Part shown: one piece after another, positions 1 through 64,000 of the stretch | Numbering within the stretch: position 1 is the first letter of the stretch | How the letters are laid out: each line of letters starts with the position of its first letter | Assembly (NCBI RefSeq): GCF_000835495.1 | Contig: NW_015622541.1 | Location: 7,812,001-7,876,000 of the forward strand | Direction: 5' to 3' | DNA from: Cladophialophora immunda | Lineage: Eukaryota; Ascomycota; Eurotiomycetes; Chaetothyriales; Herpotrichiellaceae | DNA length: 64,000 nucleotides | Made by a program: the position numbers and the translations under genes | The notes under the pieces: generated by a model | Databases searched by the model: none | Told to the model about the DNA's origin: nothing | Seen by the model: only the letters and a program-made list of their open reading frames with translations

Positions 1-2425
1 CATTCCACCAGGGACTGACTGTACAAGCCGGAGCGGTTGTTGAGGCGTTGACAGTACTCGTCGTAAATGTGTTGGTTCCAGTGCACTGTGTAACAGTCGT
101 GCACGACCGACTGCACGAATTAGTGGCAAAGCCTGTTCCATTCGAGCTCCAAGTCGTGCAGATGTCTAGGCATGAAGAGAATGCTGTCGAGGAACAGGAG
201 CTCGACGAGCTCGAGGTACCGGACGAGCTTGGAGAGTTCGTGGTTGGCTCAGACGACGGATTTGCGGATGGGTTGTTGGTACAAGGCGGCGCTAAACAAT
301 GCGTCGTTGGCAGCGTCATAGATGCCACGGGCAGAGGAGGAATCGGCGGAAAGACGGGAATCTGCATCACTCAGTCTCACATGGAAGGTCGCAGGTAAAA
401 ATTTGGAATACACACCGGCGGCAAATGAAATCCGTTCCAGCCATGATCGCTGCATGGTCTCTTGCACCCCAAACCAAAGAGGCAAGTAGCCATAGATACC
501 GCCCAGTCGAGGACATCTCCACAATCGCCCTTGCACAGAGGCCCGATACAACTCCATGACCAGAACGGAAAGTCAATGTAGCCACCCTGGATGCTCCGAG
601 TGCTATGTGAAAGAGTAGCGCTCCATGAGACCGCTGTGGTACTGCTGCTTCCGCTTGTTCTGGTCACGCCTTGTTCGGTGGTAATACTCCATGGTTCCGG
701 CGTGGTTGAGTCGGAAAAGAAGCCGCTGGGGAGCGAATACACGACGCCTGATTGTTCAGCAGAAGTGGTCACAGAGCAAATCCAGCCATCGGCACAGCTT
801 GAACCCGACGGCTTTTGATCGTAACACAGTGGGTCTGCAAGCCAGCAGTACGGACACACGCAGTTGGCTGTACTTGCAACCACGACTGTTCCCGATATCA
901 CCGTCGTGCTTTCCGGCCCTGAGATGAACCAGGGCCAGCACCATGGAGCAAGACTGTACGTGCTAGTTTCGTTGGCCGAGTAAGCATAGATACACGGCAT
1001 TTCGCCAATGAAAGACACAGTGGGCAGCGCTGGTGCTGAGGTGATGACGGGAGGAGTCATGATGATTCCAGGTAGGAGGGTAATCGTGCCACTGGAAGAT
1101 GAGCTTGACCCAGATACTGATGCCACACTGGAGACAATGCTGGAAGTGGATCTCGTCCCGATCGGTGTCGACTGCGCGCCATTACCAGAAGACGAACTTG
1201 AACCGGACACAGTTGCTTCAAGGCTCGACGCTGACCCAGAGACCGAGGATGCAACACTAGAACCGGAAGGCTGAGTCACTGAAGAGACTTGGACAATGCT
1301 TATTGTAGTTCGAATGACAGTAACGAATGTCGTCGAACTTAGAGCAACTGTACTAGTGAATGAAGTGGTGATCTCAGATCCAGCAGTCAGATTGGATGTC
1401 AAGGCGATCGATAGTGAGCTCACACTTAGTGAGGTCCGATTTGTGGCTGGGCTCTGTACCGACGGTGTATTTCCAGGCGCGCTGCTGTTCCATGAAAACG
1501 ACGCAACTAAGCTTGACGTTCCATTAGCCGGGAAAGGCGGAGCCATGCTCGATGTGCTATTTGCCGAGAACGTTGGGACTATGCTAAATGTGCTGTTTCC
1601 TGGGGACGGTGGTACCACGCTCGATGTGCTGTTTGCAGGAGAAGATGGGATCATACTCGATGATGTAATAGACTGAGAGAAGTTTGATGCGCTCGCAACG
1701 GACAGTGTGGCTTGAGATTGGGGTTGACTTGACCGCGAGACAACAGACACTGAGCCAGCAATGGAAGACATACTTGCAGGAGGCAAGGCTGAGGTCATCT
1801 GAGTGTTGGATGTCCCATTTGTAGTGCCACCAGGCAAAGATTGACTGGGCATGGAAGAGTTGGTGCTGCTGATCGACTGCACACTGGAAGCACCCGAAGT
1901 CGAGGAAAAAGAATTGACAGGTGGCGCAACTCCTGCACTTGTCGAGCCAGAGGACGAGGAAGCCGAGAAGGACGAACCTGAAGCCATGGTAGCCGGAACA
2001 GAGGTGGACGAAACCGGGGAGGAAGAACCTGAAGCCACAGTTGCCGTAACAGAGATGGACGAAGCATGCGAGGTCGAAGTGCCGGGACTCGCTTCACTCA
2101 CGGGCGTCTCAACCGAAGCCACTGAGGTAGAGTTGACGCCGCCATAAGTGGGCACTGGGAAAGGAGTTGGAACAACAGGGGAACTGCTTGTCGCGCTGCT
2201 GGCCATGCTCCAGTCCTCCCAGGGATGGGGACCTAGTCACCACATTAACTCATGGGTTTGAAAATACGGGGAAGACATACTAGGATGGGCAGGCTCATTG
2301 CCGCAGGTCGGACAGTCAATATCCAAATCAGCACGCTTGATGTCCGATCTGAGTTGTCCTGCTTGGACAGAGGTGCTCAGGGTCGCGACCAGGCCGAAGA
2401 GAACGAAATTAACGAGAGGCGCCAT
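1..2425 (-). CDS. Ser/Thr-rich secreted cell-surface protein, 3' end beyond the window
   Basis: The start at 2425 opens a signal peptide (hydrophobic core in residues 5-20, likely cleavage after VQA near 22). Exon 1 is 2281-2425, followed by a 48-nt intron (2233-2280, GTATGT donor). Exon 2 runs 416-2232. A second intron (362-415, GTGTGT...GCAG) removes an apparent stop at 377, and the frame continues in exon 3 from 361 to the window edge without a stop. About 400 residues are a Ser/Thr/Pro-rich, N-glycosylation-rich stalk. A Cys/Trp-rich segment follows (including CVCPYCW and CIGPLCKGDC), then a Pro-rich linker and a second Ser/Cys-rich stretch. This layout fits a heavily O-mannosylated wall or adhesin-like protein. 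No catalytic domain is recognised. The C-terminus, where a GPI signal would lie, is outside the window. Confidence 0.72.
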
Positions 2426-3747
2426 TGCGGCGGGTGAGCGAGTGTTTGTATCGGTCTTGAAGATGACCTTGACAATCGCGCTCGACTCTCAAGGCCTGTC
2501 AAAGTGGGAGAGACGCAGAAGACGGAAGCGCGAAAATTCAAGAATGGCGCGGGGTTTTATAAACAGAATGTCAACAGTCCATCTTCACTTACTGAGCAAA
2601 ATTTTCACAACATGTCACTGAGAGAGACGCGTGACAACGCGAACGCACAGAATCCTGGGCCATGTAGTGAAGACTGAGTGGAAGAGGGGAATCTGTCACT
2701 GAAAGTGCTGGAGGCAGTCTCTGTCCTGACGCCTTGGCTGTGCATTTGCCTTCACTCTGAGTAGACGGGCAATGTTTGCTACCATCTGAAGGTTCGGTTG
2801 AAGATTGTGACTACCAGCAGAGTTCGTGAAATGAAGTTCGGGCGACTTGATCCAAGTGACCTCGCGTCTGATCTTTGTCCATGTTTCGTGCTGCCATTAA
2901 CCTCAACTGCCAAACCCACTCAAGGCCAGTCTTGCCCGTTACAGGTTGGAACAGTACGGCCAAGGCAAATTTCAAATCGGGCGACCTGGATCCCCTACCG
3001 GTGAAGAGAATCGCCCTCATTATCTCTCGGATCACCAATGGCGTTGACTGCCAGATTGTCGCCCTATCTTTGGGAATGTTCATCATTTGTTATGTCGCAG
3101 TGCCATAGACGTTTCCAGAGACCAGAATCAACGTATGGAAGGAGTCTGCAACGGAGACGGCCGTTCCGACCACAAGGAAATATACTCCTTGACCAGTATA
3201 GCTGAGTATGCCACTGTGGACGAGCTCGTGCGAGAACAGTCGTCAGAAGTCCAGTGGCCAAAAGCGGTATTCCGATCGCCAAAAGTAGAATCATACTCGG
3301 AAGTCGGCAGGGAGCAATCAGGAGTCCCCCCTTGCCACAGAAGCCAGGCATGTATGGCGCAGACCAGCGCATCGGATTTCCCCGGTATTCCCATTGCGCG
3401 TATCCCCTTCACGGGTGTTGGACGAAGAGTGCTGCTTCTTCTCCATTGCCTCCATATGAAGAAATGGAACTTCCAACCTTCCCCGCACACCTCGTCCACG
3501 GACTTCTGTGGGGAACCTCAAGGCTGACAGTGTCGAGAGGTCAACAGGTGCGAATATGGGGCTTCGGCAGATGCATCCAAAATGAACGGAGAATTGCCGA
3601 ATGCCTGCTCGGGCGTGTTTCAGTCCATACTCGACAAGATATAAGACGAAAAGGTGGTCATGCCATATGTTTGTCGCATCGTTGAACTGTTTGTGACCAA
3701 CCATCCAGCGTGGAACTTTGCATTCCGGAATTTTGTCAGTCGTCATC
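2426..3747. other. Intergenic region, 1.3 kb
   Basis: This holds the promoter of the surface-protein gene and the upstream region of the dioxygenase gene. Short overlapping open frames exist on both strands. A hydrophobic stretch on the minus strand near 3180-3300 hints at a decayed membrane protein, but no continuous model can be built. Confidence 0.5.
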
Positions 3748-4883
3748 ATGCCTGGGCTTCTCCTAACTCCAGAGACCGAGTTCAAGACGATTCAGATCAA
3801 GAAGCTGCACCCAACGTTTGCGGCCGAGATTGAAGGCGTTGATTTCTCCAAGCCAATTCCAGACGACGTCTTCAGGGAGATCCTCGCTGCTTCTGCAAAG
3901 GTAAAAACTCGGAGATAGACTGTAATTTCTGCAACTCACAAGGCCCTGACTGTTTCCTAGTATGGCGTGATTGTGTTCCGGAAGACTGGACTCGACGACA
4001 AAGGCCACGTCGAATTTTCTCGCCGGTTTGGCGAGTTGGACGACATCAGGCCGTATATGACCAACGGGCGGAAGCCACGATATGAATACTATGAGCTTTT
4101 TGACGCCGGCAATATCGACCCCGATACGAATACTGTTCTGTCACCAGATAGCGCACGTGCGCAATACAACAAGGGCAATGCCCTGTACCACGTCGACTCG
4201 TCATTCAATCCTCGAAGGGCATCGTACTCGATCTTGAAGGCCCACGAACTGCCGCCACCCAACACTGGTGGTAATACCGGATTCGCGGACACGCGGACGG
4301 CATTTGATGAATTGGATCCCGAGTTGAAGGCCGAGCTCTTGGAAAAGAATTATGTTGGCGCCCATTCCCTCTACTCGTCTCGCAAGAAGGCAGCACCGGA
4401 TTATTTCAAGGATGTTGATGTGACAAAGTTTCCAATGCACAAACATCGCCTTGTGCAGAAGCATGAACCGTCAGGTCGGATGAACTTGTATATTGCCGCC
4501 CATATGGACCATATCGTGGACGTGCCTCCGGAGAAGTCCAAAGAGCTTATGGACAAGCTTATGGCGCATGCGACGCAAGAGAAGTATACTCTAAGCATTC
4601 CATGGAACGACCCTGGTGACTTGGTTATCTGGGACAACACGTAAGTCAATCATCATCCCGTCAGCGAGATTCCTGCGTAGTCTCCCAGGCAACCATGCAT
4701 TCCTCAGGAGGGCTAACTCGAATGTTCAGATGTGTTATGCATCGGGCTGAAGGTGGATCATTCGCTGGAAAATACCGAAGAGATCTGAGAAGGACCACGG
4801 TGCATGATGACAGCCCGTATGCTTGGGGTCTTAACAGGGAGGGACAGGATGAGAGACCGGGTTTCGTATTGTATGACTTGTGA
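3748..4883 (+). CDS. TauD/TfdA-family 2-oxoglutarate/Fe(II) dioxygenase
   Basis: Three exons (3748-3900, 3961-4640, 4730-4883) give 328 residues. The iron-binding facial triad is visible: His128 and Asp130 in the motif YHVDSSF, and the distal His282 in VMHRAEGG. A basic RDLRRTTV segment just after it supplies the Arg expected to bind 2-oxoglutarate. The family couples decarboxylation of 2-oxoglutarate to hydroxylation of substrates such as taurine, sulfonates or aryloxyacetates. The substrate here cannot be read from sequence; the closest feel is the fungal alpha-ketoglutarate-dependent 2,4-D/xanthine-type group. It stands alone, with no obvious pathway partner beside it. Length and exon phases are normal. 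Confidence 0.88.
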
Positions 4884-5351
4884 AAATCCTGCCAAGAAGG
4901 ACCATATTGACTTGTCAACAGCTTCAACCAGAACTTGCCACAAGCAACAAAGGCATGACAAGCATTGAGGTAGTAAACATGGCATCCCCTCCGCAGTGAA
5001 TGAGAGTTGGTGTTGAGAACGCAGTTGGAAGGATCTTGGATGGCGCAAGGCTGCAGCCGAGCCTTGGGGGTCTTGGCAAAGATTACGTAACCCCAGTGGG
5101 CAATTTAGTGACTTCGCTCTTGTCCCGCATCGTGGCTTGAAGCGCTCTCACAACTAGACAACTACATTGTGTTTTCTTTCCATAAGTCTATTTGACCGGA
5201 GGCACAAGCCCTAACGCTGCACCTTGAACGGCCATCTTGATCGGTCAGCCGCAACTCCGAGAAACGCAGCTGTAGACACATCCCGAGCCCTCATTGCTTT
5301 CCCCCGCCAACTGCCAGGCATAAGCAGCAGGACTGCACCACACTCTGCACG
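4884..5351. other. Intergenic region
   Basis: Downstream sequence of the dioxygenase and promoter/leader of ARPC5. It is pyrimidine-rich just before 5352. No gene is seen. Confidence 0.5.
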
Positions 5352-5927
5352 ATGGCCAACATAAACTGGCGCACAATAAACGTTGACGCCTATGATCCTG
5401 ACTCGGCCTTGAACTTCCCTCTTTCGACTCTTCTCCCTGCCAACCTACCCGCACCCTCCACATCCTCCGAGTCCGCACAGATAGGCCAACAAGTCCGGCA
5501 ACTCCTCCGCGCCGGTGACAGCCTGGGAGCTCTACAATCAGCGCTGGAAACCGCCCCTCTAGCGGGCGACGAGGGCGCAAAGCAAGTCCACCTCACCACT
5601 GTCTTGGAGGTGCTACAAGGAATAAGGCAGAGCGATGTCAGTCGGATACTGACGGAGATGCTGAAACAGCCGAGCGGGACGGCATTGGGGGATACCTTGA
5701 TGAAGTACATATACAAGGGTATGGCTAGCGGGAGCAGCACAACTAGTGGTAAGGGAGTGAGTCCGCAGGCAACCGGCACGGGGTTCAGTCAGATTCAGTC
5801 AAGGAATTTTGGAGAGGGCGGAGGTGGTCAGGTTATGAGTGTGCTCTTGAGCTGGCATGAGAAGCTGACGGAGGTGGTGGGCGTGGGCGGCATTGTGAGG
5901 GTCATGTGCGATCGACGAACGGTATGA
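5352..5927 (+). CDS. ARPC5: Arp2/3 complex subunit 5 (p16/ArpC5)
   Basis: The 191-residue product begins MANINWRTINVDAYDPD and ends WHEKLTEVVGVGGIVRV plus a short DRRTV tail, the conserved C-terminal signature of ArpC5. The middle contains the helical LRAGD...GALQSALE and VLEVLQGIRQSDV segments. ArpC5 bridges subunits of the seven-protein Arp2/3 complex, which nucleates branched actin filaments at cortical patches. The single open frame covers the full family length with no need for introns. A Gly/Ser-rich loop at about residues 120-155 is longer than in animals and typical of fungal versions. Confidence 0.93.
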   Translation: MANINWRTINVDAYDPDSALNFPLSTLLPANLPAPSTSSESAQIGQQVRQLLRAGDSLGALQSALETAPLAGDEGAKQVHLTTVLEVLQGIRQSDVSRILTEMLKQPSGTALGDTLMKYIYKGMASGSSTTSGKGVSPQATGTGFSQIQSRNFGEGGGGQVMSVLLSWHEKLTEVVGVGGIVRVMCDRRTV

Positions 5928-6167
5928 AGGAGTTGTCGAACGAGAAGATCTTCCCATCCACAGCTTCCTACAACACGTCGTAGGAGGAGTCTATGGACGG
6001 GTCGTATGCGCCAGTGCATGCTGAAAGAAACACATCCCTGAGCAGACACAGAAGACAGGGACGAATGGCATGGTGTTCAATCAAAAGATCACTGGCTGGA
6101 AATACGAATTTTTCAAGGACAGGGTATCTTTTCGAGGCCTGGCTCCTATCGACTGGCAGTTTTACCA

Positions 6168-7886
6168 TCAACAGTCGACCCTTCCGATACCAAGGGCCAT
6201 CCAATAACTCAATTCTCTCTTCCCATCATCCGCCTCTTCCCCTTCTTCGAGCACCTTCTCCCTCTCCCGTTTCCTTCTCTCCACAATACCTGCAGTCTCG
6301 TCCTCGGTAACCGTCCACTCAAGCCTGACTCTGATGGGGATTTCAATGACATCTTCATCCTCGTCCAGTTCCTCGCTCTCGTTTCTCAGAATGCTCGCCG
6401 GGATGACCTCGATCACCACGCTCGCCCAATTCCGGCCCTGGTCGTACAATTTGCCAGCGATTTGTTCTCCGCCCGCTGTGTTGTTGGCACCGCCCGTTGC
6501 CTGAGATGGAGGATTGTTAAGTGCATCGTCCCAGGCGTCGCTGTTCTTCCCGATTTGAAACTGAGGACACAAGATCGTGACCCGATGTCCATGCTTTCCC
6601 GGCGTCACGCTAGGACTTCCAAGACTGACATTTACATCATCGAACAGTGGATTGCGAAGCGTCATTATAAACTGGACGGGCTTTCCGGCCGCAAGGACAA
6701 TATCACTTCCGTCGGGCCCTGAAGGGGACAAGCCACCTTGCACGGGAAGCGGCTTTATGGTTACAAAGGGGATATAGCTGAGCGCAATCAATTTGATGCG
6801 GTACCGTGCAGACGAGATCTTCAGTTCAGGCCGAGTGAGGATGTGTTTGCAGGTTGCGCAGCGCTTGGATCGCTTCGTGCGCATAAGTGTGGGCATGGGT
6901 CTGAGGTCCGAGACTGTGCGGGCGTCAGGATTGCCAATGAAAGAGGGGTTTTGTAAGGTTCTTTGTGCCATAGTTGTGGTCTCGTCGTAGTCGCAAGGCA
7001 TAGAGGTTTGTGGGTCATATGACTTTAATCCTTCGCTCGCTGCCCGAGCCTCTCGCATGATTGTAAGCTTCTGTCGAGCCCGTTTGAGCGAGTTCTCTCT
7101 GTTGGTATAGATGTTCATGATACGCTGGAGTGATGACGGAGAAGAGTAGGCCATGTCCAAGGCAGACGTGGGAAAGCCCGCGTCAGTCGCTGAAGATTCG
7201 GCGATTTGGTCCTTGTAGAATGTCTTCAGGGCATTGAACCTCGCCGTTGCATCTAAAGAAGGTTGCGACTCGGTTTGATCTTTAGCTTCCACAGCCTCTC
7301 CTACCTCTTCCAGCAATAAAGGGGGCCGTGAGAGTGAAGACCTGCGTGCGGGATCATCTTGGTACGGCGTTGATTTCAAGGTGGAGGTCTTGCGTTTTCC
7401 CCCATTTGCAATCTCATCAAGCTGGCCGCGGACACCGGTGGCTTTGTCGAGCTTGATGCCAACGTCGAGGGTGCTCCACATGCAATAGTTGCAGTTGAGG
7501 ATGAATGGGCCGTCTTTTGGATCGCCGATGGAGGTGGTGATCATCTGTGATGTGCATATGGGACAATGAAAGCAATTTCGGGGACATCTGTTCCCTTCGC
7601 TCCTCACCATGACCCTGGGACTCTCAAATAGACAGTCCGGGCAGTAGGTCGCATTGATCTCTTCAGTCACGCAGCGCGGGCATTTGATCTCGTGGCATTC
7701 TTCGCAGTACAGCAAATGCTCGGGAGGAAAAAGAGAGAAGGCAGAACGTGGATTTCGCGGATCAAAGCTCTCTTCGCCGTCTTGAACCCCTTCAAAGTCG
7801 ACATCGCGAGAGGATCGCTTCGACTTCAGTGCTCTGTTGGATGCGTCGGAACAGGGGCAAGAGACGAATGTGTAAGGAAACGCCAT
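6168..7886 (-). CDS. Dynactin subunit p62 (subunit 4)
   Basis: The 572-residue protein starts at MAFPYTFVSCPCSD. An in-frame ATG 81 nt upstream (7967) exists, but family members begin at MAFPY, so 7886 is chosen. The N-terminal third carries the metal-binding cysteine pairs of p62: CEECHEIKCPRC, CPDC, CPRNCFHCPIC and CNYC, which form the RING-like/treble-clef region. The C-terminal half is beta-rich, as in the dynactin p62 family, and ends with a charged linker followed by WMALGIGRVDC. p62 sits in the pointed-end complex of dynactin and helps attach dynein cargo; the Neurospora counterpart is RO-2. No introns are needed. The gene is divergent from NDUFAF5. Confidence 0.9.
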   Translation of the reverse strand: MAFPYTFVSCPCSDASNRALKSKRSSRDVDFEGVQDGEESFDPRNPRSAFSLFPPEHLLYCEECHEIKCPRCVTEEINATYCPDCLFESPRVMVRSEGNRCPRNCFHCPICTSQMITTSIGDPKDGPFILNCNYCMWSTLDVGIKLDKATGVRGQLDEIANGGKRKTSTLKSTPYQDDPARRSSLSRPPLLLEEVGEAVEAKDQTESQPSLDATARFNALKTFYKDQIAESSATDAGFPTSALDMAYSSPSSLQRIMNIYTNRENSLKRARQKLTIMREARAASEGLKSYDPQTSMPCDYDETTTMAQRTLQNPSFIGNPDARTVSDLRPMPTLMRTKRSKRCATCKHILTRPELKISSARYRIKLIALSYIPFVTIKPLPVQGGLSPSGPDGSDIVLAAGKPVQFIMTLRNPLFDDVNVSLGSPSVTPGKHGHRVTILCPQFQIGKNSDAWDDALNNPPSQATGGANNTAGGEQIAGKLYDQGRNWASVVIEVIPASILRNESEELDEDEDVIEIPIRVRLEWTVTEDETAGIVERRKREREKVLEEGEEADDGKRELSYWMALGIGRVDC

Positions 7887-8206
7887 TGCCACGGCGCCGA
7901 CTTGGGTCCAATGCGCACTTAAAACGGTCACAACTCGACAGGGAACACATCGACTAGTCTGTCGCATTCATCTGAACCATAGAAGATACTGACTTACCTT
8001 CTCTTCATCTTTTATTGGAGACGTTCATGTCTCGCCGCCAAAACAGACGCGGTCAGACGCGGTCACGGCAGACCTTCCCTTCACGATACACGATGAGAGC
8101 CGATATTGACATCATGCCGCAGACGAACCAGTCGAGGAGTGCGACTTCTCTTTCACTGCCAGGTTAACTGTGTGGTCCGGGACCATTTTACCAGAGATAT
8201 ACCAAC
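7887..8206. promoter_or_regulatory. Shared divergent promoter, dynactin p62 / NDUFAF5
   Basis: 320 bp separate the two start codons. A direct repeat of GGTCAGACGC/GGTCACGGCAG type is seen near 8050-8070. No defined operator was recognised. Confidence 0.45.
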
Positions 8207-9280
8207 ATGAAGCCGCCAGCGCTTCGGCCCTGGCTTCCGACTTCAGCTCTACGACGGCGTCCTTGCTTCCGCAGACCATACGCCATACAGTCGCCGGGCG
8301 CTCCAACCCTCCAGGTCTTCAATGAGAATGTCAAATACCTCCAGAAAGAGCGGGCGGCCTCAAACGCAGAATACAGCCGCAAGGTCGATTATCTGAAAGA
8401 CGAGGTGGCTCAGAGGCTTGTCGACCGACTCCTCGACATCAATCGCGAGTTCCCTCATGTCCTCGACTTGGGTGCTAACAGCTGCAACATCGCACGAGCG
8501 CTCTCTCAGCCGCCGTTGATTGCGCCAGAACTACCAGAAGAAGCAGCAGAGGCCAAGATTCCTCTGTCGGAACGGATACACCACCTCACCTGCGCAGACA
8601 CTTCTCCTACAGCCCTCCACCGTGACGATTCGCTCCCTGCACCGGCAGTCCCCATCACCCAAGAAGTCCTCCCCTCTCTAGAGACCCTGCCTTATGAAGC
8701 CAACACTTTCGATGCCGTTCTCTCTTCTCTATCTCTCCATTGGATCAACGACCTCCCCTCGGTGCTGTCGAGCATAAACAACATTCTCAAACCCGATGCC
8801 CCATTCCTCGCAGCCATGTTCGGCGGGGACACCCTCTTTGAATTACGGTCGTCGCTGCAATTGGCCGATCTTGAGCGCCATGGCGGCGTCTCGCCGCATA
8901 TCTCACCCTTAGCAGACGTCAGAGACGTGGGCAACCTGCTCGGTCGAGCAGGATTCAAGCTCCTGACTGTCGACGTCGACGATATCATCGTCGAATATCC
9001 CGACACATTTGCTCTGATGACAGATATTCAAGCCATGGGTGAAGGAAATGCAATCCTCAAGTCTATGGGCGGTCCCATAAGTCGGGATGTGTTGCTGGCG
9101 AATGAGGCCATCTACAGGGAGTTGCATTGCAAAGAGGACGAAAAGGATAGAATACCAGCCACGTTTAGAGTGATTTACATGATTGGGTGGAAGGCCGGGC
9201 GGGGGCAACCACAGCCTTTGGAAAGAGGCAGCGGGAATGTCAATATGAAGGATATACTAGGTGGAGGAGAATTCATGTAG
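8207..9280 (+). CDS. NDUFAF5: NDUFAF5-like mitochondrial complex I assembly methyltransferase-fold protein
   Basis: The 357-residue protein has an Arg/Pro-rich N-terminus with few acidic residues (residues 1-25), a plausible mitochondrial presequence. A class I SAM-binding fold follows, with motif I VLDLGANSCNIARAL, an acidic strand CADTS, and DAVLSSLSLHWINDLP as motif IV. FNENVKYLQKERAA is the conserved NDUFAF5 entry segment. In animals this protein hydroxylates an arginine of NDUFS7 during complex I assembly rather than methylating. A conserved ILGGGEFM-type end is present. It is intronless. A generic methyltransferase-11 label would also fit, but the flanking signatures favour NDUFAF5. Confidence 0.88.
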   Translation: MKPPALRPWLPTSALRRRPCFRRPYAIQSPGAPTLQVFNENVKYLQKERAASNAEYSRKVDYLKDEVAQRLVDRLLDINREFPHVLDLGANSCNIARALSQPPLIAPELPEEAAEAKIPLSERIHHLTCADTSPTALHRDDSLPAPAVPITQEVLPSLETLPYEANTFDAVLSSLSLHWINDLPSVLSSINNILKPDAPFLAAMFGGDTLFELRSSLQLADLERHGGVSPHISPLADVRDVGNLLGRAGFKLLTVDVDDIIVEYPDTFALMTDIQAMGEGNAILKSMGGPISRDVLLANEAIYRELHCKEDEKDRIPATFRVIYMIGWKAGRGQPQPLERGSGNVNMKDILGGGEFM

Positions 9281-9628
9281 CAGTAATCCTGTACAAAAAA
9301 TTCAACGAAAAGGCCACATGGGCAATTTGAACACATGTTTTTGTCTTCTATTCCTCGCTCGAAAGATATCTGCTGGGCATTTTTGCTGCGGGTTACAACC
9401 CTCAACTGAATGGCAGTCCGTGTTTGGCTCGATCCAAGCACTATGTTCCCTGTAGCATACCACAGAAACCCGTTCCCTCCATACACCGAGACCTCGCAGG
9501 GAGGGATGAAATAGACTGACTGTCCTCCGGCCCGAATGCATCTGTGCATTCCGGTCTCTCCTGCATCTTAGCCACCCCACCCAGCCTGTCCTTATGCATT
9601 CTGCTCATCTTGTCGTCCCGCTTGTCAT
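9281..9628. other. Intergenic region between convergent genes
   Basis: 3' flanks of NDUFAF5 and of the S7 gene. AT-rich just after 9280. No coding signal. Confidence 0.5.
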
Positions 9629-10338
9629 CTAGAAGTCGGTGGAGCTGCTCATGGGGAATTCGAAGCCGCAGACTCGTCCAGTCAACTTTCGGTACACCTC
9701 GGAGTAAGTGTCGAGTCTGTAATCCACACCGCCCCGCTCCTTCTCATCCAGAACGACCTTCAACACCTTGCTTCCGTCCTCCTTGGTCCTCAATCTCTTG
9801 CCCACAATCTCAACGGGATAGACCACATCAGCAAGAATGGCATCGTGGACAGCAGTCAGAGTACGGCTTCGCGGACGCTTCTGGGTCTGGCTGGTGCGGG
9901 AGCGGTTGGAGCGCTTGGGACGGGGAAGGATGCGGCGCGAGGCAAGGATCAAGACGTGACGGTCGGAGAATTTCTTCTCGAGTTCGCGGGTCAGGCGTTG
10001 TTGGACCTTGTGGAAGCCTGGAAGCAGGGGCACGGGCACGAAGATGACGACGGCGCGCTTGCCGTGGCCGACTTCGAGCTGGAGGATCAAAAATCATGTT
10101 AGCGGTTTTGTGGCCACCTTTTTTTCTAGGACGTTGCAGCAGGTTGAGAGCTGCTTGATGTACTGGGCATTCATACCTCGCGAGCAGACACAAATTGGAG
10201 CGGTCTCAAGGCGACCTTGAGATCGGGGATGTTGGTTTCGAGTTCATAGAGAGCGGTTGCGATGCTGGTTTCCAGCTCAGAAGGATGTTGCCTCGAAGGG
10301 CTATTGTGGGCAATCTTGTTGAGGGCAGGTTGAGACAT
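9629..10338 (-). CDS. rps7: 40S ribosomal protein S7 (eS7)
   Basis: Two exons (10177-10338 and 9629-10078) joined across a 98-nt intron with a GTATGA donor and CCTCCAG acceptor give 203 residues, the normal eS7 length. The junction reads [14 protein letters not shown]. Clear eS7 blocks are [38 protein letters not shown] and [15 protein letters not shown]. The start [10 protein letters not shown] at 10338 is preferred over an in-frame upstream start at 10449, because eS7 begins with a short acidic/polar N-terminus. Expression is expected to be strong and constitutive. Confidence 0.95.
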
Positions 10339-11290
10339 GATTGCGACTTGAGGATTGTCCAGTGATTCGCAATCTGTAGTTGTCCCAGGGAATTGAAGGT
10401 TGGTGGTTGAAAGCCTTGCGAGAGTGTCGACAGTGATCGGGGCCCTCAATCCGCATTTTCTGGGAATTCGCCAAGATTTTCGTGCGTTGCCCTAAAATCC
10501 GAAAAGGGAAGGAGCGCCTTGTGTGGAATGTCTCACCGTACTAACTGCGCTTGACGTGAAATAACCAGCCGGATCAGCTCCTTCACCACGACTAGAAAAA
10601 ACACCACCACCTCACCACTACCACCGCCAGCAACATTGCCACTCCTTATAAATCATGGAGTTTAGACAAGCTTCTTTCGTCTGCTGATAAATTCTGAATC
10701 CCTTTTTCAGGTATTCAGTAACTCCACTGGCGAGAACGCCGAGACGCTGTGCCTGTTCTGGGAGCATGGAGCTTCCATCGAGTGATTGGTGCTTGCGGAT
10801 TTTGAGGCCCGGAGAACGATCTACGGGCAGACCGCCCAAGGGGCTCCAATTCATGACACGAGTTTGTCATCCACAGGCTTTGGGCCCCATATGTTTGAAT
10901 ATGCGTTGCGTCAGGCGCGAAAACGTCAATATTACCGTGACGCTTGGAATTCGGCAGACAGACCAACAGACCATTTAACCCCACCGTTTGAGCAATGAGC
11001 AGACCTGAAGCGACTTAGGTCGAACGCTTCTCTGCCGCATATCCAGCCATTCACACCCTTCCGTCCGGAGATAAGCTGCCGTCTTCGTTCGTTGGGGGTT
11101 TTATACGCAAGTGGAGCATATAAAGGTATGCACAACTGTTGCGTGACTTCATTTTTATAAATCCAAGGTGTGCATGTAGCCTTCCGGGTAGTCTTCTTCA
11201 CCCTCAATTTCGAGCTTGAATCTACTCCAGGCGATATTTCCATCTCTCAAATTATTCCGTGAATACTTGCGCCGAACCACAACATCCAAC
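10339..11290. promoter_or_regulatory. Divergent promoter region, S7 / medium-chain dehydrogenase
   Basis: 952 bp between divergent starts. Short open frames occur, but none has family resemblance or splice logic. A 5'-UTR intron in the S7 leader is possible and cannot be proved here. Confidence 0.45.
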
Positions 11291-12463
11291 ATGTCTCTTC
11301 CCAAGACCACTCCTGCCTGGGTCATTGAATCCACGGACTCGGCGACGCCAGGATGGGGCAATATCAAGCTTGTCGAAGACTTCCCCGTCCCAGAGCTCGG
11401 CGAGAACGACTGCTTGGTTCAAATCCAGGCAGTGTCTCTGAACTATAGAGACCTTGTTATCCCCAAGGTAAAGAGTACTGCTTCAACCACAGGATCCCAA
11501 AATTGAGACAAAATGTACAGGGCCAGTATCCACTGCCGCTGAACCTCCCCTGCGTCGCTGCCTCGGATGGTGCGGGAAAGGTTCTCGCCGTAGGTTCCAA
11601 GGTCACCCAATTCGAAGAAGGCGACAAGGTGGTCACACAGTTCACCCAAGCACACCAATACGGACCCGTTACCGCCGAGATGATGAACACGACATTGGGT
11701 GGCACTGTCCATGGCTGTCTGCGCAAGTATGCAGTCTTCCCTGCATCGGGCCTCGTTCACGCCCCATCAAATCTTACTCCAACTGAGGCGGGGACTTTGA
11801 CTTGTGCCCCCCTCACTTCTTGGAACGCTCTGTTCGGTCTTCAATCCAAAGCCTTGAAACCTGGAGAGGTGGTTCTCACTCAAGGAACAGGCGGCGTCTC
11901 GCTCGCCGCCGTTCAGTTCGCCAAAGCCGCCGGCGCCACTGTCATTGCCACAACCTCATCCGATGAGAAGGCCAAGCGCTTGGAAAAGCTGGGAGCCGAC
12001 ATTGTCATCAACTACAAGAAGGATCCGAACTGGGGGGAGACCGCAAAGAGGCTTTCTCCTGGCAAAGCAGGCGTGGATCATGTCATTGAGGTTGGCGGGC
12101 CTGGCACAATGGCTCAGTCGCTAAAAGGTCCGTAACCGTTTCTCTGCTTGTGATATGCCGGCGTCGTTCTGACATCTGTCTCCAGCAATCAAATTCGAAG
12201 GCGTGATTTCCGTGATCGGTTTTCTGGGTGGCGTTAAAGCGGAGGACGAGCCCAACACGCTGGCGGCTTTGGGAGCGGGCTGCATCATCCGTGGGATCTT
12301 GATCGGGTCAAAAGCCCAACTGATCGAGATGAACCGATGCATCGATGCGAACAACATTCACCCGGTGGTGGACGAGAAGACATTTGGGTTCAAGGATGCG
12401 CCGGAGGCTTACGAATACCAGTGGCAGCAGAAGAACTTTGGTAAGGTGGTGATCCAGCTTTAG
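11291..12463 (+). CDS. Zinc-type medium-chain dehydrogenase/reductase (quinone-oxidoreductase-like)
   Basis: Three exons (11291-11467, 11521-12127, 12186-12463) give 353 residues. The N-terminal GroES-like domain contains LVQIQAVSLNYRDLVIPKGQYP. The Rossmann fold has LTQGTGGVSLAAVQFAKAAG followed by TTSSDEKAKRLEKLGAD and VINYKKDPNWGE. The C-terminus carries VISVIGFLGG and ends FGKVVIQL, as in the YogA/CurA-like MDR group. The usual catalytic-zinc Cys near residue 40 is replaced by the SLNYRDL motif, so a zinc-independent NADPH-dependent enone or quinone reductase activity is likely. The substrate is unknown. Intron phases are consistent. Confidence 0.88.
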
Positions 12464-13217
12464 AGCGGCTTTCATGCTCCATTGACGTGAGAGCAGCGTC
12501 AGTCAGGGGGTCGAGTCGGTGAAACCCACCCGTGCAGAGACACCAAGGGGATGGACACTGCCTAGAGCAGATGCAAACTAAGTTGATTTGGCAATGATGC
12601 CGACAACAGGGCATCTACAGACACGTACAATTACTAAGCTTTGATGGTTCTTTGCGGCATCTATAGTATCTGCTCTGCCTTGCGAGTCCGACTGTCTTGG
12701 GTCTAGACTACTGTGGAATGCTGCTCCCTGGCAGTTACCGCTTCCATGTCTCCCCAGGAGGTACAAATGGTCTTTTCCCATCAATCACATTCGACGTGCT
12801 TGCTAAGCCGCCCCTCGAACCAGCCTCGTGGGTCTTGCCATGCGGCGAATGCGGCCGCCACGGCGTTGCTTGTCTCCTCTACACATATGGAGTGATGATG
12901 TATGAGAGGACACCACCTACCTATTTAGGTGATTATTCGTCATATCACAGGGTAGTCGCACATTCTGCCTTGCTCCTGAAGCATTACAACGAGATGGGTG
13001 TATCGGTTGGTATCAAACCCCCCGGGTCAGAAGAATCCAGCTACCATTGGGTGGAAAAGCGTCAATCATCGAGATGATAATATAGTATACCACCTCTCTC
13101 TCTTGTGAACGGGGCGGCAGATCTCAAATGGGATGAAAACGAGGCCAGCATTTCCTCGAGATCTAATTTAAATACATGGCGGCGCCCGCCCGCCCCAACC
13201 CTGGGCGCTATGCTCGT
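12464..13217. other. Intergenic region between convergent genes
   Basis: 3' flanks of the dehydrogenase and the GST gene. A 126-codon open frame at 12697-13077 shows no family resemblance and is not called as a gene. Confidence 0.45.
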
Positions 13218-14150
13218 TTAGTAGCTATCTCTCTCCAACCACTTCGCCCCGGCCTCGTAAAGCTCCTTCAACTTCTCCCCGCCCTCCATGGCGAAGAAGC
13301 GGTCCTTGATGCCCAACCGGTCCATCATGCGCAGGAAGCCCAGGACCATGAAGTCGGCGTACGAGACCTGCTTCCCCAGGAGAAACGGCCCGTCGGGGTT
13401 CTCGGCGTAGACGGCGCCCGCCTCCTTGACGACGGGCTTCGCGTCCTCCCACGCCTGGGCCGTGTTGGCGGCCGCGTACGCGTCGAGCGGCATGCCCAGC
13501 GCCTTCTCCCGGGACGCGACGAAGTAGTCGCGCGACGGCGGGTTCAGGAACGTCTTGGGCACCAGCGGCATGAAGATGGGGCGGACCGCGTTGGCGAGTT
13601 TGGGGACCAGCTGTTCGGCGCGCGCGAGGTACGGCGAGTCCAGAGACAGCGGCGGCGACGGGTGCAGCTGCTCCAGCTTGTCGACGATGGCCCGCGACTC
13701 CATCAGGTATTCGCCCGACGGGAGGCGGATGGCCGGCGAGGTGTATTCATACGGCCCGCTGCTGTTGGGGGGGAGGCCACTGGATCAAGAAAGGACGTGA
13801 GTGAGTTGAGTTGGTTTCCGCTCCCTTTCGTGTCGTGGTGCTCGCAGCAACTCCCCCAGTCCACGACCAGAGGCGGAGGGACTTACAACTTTGTAAACGT
13901 CGGCTTCAGGTCCGGATACTCGACCCACTCCGTCTTGTACGGGATGCCCTTGTAGTTGAGCACCAGGCGTGCTGGCTTCGTGGTCAGAAGAGCAACGTCG
14001 CAATCTCGCATCGCATCGCCCGAATTCCTTCTCGAGCGATCATGTTACCCGGAAATATTGGGGAGAGGAGGACATACTTTTCCACGGATTCAAACTCCAG
14101 CAGAAGCCTCCCTTGGAAGGGAGATCGTATAGAATGACCTCGTTGGACAT
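13218..14150 (-). CDS. Glutathione S-transferase, etherase-like (GTE/LigE type)
   Basis: Three exons (14078-14150, 13887-13971, 13218-13779) give 239 residues. The thioredoxin-fold N-terminus reads CWSLNPWKTRLVLNYK, then PYKTEWVEYPDLKP, and later SPAIRLPSGEYLMESRAI, where the ES pair binds the glutathione gamma-glutamyl group. The helical C-terminal domain includes GKQVSYADFMVLGFLRMMDRLG. The CWSPNTWK-like opening marks the fungal etherase-like class related to bacterial LigE beta-etherases, not the Ure2 or omega classes. The role is probably detoxification or cleavage of small aromatic or xenobiotic compounds. The third exon has higher GC than its surroundings. Confidence 0.9.
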
Positions 14151-14878
14151 GGTGGCCGTGGCAGCAAAGAAATACTTTTAGATCGCGCAACACCTTGTAT
14201 CTCCACGACGAGACGGAGATATATATTTATTAATGTTCCGCAGACGATGGATTCGGGGACTCAATGGATCCGTATTATTAAGTCTTTCAGCGAAGAACGA
14301 TGGATCGCCGTCGGGCCTCAGCCGCCGCGTCCAATCCAATCTCCACAGTGACGGTTCGTTCTCCGAGAGCGTATTCGGCATCACATAAGGACTTCGTCCC
14401 TAAACGCGAACACGAGGCCAATCGAAGGTGGTTGTCGCACCCCCGCATCGGGTCGAAGAAAGTTGGGTTGTATGTAGACTCGGAGCGTCCTAGTCGGCCT
14501 GGGCAGAGAGACTGAACTAATGAGGGACGAGCATCGCTTAGCCGAGGCTACTGTGAGGAGAGAAATTCCTAATCCTACAGAACGATAGGAGATGGAGTGG
14601 ATGGAGTGGATGGAGTGGATGGAAGACGCAATTTCTAAGCCTGATGGACAGATTCCAATGCCCATGAGCATAAATCTTCATGTCTGTTTCAAAGTTATAT
14701 GGGATATACATATTTGCAGTTGACAGTAGCTAGCAGATGCCACTGAGCAGGTATGATGTGCTTTTGTTCGTCGATGCATGATGTTTCTCGTTGCTGTACC
14801 TCGTATGAAGTTGTATTTCCCATGACACTGCCCGCCAAAGACAATTAACTCCACGCTGTCATGCCCACATGTCTGACC
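14151..14878. other. Intergenic region
   Basis: Promoter of the GST gene and 3' flank of the His-rich gene. It contains a short 9-bp tandem repeat (listed separately) and AT-rich stretches. No gene. Confidence 0.45.
14591..14623. repeat. Tandem 9-bp repeat GATGGAGTG
   Basis: Three perfect copies of GATGGAGTG followed by a partial fourth copy. Confidence 0.9.
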
Positions 14879-15846
14879 CTAGTCCATCACACCAGCTTTT
14901 CCATCTCGGTCAGCGTCTGTGCGAGGGTTCACGCGGTCGCCCATGCTGGGTTTAGTCCCTTCCGTGGTGGTATGTCCAGGGCCGTCGGTGTGTCGATTGG
15001 CAACATCAATTCCATTTCCAGCTATGTTGTGGTGTTCTCTTCCCACTGAGCCACCATTAACGTGGTCATTGCCCACGCCACCGACACCAGAGTCGGTAGG
15101 CCGGTGGGTCTTGTTGGTGGTAGGGCTGGACGAGGTGCCGTGGAACTTCTCCTCCAGCTTCTCAAACGTCGTGGAAAGTTTGTCATTGTATGGTCGGGGT
15201 GCACCCTCATATTCTTCATGCGCGGCGTGGCTCCCACCAGTCAGGGCGCCACCAGCCTTTTTAAATTCATCAAGAGTCTTCATGGGTAATGCTGAAAGTC
15301 CGTGGTGCTGAGCTGCGGCGTGGTGTGTTCTGCAAAGGTTAGTCGATGCTAGACAGATATGGCAGGCGAAACTAACTCGTGAATGGGCACGGTGGTGTGC
15401 ACAACCTCCGGCTGGATCGTCTCTTTGTGAATCACCGGCACCACAGTTTCGTGGACGTGGTGATGGACATGCTCTCCAGTGACGGTGGGTGCAGCCGCTT
15501 GGGTGTGGTGAGTCTCGTGCGTTGTCGAATGGTCCTTAAAACGACCTAGTTCTGTGGTGATCCTCTCCTTGGTGTCTGCTTCGTCGTCGTGGTGGAACTC
15601 CCGGTGCTCTACAGGCAAGACGTTGTGGTGATGCTTCTCTGGGAGCTTTTCGGTGTGGCTGAGGGGCTGCACCGTCGTGTGGTAGTGATGTTGATGCACT
15701 TCGCGGTCAACGGCCTGAGTATGTTCTTCATGGCGGTGAGGTTTGACACTCTCATGGGTGACTGCTGGGTTGACCGTTTCTTCCACCGTGGTGTGGTGGC
15801 CCCGGTTGCCGGTGATTTTCTGGACGGCTGCTTTTGCTGCATCCAT
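14879..15846 (-). CDS. Hydrophilic His-rich protein with PAVTHE/HHY module
   Basis: Two exons (15377-15846, 14879-15329; GTTAGT donor, TTTGCAG acceptor) give 306 residues. The protein is very rich in His, Thr and Glu, has no signal peptide or membrane segment, and looks intrinsically disordered. Residues 20-75 contain VEETVNPAVTHESVK, then DREVHQHHYHTTVQPL and LPEKHHHNVLP. A degenerate second copy follows (HHHVHETVVPVIHKETIQP). Proteins of this look are annotated in fungal genomes as allergen-like or stress-induced hydrophilic proteins; that label is from memory of the family and the function is unknown. The module is shared with the divergent neighbour at 17286. Confidence 0.82.
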
Positions 15847-17285
15847 TGTATCCAGGTTAGGCTTGCTATTCGGGCAGTAATTGAACTCGTGTCGAGGTGT
15901 TCTAATTCAGATGAATCGTTTGGGGGGGTTTAGGATCCTTGAAAAGTGCTAGGTTATATACATCATAGACTCGCTGGGGGTATCATATGAGATAATCTCA
16001 AACCTTAGAAAGGACGTGATATCATCTGGAGAAGGCTAAGCTTGGGCCAACCGAGTGAGGTGAGGTCAGAGGAGATCGACCTTTTCGCCGAATATCGTGA
16101 TAGTGCAACAGATTGGTATCTGATCTCGGCAATCAGAGTCCCTTTTTGCATGTCGATCTGATGCTGAACGCACTCAGACTGATCCAGATGTCCTGAACAA
16201 GCCTTAGCGGAGTTCTGATCTTCCCGACCAGAGATTTCGTCTGCAATTCGGTCCCATTCTGTCCATCTCCGTGGAAGGCATCCATTTCCATCGTCTCAGC
16301 AACCTCCATTCTGTGACGATTGCTGTGAGGACAGAAGGCGGGGGAGACCTTTGTCCTGGCCCGAGTGCTTGGACCATATTCTTCACACGGAGTGCTGAGT
16401 ATATTTGAAATTCCGTCATGGACGGGTCGGGCGTGGAGAATAACAGCTATTGTCTGCGTCATGCTGGCCTGTGGCACGTCGAGGATGTGGCTCGTGAGTC
16501 CCAACCCGAGGCTTCGTTGGCCCCCAAGCCGTTGGCAATCTGACGTTTGGGCTTCAAGCCACAGGCGGAAAGCCTCTCCTGACCTCATTTGACCCCTGTT
16601 CACTTTGTTGAGGGGGGCGTTCTCTGATCTGCCGGCTCAATCCTTGCTCCCCTACAAGCAGGCGCCACCGATTCCACTCTGGCACTGTCTTACCGGCCTA
16701 ACATGTGCCTAAGGGTCCTACCACGTCTTCCCCTAGAGCCCTAAAGCCACCTCGAGGCCCCTGTGCGCTCCCGCGTGGGTTGGGGTCAGTCTATTGTGCC
16801 CGGTCGAGCCTGAGCCAAGGTTGCCACGAGTCGTCGCCCAATCGCTGAGCATGTATTGCAGGGGCTGTGGATTTTGATTCACACGAAGTCGACCACCGCT
16901 CCATGGGTCTTCCTTGACGACCGTTGTTCCTTTGCGCCATCTTGGGTAAGGTCTTCAATACCGTGCTTGTAGACGAGGTGGACCGGTCGAGCAATTCAGG
17001 CCTAGCCACGCAAAAAAGTTGTTTTGCTGTCGCTTGAGGGATCCGTCGATGGGTTGAACAGGTAGTTCACCCAAGACTCAAACAGGAGGTGAGTAGCGTG
17101 GGAAAAAGGGAGCTGGGAGCCTGGCTGGCGACAGGTAGGTGTTCTGGGTTCGCCGTTGCTGTTCGCACCTCTCCAGTTCGACCTGCCTCTTGTCCCTCTC
17201 TTTTGGTAGACCTGCAACTGTACTCGATAGGCCAAAGCAAGAGCGCCACTTTTCCTTGTCTCGTGCAGCGAGGACGAAAAGTATC
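15847..17285. promoter_or_regulatory. Divergent intergenic region between the two PAVTHE-module genes
   Basis: 1.4 kb with no supported gene. Open frames at 16133-16603 (minus) and 17067-17558 (minus) lack recognisable features; the latter overlaps the downstream gene antisense. Confidence 0.45.
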
Positions 17286-18578
17286 ATGACCATGATGGCG
17301 GCAACGAGTCAACGGCGAACGATTCCCGCAGACTGCGACCCGAAATGCTTCCCCTACGTCATGCATACAAGCAACACCACCACCACCACCACCACCACTT
17401 CCACCACGACTGGCAAACAAAGACATCGCAGCCAGAATCCCAACCACAGTCGCAATCTCAGCCATAGCTACCACAGCGCTCCTCGCCAATGGCAGGAGGC
17501 CGTCCCACGGCCTGCTACAGCTAATCCTGCCCTCAATCACAGCCATGATCCTGCGCATGCTGCCCGTCCTACTCGCTCAAGAAGCCGTCTGCAAAAGCGC
17601 CCCTCACAGCACATGTTGAAGAAGTCGGCCAGCGCTTCTGCAATGTCGCAAACTGCCCCCCACCCCCGAAGACCATCGCTGGATCCAAAAGACATGACAG
17701 CCTTGCCCCAATTGCCGGACCATGCTGTCCCTCAGCGAACTTCTTCTCTCCGAAAGAAATCTCTTGGGACTATTGATCGTCCCAAATCGAAGAAAGGCCC
17801 CTCTGACGAGCCAAAGTCTCCTCCCTCGACAACCCATGCGGCTCTCTCCCTAAGACCCAAATCTTCACCAGCAGAACAGAGCCCAAAGGCCGACTCTGAC
17901 AGCGAAAAGTCATCTTCAGGTGGCTCTCCTGGCCGTCCCAATCCTATCAGGACGGCACGCCATCAACCGCTGGCTCCGAACGACCCTTCTCCGCTGAATC
18001 CCCTCTACCACATTCCAAGCTCATATTTCGCCCATGTACCAACTCCCGACACGGCGCAACCCGCGACCTCTCCCATCCCCAACTCCACGACAGAGAAGAA
18101 CGAGCACGCGATTCTGCCGCCCGGATTCAAGCCGGGGAAAAGCGAGCACACCGAAGTTGAAGAGGTTATTCGACCGGCGGTGACACACGAGGTCGTCAAA
18201 CAGGACACAAAGGAGATCGTGCAAGAAGAAATCACCCGCGAAATCCACGTGCACCACTACTACACCTACACCCAACCCATCAAAGCCGTCGAAATCCTCC
18301 CCGCCCGACACTTCCTGGTCGACGCCGAAACGGGGACGAAAGTCGAGATCCCAGCGCCCGAGGGGTGGGTCATGCCCAGCAACCTGCAGCCGTACAAGCC
18401 AGATCTGAGCGGGATGGGCGCAGTGACGCGGCATTATCTCGTCGACGACGAGCATCCCAGCGGCGCTGCGGAGCCGGCCCCGCTGAATGTCAAGAAGAAG
18501 GCATCTTCGCAGGATTTGAGGGCGACCAAGAAGTCCAGCGGTACCGGGAATTGGACGCCATTCCCGAAAGTGAGATGA
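17286..18578 (+). CDS. Disordered protein with C-terminal PAVTHE/HHY module
   Basis: ATG 17286 gives 430 residues. The open frame extends upstream to 17139 but only from a GTG, so 17286 is used; 17292 is an alternative. The N-terminal 270 residues are low-complexity, basic and Ser/Pro-rich, including a Thr tract encoded by an ACC repeat. At about residues 285-345 a conserved module appears: HTEVEEVIRPAVTHEVVK, then ITREIHVHHYYTYTQPI and EILPARHFL. The region after it (VEIPAPEGWVMPSNLQPYKP and HYLVDDEHPSG) looks structured. The same module occurs in the neighbouring His-rich gene. No membrane segments or enzymatic motif. Function unknown. Confidence 0.8.
   Translation: MTMMAATSQRRTIPADCDPKCFPYVMHTSNTTTTTTTTSTTTGKQRHRSQNPNHSRNLSHSYHSAPRQWQEAVPRPATANPALNHSHDPAHAARPTRSRSRLQKRPSQHMLKKSASASAMSQTAPHPRRPSLDPKDMTALPQLPDHAVPQRTSSLRKKSLGTIDRPKSKKGPSDEPKSPPSTTHAALSLRPKSSPAEQSPKADSDSEKSSSGGSPGRPNPIRTARHQPLAPNDPSPLNPLYHIPSSYFAHVPTPDTAQPATSPIPNSTTEKNEHAILPPGFKPGKSEHTEVEEVIRPAVTHEVVKQDTKEIVQEEITREIHVHHYYTYTQPIKAVEILPARHFLVDAETGTKVEIPAPEGWVMPSNLQPYKPDLSGMGAVTRHYLVDDEHPSGAAEPAPLNVKKKASSQDLRATKKSSGTGNWTPFPKVR
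17376..17398 (+). repeat. ACC trinucleotide microsatellite inside a gene
   Basis: About eight ACC units encode the polythreonine tract of the 430-residue protein. Length variation would change the tract without a frameshift. Confidence 0.85.
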
Positions 18579-19339
18579 CATACGCATTGCATGTGTTCCA
18601 AATCCCCCCTTGTCACAACACAGCCCGACCAAACCCCAGGTGTGATTTGTCTCCCCCCCCCCCCCCAACCCCCGTGTCGCCAGGTCTCGAGCTGGGAGGG
18701 GGGGGGGAATGAGTGGCCGGCACTAGATTGGGAACGTGGCTTCTATAATAAAGGACATGGACAAAATGTAGAGGCGCCGTACAACAGGAGGATATCCCGA
18801 TCAACTCTACGTTTGTTGCATCTGTCGTGCGGTTCTAAATGCAATGTACTACTACTACAGCTTTCAAAAATATACCCCGTGAAATGAAACCATTGAGTCA
18901 GCTCGCTTCTCCGGGTCCTCTCCACGATTGTTGTGAGGATTGCAACCTCGATTTGTAGTGTTGGCTTCGTAGAAAGAACTAGTATTGCAGTATTCTCTCC
19001 TGCAGGATAAGAAAAATACAGCTACAGACGCTCCTGTTGCACCGTGTTCGTTACAGTCCTCGACTCCAGCCGTTGTCATGGTCCCCTTTGCGATAATGAA
19101 TATAAAAGTGACACCCCACGGGCCCCGTACCCAAGCTCAGGCTCACACCACTGGGCTGAGGACACGATGTCGAATCTGGTATCATGATTGCAGTGTTCGT
19201 GTCCCGATGCGAGCCGTGTCCACCCTTCGCGAATTATTGAGTTGTAGAGACACGAGAGAAACTTCATACGCCCTTCTTGGAACAATGCCCCGTACATATC
19301 CTGTCAAGGCAGACCGCCACCAGGCGACCGAGAACCAGC
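18579..19339. other. Intergenic region between convergent genes, with poly-C and poly-G runs
   Basis: 3' flanks of the PAVTHE gene and the RING ligase gene. A poly-C run at about 18653-18666 is followed roughly 30 nt later by a poly-G run at about 18698-18708; together they could pair. No gene is seen. Confidence 0.5.
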
Positions 19340-22090
19340 TCACCGACTTCGGTCTACGGGCGTCTGTCTCCAGAGTGTATCTCCACTGAGTCGACCAACG
19401 CTTGCAGAGACCATATTCCTCCACATGGATTGTCCTTCTCGGTCCCGGCGTCTCTCCGTGCCTCTTCCATGATCTTGGCGCAGTCTCTGCGGCGTAATGG
19501 TTGATTCCGAGCTCACTGAGTCTGAACCCCCCAAGAACGGTACATCTGGGTCCTGCCCTCGTTCGACATCCTCGTCTTCCCTACTCAAGGAAGGGATCGG
19601 AATCGCTGCACTGGGCTCCTGGTTTACAGTCTGAGCCACACGGTTTTGGAAGTCGTCACTGGTCCTTTCACCTTCCCTCCGGCCGAATTCAAGACTATCG
19701 CCAATATCATCATCCTCGTCCTCCTCGTCATATCGCTGCATTCCCTGTCTCGCCATACTCCTCACAACATCTCCCTTGCATATCGGACAAGTCCTTCTCC
19801 TGGTAACAAGCCAAGGCGTGATACAATCGACGTGAAATTCATGACCACATGGTAGGGACATGACTTGACTTTCGCCGTCGACGTACTCTTCAAGACACAC
19901 CACACATTCGACCTGTCGACCCGTATAGCGTTTCCGTTTCGCCGGCTTGGAAGTGTGCTTTTCTGTGTGCGGGCTTCGGGAATGCGAAAGTTGGCTCTCT
20001 ACGCTTCCACCAGAAAAGATGCCTGTGGTGGTCTGTGAGCGCGGACGAGGTCGCTGGGACACATTGTGGCTCACGGAGATGAGCAGTGGCGAAGTGGGTG
20101 AGGCTGCATCCGGAGATTCCACCCGTGAAGAAGTAGTGGACGATGCCGTGCTCATGGTATGATAAGTGCGAACCGGTAGTCGGTCGACCAGGGATTTTGG
20201 TGCACGCCATCTTCGACGTCGAATCCGTGAGCGGAGAAGCAGAAGAGCGTAGACCACTGTCAATGTGACCAGTGGGCTGACAACTAGGACCAGAAGTGTG
20301 TCGATGAATGGACTGGCAGAAACACTTGTGGGCGTGAGGGTTACCCATAGACCAGGATGATCATGCTCATCGTCCGGGCAAGGTGATTTCGAGCTCTTTT
20401 CTTTTCCCTGGTTGTCCTTTTCATTCAGAAGTACGTTCTCCTGCAAGGCTTCTTTCATTCCCTGTCCAGAGCGGAAAATTTGAAACCAAGAACCCTTTTC
20501 TTGACCCTGACGAGTGTCAGAACCGCTAGGTGCCCGATTCGACGGTACATTGCCTCGCTGGAAACGATTCAGATGCTCTGACTTTTCATGATCGTATTCT
20601 CCACTGCCGGGAGTGATGCTACCGCCTTTCAGAGTTGCATCTGGACTGCTGGAAGCTTTTGGGGAGCTCACTGTGTCCGTGGGCAGGGCCTTGCCAGCCT
20701 CCTCAGGAGGATTTTGTGAGGTGGTGGTGGATTTCGGTGCTACGAGATCAGTATCTCGCCAGTCTTGGACTCCTATCACAAAGTCGTCCCCTCCAATCCG
20801 TTTGGAACTCGTTGACTTTGCCTTGAGCGTGGAGGTGGCCACCGAGGCGACACTAGTCAATGTGTTCTTGCTATCCTTCAGATCTGGGCGAGCCTCCTCC
20901 TTCCAATCTTCCAGGAGGACCCAATCGATATTGCCACTGCTGGGCGGACGGCGGCTGTCCTCGGCATGAGAGAATGGAGAGTTGTCTCCCAGTCCCACTA
21001 CCGACAAAACGTTCTTCACCCAGCTCTCATCCTGTGCCTCCTCAGACCCAGCTGCCGATAGAGATGTCGGTCTCGTAGGTCCGGGTTTGGTGGACGTAAA
21101 GATGGGTTGGTTCGCGTGCTGCTTCTGGTCCGTACCAGAATTAACTGTCGTCGCCTTGTCATGTGCCTTGGAGCCGGCATCTTCTTCGTCGCCATCTTCT
21201 TGAGGTACCAGCGAAGACAAGAGGTGCGCTGACGTGTATGAAGTGAACAATGCAGGGATTGTTATATTCGATGTATCACCCTTCGCGTACATGATTGTCA
21301 ACTGCGCCCCCTTCTCATTGTCGCCGACAATCAGGGCAATTCCCCCACGACGTTGAGCCCATTTGACTTTCTCCAAGAACCCGCAGCCGCCACGGCTCAG
21401 CATGACAATCTTGCCAGCAATATCGGCACTCTCTTGCAGTGATTCGATGTCGGCATGGGTGGCCTGCTTCTTGTCTGAGAGATCAGCATTGGCAGGCTCG
21501 CCCGGTTCACCGGAGGTTGCAGGGTTCGAATCAGGTAGAGGATGGTGTAAATAGTCGTCGGTGCCGTCGTCTTGAAGGAGATTGTCATCGGAATGAGATT
21601 CGGGATCGTCACGGCCTGATCCATCGTTGTCTATACTTCGCGGTACCTTGGTCTTTGCCTGACTTTGGCCGACCGCGGGAAGATTCTTGATGCTCTTAGC
21701 CTTCTCTTCAGCCCAGCCTGGCACATCGGAGCAACCCAGTTCCCATCCTGCCACTTCGATATTCTCCTCTTTCAGCAGAGCATCGTCTCCGAAACCTTTT
21801 CCCACCCACAATTGACCACTCAGACCCTTGGATGGAAGGGTGGGACCGAAAGCAGCGGGCCTAGCTAGGAAGAAGGTCGAGTTGTCGTTGGTTAGGCTGA
21901 TAACCGCAGAGGGCGGAAATAGGGAGGAGGGCGTCGAGAAGGAGAAGAAAGCCCTTAGGCGGCCAGATTTGGTGTTGAAGCCGGGCTGAAAGGTGTCGCC
22001 AGCGTTGATGGCCAGCAATGACGAAATGGTCAGTGCTACAGGTACAGCGACGAAGAAGAGGAGTAACAGTAAGAAGCGGAGGGGACGCAT
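19340..22090 (-). CDS. PA-TM-RING E3 ubiquitin ligase
   Basis: The 916-residue single-exon protein has a signal anchor at residues 5-28 and a protease-associated domain at about 218-294 (DIAGKIVMLSRGGCGFLEK, then YAKGDTSNITIPALF). A long acidic disordered lumenal region follows. One membrane span lies at about 597-619, followed by a basic RSRIRRRRWR stop-transfer. A RING-H2 finger sits at 727-776 (CVVCLEEY...CGHEFHVDC...CPICKGDV). The order PA, TM, RING is that of RNF13/GRAIL-type ligases, which ubiquitinate membrane or endosomal cargo. The tail beyond the RING is acidic and Ser-rich. The long insertion between PA and TM is bigger than in animal relatives. Confidence 0.9.
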   Translation of the reverse strand: MRPLRFLLLLLFFVAVPVALTISSLLAINAGDTFQPGFNTKSGRLRAFFSFSTPSSLFPPSAVISLTNDNSTFFLARPAAFGPTLPSKGLSGQLWVGKGFGDDALLKEENIEVAGWELGCSDVPGWAEEKAKSIKNLPAVGQSQAKTKVPRSIDNDGSGRDDPESHSDDNLLQDDGTDDYLHHPLPDSNPATSGEPGEPANADLSDKKQATHADIESLQESADIAGKIVMLSRGGCGFLEKVKWAQRRGGIALIVGDNEKGAQLTIMYAKGDTSNITIPALFTSYTSAHLLSSLVPQEDGDEEDAGSKAHDKATTVNSGTDQKQHANQPIFTSTKPGPTRPTSLSAAGSEEAQDESWVKNVLSVVGLGDNSPFSHAEDSRRPPSSGNIDWVLLEDWKEEARPDLKDSKNTLTSVASVATSTLKAKSTSSKRIGGDDFVIGVQDWRDTDLVAPKSTTTSQNPPEEAGKALPTDTVSSPKASSSPDATLKGGSITPGSGEYDHEKSEHLNRFQRGNVPSNRAPSGSDTRQGQEKGSWFQIFRSGQGMKEALQENVLLNEKDNQGKEKSSKSPCPDDEHDHPGLWVTLTPTSVSASPFIDTLLVLVVSPLVTLTVVYALLLLRSRIRRRRWRAPKSLVDRLPVRTYHTMSTASSTTSSRVESPDAASPTSPLLISVSHNVSQRPRPRSQTTTGIFSGGSVESQLSHSRSPHTEKHTSKPAKRKRYTGRQVECVVCLEEYVDGESQVMSLPCGHEFHVDCITPWLVTRRRTCPICKGDVVRSMARQGMQRYDEEDEDDDIGDSLEFGRREGERTSDDFQNRVAQTVNQEPSAAIPIPSLSREDEDVERGQDPDVPFLGGSDSVSSESTITPQRLRQDHGRGTERRRDREGQSMWRNMVSASVGRLSGDTLWRQTPVDRSR

Positions 22091-23771
22091 GTTTGGCTAA
22101 TATGACTGGCAATTGCCACAAATCAGGGAGAGACGGGAACAATCCTCCATGCGGTTGAAACTGGCTGCAGTCGCGGAAAGACGACACAGTGCAACAGACA
22201 GTCGAACTCCGACGGATGCTCAAACGAAGGTGGAGTGGTGCTCGCGTCGTGAGGAAAAGATGTTGTCCTCAATGATTAAATGTACCGGTTGTAGCCTGAT
22301 ACTGGGAAGGATACTTGGTAGACCCTGGCCACGGCCACTGCCACTGGATGGGCGGGAAACTGAGTGCGGGATTGCCAACAAGGGCAGGTCACGTGGCCAA
22401 ATTTCTCCTAAGTGGAGGATTGCGCGTCGCACGGGTGCGCAGCTGGATGCGGTGGAGGAGGAGGAGGTGGTGGTGGCGAGCTGAATGTCAAAAGTAAGTG
22501 GCACAGTCTGACGAGAAGTATACAGAGAAGTGGTTCACTATTGACTGAAAGGTACCCATCATTGAAAAGGGCATTTATTCTGTCCTTGGGCATAATGGTA
22601 TCCTTACCCTTACTAACAACATAAGCTATTTGATCTGGCGGCCACCTCGTCGCTATTGAGTGACTGGTTAGATTCCGAGATGGCGTCTAGTCTCTGTCAG
22701 ACTGTGCCATCTTTTTCTTCTAGAGCCTACAAGTAGGTGGATATTAACAAGTCATGATGACATTTTGGATATTGTGACCCGCTACCGTATCCCGTATGAG
22801 AGATCTATGTTCTGTTCGGGCTACGGAGTATTCGAGTTTGAGGGCTTGGAAGCACGACAGCCAAACATGCAATTCTCCCTTTCCTGTCGTCGGTACTCGG
22901 TGTCTGGAAGGGTGTTCCAGACCCGTCAATCTTGCTTTCGAGATCTTTTTGACCGGTCCTCTTGGGCGCTGAAGTCTGTGCTTGGTATGGGCAGTTGATG
23001 GGATCATTAGGCTGCGGGTGTCGGTTAGCGGGCCCCTAGACGGCCCCCTAAGTGGCCCCCATTTCCGTGTGATAAACCCCCCAGCGCCCCCCTCTTTGGC
23101 CTCATTTCAGCTTAGCTTTGGCTGTTTAGGGGCGATTGGCCCATTAACCCCCGCCCAAGGCTGCGCTGAACAGGCGCCATGCCCAATTGGAGGATTCTAG
23201 TGGTGCCTCTTTCGTCATGGCGATGCCAACGCCGATGCCACATCTTCACATACGATGTCCATCCATGTCCCTACATCGACCATTCGCCTATTGAACGTCG
23301 ATCGCCATATCAACTTCCCACCACTTTTTACTTTGGATGGCGTCTGTGCCGTTTCCAAGAGCCCTATGGCTGTCTCACAGCCTTCGTGTGCGGCTGGGAG
23401 ACCACCGTGACTTTTCGACTCATGGTAGATCAACTGACCCTTATCTCCTCCATCCTGAGCGGTGACCCTTCTCTTCTTCACCTGCAAACCTCTCCTTGCA
23501 TGCTTGGTTGTTTTGTGTTTTGTCGTTGTTCTCCTCCTCCTCCTCCTCCTCCTCCTCCTCCTCCTCCTCCTCCTCCTCCTCCTCCTCCTCGCGGGATTTC
23601 GGTGCCAAACCATTGTGCCTATCGAGTGCTCGAGATCTGACGCGACTTCTGTGGTCTGGCGACCTACCTCAGCCTCGTGTTCGGGCGCCTCCTTCCTTGT
23701 ACAACAGCCTGTACCTTCCCTCTTCACTTGCTGCCAGCTGCACGTGAAAAACCCAACAGTCCACTGCAAAG
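22091..23771. promoter_or_regulatory. Divergent intergenic region, RING ligase / aquaporin
   Basis: 1.7 kb. It contains GC-rich C-blocks at about 23020-23170, a CTC microsatellite close to the aquaporin start, and no supported gene. Confidence 0.5.
23531..23590 (+). repeat. CTC trinucleotide microsatellite, about 20 units
   Basis: Sixty uninterrupted bases of CTC repeat, 181 bp upstream of the aquaporin ATG and probably in its promoter or leader. Frames through it encode only homopolymers, so it is not coding. Confidence 0.92.
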
Positions 23772-25163
23772 ATGGATAACATCAGGCCCAAGTCCGGATT
23801 TCTTCCGGGTATCTTTGGCCATCGGAAAGGAAAATCAAGGACTGGAGCGACAGCCTCTGGGGAAGACGAGAAAATGAAGGGCCCGCAACCGAGCTCCTTT
23901 TTCATGAGGATCCCAAACAAGCCTCGAAACCATTTCATTGCCATGGCCGGCGAATTTGTTGGCACTTTTCTCTTTCTGTGAGCACCATCTCCCTGTCATT
24001 ATGGGTTGGGAAACTGACAACCCTCCAGCTTCTTCGCTTTTGCCGGCACGCAGGTGGCCAACACTCCACAAACAGTCACTGGCAATACGAGCACAGACCT
24101 CCCTCAAGGACCAAACCCTGTTCAACTCCTCTACATCAGCTTGTGCTTCGGGTTTTCCCTTGCGGTCAATGCTTGGATTTTCTTCAGAATTTCCGGTGGT
24201 CTCTTCAATCCTGCCGTACGAGAAGCGGAGCAAAAAGATGTGGATGATGGACTGACAGCATCGCAGGTCACCCTCGGTCTCTGCCTTATTGGCGCAGTAC
24301 CTTTTATTCGAGGTGCCCTTGTCTTCATTGCACAGATGCTGGGAGCGATAGCGTCCGCTGGCGTGGTAAAAGCACTTTTCCCGGGACCGCTGGCTGTAAC
24401 AACTTCTCTTAGTGGGGGAACAAACAAGGCGCAAGGACTCTTCATTGAGATGGTCAGTTTGTCGGCACAATGGATCTGGGGAGTCTTATTGACATATGTA
24501 TAGTTCCTCACCGCCCAACTGGTTTTCACCATCTTCATGCTAGCTGTGAGTATTCGAAAAGGCAATTGTATATTGCTTACTGACAGTTTCTCCACAGGCT
24601 GAAAAACATAAAGGAACATTCCTCGCCCCAGTGGGAATCGGCTTGTCTCTTTTCATTGCTGAGTTGGCTGGTAAGCCAGGTCCATTCTGCACAACCTCCC
24701 ACCACTAACAGAGCACATAGGCGTGTACTACACCGGCGGATCTCTGAACCCTGCTCGAAGCTTCGGCCCTTGCGTCGCCAACCACTCGTTCCCAAGTGAA
24801 CATTGGATCTATTGGGTGGGCCCTCTGCTCGGTTCGCTCCTTGCGGCCGGGTTCTTTTGGTTCATCAAGAGTTGCGAATACCAAACTGCAAATCCTGGGC
24901 AAGACTTCGACGACCTCGAGGCTTCTGCTTACAACCCAGAAGAAGACCTGACCCGTCCTGTCGTCAGTCCAACCGCTGTCATCCCTGACCGCGCTTTGTC
25001 CCGCACGTCAAGGACTTCCAAGGAAGAGAGATCCAGTTCTCTACAAGCAGTCCGGGTAGGCTCTGGAACAACAAACACTACTCTAGGCAATAATACAAAT
25101 GCCACAAATGGCAATGCCACAGTTCACGACAGGACTACTATTCCGAACCAATCTGCCATCTGA
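23772..25163 (+). CDS. Aquaporin / MIP-family channel
   Basis: Six exons (23772-23977, 24029-24215, 24267-24452, 24504-24545, 24598-24670, 24721-25163) give 378 residues. The two NPA boxes are seen: GGLFNPAV (residues 129-131) and [12 protein letters not shown] (from residue 241). Arg244 sits at the expected selectivity-filter position. Loop residues and [20 protein letters not shown] match fungal orthodox-type aquaporins. The N-terminus (60 residues) is basic and cytosolic; the C-terminal 100 residues are Ser/Thr/Asn-rich. The second intron (24216-24266, 51 nt) contains no stop in frame, so it reads as coding and splits the first NPA from its VTLG continuation. Water versus glycerol selectivity cannot be decided by eye. 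Confidence 0.92.
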
Positions 25164-26032
25164 TTGTTTCACGGGAGAGACTCGCTTGTTTCATTCGCTC
25201 ATCTCTCTGCAAGTCTTGGAGGACTTCGATTTTTGGTCTGCACGAAAGATTGTCTGGGACGAGATACCCGGGTCTTTGTTGTGGTCATCGCGTTCAAGCG
25301 GCTTGGTTCAAAAGTTGTGGCTGATGTTATCCTGGCTTTCCTTGCCGCGGATCTCGAGGAGTACTCTGTACACTATCTGCTTTTGAATGACTGAATCCAA
25401 GAGTATGTAACAAGCAATATCTCACGAGGATGGAACGGTGCGGGTTCGGAAGGGTAATGATTTGCCAGATACACGATGGGTACGAAATATATCTTTAATG
25501 TTTTGTTATTAGCCCATCTCTCTCAACGAAACGAGAGCCATTTCGCCCCTTCAGCACGTCTAGGCGTTCAGTTTATTGTTGATCTTCATTCGTCGGCCTC
25601 GGATAGCTTCCACAGCGACCATAGTACGCAGAGCGGCGTGTCCCCAGTCAGCAGCACCACACAGAGGAACACAAGTCACCCCCGGGGAGGGAAGGAAGGA
25701 TGCATCATTGAATCTTAACCATATCGTTCAGCCTCTCTGCCATCCAGTTCCTGGAGGTCATGCATCACTCGCCACGGAGCAAACGGAATTGAGAATCGTC
25801 AGTGAGACGTCCTCTTCATTAATCCTGGGCTGAGACTGGAGAATTGACGGGGAATAACGTGGGTCTGGCAGATTATTTCTCGAAATTTTCTCTCGACGCA
25901 GTCTTGAGTGACTCGTCAGGCTGACTGATATCATGTTTGAAGAAGCACCGCCTCTTCCGCGTTTGTTCCCCGCGCGGCAACTCTTCCCCAGAAGACGCCG
26001 GGGGAGGTATTAATGTACATTTTCCCACATCA
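25164..26032. other. Intergenic region between convergent genes
   Basis: 3' flanks of aquaporin and SF3A1. No supported gene. Confidence 0.5.
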
Positions 26033-27664
26033 TCACGACTTGTACTTGTTGTGGATCTGCCGTATTTGCTCCTGCAGATCCATGGTGGGCTGTCCACCTT
26101 GACCCTGTGCCCCTACAGCGGGATACGCTGGCGCCCCGGGCTGGCCCTCGAGCTTCAACCTCTTCCTCCTTTCCTCTTCCTCTTCCTCGCCCAGCACCCT
26201 AGCTGCTGCCTCCGCGACTGGGTCGTTAGTGGCTCCATCCGTCCTCGCCCTCAGTCTCTTCAGATTCGCCGCAACGTCCGTACCGCCCAGATTCGTGGTT
26301 GAAAACCGTGACGCAGCTTTGGACTGTTGCTCTTTCCATCTCGGGTCTAGCAACTCGATTCGCAAATGCGCCTCGAGCTCGGCGATGGGGATTTGCTGGC
26401 CGCAATTGGGGCACAGAGCCGTGGCCGCCCGAGCAGTGGCTGCGCGCTGTTGCGCGCGGGGGATGTAGTCTTGTTTTATACGCATTGGAGGTTGGCCCGG
26501 TACGGGAGCAGGAGAAGCGGTCGAAGGGGGTGGTTGCTGTGGTGGCATCGACGGGGGTTGTGGAGAGGGCACGAGAGGCACGGCGGGTGAGTAGGATGGT
26601 ATCGGTGTCGGGATTTGAGGCATGGCTGGCGAAGGTTGTTGCGGCACAGGGGAAGGAGTATATGATGGCATTGCTGGCGGCACTGAAGCAGGGGCTTCCC
26701 ACCCGTTGGCTTGAGGGTATCCTCCAAACTGGTTGTCGTTGTACGCATAGCTGCTCATGTCGTCCGTAGGCATTGCCTCTTCGATGCGCATATCTGGTCT
26801 GGCAAGACTCATCATCGCTTTCTGCTCGAGACTTGCACTCTGAAGGTCATTCAGTGTAGTCGGAGGGGGAAGATCGGCCTGCTCGTCCGCCTCGGTGAAC
26901 AGGACTGTTTCGACGACGACGAAGTCGTGCCAATCTATTTGGGCATAGGCTATTCGTTCGGCCTCTTCGGCCTCTTCTTTCTTCTGTTTTTGCGTCTCTT
27001 GCCATTTGATGTATTCCGACCGTTTCTTTGCCAGGCTGAGAACTCGGAATCGGTCCTGAATGTTGGCTTGGAGGACTTGGATGCGGGCTTGCTCTGCCTT
27101 TTGACCTTCCGGCCCTGTCTGAAGGAGGGCTGTGTATTGATCGACTAGTCGTTGAAAGAAATTGTACAGCGAGTGCTGCGGGCGGAGGAAGTCAAACTGG
27201 TAGTTTCGGGCTTCTCGTTGTGACAGGGTAGTCATCCAACTCTTACCCTTGCGAGCAACGTGAAGCGCTGTCAATTTGACAACCTCCAAGTCCAGCGCGC
27301 TGATATTGGGCATGCGCGCACTGAATTGAAACTCTGGAGGCGGCTCTGGCCCCTTTGGTTTTTCTGGCACCGGTGTCGCATCGCCTGCTCTTCCAGCGGA
27401 AACGGCCGTGCCTCGCCCCGATCGCACTTCAGACAGTCGCCACTGGTAGAAGGGAGCGTAAGCATCGTGAGGGGAGAGGAAGGAGAATTTCGGATTCGCT
27501 TGTTCCTTGTCGCGGATGCGGTCTTCGAAGACAGGTCCGTTGCGCGCCACGTAACCGGCCGTCTTCTCGATAATGGCTCTTATGTCCTTGGGCGGCAGGA
27601 CGATGCCTTCGGGAGGTTTCGAGACAGATTCTGGAAGTTCGGGAACTGCACCATTCTGTGCCAT
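26033..27664 (-). CDS. SF3A1: Splicing factor 3A subunit 1 (SF3A1/Prp21)
   Basis: 543 residues in one exon. Two SURP/SWAP domains are visible: residues about 28-78 (DIRAIIEKTAGYVARNGPVF...FLSPHDAYAPFYQWRL) and about 113-170 (LEVVKLTALHVARKGKSWM...FLRPQHSLYNFFQRLVDQY). Next come a basic helical PRP21 region, a Pro-rich stretch (residues 320-400), a C2-type element CPNCGQQIP...HLRIELLDPRWKEQ, and a C-terminus ending DLQEQIRQIHNKYKS. SF3A1 binds U2 snRNP and is needed for pre-spliceosome assembly. The metazoan C-terminal ubiquitin-like domain is absent, as usual in many fungi. Confidence 0.93.
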   Translation of the reverse strand: MAQNGAVPELPESVSKPPEGIVLPPKDIRAIIEKTAGYVARNGPVFEDRIRDKEQANPKFSFLSPHDAYAPFYQWRLSEVRSGRGTAVSAGRAGDATPVPEKPKGPEPPPEFQFSARMPNISALDLEVVKLTALHVARKGKSWMTTLSQREARNYQFDFLRPQHSLYNFFQRLVDQYTALLQTGPEGQKAEQARIQVLQANIQDRFRVLSLAKKRSEYIKWQETQKQKKEEAEEAERIAYAQIDWHDFVVVETVLFTEADEQADLPPPTTLNDLQSASLEQKAMMSLARPDMRIEEAMPTDDMSSYAYNDNQFGGYPQANGWEAPASVPPAMPSYTPSPVPQQPSPAMPQIPTPIPSYSPAVPLVPSPQPPSMPPQQPPPSTASPAPVPGQPPMRIKQDYIPRAQQRAATARAATALCPNCGQQIPIAELEAHLRIELLDPRWKEQQSKAASRFSTTNLGGTDVAANLKRLRARTDGATNDPVAEAAARVLGEEEEEERRKRLKLEGQPGAPAYPAVGAQGQGGQPTMDLQEQIRQIHNKYKS

Positions 27665-28377
27665 GTCTGCTGCTCTCCGCTGGCTGCCTGGGACAAACCC
27701 AGGCCGGCTGCACTCGTGTCAAATGCTCAATTGATGTTGCTCCTGGACAGGGTTCGCGACGGTTGTGTTGGTAGCAGGCGAGACTTGAAATATTTCTGTA
27801 TCGGGTCGAAGACACTTGTGTGTGCCAACGGTTTGCTGGTTAGATAAATCTGGGGTGGTCTGGACCTTGTACTTGCTCTCGACAAAATGCGAAGTTTGGG
27901 GAGAAATCTGAATCTGTGGCTGGTGCAGCCTGTGGCTAAGGCAGGTTCTGTGGAGTTGAAAGCTCGCTTAAGGGCACAACGGGAAAAGGAGGATGGCGCC
28001 TTGCACATGCGCGTCGTTCTAAGTAAAGACTGGGACGCGAGCCAACGAAAAGTTACAGCTGCCCACCGAGCCAGCTGCGGAGACACAAGCCATCAGTGAA
28101 CAAGTTGGCAATTGTTACTCCTGAACTTCTTCACTGCAGTCCAGCCTTCAACCCCCTTTGCTCTATTTTCCCTTCGTGCTTGTCTTCCTTCTCATCATGG
28201 TCTTTTGACCTGCTAATGATCGGCCTTTTTCTTCTTGTCTCTCGTTGATCCAAGCTTCTCCTTTACCTCCAAATCTAGGGGGGACCGCAGGCTACGTCAA
28301 CCGTGTCCTCTGCGGTTCAGCCTTTCCGCACATTTGCTGCCATTTGCATCTGAGCCAGCAGGCCTGATTCCCTCATC
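27665..28377. promoter_or_regulatory. Divergent promoter region, SF3A1 / Pmt2
   Basis: 713 bp. CT-rich tracts lie at 28120-28260 upstream of the Pmt2 ATG. No gene is supported. Confidence 0.5.
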
Positions 28378-31241
28378 ATGGCCCACGCTCCCTCACGGAA
28401 GAATGCGGCCTCGCAAAAGGCTGCTTCTCCTGCGCCGGCCTCGAGAGAAGTCAGCAGTGACATGATCCGGACGCAGTCGAGCAAAAAGAAGAGTTACGCA
28501 TCAGACGGTGTGACAGATAACGATATATTCTTGCTCCCCATGGGAGACTATCAGATCATGGCGTTGTTGACTCTGTTGGCTGGCGTCGTCCGCCTGTTCA
28601 AGATCTACCAACCCACCAGCGTCGTCTTCGACGAGGTCCAGTAAGTTGACCACCCCCTCGCCGAGGACAGTGTCCTAATGCAAATCTTAGCTTTGGTGGC
28701 TTTGCTACCAAGTATATCAAGGGCAAATTCTTCATGGACGTCCATCCTCCTTTGGCCAAACTCCTGATCACCTTGGCTGGCTGGCTTGCTGGTTTCAATG
28801 GCGACTTCGATTTCAAGGACATCGGAAAGGATTATCTCGAACCCAAAGTCCCTTATGTCTCGATGCGCCTCCTACCTGCTATCCTCGGAGTCCTCACCAT
28901 TCCCACGATGTTCCTGACCTTGAAAGCGTACGGATGCCGGACAGTTACGGCTTGTCTCGGTTCCGCGCTCTTGATCTTTGAAAATGGATTGATCACACAA
29001 TCAAGGCTAATTCTTCTCGACTCGCCTTTGGTCATTTGTACCGCTTTCACTGCTCTGGCGTGGACTTGCTTCACAAACCAACATGAGTTGGGGCCCGAGC
29101 GCGCGTTTGACGCCAGTTGGTGGTTTTGGCTCGCGGCCACTGGTCTGGGTCTGGGTGCCACAGCCAGTGTCAAATGGGTCGGCCTCTTCACCATCGCCTG
29201 GGTCGGCAGCCTGACCATCCTCCAGTTGTGGGTTCTACTTGGCGACAGCGTTAACGTGACCCCGAGAAAATGGTTCAAGCATTTCTTTGCCCGAGTCTTC
29301 TGTCTGATCGTCATCCCGATTGCGTTCTATGTGGGTATGTTTGGGATTCATTTCCTATGCCTGGTCAATCCTGGCGACGGCGATGGGTTCATGTCTTCGG
29401 AATTTCAAGCAACGCTGAACAACAAGGGAATGGCCGATACCCCCGCCGACGTGTTGTTTGGCAGCGAAGTGACCATCCGACATCACAACACTCAGGGTGG
29501 CTATCTCCACTCCCATTCACACATGTACCCTGGCGGCAGCAAACAACAGCAGGTTACATTGTATCCGCACAAGGACGAAAACAACATTTTCCTTCTCGAG
29601 AATCAAACCCAGCCGATCACCGCCGACAACGTTACTGTTGCAGGTCCTAAAGCATGGTCGAATCTCACAGAGTACATCAAGGACGGTGACATTATCAGGC
29701 TGTACCACCTCACAACGCATCGGCGCATTCACTCTCATGATGTCCGCCCTCCTATTACCGAAGCGGAGTGGCAAAATGAAGTCACTGCTTATGGCTACGA
29801 AGGATTTGAAGGCGACGCTAATGATCTTTTCCGAGTGGAGATTGTCAAGTCGATGTCTGATGGCGAAGAAGCTAAGAAGAGGCTGAGAACAATTCAGACC
29901 AAATTTAAGCTGGTCCATATCATGACGGGCTGTGTCCTTTTCTCGCACAAGGTCAAATTGCCTGATTGGGGATTCGAGCAACAGGAAGTCACTTGTGCCA
30001 AAGGAGGTACCCTCCCCAACAGCGTGTGGTACGTCGAACAGAATCAACACCCAATGCTCGGAGAAGACGCAGAGAAGGTCAACTACAGGAACCCCGGCTT
30101 CTTGGGCAAATTCTGGGAACTGCAAAAAGTCATGTGGAGGACGAACGCCGGCTTGGTTGAGTCGCACGCCTGGGACTCCCGACCAGGCTCCTGGCCCATT
30201 CTCCGCCGTGGAATCAATTTCTGGGGCAAAGACCACCGTCAGATCTATCTCCTCGGGAATCCCGCCATTTGGTGGCCTTCGAGTCTCGCCATCTTGACCT
30301 ACATCATTTTCAAGGGCATCTCCGTCCTACGCTGGCAACGAAGCTGTAACGACTATTCCAACGTCAACTTCAAACGATTCGACTACGAAGTTGGTCAGAC
30401 TGTTCTGGCATGGGCATTCCACTACTTCCCCTTCTACTTGATGGCACGGCAGTTGTTTCTTCACCACTACTTCCCGGCCCTCTATTTCGCCATCATGGCT
30501 TTGTGCCAGATCTTCGACTTTGTCGTCAATCGGATCTCGTCTCTAGGATTGAAGAAGTATCCTGAGATCGGCTGGAGTGTGGCCGTATTGTTTGTGGCTT
30601 TCGCGATTGGTGTGTTTACTCTGTATGCTCCGTTGATCTATGGCAATCCCTGGACACAGGACCAGTGCAGAGCGGTCAAACTGTTTGACACCTGGGACTT
30701 CGATTGCAACACTTTCCACACTGATGTAAGGCCTACGAAACTGCCCGAAATGATCGAGACTGACTAGAATTAGATTGCCAAGTACTCGACACCGCTACCA
30801 CCCTTTGGAGAAGGTGGAGTAACTCCCACTGTTCCATCCATGCAAATCGACTCGGACAGAAAAGATGACCCATCAGCGGTCACCCCTCAAGTTGGTGAAG
30901 GGAAAGTGATTGGACAAGAAGAACGGGTGGAATATCGCGACCAGAACGGGAATCTCTTGGACGAAGCCCAGGTTCAGGCATTGCTGGCAGAGGGCAAGGC
31001 TTCCTTCCAGACGAAGTACGAGACAAGAACAAGACTCGTCGATGAGCAAGGCAACGAGGTCAATCCCTCAGGAGTTGCCCCCGACCACCCGGATGTAGAA
31101 GGCCAGAACCCGTCAACGAAGGGTGTGCCCGAGGAGCAGGCCAACAGGTCGCCTGCAGATGCCCAAGCAGGCGGATCAGTGAAGAAAGGAGATGACAGCA
31201 AAGCCAAACCGGCCAGCGATGCGAGCGAAGCAACGAAGTGA
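28378..31241 (+). CDS. pmt2: Dolichyl-phosphate-mannose:protein O-mannosyltransferase, Pmt2 type
   Basis: Three exons (28378-28640, 28691-30725, 30774-31241) give 921 residues. The GT39 N-terminal catalytic part contains VVFDEVHFGGF (catalytic DE) and FFMDVHPPLAKLL. MIR repeats span roughly the middle third (GGYLHSHSHMYPGG, HRRIHSHDVRPP, LPDWGFEQQEVTC). The Pmt2 hallmark NPGFLGKFWELQKVMW and WPILRRGINFWGKDHRQIYL follow, then C-terminal membrane spans. The enzyme acts in the ER membrane, transferring mannose from dolichol phosphate to Ser/Thr. The last intron (30726-30773) removes an apparent stop at 30767 and adds a 155-residue hydrophilic tail (VEYRDQNGNLL...TRTRLVDEQGNEV). Confidence 0.93.
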
Positions 31242-31845
31242 ATGATTGTTGGATCGAGTCAAGGCCGGGGGTGGGCATAGATGCAACGAGAATCTGAGTG
31301 TAATAACAATGAAAAATGCTATGTTTTTGGGTCTCGCGATACTGGCACCCGGCAATGGCGCTTTTGGGGGGGTGGGCCCTGGAACGTTTGGTGGCTACTA
31401 GGCCCTCCTTTAACCGTTTGGTCGAGTGGCAACCAGCTAACTCGAGTGGCTTAGTTAAAGAGCCACCAGGCTGGTTAGTGAAGCGGCAAGGGGCCAAGAC
31501 CCAAGGGCTGGTTCGCCGGTAGCGGTGATTGTAGGCTGAACCCCTCGATCCCGATCCCTGAAACTCAGGGACCCGCGTCACCACAGTCAACATCCCCGTC
31601 CTGCGCAGCAACAACCACTGTCGCAATAAAAACATTTCCCTTCACCCTGTATCTCGCAACAACCCGCCCACGTACTCCCCTTCCTCAGACCAGGCTCAAG
31701 TCACGGCATTTCATCATTTGCTTCTTGCTTGCGCCGATTGATTCTTCCTTGTGCGTTTTCGCTGGTAACTCTCATTTTCCCCTGGCTGTCGTAGATTCCT
31801 TTGCGCCTCAACTCGTTCCGATCTCCTCTCTTCATAGGTGCAGCC
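31242..31845. other. Intergenic region
   Basis: 3' flank of Pmt2 and pyrimidine-rich promoter/leader of EB1. A GC-rich patch at 31350-31560 has tRNA-box-like fragments but no foldable tRNA. Confidence 0.45.
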
Positions 31846-32869
31846 ATGGGCGAATCAAGGTAATGCTCCAGTCAAGCCTGATCCAGGTGGATTTGCGGCA
31901 ATGGGCAGGGTGTCGCTAACATGCGTACAGGCAGGAATTGCTTGGATGGCTAAACGGCCTCCTCCAACTCAACATCACAAAGGTCGAGCAATGCGGGACG
32001 GGGTAAGGTTCATACTAGGAAATCTTGGGATCAGAAGCTAACAGAGCAATCGACAGGGCCGCGCTTTGCCAGCTATTCGATTCCATCTTCCGTACGTCGT
32101 CGCCTACTCTGCCGTTCCGTTCCTGGTGGAAATGCGCTTGTGACACCAAGGGATGATTGAACAGACGCTGATTGGTGATTACAGTCGATATTCCCATGAG
32201 TCGGGTAAAATTCAATGTCAATACCGAATATGCCTACATCCAGAACTTCAAGATCCTGCAGAGTACGTTCGCTGGGGGAACGACGAGTCCTTGCCTGTAA
32301 CCCGACACGCCACTGACCAGGATATCGCAGACTGCTTTACAAAGCATGGCATCGACCGAACCGTTCCTGTCGAGCAACTCGTCAAATGCAAAATGCAGGA
32401 TAACCTTGAGTTTCTCCAGTGGTCAAAGCGGTTCTGGGACCAATACTTTCCGGGCCATGATTACGACGCTGTCGCAAGAAGAAAGAGTGCCGGCTCAGCC
32501 CCAGCCGCTTCGACCGCTCCTCGAACAAGCACCGGCGCAAGCACCACTCGCAAAACCGGGACAACGCCTGTGAGTCGGCCTCCACCGCGCACCGCGGGTG
32601 CAGCAGGAGCGACTTCGTCTGCGCTGAAGGCCGAAAACGAATCGCTGAAGGAAGCAATCGCGGGTCTAGAGAAAGAGCGGGACTTCTATTTCAGCAAATT
32701 GCGGGATATCGAATTGCTATTGCAGAATGCAGTCGAACAGGATCCTTCCCTTGAAACCGACGATAATGGTCTCGTGAAGAACATCCAGACCATACTCTAT
32801 AGCACAGAGGAGGGATTCGAGATTCCGGACTTGGAAGCCAACGGAGCAGAAGAACCAGAAACATTCTAG
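31846..32869 (+). CDS. mal3/BIM1: EB1-family microtubule plus-end protein (Mal3/Bim1)
   Basis: Five exons (31846-31859, 31931-32002, 32057-32091, 32185-32262, 32331-32869) give 245 residues. The first exon is only 14 nt. The calponin-homology domain (residues 1-105) reads RQELLGWLNGLLQLNITKVE, then CGTGAALCQLFDSIF, MSRVKFNVNTEYAYIQNFKI and CKMQDNLEFLQWSKRFWDQY. After a Ser/Thr/Ala linker the EBH coiled coil (about 180-215) carries ESLKEAIAGLEKERDFYFSKL, the signature of cargo-binding EB1 dimers. The tail is acidic and ends EEPETF, reminiscent of the EEY/F ends of animal EB1. It is expected at growing microtubule tips, linking to kinesin, CLASP and dynactin. Confidence 0.93.
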
Positions 32870-33539
32870 GGGAAGAGGAACAACAGAATGACGAGAGAAC
32901 TGCCCAACCCCTTGGAAGTGGTGGACCGTGAGAGGAAGACACAGCCGGTTACCAAGATTGTGACGAGTGGATGAACAAAAGAAAGCATTACTAGTGCCCG
33001 AATAGAAGCAGGCTCTTTGCGCACAACTTGGACGTCGAAAAGGTTACAAAAAGAAACTTGCTGCGGGTGGCGGACACATAAACCTTCTGACGACAACGGG
33101 ATACCCATCACATGGATTGGACGTTACTTGAGATGGGACGTGGCTCGATGGTTATCCTGCCACCTCGAGGCATTCATTGTTCAAGAGGAGCACGTGTATT
33201 CTAGCCGGGAGAGGACTAGTCCCAGTTGCTGCTTTTGCCAATATCCTAGGCAGGGGCTCTCAGCCTTGTCTACCCAACACAACCTACCCAATATTAATGA
33301 GAGGTCTGCATCAGGTAATGAGAGGAGCGCTGCTTGTACTTGCAAGACGCAAGCCCGAAACTTATTGATTGCTCCAGCGTCCTTTTGATATGGGAAGTAT
33401 CTGAATCCAGAAACTCGATTTGTTGTAGCGTCAACTCCTAGATATCACTCCTCCTAGGCACAAGTTCAAGCCCAACTCGATTGATTCCGTACCGCTCAAG
33501 CGAGCGACCTGCAGCCTCCCAGCTCCGTTGCTACCAGGA
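32870..33539. other. Intergenic region between convergent genes
   Basis: 3' flanks of EB1 and the first orphan paralogue. No supported gene. Confidence 0.5.
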
Positions 33540-34292
33540 TCAGACCATCTCGACGCCATCATCGTCCTTGTAGACCCAGTACGCGGGTTTCGACCCCTGG
33601 TGCATCCCACCCATACGGTACGCCAGGTGGACAAGGCTGGGACTCTTTTCCTTGGAGGCCGTGTCCGTCCCGACCCCGATCCACATCAAGGGTCGACTGT
33701 GGCCGTGGCCGTAGTCGGGCTGGATGAAGGGCAGCGCCGAGGTGGTGACCAGACACTTGACGTGGAGCCGGAGGAAGCCCCAGCTATGCCACTCCTTGAG
33801 GACGAAGGGGAAGTGGGTGCCGCCGACGATGTCGAGCTCGTACGCCGGGTTCTGCGCGCTCGGCATGGCCACCGTCTTCTTCCCCGTCCGGCCGTCCGTC
33901 CACGGGTAGATGGCCGCTCGACGCTGGTCTGGTCGCGCCGCCGTCCAGAGGTCGTAGTGCACGATGACCCCTTCGCCGGGCGACAGGAGCACGGGGAAGT
34001 CGTTAGTGATGCTGCCTCTGGCGGCACAGACGGAGGCATTTTTCTCCCCGTCCTCGCTTGTGTCCTCCTCCATCTCTGCCCCGGACTCATCGGAGTCATG
34101 CTCCTCACGCTGGTGCTCTTGCTCCTGCCCAGGATCTCCTTCCGGTTCGGGTGCTGGCTCGGGGAAGTTCAACCATCCGGACTTGATGCATGATCCTTCG
34201 CCGTTGTCTTCGACAGGCTTGTGTACTGCCACTGTCAAAGCCTCGATGTCGTGCCGGGCGTGGTCGACGTGGAAGAATGGAGGTTGAGCCAT
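33540..34292 (-). CDS. Unrecognised protein, paralogue A of a tandem pair
   Basis: The 250-residue protein begins MAQPPFFHVDHARHDIEAL, has an acidic disordered insert at residues about 45-85 (EPEPAPEPEG-type), then a folded-looking beta-rich part: GEGVIVHYDLW, NPAYELDIVGG, GFLRLHVKCLV, PLMWIGVG and a final AYWVYKDDDGVEMV. I do not recognise the family. There is no signal peptide, membrane span or catalytic motif. It aligns by eye with the next gene upstream on the same strand (35268-35948), so the pair arose by local duplication. The coding part is GC-rich compared with its flanks. Confidence 0.78.
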   Translation of the reverse strand: MAQPPFFHVDHARHDIEALTVAVHKPVEDNGEGSCIKSGWLNFPEPAPEPEGDPGQEQEHQREEHDSDESGAEMEEDTSEDGEKNASVCAARGSITNDFPVLLSPGEGVIVHYDLWTAARPDQRRAAIYPWTDGRTGKKTVAMPSAQNPAYELDIVGGTHFPFVLKEWHSWGFLRLHVKCLVTTSALPFIQPDYGHGHSRPLMWIGVGTDTASKEKSPSLVHLAYRMGGMHQGSKPAYWVYKDDDGVEMV

Positions 34293-34320
34293 TGTGAAAC
34301 AGAGAATGAGAAGGAGGTGT

Positions 34321-34338
34321 AGCTGTAGCTGTAGCTGT
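34321..34338. repeat. Tandem 6-bp repeat AGCTGT x3
   Basis: Three perfect units in the leader region just upstream of paralogue A. Confidence 0.85.
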
Positions 34339-34921
34339 CGCTTTAGCAGTAGGAGTAGCAGCCTTCTCAGAAGAGAATATACAAAGCCTGGCTAAATTGC
34401 TCGCCCCGAGAAATCTTTATAGACCGGGGAATCGTGTTGTAATCTTCGAGTGGGAGGTAGGAAGGATGCGGGCGACTCTTTCTGACGTTTCCTTTTCTCT
34501 GTTTCCAGCCATGGCCCATATCGATGTAACAATCTTTCGTTTGTGAGTACTGCACAGACGAGCCTGTGTTTCTCTGACCGTCTCTCTCTGCCAGCGCTAT
34601 GAGGCCACGATCACCACCATCATGGGCCAACAAGAAGAGTCATGCGAATGATGTCGGATTCTGGATAACAAGGTGACACAGTCCCCAAGCTGAACCCCTG
34701 CAGATACTCTGTTTGCTTCTTCAATATCTGTGCGTGGTAAACACCGACTCCCTCAGCCGTGGGCTCTTGAATCACTCAGAGCTTTGGGGGGGTCAGATGA
34801 GTCTGAACGGCTGGTTACATTTGCGGTGGTCATCACAGTCCCCTATCAAACGGATCATGTCTGGTCTGTTGGTCCACATGTTGCGGATCACCACGGTCTT
34901 GGGCACAGTTTCTTGGACATT

Positions 34922-34945
34922 GACCAGGACCAGGACCAGGACCAG
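34922..34945. repeat. Tandem 6-bp repeat GACCAG x4
   Basis: Four perfect units in non-coding sequence. Confidence 0.88.
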
Positions 34946-35267
34946 TCAGTATTCAAGTCATCCCATCATTTATTGTGCCGAGCGTGAAACAGAGCAAACA
35001 GTAGAAATACCACACAGCACTATACGCATGGAATGCCACCTTGATGCTAGCTGGCTAGGGTAGACTGGGCTTGTAGGCCTCTAGGATCTCGGAAGATAGA
35101 TAGATTGAGAACGACGAGAACGGCCATGCGTTACTTCCGTCAATTAACAATAGTGCGACCTCCTGAATCCACTGTGATATAGATCACCCAAGCAAGCGTC
35201 GTCCTAACCCCAGTACCTGTAAGGAAGTAGAGATATAGAGACGCATGCTATTCCCACCCCCATAAGA

Positions 35268-35948
35268 CTAGAACCTCACGACCTCTCCCCCATCACACCT
35301 CACCTCCCACGCCCCCTCTTGTCCTGGCACAGCGCGGAAGATGTTGTCAGGGGAGTCGTCGACGCCGATCCAGATGGGGACGCCCTCGGTCCCGCCCCGG
35401 GCACCAAACTCGTCGTTCGCCGCCGCGACCAGCGCCTTGACCTTGAGCCTGACGAAGCGCGCTGGTTCGGGTTCAGCGTCGGCGTCGGCGTTTGCGTCGG
35501 CGCGAAGGACCGAGAACTCGACCAAGCGACAGCCCACGATCCGGATCTCGTGGGCGGGCGTGCCGGTGCTTGGGTATGCAGGGAACGTGATGGTTCGTGG
35601 TGCTCTGCCGTCGTCGCCGAAGCAGCAGCGGTCCGTCGACGCGTCGTTTTGGAAACGCCGCACACACGTCCATGCGCCGTGCAGGTGGCCTTCTCGGACG
35701 ACGACGCCCTTCCCGGCCGAGACGCATGCCGGGAACCGCCTCGGCGCGACCTCGTGGCCGGTGTGTCCGAGGTGGAAGAACACATGGGCATTGCCGGCGC
35801 TGGGGGCGGGAGCGGTCGGTTCGAAGGTCGACATGTCAACCCTGTTGTCTGGGGCGGATTGGTCGACCTTGCAAGACGGGTCGAGTTTGGGATTGTCCGC
35901 GTCGACTCCCTCGGAGGGTGGTGATGAATGGCTTGTGGACTGTGGCAT
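35268..35948 (-). CDS. Unrecognised protein, paralogue B of a tandem pair
   Basis: 226 residues. After a Ser/Asp/Pro-rich lead of about 50 residues the conserved part begins VFFHLGHTGHEVAPRRF, matching FFHVDHARHDIEAL of paralogue A. Later blocks also match: TPAHEIRIVGCRLVEFSVL, RFVRLKVKALV, VPIWIGVD and the end AWEVRCDGGEVVRF. Paralogue B has a Cys-containing middle (TCVRRF...DRCCFGDDGRAP) that A lacks, and A has an acidic insert that B lacks. No known domain is recognised. The coding sequence is GC-rich. Confidence 0.78.
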   Translation of the reverse strand: MPQSTSHSSPPSEGVDADNPKLDPSCKVDQSAPDNRVDMSTFEPTAPAPSAGNAHVFFHLGHTGHEVAPRRFPACVSAGKGVVVREGHLHGAWTCVRRFQNDASTDRCCFGDDGRAPRTITFPAYPSTGTPAHEIRIVGCRLVEFSVLRADANADADAEPEPARFVRLKVKALVAAANDEFGARGGTEGVPIWIGVDDSPDNIFRAVPGQEGAWEVRCDGGEVVRF

Positions 35949-36480
35949 CTTCCTTCTTCTCTCTTTCTTCCACTAAGACTGGCGTCTCTGATTTGGGGGG
36001 AGTATCTCTGGCGGTCGAGGGCGAGGGGTCAAGAGGTATAAGGCGGTCAGTACGAGAGTACCTTGAACAGTCTCCAGAGATAAGCAGCTGGAGCATGACA
36101 CTGTCTCCGCTCTTTTCTCTGTCCATGAACAAAGACAGACGACAGGGTTTGGCGGGTGGCGTCTGTGACAAGCAAACACTGGCTGTTGGGTCACATCCTG
36201 GAACAAAGGAAGCAGTGGATCAAGCAAACTGGCTCGATTCAAAAGATACTAGTCGGGTTGAAGGGCCATGCCACGAGCCATATCTCAGGCCCAATGGTGC
36301 TCCCCCCATAAATTCATTGGACGGTGAGTGCGGCAGATGAATGTCTAACATAGCAAAAACACATCTCAAACGCCACGGTATAGATCTCACTCTGTGCTCA
36401 ATATCCCTTGAACGACGCTGCCTTGCTGGCCACAGATCGATAGCAATATTTCAGGAAAAACCAAATTCGAGCTCACATGG
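35949..36480. other. Intergenic region
   Basis: Promoter of paralogue B and 3' flank of the Whi5/Nrm1-like gene. No supported gene. Confidence 0.5.
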
Positions 36481-37869
36481 TCATACGCCGCACATCCCAA
36501 CTCCCCCGGATCTCACTCCCCGGACAAGCTCCAGCAGACTGTTCGCAGCTTCTCCTTTGATCACGCTGCTGGTGAGACCAGCAATTCGAAGGTGGTCGCG
36601 TCGGGTGTCGGCATCCCCTTCCACATCCTCTCCGCATTGACTAGGGGCTGGGCTAGACAGCTGTAATGGCGTGCTAGGCTTGCTGTCATGATGATTTGCT
36701 CCTCCGGAGGCTTCAGGAGTGCAGTCTGCTTGTGAGAGGGGAGGACTGCTGGGAATATTAGATGGCTGGGCGTGCACTTCATGATTCCATCTCGCCGAGA
36801 AGGCTGTCGGGACTATCTCTGGCGTAGGCAGGCTGGAGAGATTCTTAACCGTCGGTCTGGGACCCATGGTCGCGCGAGCACGAGCTATAGCGACTCGAGC
36901 CTCTTGAGCGGCCGACATCTCTGGGACGGAGCTCTGTCGCACAGTCGACGAAGAGTGCGGGGAGGAAGAGGGTGGAGGAAGTTGCGGTGGAGGAGATGTG
37001 GTTCGAGGTACCTGAAGCCGAGCGAACGGCTTCGTGATCTGGTTGGTTTGAATCTTGTACAGGGCTAGTTGGAGTCGAGTGCGGAGGGTTTCAGCTTTCT
37101 AGGACAGGATTAGAGCAAGCAATAACCAAAGCACGACATTGGCATTTACCTCGAGCATCATCTGCTTCCTGGCGTCTTCCTCTGTCTTGGGCTCTTGGCC
37201 ATCGACTATCTCGGGTTCGTCAATCATTTGCATCTCATCCTCTTGCGACGAGCGGTTGGTGTCAAAGTCGATCAGGCTGGACATGCTCAGGCTGACTTGA
37301 GAGCCTTCCTTGGCCAAGTTGGGCCGTATCGGTGGGACAAGTTGAGACGTGCTTTGGGTGAACGTGACGGCGTGCTACCATGCATTACTTAGAAATGACG
37401 CGTCGGGTCATTGAGCGTAACATACCATCTTGTCCAGGGTCTGCTGGCTCGGTTCGTCATGTATGTGGAATTCGCTCTCGATATGAGATGATTCTTCCTG
37501 CGAGGCACGGAACGTGGTGAGAGTGGTGGCCAAAGTCGACCTGCTCTGGGTCGTCGAGGTCTGTACATTGTCTTCATTTTCGGACCGGGTGTCGCTCAAC
37601 AACTCGGTCGTTTGTGACAGAAAGAATGTTGCAGCTGTATCTTGGATCTGTGCTGGTTCTCCGCCGTGTATTTCTCCAATCTTCCTTTTCTGGCCGGTTC
37701 GAGGACTGCTCGAAAGTGACTGTTCCGGGGAGAGAGGACGCTTTGTCGAGCTTCGCGGTGCCACAGGACTGGCGAGCTGTGAGACTCTGTTTGGCACTTT
37801 GGAGGGTTGTTGCTGGATAGGCGCGTTGGGATCTTTGTCACCAAGCACGCGTCTTGCAGGAGACGCCAT
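36481..37869 (-). CDS. Whi5/Nrm1-type G1/S transcriptional repressor
   Basis: Three exons (37426-37869, 37150-37374, 36481-37098) give 428 residues. The protein starts MASPARRVLGDKDPNAPI and is otherwise disordered, rich in S/T-P and S/T-Q sites. At residues about 224-243, right after the second intron, it has the Whi5/Nrm1 GTB-type helix: KAETLRTRLQLALYKIQTNQ. This short motif is the family's binding site for SBF/MBF transcription complexes. A second conserved block follows (SAAQEARVAIARARATMGPR). In yeasts such proteins restrain G1/S genes until CDK phosphorylation. The TP/SP sites suit that regulation. Assignment rests on the GTB helix. Confidence 0.8.
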
Positions 37870-38661
37870 TTTGTATTCAGTGGACGAGAAACGACTCGGG
37901 GTCAACTGGGAGTTCCAACAGACTGCGCAGGGATCCCGCCATGTCAGTAAAGCACTGTTAATTGAGGCTGTCACACCAACTAACCACAACAATATAGTCG
38001 CTTCTCTCTCCAAACAGGCAGACGAACAACACGAACAACAGGAATTCCCAAGGGCAGACAGACTGTGATTTAGGGATCTTCTTGCAACGCCGAGCGCGAA
38101 GTCCAGGACGCGATGAGATCACCAGAGCATACAAGTCGCGGTGTCACGTCGAAGAGGACGAAGAATGGATACACAACATGGAAAATGAGGCACTGGGCCC
38201 CATGTGGCCCCCGAAGATCAACCAGCAAACAGACTAATGGGGGATACGTGGGGTGCGTCTGGGTCCTGCCGAGGACTAGCGAAGCCCCCCAGGCTCGCCC
38301 AGTGGTTTAACTGGCCCTGCTTGAAGCCTAAATGCCCCAGTGGCCCGGCTCTGGGCGCCAACTTGCCGAGCAGCGCGTGCGCCCCAACGATCGCAAGGCT
38401 CTGGCGCAACAACGGCCTGACCATGGACTGGCTGGGCGGCGGTGCTATCGTCGCGTGTGCCAAACAAGGACTGGCGACAACTCATAGAGCCACCTCACTA
38501 TTGTACTGTTCTAGCATCTCATACTACCTATTCTGCCGGCTATAAGGCCGTAGTGTTACAAACAACCTAATATAACCTGGGACTAGATAGATTGATTGCT
38601 GAATAGGTAGGGTATAAGGCTCGCAGCCTCGCAGCCTCGCGGCCTCACAGGATGCTCCGGG
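37870..38661. other. Intergenic region
   Basis: Promoter of the Whi5/Nrm1-like gene and 3' flank of the sugar transporter. It includes a GC-rich patch at 38190-38460 with no gene, an AT-rich stretch at 38500-38620, and a short TCGCAGCC triplication near 38621-38645. Confidence 0.5.
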
Positions 38662-40344
38662 CTACATGCCAACCTTCTCCCTGTGCTCCATGTTAACAGT
38701 CTTTACATGTTCTGGGTCTTCTTCGACTTCTCCCTCCACCGACAATTCCCTGGCAACACGGACGGTGTCGAAGATTGACTTGGACGTCAAGAAGATGGTC
38801 TCGATCTCTTCCAGCGAGCGGCCCTTGGTCTCCGGGTAGAGAAAGTAGACGACGACAAAGCCGCACAAGCTCATGGAAGCGTACACGATATAGTACCGCC
38901 ACTGGATGTGGTCAAAGCCGATGGGAGTGATCATGGCCAGCAGGAAGTTGAACGTCCAGCTGGTCGTCGCCGCCAGCGCGGTGACTTTAGCCCGCACCCG
39001 GAGCGGCGCAATCTCCGCCGCATACATGAACGGGATCAGGAAGAAGCCAGTGGGGAAAGTGAAGAGGGCGGCAAAGTAGAAGAAGAGAGTCGCCTTCCCG
39101 GCCTCAGCGCTGGTCAGGTCTGACGATAGACCAGCAAGACTGGTCTGGATCACGACAAACACGGCCAGAACCGTGAGCATCAAGACGCGGCGGCCCACGC
39201 GTTCGACGAGAAATACCGCGATCGTGGCACCGGCGAGGTGGCCAATCTGCAGACACCCCGATAGGATTCTCGACATAGATCCCGAATATCCCAGGCTCTT
39301 CTGGAAGATGGTGTTGGAATAGAAAGTGATGACGTTGGTCCCCGTCATTTGGGCAAACATGAGCAAGGCCATGGCCAACAGGGTGCGGTGCAGCTGTCGG
39401 TTTCTCGTCCTGGCAAAGGGATTCCGCGAACCGCTGGTGTCGTCGACGCTGTTTATGCTGGAGACCATAGTAGCCCGGATGAGCGAGATATCCAGAGCGA
39501 TCACGTCAGAATCGACGGTCGTGTCGTTCAACTCGGCCAGGACCTCCTTCGCATCTTCGAGCCTATCTTGCTCCACGAGCCAGCGAGGCGACTCGGGGAG
39601 CAGGAGGATCGAGCAGGCCACCACCAGCGCAAAGACGATCTGGAGAGAGACTGGAAATCTCCAGTTCGCCGACGACTTGACGTAGTAGAAGCCAAAGTTC
39701 ACCCACGTCGCCAGAAAGATGCCGCCGATGGCGAACATGCCTTCTAACAAGACGAGGCTGCCTCGCTGATTGGCATGCGAGCATTCGCTCACGTACATGG
39801 GAATGGTGGCCGTGAACGCCCCAACGCCCAAGCCTAGAGAGCGTGGTCAGTCTCCCTCGACCATGACCGTGCAAACATATCCGCCCTTACCATTGATGAT
39901 CCTGCTGACGATCAGCTGCCCGAGCGAAAATGAGGATGCTTGAATGACGGCGCCGATGATGACCACCAGGCTTGCCACAAACACAACTTTCCGTCTCCCC
40001 AGGATATCGCCCGCCACAAAGCACGACAATGCACCCAGCGCACAGCCGACTTCGTAGATGGCTACAGTCAGCCCTGCAGAATCATCAGCGTCTTCTGTGA
40101 AAGTCCCCATGCTCCACTCCTCACCTTGAAGGTTGGACCTTTCAGACGATTGGGCTGCAGTGGCGTGGATTGTGTCAATCTGTGGAAATGTGTGGGTGAA
40201 GGTATCGAGAGTGAGAAATCCATTCACGACGGCTTGATCATAGCCCTGGCACAAGAAGGCCAATCCCGCCAGCCAACCCACAAGACGACGAAGAGAGTTT
40301 CCCCTCAAGGAGATCCTACTAGTCACCTTCTCTGGAGTGCCCAT
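38662..40344 (-). CDS. MFS sugar-porter-family transporter
   Basis: Two exons (39891-40344 and 38662-39833) give 541 residues. Start 40344 has a strong context (CACCATGG) and lies about 70 bp downstream of a TATAAATA box; in-frame ATGs at 40404 and 40425 are alternatives. Twelve spans are expected. Sugar-porter signatures are GDILGRRK, PESPRWLVE, ERVGRRVLML and PETKGRSLEEIE. FLCQGYDQAVVNG resembles the first-helix YDQ motif of fungal hexose, quinate and lactose-type permeases. The substrate is unknown. It is divergent from the hydrolase and shares a promoter with a CGG-N7-CCG site. It is the likely uptake step of the cluster. Confidence 0.9.
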
Positions 40345-40411
40345 GGTGATACGCGAAAGTCCAGAAAGACTAGAGATGGGCAATGTCCCCTCCCCGACAT
40401 CCATGACAGCG

Positions 40412-40419
40412 TATTTATA
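40412..40419 (-). promoter_or_regulatory. TATA-box-like TATAAATA
   Basis: On the minus strand, about 68-75 bp upstream of the preferred transporter start at 40344. This favours 40344 over the two upstream ATGs. Confidence 0.5.
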
Positions 40420-40501
40420 ATTCATGGACGATCCCCAGATACCCCGGCCCAAACCCCGAGAACAGCATTGCGGAGATTGATATGCTAGTCATGCTGCAGG
40501 A

Positions 40502-40514
40502 CGGAGAGGTTCCG
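40502..40514. promoter_or_regulatory. Candidate Zn2Cys6 operator, variant copy (CGG-N7-CCG)
   Basis: CGGAGAGGTTCCG, within the palindrome ACGGA-N5-TCCGT, lies in the divergent transporter/hydrolase promoter. A second near-palindrome, GGAT-GT-ATCC, follows at 40519-40528. Arms are shorter than in the other three cluster copies. Confidence 0.5.
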
Positions 40515-40649
40515 TAATGGATGTATCCGTCCATCTCGGCTTCAGAGTCCGCTCACTAACAACAAACGGGAGAGAGACTGCAAAGAGACGAACCTAGAAA
40601 AGGCACGAGCAACAACGCGTGTGGCCTGACACAAAGGGCATCGACCAGC

Positions 40650-41753
40650 ATGCCTACAACTCCCCCAAAGCTCTACGATGGCGAAAGACTGGAGATAGTG
40701 CAAGGGCGGCCGGTGTTGTTCAGATACACGCCTGCATCACCCCCTCAGACTGCTCGACGCGAACAACCTCTCATGGTCTTTGTTCCTGGAGCTTGCCACT
40801 TGGCTCGAATTGCGTATGGCGGGCATATCGGCTCCCGGCCGTCTGACTTCCTTACATTTTGGTTGAGTCGAGCTGGGTTCAACGTTGTCGCAATCTCATA
40901 TCCACTGGAGTGTCTATCGTCAATCCTCCCCCCGACTCATGCTGATATAGGGATGCCTGAATGGGGGGACTTGACTGCTCAGACGGTCAGAATGGTGATT
41001 GAGAAAGAGGGTCTACAGCCTGAAGCCATCCTACTAGGCTGGAGCATGGGTGGGAAAATCCTGAAGTCCTTCATCCAAGCAGCTGAGCAGCGAGGCATCT
41101 CGGTGCCTCTGTTCATCTCTCTGGCCGCAACACCTGGCGGCATCACCGGCGTCCGTTCTTACCCAACGGCAAACCGGACAGAGGCCGGCTACGCCAGCAG
41201 CCCTGGCATCGAACATAAGTTTCTCTCCCAGATCTCGGAGCAAGAAAGGCTCAACGACTCACGCCCCATCATTCAGCGCGATATCTACCTGCAAGAGTAC
41301 TACGGGCACACACCAATTCGGCTCGCAAACTGGGGACTGACGTATACACCTTCGGGAACCTTCATTCAGGATGAATGGGAGGCTCTCCGGGATGCCGGCC
41401 CCGAGCAGAGTGACTACGCCAGATACCCGTATATTGGCGTCATCCACGGGACAGCGCCTTCGGATTTACGCCATGTCCTCGCTGACCGCGCGACTTGGGC
41501 GATGGTCCTGACGTACAAGCTCATCTCCGAAGTAGAGAGACGCATCCAGAAGCCAAATACCCAACAGTGGCACGAGTTGAGGCGATTCATCGATTCGGCG
41601 CCCGACAGGATGCGGTCCGTCGTCGAGGGAAATCACTTTTTCTTCCTGGGGGAGAAGGGCGCGAGACAGACGGCGGAGGTGATCAGTGACCTCGTCCATA
41701 GCATGGAAAGGCTCGACTCCGACCTGAGCAGGATCCTTGAGACCTCTCCTTGA
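40650..41753 (+). CDS. Alpha/beta hydrolase
   Basis: 367 residues in one exon. The oxyanion strand reads LMVFVPGACHLARIAYGG. The nucleophile elbow is GWSMGG with Ser132. A late His in VVEGNHFFFLG is the likely catalytic base, and YIGVIHGTAPSD offers the acid. No signal peptide. Family members hydrolyse esters, lactones or thioesters. In this setting, between a sugar-type transporter and an IlvD/Edd dehydratase, a lactonase or esterase step that delivers an aldonic acid is a reasonable inference, not shown by sequence. It shares the divergent promoter with the transporter. Confidence 0.85.
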   Translation: MPTTPPKLYDGERLEIVQGRPVLFRYTPASPPQTARREQPLMVFVPGACHLARIAYGGHIGSRPSDFLTFWLSRAGFNVVAISYPLECLSSILPPTHADIGMPEWGDLTAQTVRMVIEKEGLQPEAILLGWSMGGKILKSFIQAAEQRGISVPLFISLAATPGGITGVRSYPTANRTEAGYASSPGIEHKFLSQISEQERLNDSRPIIQRDIYLQEYYGHTPIRLANWGLTYTPSGTFIQDEWEALRDAGPEQSDYARYPYIGVIHGTAPSDLRHVLADRATWAMVLTYKLISEVERRIQKPNTQQWHELRRFIDSAPDRMRSVVEGNHFFFLGEKGARQTAEVISDLVHSMERLDSDLSRILETSP

Positions 41754-42103
41754 TGTAACGGGTCCAATATCCCGTCCCTCTCACCTCCAGTAAGGACACG
41801 ACGGATCAGATCCGTGGACGGCAATTTTGTCCCATGTTGGCGGATCTTGGGCCCATCGCTCGGGCAAGCATTCATTCTACGGCTTGTGTCTCACTGCATC
41901 GTCCCACAATTTGACGGATACACAAACGATACTATCAAGTCCTCTTGCCGGCGTCCTTGTTCCGGTCGCTTCTCAACCCTCCGAACAAATACACCTGAAC
42001 ATCTCCATGCGGCTAAGTAGAGCCAACAACTGACCCAGGCTCAGCGTGATCACAAGAAAGCTCCTGTGAAGGCCTTAGAGCGATCTGTTCAGTTCCATTT
42101 CAC
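41754..42103. promoter_or_regulatory. Promoter region of the dehydratase gene
   Basis: 350 bp between the hydrolase stop and the dehydratase ATG. It contains the perfect operator-like palindrome listed next and no gene. Confidence 0.55.
41802..41814. promoter_or_regulatory. Candidate Zn2Cys6 operator CGGAT-N3-ATCCG
   Basis: CGGATCAGATCCG, extending to a 15-bp perfect palindrome with outer A and T. It lies about 290 bp upstream of the dehydratase ATG. Confidence 0.6.
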
Positions 42104-44069
42104 ATGTCTGCCAACCAATCCAAGCCCGTCGACCCAGATTACCAGCTGGACTTAGCTGTGGTCACGAAATCGGGCCTTCGACAAGGCCTTACGTCGTACG
42201 GGGACGCGCATTTTTCTTTGTTCCTCCGAAAAGTCTTCATCAAGGCCCTAGGGTATAGCGACGATGCTCTATCAAGGCCCATCATCGGGATCATCAATAC
42301 CTACTCGGGCTTCAATCCTTGTCATGGCAATGCGCCTCAACTGATAGAGGCGGCCAAAAGGGGTGTCCAGCTGGCCGGAGGATTGGCCATTGACTTCCCC
42401 ACCATCAGTGTGCACGAGTCGTTCTCTTCGCCGACCAGCATGTTCCTTCGCAATCTCATGAGCATGGACACCGAGGAGATGATCCGTGCGCAACCGGTCG
42501 ACGCGTGTATCATGATAGGAGGTAAGAGGGCGAGGACTGTCCGACTGCCGGCCATTGTATTCTAACCACCCGCGAAAAAGGATGTGACAAGACCGTGCCC
42601 GCGCAGATCATGGGTGGCATATCCGCGAACAAACCTGTGTTGCCTCTGATCACCGGTCCCATGATGCCCGGATCCCACCAAGGCAAGCGCATCGGCGCCT
42701 GCACCGACTGTCGAAACAACTGGGCCGCGTTTCGATCCGGCCAGATTGACGTCGAGGAGATCTCGGCCATCAATGAGCAGCTCGCCCCAACGGTAGGTTC
42801 ATCTCCTGCACTCGAAGCGGCTAAAGCTCTATGTTATGCAGTGCCAGGGTTGACATCCCACAGGCCGGAACATGCGGCGTCATGGGCACCGCCAGCACGA
42901 TGGCATGCCTCACCGCGGCCCTGGGCCTGATTCCGCTCAAGGGAGCCAGTGCGCCGGCCGTGTCTGCACTTCGCCTGCGCATTGCCGAAGAAACCGGTCG
43001 CAACGCCGTCGCTGCCGCCGAGCAGAGGCGAACACCCCAGAGTATCTTGACCCGCGAGTCCTTCCTGAACGCCATGACGGTCCTGCAGGCCATCGGCGGC
43101 AGCACCAACGGCGTCGTGCACCTGATGGCCATCATCAACCGCCACCCGGACCTCCAGGGGACGCTCACGCTGGCCGACGTGGACGAGATCGGCAGGAAGA
43201 CGCCCCTGATCGTGGACCTCAAGCCCAGCGGGGACAACTACATGACCGACTTCCACAACGCCGGCGGCATGCTCGCGCTCCTGCACACCCTACGCCCGCT
43301 GCTCCATCTCTCGGCGCCGACCATCAGCGGGCAGACCCTGGGGCAGGTGCTCGACAGCACCCCGTTTCTGACATTCCCGTACTCGACCGAGATCATCCGC
43401 CCCCTCAGCGATCCCTTGCAGGCCAGCTCCAGCCTGGTCGTGCTGCGTGGCAACCTCGCCCCCGACGGCTGCATCGTGAAGGCGTCGGCGTCCAAGAACC
43501 GCGCGCTGCTCACCCACATGGGCCCCGCGGTCGTGTTCCACGACGCGGCGGACCTCGCGCGGCGCATCGACGACCCGGCCCTCCCCGCCACGCCGAATTC
43601 GGTGCTCGTGCTGCAGAACATCGGCCCCGTCGGCCACCCCGGCATGCCCGAGGCGGGCCTCATCCCGATCCCGCGCAAGCTGGCGGCCCAGGGCGTCACG
43701 GACATGCTCCGCGTCAGCGACGGCCGGATGAGCGGCACGGCCGGCGGGACGATCGTGTTGCACGTGTCGCCCGAGTCGGCGCGCGCGGACAGCGTGCTCG
43801 GCGTGGTCCGGGACGGCGACTTGATTACCTGCGACGTGGAGCGGAGGGCGCTCACGCTGGAGGTGCGGCCCGAGGAAATCCAACAAAGACTCAAACACGT
43901 TCAGGCGGCGCGGCTTGAGCAACAAAAAAGGGCTCGAGGAGAGCAGTCTCATTCGGCTGGTGCGGCGAGGGAAGCACGGAGGGGTTACAGAGGGCTGTAT
44001 GAGCGGTCGGTGAATCAAGCCCACGAGGGCGCGGATTTCGACTTTTTGACCGCGCGTGGACCGAAGTAG
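42104..44069 (+). CDS. IlvD/Edd-family dehydratase, sugar-acid type
   Basis: Three exons (42104-42521, 42581-42792, 42864-44069) give 611 residues. The three Fe-S ligand cysteines are in place: Cys73 (FNPCHGNAP), Cys141 (GGCDKTVPAQ) and Cys214 (AGTCGVMGTAS). The stretch HQGKRIGACTDCRNNWAAF and the C-terminal VSDGRMSGTAGGTIVLHVSPE place it with aldonate (arabinonate/xylonate-type) dehydratases rather than the mitochondrial branched-chain Ilv3, and no clear mitochondrial presequence is seen. The reaction would turn an aldonic acid into a 2-keto-3-deoxy acid. Exon 3 is strikingly GC-rich compared with the first two exons. Confidence 0.92.
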
Positions 44070-44241
44070 AGGGAGAATCAGCTTCCGGTCCGAATAGACC
44101 GTAGACCAACAGTGCCCACACAATCAGGGACTTAGGACAGTGCACGGTTCGGAAAATTTGGGTATTTTGGTGTTTACAAAGTAATTTGTATTTCTTGGCC
44201 GCCGCCCAAGACGAGGGCAAAAGGGAAAGAATTCCAGCGGC

Positions 44242-46758
44242 TTAAACATCTGACGTGAATGCGCCCCCAAGATCCGTCGTGGCGTTGAACTCGAACAGCG
44301 GTTGGTACTCGGTGAACATGCCGTCCATGGTCAGAGAGAGATCCCCGGCGAAGGGGTCTGGCGCGCCCACAAACATGGCCAGGTCTCCACCGCTGATGTA
44401 CGCGTCGATGGTCGAGCCGCCGAACCCGTCAGTGAAATCCGGCAGTTGCTCGCTGAGACGGTGCTGTCGGGCGCTCGGCGTCGTCGGGCTGAGAAGAAGA
44501 CTGGCCTGTTCGCGGCCCGTCTCTGCCTGGGACTGCACGTGCGACCTGCGCGGTCCCTCCCAATCTGCCACGGGTCGAGGCCGCGTCTGTCCTCGTTCGC
44601 GATCCTGCGCGCGCGGTGGCGGAGATCGGTGAGCCCCGTGTGTGTCGAGCAGATAGCGCACCGTGGCCGCCGCCAGCCTGTCGAGGCTGTTCCGGCTCCG
44701 GCGTGCCTCGGGCCAGTGCTCGCCCGCCGCGCTGAGCAGGTTGGAAGCGTCGCGCGTGGTGCTGGTGAAGGCGTCGAGGTGCGCGCCGGCCGCGATCTCG
44801 GGGACCGTCCAGATGCAGTACAGGATGGTCAGCGCGCTGAGGCAGACTGAGTGGATCGTGACCCACGAGTACGACATGCGGTCGGACTCGTACATTTGCT
44901 TCGCGAGCCGGATTGCGGCCTGGGCGCTGTCGTAGCACCGCATCAGCGAGACTTTGCTGGGGGTCCGGATCCGCGGCGTGGGTCGAAAGAGATGCATGAC
45001 CACCTCGTGGTACCGGATCTGGCAGATCATGGTCATGTACAGGTCCTGGTTCTCGAAGAGCGGGATCTGCGACTGGAGCGTCCCAAGACGCTCCCACATG
45101 TCGTTCTGCCACATCTCGATGTCGGGGATTTGGGGGTACGTGTACCGAGGGGTGTTGTGTGTGAGACTGTGCAGGACGTATTTGATCTCCGAGTTCATCT
45201 GTGCGAGTTGGAAAAGGACCACTGCACACGACATCGATCCTGCTCGGGCTAGACGAGGCTGTTGCTGATCATCCATTGGCGAGTTATCGTCAAGATCACA
45301 ATCTTCATGTCCGCTGGGGAGCTGCATCAAGAATCAGTCGGAAGTCACGTCGCGCGCGATGGAGAAGGTCCTTACGCGCAGGTCACAGGCCTCGTCTCTT
45401 AGACCGATCGGTCTGCCCAAGGTCGTCGCGAGGGTCCGATCTATCGAGTAAATGACCCAAAACAGTCGCGTTCTCATTTCTCGTTCCAAAGGGCCGATCG
45501 ACGGGCTGATGGGGACATCTCGCTGCAGACCCAGGTCCAGGACGGCAGCCAAGCATTGGTAGTTCAAGTACCAGGGATTGAGCCGCAGGAAAGGACTGTG
45601 CAGTGTGAACATGGAAAGGAGCAAGAGACACTGGACTCCCTCGGTGGAGTTCTGAAAGTCAATCTCGTCCGTGTACTGCATGGCCGACGTCGCGAGGCCC
45701 TCGCCCGAAAACGGAATCCTCAGACGTTTCGACAGAATGCTGGCCGAGATCGCGAGGACCATGGTGACCTGAAACCAGACCACGCGTGAGGCACCTTCGG
45801 GGTTGCTGTACAGGTCGTGAAGTTGACGGGAAAACGTCCCGCCGTGGAGGAAGGGATACTGGACGTGAATGTGCTCGAAATATATCTTGGATAACTGGAT
45901 GGCTTGTTCAAGCGATTTTGGTATTGGGGCTGGTTCGATCATAAACATCGACCGAGAGCTTGTTGTCGAGGGGGACTCGTGTGTGGTGCTGTTTTGAATG
46001 CTGCCAGGCACATGACTGCCGGAGAGGTCGGCGCGTGCAAAGACCAGTTTCGCAAATGACAGGCCGCTCGAGGGTCCGACATATTTGCTGATGCCGGCCG
46101 ACAGCGGAATGAGCCCAATCTCGTGGGCGATTTCGTTGCGACTTGGGTTTCGGGGAGGCGAGCTGCCGCCGGAGAGATTGGGACGTTCTCTGAGATTGTT
46201 TCTGGACGTTTCATCCACAGAGGCGGGCTCGACGTCTCGGTGACGGGAGAGGTTTGTGCTATGTGTGCTCGCAGCAGCCACTTCTCTCGGCGGTGGAGGC
46301 AGGTCTCCATCAGCAGCCACCAGACCCAAATCGAGATGAGGACATTGAGCTTGTAGGGCTCCTTCTAGACGTTGTATATGGCGATAGAGAGTAGCGGCCT
46401 CACTAGGATTGTGTTGGTGTTAGAAGATGGGCGATGCAGAGAAGAGTCAGCGAGCTAACCTCCGTGAGATGCTACCCTCTTGGATGGTCTTTTTCCCGTC
46501 GATGCATTGAGCGCCAGCACGGCGACATCCTGAGCACTGAGGAATATTCCCATCGCACTGGTAAACGGAGGTTAGCTGCTTGCCTGGATCTTCGTCCCTG
46601 GACAGGTCACGACGTACTTTGATCTTTCGGGTCTGGCAGCGCAGACATGCTAAGCGTACGCGCCGCGCTCTCGCCGGTCGCTGAGAACCATCGCCACTCC
46701 CAGGCACTTGGTCCGGGTAATCAGTCCTCGGCGGCCTAGAGGATGGCTCCGATGACAT
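44242..46758 (-). CDS. Zn2Cys6 transcription factor with fungal-specific TF domain
   Basis: Four exons (46618-46758, 46460-46557, 45376-46402, 44242-45321) give 781 residues. The binuclear cluster is canonical, Cys38-X2-Cys41-X6-Cys48-X6-Cys55-X2-Cys58-X6-Cys65, and is split by the first intron after KIK. A short coiled-coil-like EAATLYRHIQRLEGAL follows, suitable for dimerisation. The fungal_trans middle homology region lies at about residues 190-420 (FLHGGTFSRQLHDLY, LNYQCLAAVLDLGLQRD and RTRLFWVIYSIDRTLATTLGRPIGL). The gene converges on the dehydratase and diverges from the Dabb gene, with a perfect CGGAT-N3-ATCCG site between them. It is the probable cluster regulator, acting as a dimer. 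Confidence 0.9.
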
Positions 46759-46991
46759 ACGGAGCCTCCGGGAAACAGAGAATTGGCGACTTGGCGTCAG
46801 GCGTCGGGAACGGAGCCGTGACTGCAGAGCTGGGCCGGACTTGCTGCGCGTTTGAAAGAGTGTGAGAAGGATCGAGGCTGTGGAGGTGCCATAGACGGAC
46901 GTATAAAGTGAAGATTCACGTGATTTACCCCGTCTCGACGGAGGTGCCCCGCGGGCCCCGGTGAAGTGCGGGGTGGACGGCCCGAGGGAGA

Positions 46992-47004
46992 CGGATTGAA
47001 TCCG
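46992..47004. promoter_or_regulatory. Candidate Zn2Cys6 operator CGGAT-N3-ATCCG
   Basis: CGGATTGAATCCG in the 460-bp divergent region between the Zn2Cys6 gene (start 46758) and the Dabb gene (start 47219). Its position would allow autoregulation. The rest of this intergenic region holds no gene. Confidence 0.6.
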
Positions 47005-47218
47005 AAGCCAACCATCACTGCCTCTGGGACGACGAGGATCGGGTGGTTTGCCAGGTTTGAAGACTCACCTCGAGTGGTGTGAGTACTGAGAGGTGATTAC
47101 CTGGGAATGTACCGAGTTGCCAGTGTTGTCTTCCTCGTTGTTACGCAACCGTCACTCAACTGCCCTCCCGGAGTCGATTCAGCGTCAGTGGCCCCCCAAC
47201 ACCTCCAGCCTGCTCACC

Positions 47219-47708
47219 ATGGTGGTAGTACATATCGGCAAGTAAAATGAAGAACCCCTGGATCCCGCGTTCGTCATTCTCATCGCAGTCTTCATAGTGC
47301 TCTTCAAATTTCGCGACGACACCAGTGAGGCCACCAAGAGCGTCTTCCTCTCCGAGCTCAAGAAACTCAAGCAGCTGCCCTGTGTGGTCGACCAGAAACT
47401 CGTTGTCGGAGGGCCCTCGATCACGACGCCCGCATCGCGCAGCAAAGGCTTCCACTACTGTCTGCTAAGTTATCATAAAGACCGGGCTGCGTTGGATGAA
47501 TACCAGGCGAGTCCGGAGCATCATCAGTACGTTACCACTGTGGCTTTGGCACTTCGGTTTGCATGAGGTTGACGCCTTGTCCAGCGTGACCAGTACTTAC
47601 ATGTGGCCATTCAACGACGATCTGATGAGGTTCGACTTTGAGACTGCGGACGATTCCATTCTCGGCTCGACGGTTTCCGCAGCCCTTGCCTCCGTTGCTG
47701 CGTCCTAA
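47219..47708 (+). CDS. Small stress-responsive A/B barrel (Dabb) domain protein
   Basis: Three exons (47219-47237, 47298-47526, 47585-47708) give 123 residues. The start MVVVHIVLFKFRDDTSE fits the Dabb family opening, and SKGFHYCLLSYHKDRAALDEY...SPEHH matches the second half of the ferredoxin-like barrel. To get the canonical HIVLFKF junction, the first intron must use a GC donor (GCAAGT at 47238) with TAG acceptor at 47297. The tail after HVTSTYMWPFNDDLMRFDFE is short. Related folds include polyketide cyclases, olivetolic acid cyclase and rhamnose mutarotase, so a role in handling a cluster intermediate is possible. Confidence 0.8.
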
Positions 47709-48300
47709 AGGCGGTGTATTAAACCTCTTAGACTGGAATCCTGGGAGATACACTTCCAGTTGCTCCTAGAACTAGTGTATAACTACACACCGGCAAAGAT
47801 TTCGCCAAATTAGACATAGAAGATTCAATCGGGATACGACTCTTGTATTTGACATGATATTCCGTTAAAGCTATGTCCCGTTCAGACCTGCTAAATTTTG
47901 AATTCTCGTGGTTTATGGCCTGCCGCTTTTACGCATTACTGCATATACCGGAATTCTTGATGCTGATCAGCCCTTCTACTCTCGCAACTGCCCTTACCAT
48001 CTTCCCGACGGCCATACTTCTTGTTCTTCCTGCTGTTCTGAACAGAGAGCCAGACTGCGGTCACTTTAGAATTGGAATGGTACCGTGAGGGAACAATCGC
48101 TGGGAGGCTCACGTCGGAAATTGCTGATATTAACTACAGATAAGGATGAAAACCACTAGTATAACGCGCATTAGAAGACTACCTAGTTACGTCTCTGTGT
48201 TAAATAACTTTTGAGCCGCTGTCAAGGGACATCCTCCCTTCGATCCCCGGATGCCAAATGACACCAGAGAAAGAGCGTACGGCAAACAGGAGGGATAACA
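47709..48300. other. Intergenic region between convergent genes
   Basis: 3' flanks of the Dabb and Ldh2-type genes. AT-rich. No supported gene. Confidence 0.5.
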
Positions 48301-49365
48301 TCAACCCGTTAGCAATTGAGCCCCCACCATCTCGGCCTCTTTGTTCAAAGATTCCACCTCGGAAGTGGTATACGGGATTCCACTGCTTTCCCTCTCCTTC
48401 TGGGTCAGCTGCTCAATCTCGCCGGGGAAGTAAATCCTGTCGAAGCCCGGCCGCTTCTCACACCCAACCACTCTCTGATATAGATAATCCATCCTCTCTT
48501 TAAACTCGTCCAGCGAGAAGAAGAGATCCGGCTTGATGGCGACCAGGAAATGTCCCACGTCGGCCGGTTTCGACGGGTCGTATGGGTTTGTAACGTGGCC
48601 AGCGAAGGCGGAGCCGGAAAGCACGCCCGAAAAGACATCCATCATGATGGCGAGCGCGGAGCCCTTGGGGCCCCCCATGGGCAACATGACACCCTCGAGT
48701 GCCTTGGCCGGATCGTCGGTGGTCTCGCCGTTGGCGTCAAGCGCCCAGTCGAGAGGGATCTTCTCGCCTCTCCTCTTCGCCTTGTAAATTTTGCCTCTCG
48801 CGGCAATACTAGGTGCCATGTCGAGGATGAAGGGCGGAGCTTTACCAGCCGGGGCGCCACAGGCCAGAGGCGAGACGCCGACAAGTTTGTCCTTGCCACC
48901 CCACACGGGGAGGGCGGGCGACGAGTTCGTGAAGACCAGGGACATCATGTCGGCGGCGATGGCCTTCTGCACCACCCAGGCGGACATGCCGAAGTGATTC
49001 GAGTGTTTGACCGCGACCATGCCGATCCCATACACGCGGGCCATCTCGATCGCCTTGTCCATGCCCATAGAAGCGGCCAGGAAGCCGAACCCATTGTGGC
49101 CATCAACCTGGGCCACTACGGGCGTGGCCTCGTGGAGGGTGGGAATAGCGGCGGGATCAAGGACTTTCTGCCGAATGCGTTGCATGTAGGACGGAATCCG
49201 GTTGACGCCGTGCGTGTCGACGCCGCGAAGATCGGCGGCCACTAGACAGCTCGCCACGATGTGAGCTTGTTCCCTGGGAACGCCATTCCCGATCAGTACG
49301 TCCCGGGCGAATGCGAGGACTCTGTCGGCTGGGAAGGATTGGGTGAGGGAGGGTTCGGCGACCAT
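48301..49365 (-). CDS. Ldh2/malate-type NAD(P)-dependent oxidoreductase
   Basis: 354 residues in one exon. The non-Rossmann Ldh2 family signature is clear: ADLRGVDTHGVNRIPSYM near residue 45, GFGFLAASMGMDKAIEMA, then VAVKHSNHFGMSAWV at about 118-131 with the catalytic His, PLACGAPAG and GGPKGSALAIMMDVFSGVL. Members reduce or oxidise 2-keto/2-hydroxy acids (YiaK 2,3-diketogulonate reductase, ureidoglycolate dehydrogenase, sulfolactate dehydrogenase). Here it could handle a 2-keto acid arising after the dehydratase; that is inference. The gene is GC-rich and intronless, and diverges from the SDR with a perfect operator-like site between them. Confidence 0.92.
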   Translation of the reverse strand: MVAEPSLTQSFPADRVLAFARDVLIGNGVPREQAHIVASCLVAADLRGVDTHGVNRIPSYMQRIRQKVLDPAAIPTLHEATPVVAQVDGHNGFGFLAASMGMDKAIEMARVYGIGMVAVKHSNHFGMSAWVVQKAIAADMMSLVFTNSSPALPVWGGKDKLVGVSPLACGAPAGKAPPFILDMAPSIAARGKIYKAKRRGEKIPLDWALDANGETTDDPAKALEGVMLPMGGPKGSALAIMMDVFSGVLSGSAFAGHVTNPYDPSKPADVGHFLVAIKPDLFFSLDEFKERMDYLYQRVVGCEKRPGFDRIYFPGEIEQLTQKERESSGIPYTTSEVESLNKEAEMVGAQLLTG

Positions 49366-49807
49366 TCTTTGTGGTAAACTTGGTAGTCTTCGGAATGTGA
49401 GACTATCAGCTTATATCCCCGGCTCTGGCTTATGAATAGGCAATGGGTAATATTAGTGCTTCGAGTTTGTTGGACGAAAATGAGTCCAAGAAGTCAACAA
49501 ACAAAGGCGGCGTCCCGACGGGGGCGAGCGTCGGAGTTCAGCCGACAAATACGCATCCATACAGCGGATGTGATCCGGTTTGACGGTTACAACTTAGACC
49601 CCTTGATGCTGGGGCATTAGACTTGGGCTTGCCACTCTACGTCGGCCAGAATGGCGGGAAACCAGCAAAGGAAAAGGGGAGTGTCTAGAAATCTTGGGCC
49701 TTTCAGCACCAATTCCACAAAGAGGAAAATGCGAAGTACCACCACCAAGGAAGCAAAGGATCAAACGGGACTCTCATTTCCTGGCCCAACAACCTCAGAC
49801 TAGCAAC
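49366..49807. promoter_or_regulatory. Shared divergent promoter, Ldh2-type gene / SDR
   Basis: 442 bp between the two ATGs. It holds the palindrome listed next and no supported gene. Confidence 0.55.
49565..49577. promoter_or_regulatory. Candidate Zn2Cys6 operator CGGAT-N3-ATCCG
   Basis: CGGATGTGATCCG, about 200 bp from the Ldh2-type start and 230 bp from the SDR start, so placed to serve both genes. Confidence 0.6.
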
Positions 49808-50617
49808 ATGCACGACCTGACCGGCAAAATCGCCCTCATCATAGGTCTCGGCCAGGCATCCCCGGATGGATGGGGAATAGGCAGCGCGATCGCCGTTCTC
49901 CTCGCACGACAAGGCGCCATCATCTTCGGGGGCAACAGGAGCACCGACTCGGCAGAGATCACCCGGCAAAGGATCCAGGCCGAAGGCGGCACATGCGACG
50001 TGATGCAGACCGACGCCACCTCGTCAACGTCCGTCAAGGCGCTGGTGGCCGCCTGCCTCGCGAAGCACGGGCGCATCGACATCCTGATCAACAACGTGGG
50101 CAAATCCGAGGCGGGGAACCTGGGCGACATGGACGAGGCGGTCTGGGACGCGCAGGTGAGCCTGAACCTGAAGAGCGTCTACCTCGCGTGCCACAACGTG
50201 CTGCCCATCATGGAACGGCAGGGCGGTGGCGGAAGCGTGGTCAGCGTGTCCAGCATCGCGGGCCTGCGGTACATCGGGAAGCCTCAGGTCGGGTACGCGG
50301 CGACGAAAGCCGCCATCATCCACGCGATGAAGACGTCGGCGGTCACGTACGCCGGCAAGAACGTGCGGCTCAACACCGTCGTGCCCGGGTTGATGGACAC
50401 CCCGTACACCGAGCAACTGGCGGTCCGGTACGGGGCGGGAGAAAAGAGAGACGAGTACATGCGGATGCGAGATCGGCAGGTGCCGATGGGGAGGATGGGG
50501 GATGCGTGGGATGTCGCACACGCGGTGCTCTTCCTGGTGTCGGATGAGGCCAGATACATCACGGGCCAGGAGATCGTGGTGGACGGCGGCATCACGGCCT
50601 CGACGGGCAAGCCATGA
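49808..50617 (+). CDS. Short-chain dehydrogenase/reductase (classical SDR)
   Basis: 269 residues from ATG 49808. The open frame extends upstream to 49694, but MHDLTGKIALIIGLG is the normal SDR start. The nucleotide-binding glycine motif is a variant, GLGQASPDGWGIG, with a longer loop than TGxxxGxG. Other motifs are INNVG, the catalytic Ser in VSVSSIAG, YAATK (catalytic Tyr and Lys), NTVVPGLMDTPYTE, and a C-terminus ITGQEIVVDGGITAS. It probably oxidises a sugar, an aldonate or a 2-keto-3-deoxy acid at a hydroxyl; the substrate is not visible. It is intronless and GC-rich like its divergent partner. Confidence 0.92.
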   Translation: MHDLTGKIALIIGLGQASPDGWGIGSAIAVLLARQGAIIFGGNRSTDSAEITRQRIQAEGGTCDVMQTDATSSTSVKALVAACLAKHGRIDILINNVGKSEAGNLGDMDEAVWDAQVSLNLKSVYLACHNVLPIMERQGGGGSVVSVSSIAGLRYIGKPQVGYAATKAAIIHAMKTSAVTYAGKNVRLNTVVPGLMDTPYTEQLAVRYGAGEKRDEYMRMRDRQVPMGRMGDAWDVAHAVLFLVSDEARYITGQEIVVDGGITASTGKP

Positions 50618-51136
50618 TGGGTGACGATTTGTACGTGGTGGACGGGCTAGAATGGGGAGTCAGATTGGGTTTTGCGGAAGTCTGGCCTCCAAACCGAGAG
50701 GTCATTATATCTCTTCACGGTGTCTTGGACTCCTGGTACCAACGGTGCTTCAAGCGTCGTACTGTGTGGAGGTTATCGGTATGTCACTCTCGACCTGAGC
50801 TACGGATAGTCGGAGAGCAACCTGGTCGTGATGCTGGAGACAATACTTATTGGCCCTCATGATGAGGGCAGCCTAAGGCAAGGACTGCTGATTATATTAT
50901 TTACGTAGAGGTGCAGCCCGTAGCCGAGGAAAATTGGGGGACCATTTGGCATTCAAGAGAGCAGATACCCAATGAACTGCGTCCCATATGTTTGTGATGA
51001 CCATAAACGTCAACGGCCGAGTCAAGGCAAACGCACGATCGCGGTGGTGCAGAGTGCTGTGTTCGTGTCTGAGAAGATCCGTTTCAAGGTCCAAGTCTGC
51101 TGAACCCTGGAACGTTTGGGCTTTTCCAACAAGATA
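50618..51136. other. Intergenic region between convergent genes
   Basis: 3' flanks of the SDR and the siderophore-type transporter. No supported gene. Marks the right edge of the candidate cluster. Confidence 0.5.
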
Positions 51137-53065
51137 TCACCAGACGTTGCCCTTGGTCTGCTTGATCTTGCCGACATTGACGTTCCTTATCATTAATACT
51201 GCAACAAAAGCCAAAGCCATAAAGGACGTTCCAGCTGCCAGCATACGAGTCTGAGCATAGGCATAGGCTTTCTGAATGCCAGTCCGGGTGGCACTGCCCC
51301 TGGGGTAGCTGAGTTGGGTGTCAAAGTCGTTGTATATGTCGGACAGGTTCGGTAGTGCGGACGCCGGAAGATACTTCTCGAGAGCCTTCTCAAACACGTT
51401 TGTCCAGATTGCTCCGGAAATAGTATAGCCGATCGAGTCGCCCACGGTTCCGGTGACGTTGAGTAAAGCGAGGGCGGCGGCGACGGATTGATGATCGACA
51501 GCAGCCAGAACGGCGAGTTGACAGCATATGATGAAGACAGCACCGCCAATCGAGATAAAGATCTGGGTCATGACGATATACCCGACGTACGGGTCCGGGT
51601 TCCGGAAATAGATCATCAGGCCTTGGGCGAAAATATAGAGCGGTACAGCAATCCACAAGAGCCACTTGAAGTATCCCGTCTTGCGGATGCCGTAGCCGAC
51701 ACAGAAGAGAAGGAAGCCAGAAACGACGCTGAAAGTGTTGTTGACGTAGCCGGCCTCTGCGACAGTAAGGTAGTTGACCACCTGGAGGAAGGAAGTAAAG
51801 TAGCTGTTCCAGCAGTAATAGGAAATCTGGTAGACAAAGTCCAGAAGACAGGCGCCCATGAGGGTTCGGTCGGTCAAGAAATTGAACCTCATAAACGGAA
51901 CGGGCGCCCAGAAGAGCTCGTTGAGGACAAAGGCCACCAGCAGCACGAATCCAACCACAATCATGGCAATAATGTAGCCCGTTGCCCAGCCGTCAGGAGC
52001 GATGGAAGCAATGTTGAAAGGGAGGAGGAAAATGATCAAGCCGGCGGCGAAGAGGAACACACCGAGAACTGTATAAGACGTTAGCAGGGCTTGGAGTCAT
52101 GGGCTTGGTTGAAGTGTACCATCGAATTCTTTAGTGTAGTACCATATACTCTCCGTCCAGGTTCGGCCACTCGCCACTCTCTCCTTCAACAGACCCTGCT
52201 TTTTAGCCTTGCGGAGGTTGTAGCTCAACACGAAATACAACGGAGCGCAGACAATAGGCGTGATAAAGGCGTAGGTGGCGTAGCCCCAGGACCAGCCAAT
52301 ATCGGCGAGCATTCGATCGGAAGCGTATGACCCAGCAAAGGCCGAGATCATGTAGGGGGATGAGGTGAAGGCGTAGGCCAGAGCTCGAGTCTTGAGTGCG
52401 GTGGCATCAGCTGTGACGACGTCGATGCTGTAAATAAGACCGGTGAAACCAACGCTGTAAAATACCTAAGAGGGTTCCAGTCAGTATGCTGCGTTGAACT
52501 ATGACGAGGGAGAGCTTCTATCACTTACATTGGCAGCACAGTAGGTCGACAGGTTGTGACTGACCGCCATGAGGATCAGACCGAGCTCGCAGAAGCCTAC
52601 CATAGTCAGATACCCCTCGGCGCGGCCCCAGATGTCCAGAGCCTTGGCCAACGGAATGAAAACTGCGGCGGTCATGGAGCTGGAGACGACACCAATGACG
52701 GTCAGGAGCGAGTGCGAGTCCCAGGCGCTGGTGACATATGGCGCAAAGTTGCCGATGGTCGAGCCTTGGAAAGCATTCAACAGGTATACCAACCACATGC
52801 CGACAAAGGCGCAGATCAGAGACCTCTTGGACCAGACGATCGAAGTCGCCTCCATGGCCTGGACACCAGCTTGAGCATCTTCAGTCGGGGCTTCTTCTTC
52901 GAGTTTCTGCTCCATATCCGTTGTCATGGTGGTTTTGGGCAATACGTTGCTTTCGAGGTTCTTGTCGTCGGCCGGCACCATATTGATACCATCGACATCG
53001 GAGGGCTGGGCGGCCACTTCATCTGCCTGGCCAGCACGGTTTCTGAATCGATGCAAAACATCCAT
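51137..53065 (-). CDS. Siderophore-iron transporter (SIT/MirB-type MFS)
   Basis: Three exons (52529-53065, 52120-52465, 51137-52068) give 604 residues, with about 14 spans. A hydrophilic acidic N-terminus of 80 residues precedes the first span (SLICAFVGMWLVYLLNAFQ). The SIT-family hallmark is in the middle: PFMRFNFLTDRTLMGACLLD, then YQISYYCWNSYFTSFLQVV and AGYVNNTFSVVSGF. Proteins of this type import ferric siderophore chelates at the plasma membrane or in vesicles. An iron-GATA-type site ATCAGATAA lies 154 bp upstream of the ATG. It ends next to the catabolic cluster but has a different promoter signature, so it may be independent. Confidence 0.9.
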
Positions 53066-53218
53066 GGCTGATTTGGAAGGAGAAAGGAGCAAACTGACAG
53101 AGCTGCAGCGGTGGGCCTACCAGGGCTGCAGCTGGCGTCTTTATACCTCGTGCATCTGGCCGGGAGCACGAGGCCAAGCAGTCTGCGAACCGAGACAAGC
53201 CCGATGCAGTAAGGACGG

Positions 53219-53227
53219 ATCAGATAA
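53219..53227 (+). promoter_or_regulatory. Iron-responsive GATA-type site ATCAGATAA
   Basis: Matches ATCWGATAA, the extended motif bound by fungal iron regulators of the SreA/Urbs1 class, located 154 bp upstream of the siderophore transporter ATG. Confidence 0.6.
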
Positions 53228-53291
53228 GATGAAAATTCTGTTTGTCTGGTGCTCGGCGAGTGGGTTATGCTGGGATATGCTGGGCTGGGAT

Positions 53292-53315
53292 ACTGGTCCA
53301 CTGGTCCACTGGTCC
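53292..53315. repeat. Tandem octamer ACTGGTCC x3
   Basis: Three perfect copies directly abutting the ATTGG at 53316-53320 in the siderophore transporter promoter. Confidence 0.85.
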
Positions 53316-54048
53316 ATTGGCCCGAAATCGGAGGCGGCGTCCTAGCCAGACGAGACGTCGCTACGGCCTCGATGCAACATTGCTGTGAATCCACACATGG
53401 CCCGAAGAGCTGTAGCCGACGTAGCTGAGGAACCGTTGGCACCGTTGGCACCATTGGCAACGCCATGGGAGGAGAAGCATTGTGGGCTTCTGTGGAATCG
53501 GGGCGAGAGCTGCCATTGGTTTGGAGAGAGCCGTCGAGGCGTCTAGTGTGGGAAAAGCTTCTGCTACTGGGCTCTACTCGGTATCTAATCTCTCTGTAAT
53601 CTAATCTGATTGAAAAGAGAAAACCAAGAGGGAGGACAGTCAAGGCGAGGAGATATTCGGCTGTGGGCCATCTTATATGCACCATCTCCTAGCCCCGTCG
53701 GAGCCTATGATGCTCTCTACGTGACTTGGCTCTTCAGAACATATAACTCAATGGAGGATCATGATGAACTCTAGAGGCCTAGTTATATGTTATTGAGTAA
53801 TTAACAAAGGGGCTACTATTGCTAGCAGTAAGCCTCTATTCGCTAAGCCCCTCCGATGACCTAGCCTGACACCTCGCTACCTACGATGTACATCCCCAAC
53901 CGAACCATATAGTTCCAACCACCAAGTCCACGATCAAGAGGAATAACCCGCTGCATATGGTTTACAGTTAGAGTCCCGCCTTCAGCATAAACCCAACTAG
54001 TAACTACACGGTGAGTGCCACTGGGATGCATCCTCCCTAGGCAAATTG

Positions 54049-55800
54049 TTATACTCTCACATCAAACAGTTTCTTCAACGTCTCATCCATCATCATCCCA
54101 TCATAGACGTGCTCCCGTCTGAACAACCCTCGCACATGCGCGAATCTCGTATACCCCAGCCTCCTCGCAAGCAGACCAAAGCGCACGGAGAACCACTCTG
54201 TCTGCACCATCATTGTCACGTCGTCCCCGCGCCTTTCCCGATCCTCCCGTTTCTGTCGCCCCGCATGGACAGCAGCGTCTGTTTTGGGCATCACCGTCAA
54301 ATCCGAGATCTGGTTTCGTCCTCGCTGCTTCCGGACCTCCTCCTCGAAGCATGCACCAATGGCGACGATCCACAGAAGATCCTGCGCCTGTGCCAGGGCA
54401 ATCGAGTCGCTGTTCGCTAGCCCGCCCAGCAAGGGATCTTGTATTGTCGCCGTCGGGTCGAGGTCTTTGACCCTCTGCAAGAGGACTGTGTCCATGGCCT
54501 TGATCTGCTCCAACATCTCGGCATGTTGCGTTGGTGCCGCGAACCACGGCTGTTTGATGGGATGAGCTTCAAGGCTGAGATAGATGAACAGCTGCGCCGC
54601 AAGACATAGAGCCGAGTCGAGCGACTCTCGCGGTGTGTTTGGCGGAAGCCGCGTGTCGAGCCGCTCGACTGGACTGTGCCAAAGGTTCCACAGCCGCATC
54701 TTGAGCGCGATCCTGCGGAGAAATGACCACCGGAATATCGGCCTGAGGTGATCTTCGTCCGACCAGATACCCTCCCTCTTCACCTCTTCGACTGTGACCA
54801 ACTCTCTCAGCGCGGCCAAGATATCTGACAAAGTTCGGCAGTCATCAATCTGCGCAGGCAACGGACTTGGGATCCCCTCAAGTTCTCGGGGCCGCGCTGC
54901 GATATGTTGAGCATTCCATGGCCCGGGATCCCACGACATAGGATCAATTTCGGTGCTCGTGCCTGTCACCACCGCAATCTTGGCGAAGAAATGCACAATC
55001 AATTCTCGGTAGACCATGGGCAGTGTGTGAAGGCCGCCGAGGAGACGAATCAGCCTCTTCAAAGCAGAGCGGTGCTGAGAGCAGTTGTCGTTGCCCGTCC
55101 GAACGGACTCGGAGTATTCTGCACTTGCCAGCGGCCAGATCGTCTGCAGGATGAGAAGCAGTTGGTCGTAGGAGTAGTCCAAGTTGTCGATCAGGTCTCG
55201 GAGCCATTTGAAGCAGCTCACAGAATATTGCATGGATATCTGCCGGTGGAGGTCGGCCTTTTCTGGCTGCGCAATGGCCATCAGATTGTAGACGTAGGAC
55301 AGCAAACTGTTGAGGGGAGCCGCATGTTCGAAATACTTCCGGTACATGACTTGGTGCGCCTGGTACAAACTCCCGCCTTCCCGGCAGGCTTCGAGTTCGT
55401 CGGGCCAGTTGATTGCGTACGTGAATGATCGGACATAGGCCAGGACCTCATGGGAGTCGGCGGTGACGGGGATGGGCATGGAGTCAAATGGGTCGGACTT
55501 CCCATTCCCCAGGAGACCATGAGGATTGGGAGCAAGGATAGGCGACGCGGAGGAGTCGCTCCAAGCTTGGGTGACTGATATTTGTCGAGTATGATCTGAG
55601 GTGGATTGAGGGTCTTGAGAGGCTGTTCTTCTGTTCTTCTTTCTCCTGTTTGGCCGCGAAAACGACGCCGCACGAACTGCCAAAGCGCGCACCTCCTGGC
55701 GATCCCGTGTCCCCTGGAAATTGCCGGGCGTTTTGTTGCTCATAAAGAGCACGCGCTTCGAAGGGGTCGCTGTCATCGTAGCGGTCGACCGCTTCGCCAT
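54049..55800 (-). CDS. Fungal-specific transcription-factor-like protein without a zinc cluster
   Basis: 583 residues from ATG 55800. The frame extends to 55857 only from a GTG, so an additional 5' exon is possible. The N-terminus has LFMSNKTPGNFQ, then a basic block NRRKKNRR typical of a fungal group that carries a C-terminal fungal_trans_2-like helical region. Residues about 140-520 are helix-rich (PLNSLLSYVYNLMAIAQ, CFKWLRDLIDNLDYSYDQLL, LAAQLFIYLSLEAHP and EWFSVRFGLLARRLGYTRF). No Zn2Cys6 cysteines or other DNA-binding motif are seen. It may be a regulator or an orphan of that group. Confidence 0.75.
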   Translation of the reverse strand: MAKRSTATMTATPSKRVLFMSNKTPGNFQGTRDRQEVRALAVRAASFSRPNRRKKNRRTASQDPQSTSDHTRQISVTQAWSDSSASPILAPNPHGLLGNGKSDPFDSMPIPVTADSHEVLAYVRSFTYAINWPDELEACREGGSLYQAHQVMYRKYFEHAAPLNSLLSYVYNLMAIAQPEKADLHRQISMQYSVSCFKWLRDLIDNLDYSYDQLLLILQTIWPLASAEYSESVRTGNDNCSQHRSALKRLIRLLGGLHTLPMVYRELIVHFFAKIAVVTGTSTEIDPMSWDPGPWNAQHIAARPRELEGIPSPLPAQIDDCRTLSDILAALRELVTVEEVKREGIWSDEDHLRPIFRWSFLRRIALKMRLWNLWHSPVERLDTRLPPNTPRESLDSALCLAAQLFIYLSLEAHPIKQPWFAAPTQHAEMLEQIKAMDTVLLQRVKDLDPTATIQDPLLGGLANSDSIALAQAQDLLWIVAIGACFEEEVRKQRGRNQISDLTVMPKTDAAVHAGRQKREDRERRGDDVTMMVQTEWFSVRFGLLARRLGYTRFAHVRGLFRREHVYDGMMMDETLKKLFDVRV

Positions 55801-56943
55801 GGGACCTGTGTCATACACGGTCGGTAGGGGGGAAATGGAGGACACAGTCGTCGCCACCGTCGTGGTGGCCTTTTCTCGAAGTCAATCTGAGCGGCGACAA
55901 GTCCCCCTCAGTTCAACCACTCCAACCTTTCCGTGAGGCTTTTGGAACGTATCAGACCAACCGTGACCGCCTGCAGATCCGCGTGTTAGTCATCCCCATC
56001 TGGCGAATCATACCACCCACCATGCAGATAGTACGTCTGTGCTAATGCAGTCAACGGGCTTGATGGGCGCAGCCTCTAACCACGAAATAAGCCGCCAAGT
56101 CAGACTTACCGAGGAACTTGGGCTAGAACAAGTATTTGCCGTGAGAATTGTACGCGAGCCAAGGCGGCGAGGTTTCTCCCACTTGGTTGAGAGCCCCTCG
56201 TCAAGCTTTGGGGGGGGACAGGAAACGCAGGGACGAGGCTGTACAAGGCTGTCACCAGGCAGGGCGCACGACAGCTCTACGCGACATAGATCACAAGCAT
56301 TTCGAGAGAAAGACTGTCCATCCGGGACTCTGCTTGACTTCCATATGATCATTCTTCATTCTTTATCCCCACTCGTAGGTCAAATTTCATGATCTCATAA
56401 ACAGAGAAACCAGGGCCAACCTTCCCAAAAAGCGCCGATCCCATCGACCATCAGTTGACAAGGCTGTCCTGGTCTCCATCAAACCTGTCTCGTCTGTGTG
56501 CATGTGTAGAATCAATAGACCACCTTGAGACATCTCGAGCGCTTCTGAATTGTCTGGTGGCAAATCAATACTCCCACATGTGGCTTTGCAAGCTCCAGTC
56601 CGTATCTTCAAACACTGATATCATCAAGCCTGTTGATCTTGTGCTGGCCCAACGAAAACTTCCAAGGGCAAATTGCTTTTCTCCCGTTTCTCTGCTCATG
56701 CAAATCGCTGTATTGATCAACCAAAAATGCCGCGCAAGACTCTCTCATGCAGTTCTCGCCACTAGCTCGCCCATTTTCTCCATTCCAGATTTTCAAATAT
56801 GATTCGCATTGAATCTGTCCTGTCAACGCCGTGGCAAAAGAACCCGGACCAATGCGTCCTGCACCGGGGCCCCAAAACTTATGCTCTTCTTGCAAAATCA
56901 TCGCTGTTCAATAGAAACACTATACTGGAAATCCACTTCACCA
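55801..56943. other. Intergenic region
   Basis: Promoter of the preceding gene and 3' flank of the 739-residue protein. No supported gene. Confidence 0.5.
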
Positions 56944-59163
56944 TCAGGCGAATGGATCATCTCTGGATCGAGGGTTCGACATTTGTCGCGGAAAATGCGG
57001 TGGATGAAAAGTATTGAACATTGCCAGTCGTTCTCCGATACTCATCCCGTTGTGTCCATGATTTGGCGTCGTCGCGAACGCACTGGTGCTGATGAACGGG
57101 TCACTCAAACTCGGCACATGTCGAGGGTTTTTGGAGCGGTAGCTCCGCTTGTTCGGATCAAGTTCGAACGGGCTCCCAAGTCGCTTCTGAGTCGAATCAG
57201 GTTCGGGCGGGGCAAGCCCACCGGAGCTCGGCCGAACGTTGGGGTTTGCTAAAGCAGTCAACGAGGCTGGCAACGGTGGAACTGGCGGAACTCCATCAGC
57301 TCCTGGGATTTGAGAAGTCGGTGGAGTAAAGAGGCGCTCGACGTGTTCTCGGTTGTTCACTGCCCCCAGAGTCGCCCCACGATTTCGAACTCGAATTCGC
57401 CGCTGATTGAGGTCCCCTGCTCCTGTAAAGACCAGCTCCGGTCGAACTTGCGGCTCTGGCTCGAATGCGGTGGGAACAGGCAATCTGTTGAGGTCAACAT
57501 TGAGTTTTTCGATGTTGCTGCCACTAGGGCTCAGTTCGTCCTCCAAGTTATGCTGAGCTCGTCGTTTATTGACATTGAGGGAACTCTCCGGCTCTAGCTT
57601 GAACGGGGAGAGCAATCGTGTCCCAGTGGCGTGAACGGTATCAAAGTGGTGGTGGCTGATATGACGCCGGTGCTGGCTGTTGGAATTGCCCGATCCATTC
57701 CAGGTACTATAATTAAAGGGCGAAGCCAACCGTGGGATATTGCTTGCAACTTGCAACTTGTCAGCCTCAGACTGAATACCTAAACCGGCCGGGGTGGACA
57801 GGGACATGGTGTCGGAAGAAGCGTTGACCGGGGTATTAAACCAGTCATCCGACATCCGCTGAGTTGGAGGCGAATCTCCCGTCCCCAGCTGTGCCAAGGG
57901 GGCAGTTGCACCACTCGCAACGAGCGAGATCCCCAGTTCTCGGGTGGCGTAGGTGGTTGATGCCTGCGAGTCTTGATTTGAAACCGACCGAGACAATCGA
58001 GAAGACGGTCGACGCGCAAATTGTTCATGGAATGGCGACGGACTCCTGGATTCGCGCAGTCGCTGATAATGGGCGGTGATGGTGAACTTCTCCTTGCACA
58101 ATTGTTTCAGTCGCCTCCTCGTGGCCGACTCTGAAGGCCAAGCCCCCCTTGCGTCGTTGTAGTCAGTCCGAAGAAAGTCATTTGGTTCCGGCGTCTTGTC
58201 CCGGGCAATGCTCCGCGTCTCAATGACATTTCGCATCTTGTATCGTCGAATGAGGGGTTTGTTGACTCGTGAAGCTCTGGGCCATGTCTCCTTCGCTCTC
58301 CGTGCTACACGATGACAGACACCCGTCGGAGGGATGCTGCCCGGTACCGTCTTGAACGGGGTCACTGTGGGATCCGCCAGGTACATGTGGTAGACATTGA
58401 AGAGATGGTTATCCATTTCAATGCTCCATTGAACATTCGCTCTGGACAGCATGGTATTGACCTTGAGCTTCTTGTTCTTCCTCGATGGCGTGTCGGGGAT
58501 GATGTTGACCTTTGTCGGTGAGAAAGGATCGTGCAACTCGTTCTCGGGGCTAGTGGCGCTGCCGTCGAACGAGGTAGGTCGCGTCGTAAATGTGTCCTCG
58601 GATGAGGTAAAGGATGAATCCGATCGGAGCGAGCATTCTGAGGCCGACCTGTGCATATCCCACGCACCGTTCTTGTACTCTGGCAAAACGATCTTGGTCT
58701 GAGCGATCGGAGTCCGTGGAAGCTGGGAGTCGCTGAACGTGGACAGCTTCAATCTCTCGCTGGGGGAGGGGTCTGTGATACTGTGATTGTAGATGGGTCT
58801 CCCCAAATGATTGTGCATTTCGATCGACGGTAGAGCAAAGTCGGCATCCGCAAATTCAAGTTCTTTTTGTACCGAGTGAGCACTGGAGGGAATAGGGATG
58901 TCGGAAGCAAACAGCGTTGCCGGCAGAGCGTTGTTACGCGCCTGAAAGTTGTCCATTCGAATTCGCGACCTGCGCAAACGACAAGTGGAATGATGGGGCG
59001 GTGGAGGTAATTTCAGCTCCGCAAATGTCTGATTTGGAGTTTTTGGGTCGTCGCCGCCATCAAGGCCCAAGGGCGCGAAGTTCCGAGGGAGGGTTATGGA
59101 CATGTGTGGTTTGCGCTGAGCGGACGAGGACAAAAGTGTGGGCGAGGGTTCGCGGTCGGCCAT
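56944..59163 (-). CDS. Large conserved-looking fungal protein, possible DNA-binding regulator
   Basis: 739 residues in one exon from ATG 59163 (the frame extends to 59202 only from a CTG). Mostly disordered and rich in Ser, Pro and S/T-P sites, with one ordered basic segment at about residues 238-377. That segment reads RANVQWSIEMDNHLFNVYHM and DPTVTPFKTVPGSIPP, then CHRVARRAKETWPR, GAWPSESATRRRLKQLCKEK and HYQRLR. Its pattern of tryptophans spaced among basic helices suggests a Myb- or TEA-like nucleic-acid-binding fold, but I do not recognise the family. The C-terminus is again low-complexity. It could be a developmental or cell-cycle regulator; that is inference from composition and the long upstream region. 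Confidence 0.75.
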   Translation of the reverse strand: MADREPSPTLLSSSAQRKPHMSITLPRNFAPLGLDGGDDPKTPNQTFAELKLPPPPHHSTCRLRRSRIRMDNFQARNNALPATLFASDIPIPSSAHSVQKELEFADADFALPSIEMHNHLGRPIYNHSITDPSPSERLKLSTFSDSQLPRTPIAQTKIVLPEYKNGAWDMHRSASECSLRSDSSFTSSEDTFTTRPTSFDGSATSPENELHDPFSPTKVNIIPDTPSRKNKKLKVNTMLSRANVQWSIEMDNHLFNVYHMYLADPTVTPFKTVPGSIPPTGVCHRVARRAKETWPRASRVNKPLIRRYKMRNVIETRSIARDKTPEPNDFLRTDYNDARGAWPSESATRRRLKQLCKEKFTITAHYQRLRESRSPSPFHEQFARRPSSRLSRSVSNQDSQASTTYATRELGISLVASGATAPLAQLGTGDSPPTQRMSDDWFNTPVNASSDTMSLSTPAGLGIQSEADKLQVASNIPRLASPFNYSTWNGSGNSNSQHRRHISHHHFDTVHATGTRLLSPFKLEPESSLNVNKRRAQHNLEDELSPSGSNIEKLNVDLNRLPVPTAFEPEPQVRPELVFTGAGDLNQRRIRVRNRGATLGAVNNREHVERLFTPPTSQIPGADGVPPVPPLPASLTALANPNVRPSSGGLAPPEPDSTQKRLGSPFELDPNKRSYRSKNPRHVPSLSDPFISTSAFATTPNHGHNGMSIGERLAMFNTFHPPHFPRQMSNPRSRDDPFA

Positions 59164-61986
59164 GGGTTGTATGTGGTATGCGCGCACGCTGACGTCCTGC
59201 AATCAGATGTTCGGCGCGATATATACAAGCAGGCGCAGAGACCCGGCCGATGCAGCCCTGTCGAGGATTTCGCGTTGTGGTTTCTTCAAGGGTTCATGCT
59301 GTGGACGCGCGTTGAGACGGCTATGCGGTTATGCGGTCGGTCACGCGGACGAGAGTCGATCTGAAGGCGCCACGGCGGCTGCAGGCTGAATCGTGTGAAA
59401 TGCGGATGAGCGAGCGATATACAGAGAGCGCCGAGAGAAGGACAAGCGACTCGAGACAGTTGGTGGTGGATTGCGACAGCAGAAAAGCGTGTTGGACGCG
59501 CAGACTTTCCAAGTCGGCAGATCGCAGGTGGGAAAACGTGGGCAGTACGGAGGTACGGGTCGGTCGTGGATGAAGTTGAGAAAATGACGGTGGCTGGGAA
59601 AATTGGTAGGAGAAATTGGCGAGACCGGGGGGTGTCTATGCGAACCAGGGTGCAGATAAAAGGTCGAACGAGGCGATGAAGGTTGTAATGGACGTGTTGA
59701 AACGGGAGAGGATGTATGTAGGTCTTCAAACAGAGAATATTTGTTTACACTGTTGACGTGATATGGATCTGAGTTGGGATGGTTGTTTGGTAGTGGGAGG
59801 ATTGGAATGTTGGAAGCGGGCGGCTGACTTTTGTCTCTGGGAGGGTTGATCGAAGGGAGCGAGCAAGGGAGAAGGAGAAGTCGACGAGAGCCACAAAAAG
59901 GTTTGGGGGCGCCGCCGCTGGTTCAGGGTCCTTGAGGGTCCTGTGTAGGCTTCAGGTTCTGGGCTACGGCCCCCGGTACAAGACCCAGTTCCCAGTGCAG
60001 TGGAGAGGACCAGACAGGGAAGAAGGGGGTGGACTCGGTGAGGGGGGAACAAGGGAAAGGGGGGAGGGGGGCTCAAGCAACGACCTAGGTACTGCCTAGG
60101 TATCACTAGGCTAGGCTGCCCGTGCAGCCCGCACCCCAAGAAGCAAGCCGACGCTAGGAGCTAGCAGGCACAGAAAAAGAAAAAGAAATAATGAGAGAAA
60201 CGGGGAAAAAATGAAGAGGAAGAGGAACACGGCGACTGGAGAGAGGTCGAATTATTCTTATTATCCGTTTGACGGAGCCACTAGCTGAGCAGAGCAGAGA
60301 CAATTACGTGTTGATGGAGAGTCGAAGGCAGAGGACAAAGAGCCAGCGCGAGCCAGATGTGCAGCGCGTGCAGTAGTAGCATCAACGGTAGCCACAGCAT
60401 CAGTCGATCGTGTTGCTGATGCCGATGCCGTCCAAGGCTCTGCATCGGAGGGTCATTTGTCTTACCTGCAACCTGCAACGGGCGAAGGAACAGCTCTACC
60501 GACTCTCTCTCACCACTACTACTGCAAAGCTACTCCCGTTTCTGCTTCGACATCAACCACTCCTTTTTCCTGCTCCGGTCTCGCCACCAGCTTGTGTGTT
60601 TGTGAGTGCTCGCTTCACTTTGTTCGGTTATGCTCAAGGTGCAGCCATCTTCTCCATCTTGCTGCAAAAGCACAGACCCGCGTGTTCAGTTCAGTTCAGT
60701 CTTGATTCCACCACCACTACCAGAGTCTTTCCCACTTCCCGTGCTCCTCCACTTTCCCACCATCGCCATCCGTGTGGTTCGGGATCGAAGCTGGCCTTGG
60801 TGCTGAGCAGCGAGGGATGCTTTCCATGATGCCGGATGATGGAGGAGGTGGTCGTGTGCCGTTGTGTTGTGTGGGTGCGGGCCGCAAGGGAAGCCCACTC
60901 GACGCGTCTGGTCCAGCAGACGCGAGATCAACGCGTTGGCGACGCTAAAGACGCGAGCCGAGTCCGCATGGGTCTTGGATGGCCAATGATAGGCCTCAGC
61001 TGGCGTTCTCGTATGTCGCTGACGCCACCTCGAAAACGCCGGACTTGCACTCACATCTGTCCATCCCCGACCACCATCCTCATTCTGCTCACGGTCTTTC
61101 ACTCGGCTTACTCGTATTGGTGCTGGATGACCTCGCTGCCCGAGCCCAAACACCCGAGTTGATTGTGCAGCCCTTGGTTTGGGTATATCAAATGCTGAGT
61201 ACCTCCCAAGCAGCCGTTTTCTTGGAGTACTGCAAGAACAAACAAACAAACAAACATCACAGTTCACCACGAGGTATGTGAAGGTGGGGAGTATCCCTTT
61301 CTTCCTCCACCACAGATCCAGCAAAGCAAACAATCCCTTTGTTTCAACTTGTCTCTCATGCCCTTACCTCGCCGCGACAATCAACCAAAGTCAGAACAGC
61401 AATGGCCAAGCATCCCTTGCCCAACTGTCAAGGACAACAGGCCATTCTCTCGCATCTGACAGGTTGCACGAAAACAGCCAAACCTTTTCATCACCAAGGC
61501 GGAGACTCGACGACGTCAGCATTCCCCGGGAGTCATGTTGGAGGGGTAAAGTTTCTTGGTCCAAGACCTTGATACTTTCAAACGAGTCCAACCTGACGCT
61601 GGAGAGTAGATCAAGCAACTCTATTCCAATGATAGTTGCAACAGTCTGGTCCAACATGATATCCCTTCGTCTGGCTTCTGTTTCAGCTGGGACCTGGACC
61701 ATGGTCACCATCAGCCACGATGATACCATTTCTCGGTTGACGGAAAAGGCTATCCGCAACACGAGCAGCTCGACGCGTACCTAGGTGAGAGCGCGGCAAA
61801 CTGTGGGGTTTAGGCTTCACCATCTGCAACATCAGATGGTCGCCATCATCACATCTTCGTTTATCGTTCCATATACAGTCGTCATCCCTGGCCATGTACA
61901 TAACTTGGTCTATCACATCCCGGTGTTCCGTAACCTAATGCCACACGCAGGTCCCTTAGATGCACAACATTCTCCGGCCGGTTGTC
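59164..61986. promoter_or_regulatory. Long gene-free region upstream of the 739-residue protein
   Basis: 2.8 kb without a gene I can support. It is purine-rich on the plus strand at 59820-60250 (pyrimidine-rich in the direction of the 739-residue gene). Several short upstream open frames read toward that gene (for example 59286-59729 minus). A minus-strand frame at 61391-61762 is composition-plausible but unrecognised. Confidence 0.5.
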
Positions 61987-63552
61987 TCAGGCTCTCCACG
62001 TTGACGCCACCCTGCCGGCGTCCTCGGAATGCTGCTTGGTATAGGCCTGAGGTACCACCTTGGCACCAATCCCGTTCCGCCTGTACCCGTCCTCCCAACT
62101 ACCAACCAACGCGCGAATCGCCTCCTCAGCGACCATCACGCCGCGGTTGATGTCCTCCACGCCCGTCCAGCCCGGCACGTGCAGGAAAGCCACCTTGCCG
62201 ACGCGTTCGGGGGCCAGGTCTGAGTCGGACCGAAAGGAGCCAGAACCAGAGGAAGGGGAGACGTCGACCTCGGGTGAGGCTGACGATGAGGTTGAGTCAG
62301 CTTGCTGGTGATCTGCCGCTTGCCGATCCCCTCTAGCGACATCATCATCGCCCTCCTTCCGTCTCTGTCCCTCCAGCCATCTGCGACTCAAGCTCTCAAA
62401 CAGAGCATACTCGCACAGAAACCGTCCAGCATCGCAAGACAACTTGACCATGGCTTTTCTTCTGTGCTCATCCGCCTTGGTCGATGACACGGGCATATTG
62501 CTGGTCCCCCACATCAGGTTCATCGGAATGCTGGCTCGTCCGACCGGGATGAGCGGTACCGCTCGTGTGGCTGGCGTCTCAGCCTCGTTCTCTCGCTTTC
62601 CAGTTTCCGACAACGCCTTCTCCCTCTCCCCTGTCCCCAAGAAACCTCGCTCTCTCAGTCCCATCTGGACGCCGTCCTCCCACCGCGCCAGCACATCCAC
62701 CTCATCCCATCCGACGTAGAGCACCTCGGGAATCCCCTCGGATCTCCATCGGCTCTCGCCCCAGGTGAAGCCGTCGCAGTCGTCGACGTCCTTTATCCGG
62801 TAGTGGTCTCGGTGCCCGCGGGTTTCGAGGGAGTAGCAGTCGCGCCCGCCGGCCATGCCAATGTGCAGGATGAAATCGGGACTGTGGGTCGCGATGAGGG
62901 TGGGGACGGTGGTGGAGACGGTGGAGTAGGAGACTCGGATCGCGGAGGGATAGACGAGCAGTTTGATTTTGTAGTCGGGCGCTTTGTGCGGAGAGACGGT
63001 AGATTGGGAGGGATAGAGCTCGTCGGGCAGTGCCGAAGCGATTAACCACGAGGGGTTTATGAGGAAAGATTTAAACGGCTGGAGACAGATGATTATTAGC
63101 ATTGGTCCCGGTGGAGGTGAGACAAAGGATATGATCTGGGGAAGTCGGCGCAGGGAACAACAGATATCGTGCTCTCCCGGGTCGAGATGGAAGGAGAAAG
63201 TCAGGTAGCACAGGCAGCATATTCCCACCGCGGCCGGAGGCATAGATCAAGCCTGCCTAGGTAGGTATTGACGCTGTGTCTCCTCCAGTCCATTGCCCAA
63301 CTGGACTCCAGCGCATCTTCCACCTTTTCCCGCCTCTTGATTTTACCATAGGACCGAACCGACATGGAGAAACTGAAGTGCTTCCAAGCCCGATCGCGAA
63401 ATGAGACTTGGAAAGAAACTTACCCCGAAGCCCGTAACAAGCACCTTGACCTCTCTGAGGGGAGGCGCCGCGTCCGCCTCGACCTGGCCGTCTTCAGCGG
63501 CGCCGGCCTCGTGCAAGAGCGGGTCGGGAGTCAAAGGACCGGCGTCGCCCAT
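61987..63552 (-). CDS. Pyroglutamyl-peptidase I (peptidase family C15)
   Basis: Two exons (63424-63552 and 61987-63078) joined across a 345-nt intron give 406 residues. The join restores the family opening KVLVTGFGPFKSFLINPSW. Further C15 blocks are HIGMAGGRDCYSLETRGHRDHY (with the conserved Glu), the catalytic Cys in LSCDAGRFLCEYALFESL, and the catalytic His in KVAFLHVPGW. The enzyme removes N-terminal pyroglutamate from peptides in the cytosol. It is almost twice the length of bacterial enzymes (about 215 residues) because of charged, Ser-rich insertions between the Glu and Cys blocks and between the Cys and His blocks, as seen in other filamentous fungi. Confidence 0.9.
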
Positions 63553-64000
63553 GTTCGCTGTCTTTCGGGGCTGAGTTTTATGTTTTAACGGATTATTATA
63601 TGGTTGTCTGTGACCTGTGTGTAATGCGTGTGGATATCTTCGCTCGATGGTATCGGCGGGCGCTGGTGGGATTGATTAATTAAAAGTAGGAGGGGGGGAT
63701 TTGCGACGGGAGGTTCGACCTCGGGGGAGTGACTGATTGACAGATAGCGGTGACGCAAATGCCAGCGCAGCTTTGTATGTTTGTCCTCCGTATGTGCGTG
63801 CGTTGGGACACTGTCTCCGTCTCTTTTCCCACTCACTCTTTGACAAATCTGCCGAGCGACGCAAGATGGGCGCACGGATATATCCGTCCCTCCCAAGTGT
63901 ACCACCCGTTTGGTCTTCGTAGGTGTTGGGTATGTGTGTGTGTGTATGTGCGCACCCGGAAAGAGAGAGAGGGAGAATAGATCAGGATGCTCGTCCGATG
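63553..64000. other. Promoter region of pyroglutamyl-peptidase, window end
   Basis: Upstream sequence with a short TG repeat near 63932-63950. No supported gene before the edge. Confidence 0.5.

Follow-up and report, generated by a model that had tools for sequence, protein, structure and literature searches.

In the 64,000-nt window of a black-yeast fungus analysed here, the palindrome CGGATN3ATCCG, or at least its core CGGA-N5-TCCG, lies in every promoter region of a seven-gene cluster, and we put the probability at about 0.8 that it serves as the operator of a pathway-specific, autoregulating Zn2Cys6 homodimer encoded within the same cluster. The proposal is drawn from sequence, and the evidence that carries it is the placement of the sites, their spacing, and their recurrence before the closest paralogue of the regulator.

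All seven genes that the earlier note had assigned to the cluster were recovered by Pfam on gene models built here, spliced where introns occur. A sugar-porter MFS transporter (38662..40344, minus strand; 2 exons, 40344-39891 and 39833-38662; 541 aa; Sugar_tr PF00083 on both parts) is followed by an alpha/beta hydrolase (40650..41753, plus strand; 367 aa) that is 99% identical to CLAIMM_11697 of Cladophialophora immunda and scores 23.7 bits for Abhydrolase_6, under the cutoff of 26.3. The IlvD/Edd-type dehydratase (42104..44069, plus strand; 3 exons, 42104-42521, 42581-42792 and 42864-44069; 611 aa; ILVD_EDD_N 327.8 bits) has as its nearest solved relatives proteins named dihydroxyacid dehydratase and L-arabinonate dehydratase. 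The Zn2Cys6 regulator (44242..46758, minus strand; 4 exons, 46758-46618, 46557-46460, 46402-45376 and 45321-44242; 781 aa) is paired with a Dabb-domain protein (47219..47708, plus strand; 3 exons, 47219-47237, 47289-47526 and 47585-47708; 126 aa; Dabb PF07876 50.9 bits), intron 1 of which is of the GC-AG type. An Ldh2-family malate/L-lactate-type dehydrogenase (48301..49365, minus strand; 354 aa; Ldh_2 PF02615 429 bits) and a short-chain dehydrogenase, or SDR (49808..50617, plus strand; 269 aa; adh_short_C2 190.6 bits in the frame from 49694; nearest solved relative 5jc8), complete the cluster. Six bacterial plasmid neighbourhoods of relatives of the SDR, Ldh2 and hydrolase gave no pointer to the substrate.

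The three palindromes and the one variant described in the earlier note are all present at the positions it gives. Exactly three matches to CGGATN3ATCCG occur in the window, namely CGGATCAGATCCG (41802..41814), CGGATTGAATCCG (46992..47004) and CGGATGTGATCCG (49565..49577). Measured from the site centre, the first lies 296 bp upstream of the start codon of the dehydratase gene; the second is 240 bp from the start codon of the regulator gene and 221 bp from that of the Dabb gene, and the third 206 bp from that of the Ldh2 gene and 237 bp from that of the SDR gene. The claimed rarity of these matches holds, as 100 dinucleotide shuffles gave a mean of 0.10 copies and a maximum of 1, and none reached three. 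The variant CGGAGAGGTTCCG (40502..40514), with 164 bp between its centre and the start codon of the transporter gene and 142 bp to that of the hydrolase gene, departs from the palindrome at two of its ten fixed bases and retains CGGA-N5-TCCG. The further claim that every gene has a copy upstream stands for this core, of which every one of the four promoter regions has a single copy, but the copy at 40502 is the weaker variant. The window contains only two other copies of the core, at 23795 and, within the dehydratase coding sequence, at 43699; both tail-to-tail regions of the cluster are devoid of it. Among 4-base inverted-repeat families with spacings of 0-14, it is the sole one common to all four promoter regions.

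The spacing is conspicuous even when the flanking bases are disregarded. Two further CGG-N7-CCG sites, CGGAGGTGCCCCG (46939..46951, without the A/T flanks) and CGGAGTTCAGCCG (49532..49544, 33 bp before the main palindrome at 49565), bring the number to six in the 1,557 bp of the four promoter regions, where 0.40 would be expected from control loci and every other CGG/CCG spacing from 0 to 15 yields 0-3 copies. Relaxing the 13-mer to two or fewer mismatches produces no excess in the window (30 seen vs 32.2 expected), and a partial site, CGGATCAGATAAG, before a neighbouring MFS gene at 53216 falls within that chance level.

The in-cluster Zn2Cys6 regulator predicted earlier was confirmed as a canonical member of its class. 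Its zinc cluster, CLRCQTRKIKCDGNIPQCSGCRRAGAQC, spans intron 1 and in the spliced model fits C-x2-C-x6-C-x6-C-x2-C-x6-C; the spliced first half scores 38.2 bits for Zn_clus (cutoff 21) and 72.4 bits for Fungal_trans (cutoff 23). The lysine in its R-K-I-K aligns to K-K-L-K of Gal4, at the position of Lys18, which the accessible text of PMC5559640 gives as the lysine contacting CGG; all 90 homologue domains of the same length share this residue. The signature R-C-Q-x-R-K-I is likewise present in all 90, and the homologues listed with it range from Penicillium and Aspergillus to Fusarium, Xylaria, Cadophora and Lipomyces. At least eight of the 120 homologues listed are named as purine-utilization regulators, some as 'positive regulator of purine utilization'. 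Parts of the gene set may travel together: regulator and Ldh2 matches lie on contigs of identical size in two Exophiala species and carry consecutive locus tags in E. bonariae (LTR84_010252 and 010253), and hydrolase and Ldh2 matches lie on contigs of equal size (97,282) in one further source, the contig comparisons concerning size and not gene order. A scan of viral contigs with the E. dermatitidis homologue (P0001) returned no match.

The closest paralogue of the regulator in the genome (C4:1097449-1098581, in a neighbourhood of DJ-1, regulator and aldehyde-dehydrogenase genes) has the same signature in its DNA-binding domain and offers an independent test of the motif. One of the 29 copies of CGGATN3ATCCG outside the cluster lies 487 bp upstream of this gene, and a second CGGA-N5-TCCG lies 46 bp from its ATG, and chance would place the first there with a probability of 6e-4 and both with one of 8e-5. 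Since the palindrome also precedes the closest paralogue, it is probably a landing site of the regulator. The same facts lend themselves to a different reading, in which the operators are real and their main binder is another factor, whether the paralogue itself, a further Zn2Cys6 protein that serves both clusters, or cross-regulation between the paralogues; shared signature and shared promoter sites make a shared specificity likely. We regard this as improbable, though as the most serious competitor, given that 3 of the 32 genomic copies lie in a 7.8-kb stretch of the cluster, around this regulator, and one is in its own promoter, so that the simplest reading is that of its own operator. Having the signature is not enough to predict a site, as another place coding for RCQRRKI lies at C1:2614454 and the ordered list of CGGA-N5-TCCG copies shows none between C1:2604199 and 2694318. 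For four Zn2Cys6 genes that are more distant, the 1.4-1.9 kb read around the exons encoding the DNA-binding domain is free of CGG-N7-CCG.

Across the genome (42.2 Mb) the 13-mer is unremarkable. Its 32 places compare with a mean of 29.1 for the other spacings; CGGAT/ATCCG at spacings of 0-14 occurs at 440 places, and the pattern read backwards, taken as control, gives 15 at N3 and 306 over the same range of spacings. The core occurs 564 times, compared with 790 for its backwards control. Outside the cluster, 16 of the 29 copies fall inside an open reading frame (13 of 20 and 3 of 9 in two batches), and non-coding copies are seen near genes for a Zn_clus protein, an SDR, a GH30 enzyme, a multicopper oxidase, a P450 and a PLP enzyme. 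A 13-mer at background bears no mark of a broad regulon, which was therefore rejected. The earlier note held that a background frequency in promoters in a whole-genome scan would refute the operator, and numerically the 13-mer is at background. We take this as the mark of a narrow regulon specific to one pathway, and not as a refutation, because background explains neither the local triple nor the sites of the paralogue.

The background count does lend something to the view that a GC-rich inverted repeat has simply recurred three times near one regulator. In order to control for the post-hoc choice of motif, all 5-base inverted-repeat families with spacings of 0-14 and three copies within 10,274 bp were counted. 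The real window has two, CGGAT/N3 and an unexplained TCGAC/N12; 500 shuffles gave a mean of 0.114, with at least one in 50 and at least two in 5 of them. By itself this test is only suggestive. When restricted to families beginning with CGG, which arose only twice across all 500 shuffles, it is strong, because that restriction is the one that biology predicts. Placing 32 copies at random would yield about 0.0005 triples of this tightness, and the four promoter regions account for 15% of the reported span, so that all three exact sites would fall inside them by chance in 0.35% of cases. The core would appear in all four regions with a probability of about 7e-10 at its genome density (564 per 42.2 Mb), before correction for motif choice. 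Together with the excess of N7 whatever its flanks and the two core sites before the closest paralogue, these figures render coincidence very unlikely. Least credible of all is that the palindromes are non-functional remnants of promoter duplication during cluster assembly: six of the seven genes do form divergent pairs with a near-central site in each, but flank identity is 12-20 of 60 in all 15 pairs of sites, no more than chance, and the longest words common to the promoter regions (8-11 bases) exclude the palindrome, so duplication does not explain the sites and was rejected.

Read as the regulator's own operator, the palindrome would probably be bound by a homodimer, one zinc cluster on each of the two inverted CGG triplets, which are separated by seven bases. 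Through its sites, three in divergent promoters and one in a single promoter, the regulator could control all seven genes, its own included. The cluster resembles the transporter and enzymes of a non-phosphorylative route for a sugar or a sugar acid, in which the SDR would perform an oxidation, the hydrolase might open a lactone, the IlvD/Edd enzyme would carry out a dehydration and Ldh2 would act at the 2-keto-acid. Binding, dimerization, the direction of regulation, the inducer and the substrate or pathway are inferred.

The proposed regulator-operator pair belongs to a well-known kind, that of Zn2Cys6 proteins with paired CGG triplets. Cluster-specific regulators of the Gal4 class, to which the GliZ-like regulators of secondary metabolism belong, also lie inside their clusters, share a promoter palindrome and are likely autoregulated, but in general their target genes and spacing differ from those here. 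PPR1 and UaY bind CGG-N6-CCG and control pyrimidine and purine pathways, respectively; PPR1 (1pyi), the one of the two that was compared, provides the nearest solved DNA-binding domain at an E value of only 1.4e-4, whereas CGG-N6-CCG occurs in none of the four promoter regions and no purine gene is among the seven. The operators of FUR1, RhaR, UaY, Put3, GaaR, XlnR, AmyR, Leu3 and Aro80 were rejected as the shared motif, that of Put3 occurring in two of the four regions and the other eight in one or none. The gene lra3 encodes a dehydratase. The locus tag of pdr-1 (NCU09033) adjoins lra3 and rha1, according to the accessible portion of PMC5469009. As described there, RhaR/PDR-1 (L-rhamnose; Aspergillus nidulans, Neurospora crassa) is likewise a Zn2Cys6 regulator of a non-phosphorylative sugar pathway with an inverted CGG repeat and sites in its own promoter, but with an X11 spacing and TCGG arms in place of N7 and CGGA(T) arms; CGG-N11-CCG is in none of the four regions, and the comparison is one of operators. 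FUR1 (L-fucose, Trichoderma reesei) is, in the accessible portion of PMC12370193, also a sugar-responsive regulator of a dehydrogenase-dehydratase type pathway, but binds CCGACGG, a word found in one of the four regions.

An inverted CGG pair at N7 found no match in the literature searched, under the spellings tried, nor does this spacing appear in the motif tables of PMC5468973 and PMC12941744, as far as their accessible portions go; a search by name rather than by sequence returned no characterised member of the R-C-Q-x-R-K-I group. It can be speculated, at somewhat less than even odds, that this group is a subfamily with a DNA code of its own, in which two inverted CGGA(T) arms stand at N7, one base wider than for PPR1/UaY, and that paralogues retain this code, which would allow cross-wiring of the sugar-acid cluster with the C4 neighbourhood. 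For a widespread group of Zn2Cys6 proteins in fungi, with the signature in 90 homologues, the cluster offers a regulator and an operator that can be tested together. If the code holds across the group, the targets of many such regulators would become predictable, and tests for the inducing sugar acid could reveal the substrate of the cluster.

The palindrome CGGATN3ATCCG, proposed from inspection by eye, occurs in the window at 41802, 46992 and 49565 only, and the variant site at 40502 (CGGAGAGGTTCCG) departs from this 13-mer at two positions while keeping its core, CGGA-N5-TCCG, intact. The earlier note placed one site in each of the four intergenic promoter regions, and this holds for the core site in all four (1,557 bp together); it is also the sole 4-base inverted-repeat family with spacings of 0-14 that they have in common. 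The cluster's two tail-to-tail regions contain none; the window's two other copies of the core are at 43699, inside the coding sequence of the dehydratase, and at 23795, a long way off. The site centre lies near the middle of each of the three divergent promoters, at 164 and 142 bp from the ATGs of the transporter and hydrolase, 240 and 221 bp from those of the regulator and Dabb genes, and 206 and 237 bp from those of Ldh2 and SDR, while in the dehydratase promoter it lies 296 bp upstream of the ATG. With the flanks left free, CGG and CCG are paired at N7 six times in the four regions, as against 0-3 copies for each other spacing from 0 to 15. In the same genome, twenty loci of 9.9 kb gave a prediction of 0.40; since they had been chosen for an N7 site (74 N7 pairs; 33-68 for each other spacing), this figure is the average over the other spacings.

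As a set, these sites are real and well above chance. The exact triple was reached in none of 100 window shuffles, and a triple this tight is expected 0.0005 times from the 32 places that the 13-mer occupies in the genome. The choice of motif was controlled by counting all 5-base inverted-repeat families with spacings of 0-14. Two families have a triple inside 10,274 bp in the real window; at least one did so in 50 of 500 shuffles and at least two in 5 of 500, with families beginning in CGG reaching a triple twice in all 500, so that chance in the family test is put at about 0.1 when every family counts and at about 0.004 when only CGG families do. Another repeat, TCGAC-N12-GTCGA, has five copies in the window (3992, 32352, 35863, 37536, 45948), and a stretch of 10.3 kb holds three of these. 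Two neighbouring minus-strand open frames (33540-34292 and 35268-35948; 250 and 226 aa) are alike by eye and apparently paralogues. A partial site, CGGATCAGATAAG, at 53216-53228, which precedes the start of a nearby MFS gene (51137-53065, minus strand) by about 150 bp, shares its first 10 bases with the 41802 site and is within chance.

The seven-gene cluster with its own Zn2Cys6 regulator was confirmed by gene models built by hand and by Pfam. From left to right it comprises a sugar-porter transporter (-, two exons), an intronless alpha/beta hydrolase (+) with a weak Pfam match (23.7 bits, cutoff 26.3) and full-length 99% identity to CLAIMM_11697 of Cladophialophora immunda, an IlvD/Edd dehydratase (+, three exons), the regulator (-, four exons, 781 aa), a Dabb protein (+, three exons), an Ldh2 dehydrogenase (-) and an SDR (+), the six genes besides the hydrolase also with Pfam support. 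The first intron of the Dabb gene (47238-47288) is apparently GC-AG. By sequence, the dehydratase resembles sugar-acid dehydratases, its nearest solved relatives being 8ej0 (dihydroxyacid dehydratase), 5j83 and 9evv (L-arabinonate dehydratase); its last-exon frame alone gave NCBIfam matches that were all under cutoffs. A paralogue, 68% identical, lies at C3:2720210-2721424. The inferred pathway is non-phosphorylative, for a sugar or a sugar acid, and none of the seven genes encodes an aldolase.

The window occupies C1:7812001-7876000 of its own genome assembly (42.2 Mb, 39 contigs). Across that genome, a background frequency of the motif had been named as evidence against the proposal, and as a number it was found: the 13-mer has 32 places against (440-32)/14 = 29.1 per other spacing. 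The backward pattern, which differs in composition, has 15 places, and for CGGA-N5-TCCG the order is reversed, with 790 places for the backward control and 564 for the pattern. The background-level count disfavours a broad regulon and is compatible with a regulator of few targets. All 29 copies outside the window were inspected, 20 of them in about 9.9 kb of surrounding sequence and nine in 301 bp only. Thirteen of the 20 fall in open frames of 120 codons or more, and three of the nine in a frame that stays open over the whole 301 bp; background therefore probably accounts for many of the outside copies. Copies outside long open frames were seen near a Zn_clus gene (L020), an SDR gene (L027) and a GH30 gene (L033).

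The regulator's paralogues provided an independent test. As query against the own genome we took 388 residues of the regulator that reach from its zinc cluster into the protein body (106 of 206 candidates scored; 81 rows listed, several per gene), and the best match besides the regulator, among those listed, was C4:1097449-1098581, with 42% identity in the body and 50% in the DNA-binding part. CGGATGCTATCCG, one of the 29 copies, is found 487 bp upstream of this gene's start codon, within the approximately 920 bp separating the gene from a divergent DJ-1/PfpI gene (start read by hand), and closer in, 46 bp from the ATG, there is another core site, CGGACAGCATCCG. The probability that one of the 29 copies falls in this upstream region by chance is 6e-4, and that two core sites do so is 8e-5; a Fungal_trans gene near this copy had been seen before the paralogue search, from which its status as closest paralogue emerged. 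On its other side stands an aldehyde dehydrogenase gene, and the locus (C4:1091900-1101800) is a possible second small cluster. In 1.4-1.9 kb at the DNA-binding exons of the next three listed matches (C3:4983579, C3:5553658, C2:2174921) and of a further domain match (C4:3999633), CGG-N7-CCG was not found, and R-C-Q-x-R-K-I is absent from these four domains. At the start of a more distant Zn2Cys6 gene, CGGA-N4-TCCG (CGG-N6-CCG), one base narrower than the cluster site, was observed (C3:4984400-4985900, position 798 of L042).

The signature R-C-Q-x-R-K-I is present in the window's regulator and its C4 paralogue. Among 120 listed homologues, 93 have a Zn2Cys6 pattern within their N-terminal 200 residues, with the same length in 90, and all 90 equal-length domains carry the signature. 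The 27 others include the ten closest relatives among the matches listed (P0001-P0010), for which precomputed Pfam gives PF04082 only; the N-termini of P0001 and P0003 contain no zinc cluster. Intron 1 of the window's regulator (46558-46617) splits the zinc cluster, and we suspect that the relatives' gene models miss this domain, as annotation may do in the regulator's group. A scan over some of the possible codon choices, outside the window's own gene, gave a further RCQRRKI-coding place at C1:2614454; the ordered genome-wide list has no core site around it from C1:2604199 to 2694318, which argues against a simple rule that the signature implies an autoregulatory site. Conservation of the cluster in relatives is suggested by regulator and Ldh2 matches on equal-sized contigs in E. 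dermatitidis (1,978,920) and E. bonariae (316,699; consecutive locus tags), and by hydrolase and Ldh2 matches on equal-sized contigs (97,282) in one further source.

The palindrome is most likely the operator, as predicted, of the in-cluster regulator. A Zn2Cys6 dimer bound to an inverted pair of CGG triplets, and encoded within or next to the cluster it controls, is a textbook arrangement. Binding of CGG pairs by such regulators is described in PMC5559640, and the nearest functional parallel, RhaR/PDR-1, has the site CGG-X11-CCG (PMC5469009). The published sites of FUR1 and Aro80 are CCGACGG (PMC12370193) and CCG-X7-CCG (PMC12941744), and inverted CGG-N7-CCG is absent from the motif tables in the accessible parts of PMC5468973 and PMC12941744. 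A string search for CGGN7CCG and variant spellings returned 0 papers, within incomplete coverage and for unbracketed notation. CGG-N7-CCG is possibly a new spacing for a widespread regulator subfamily.
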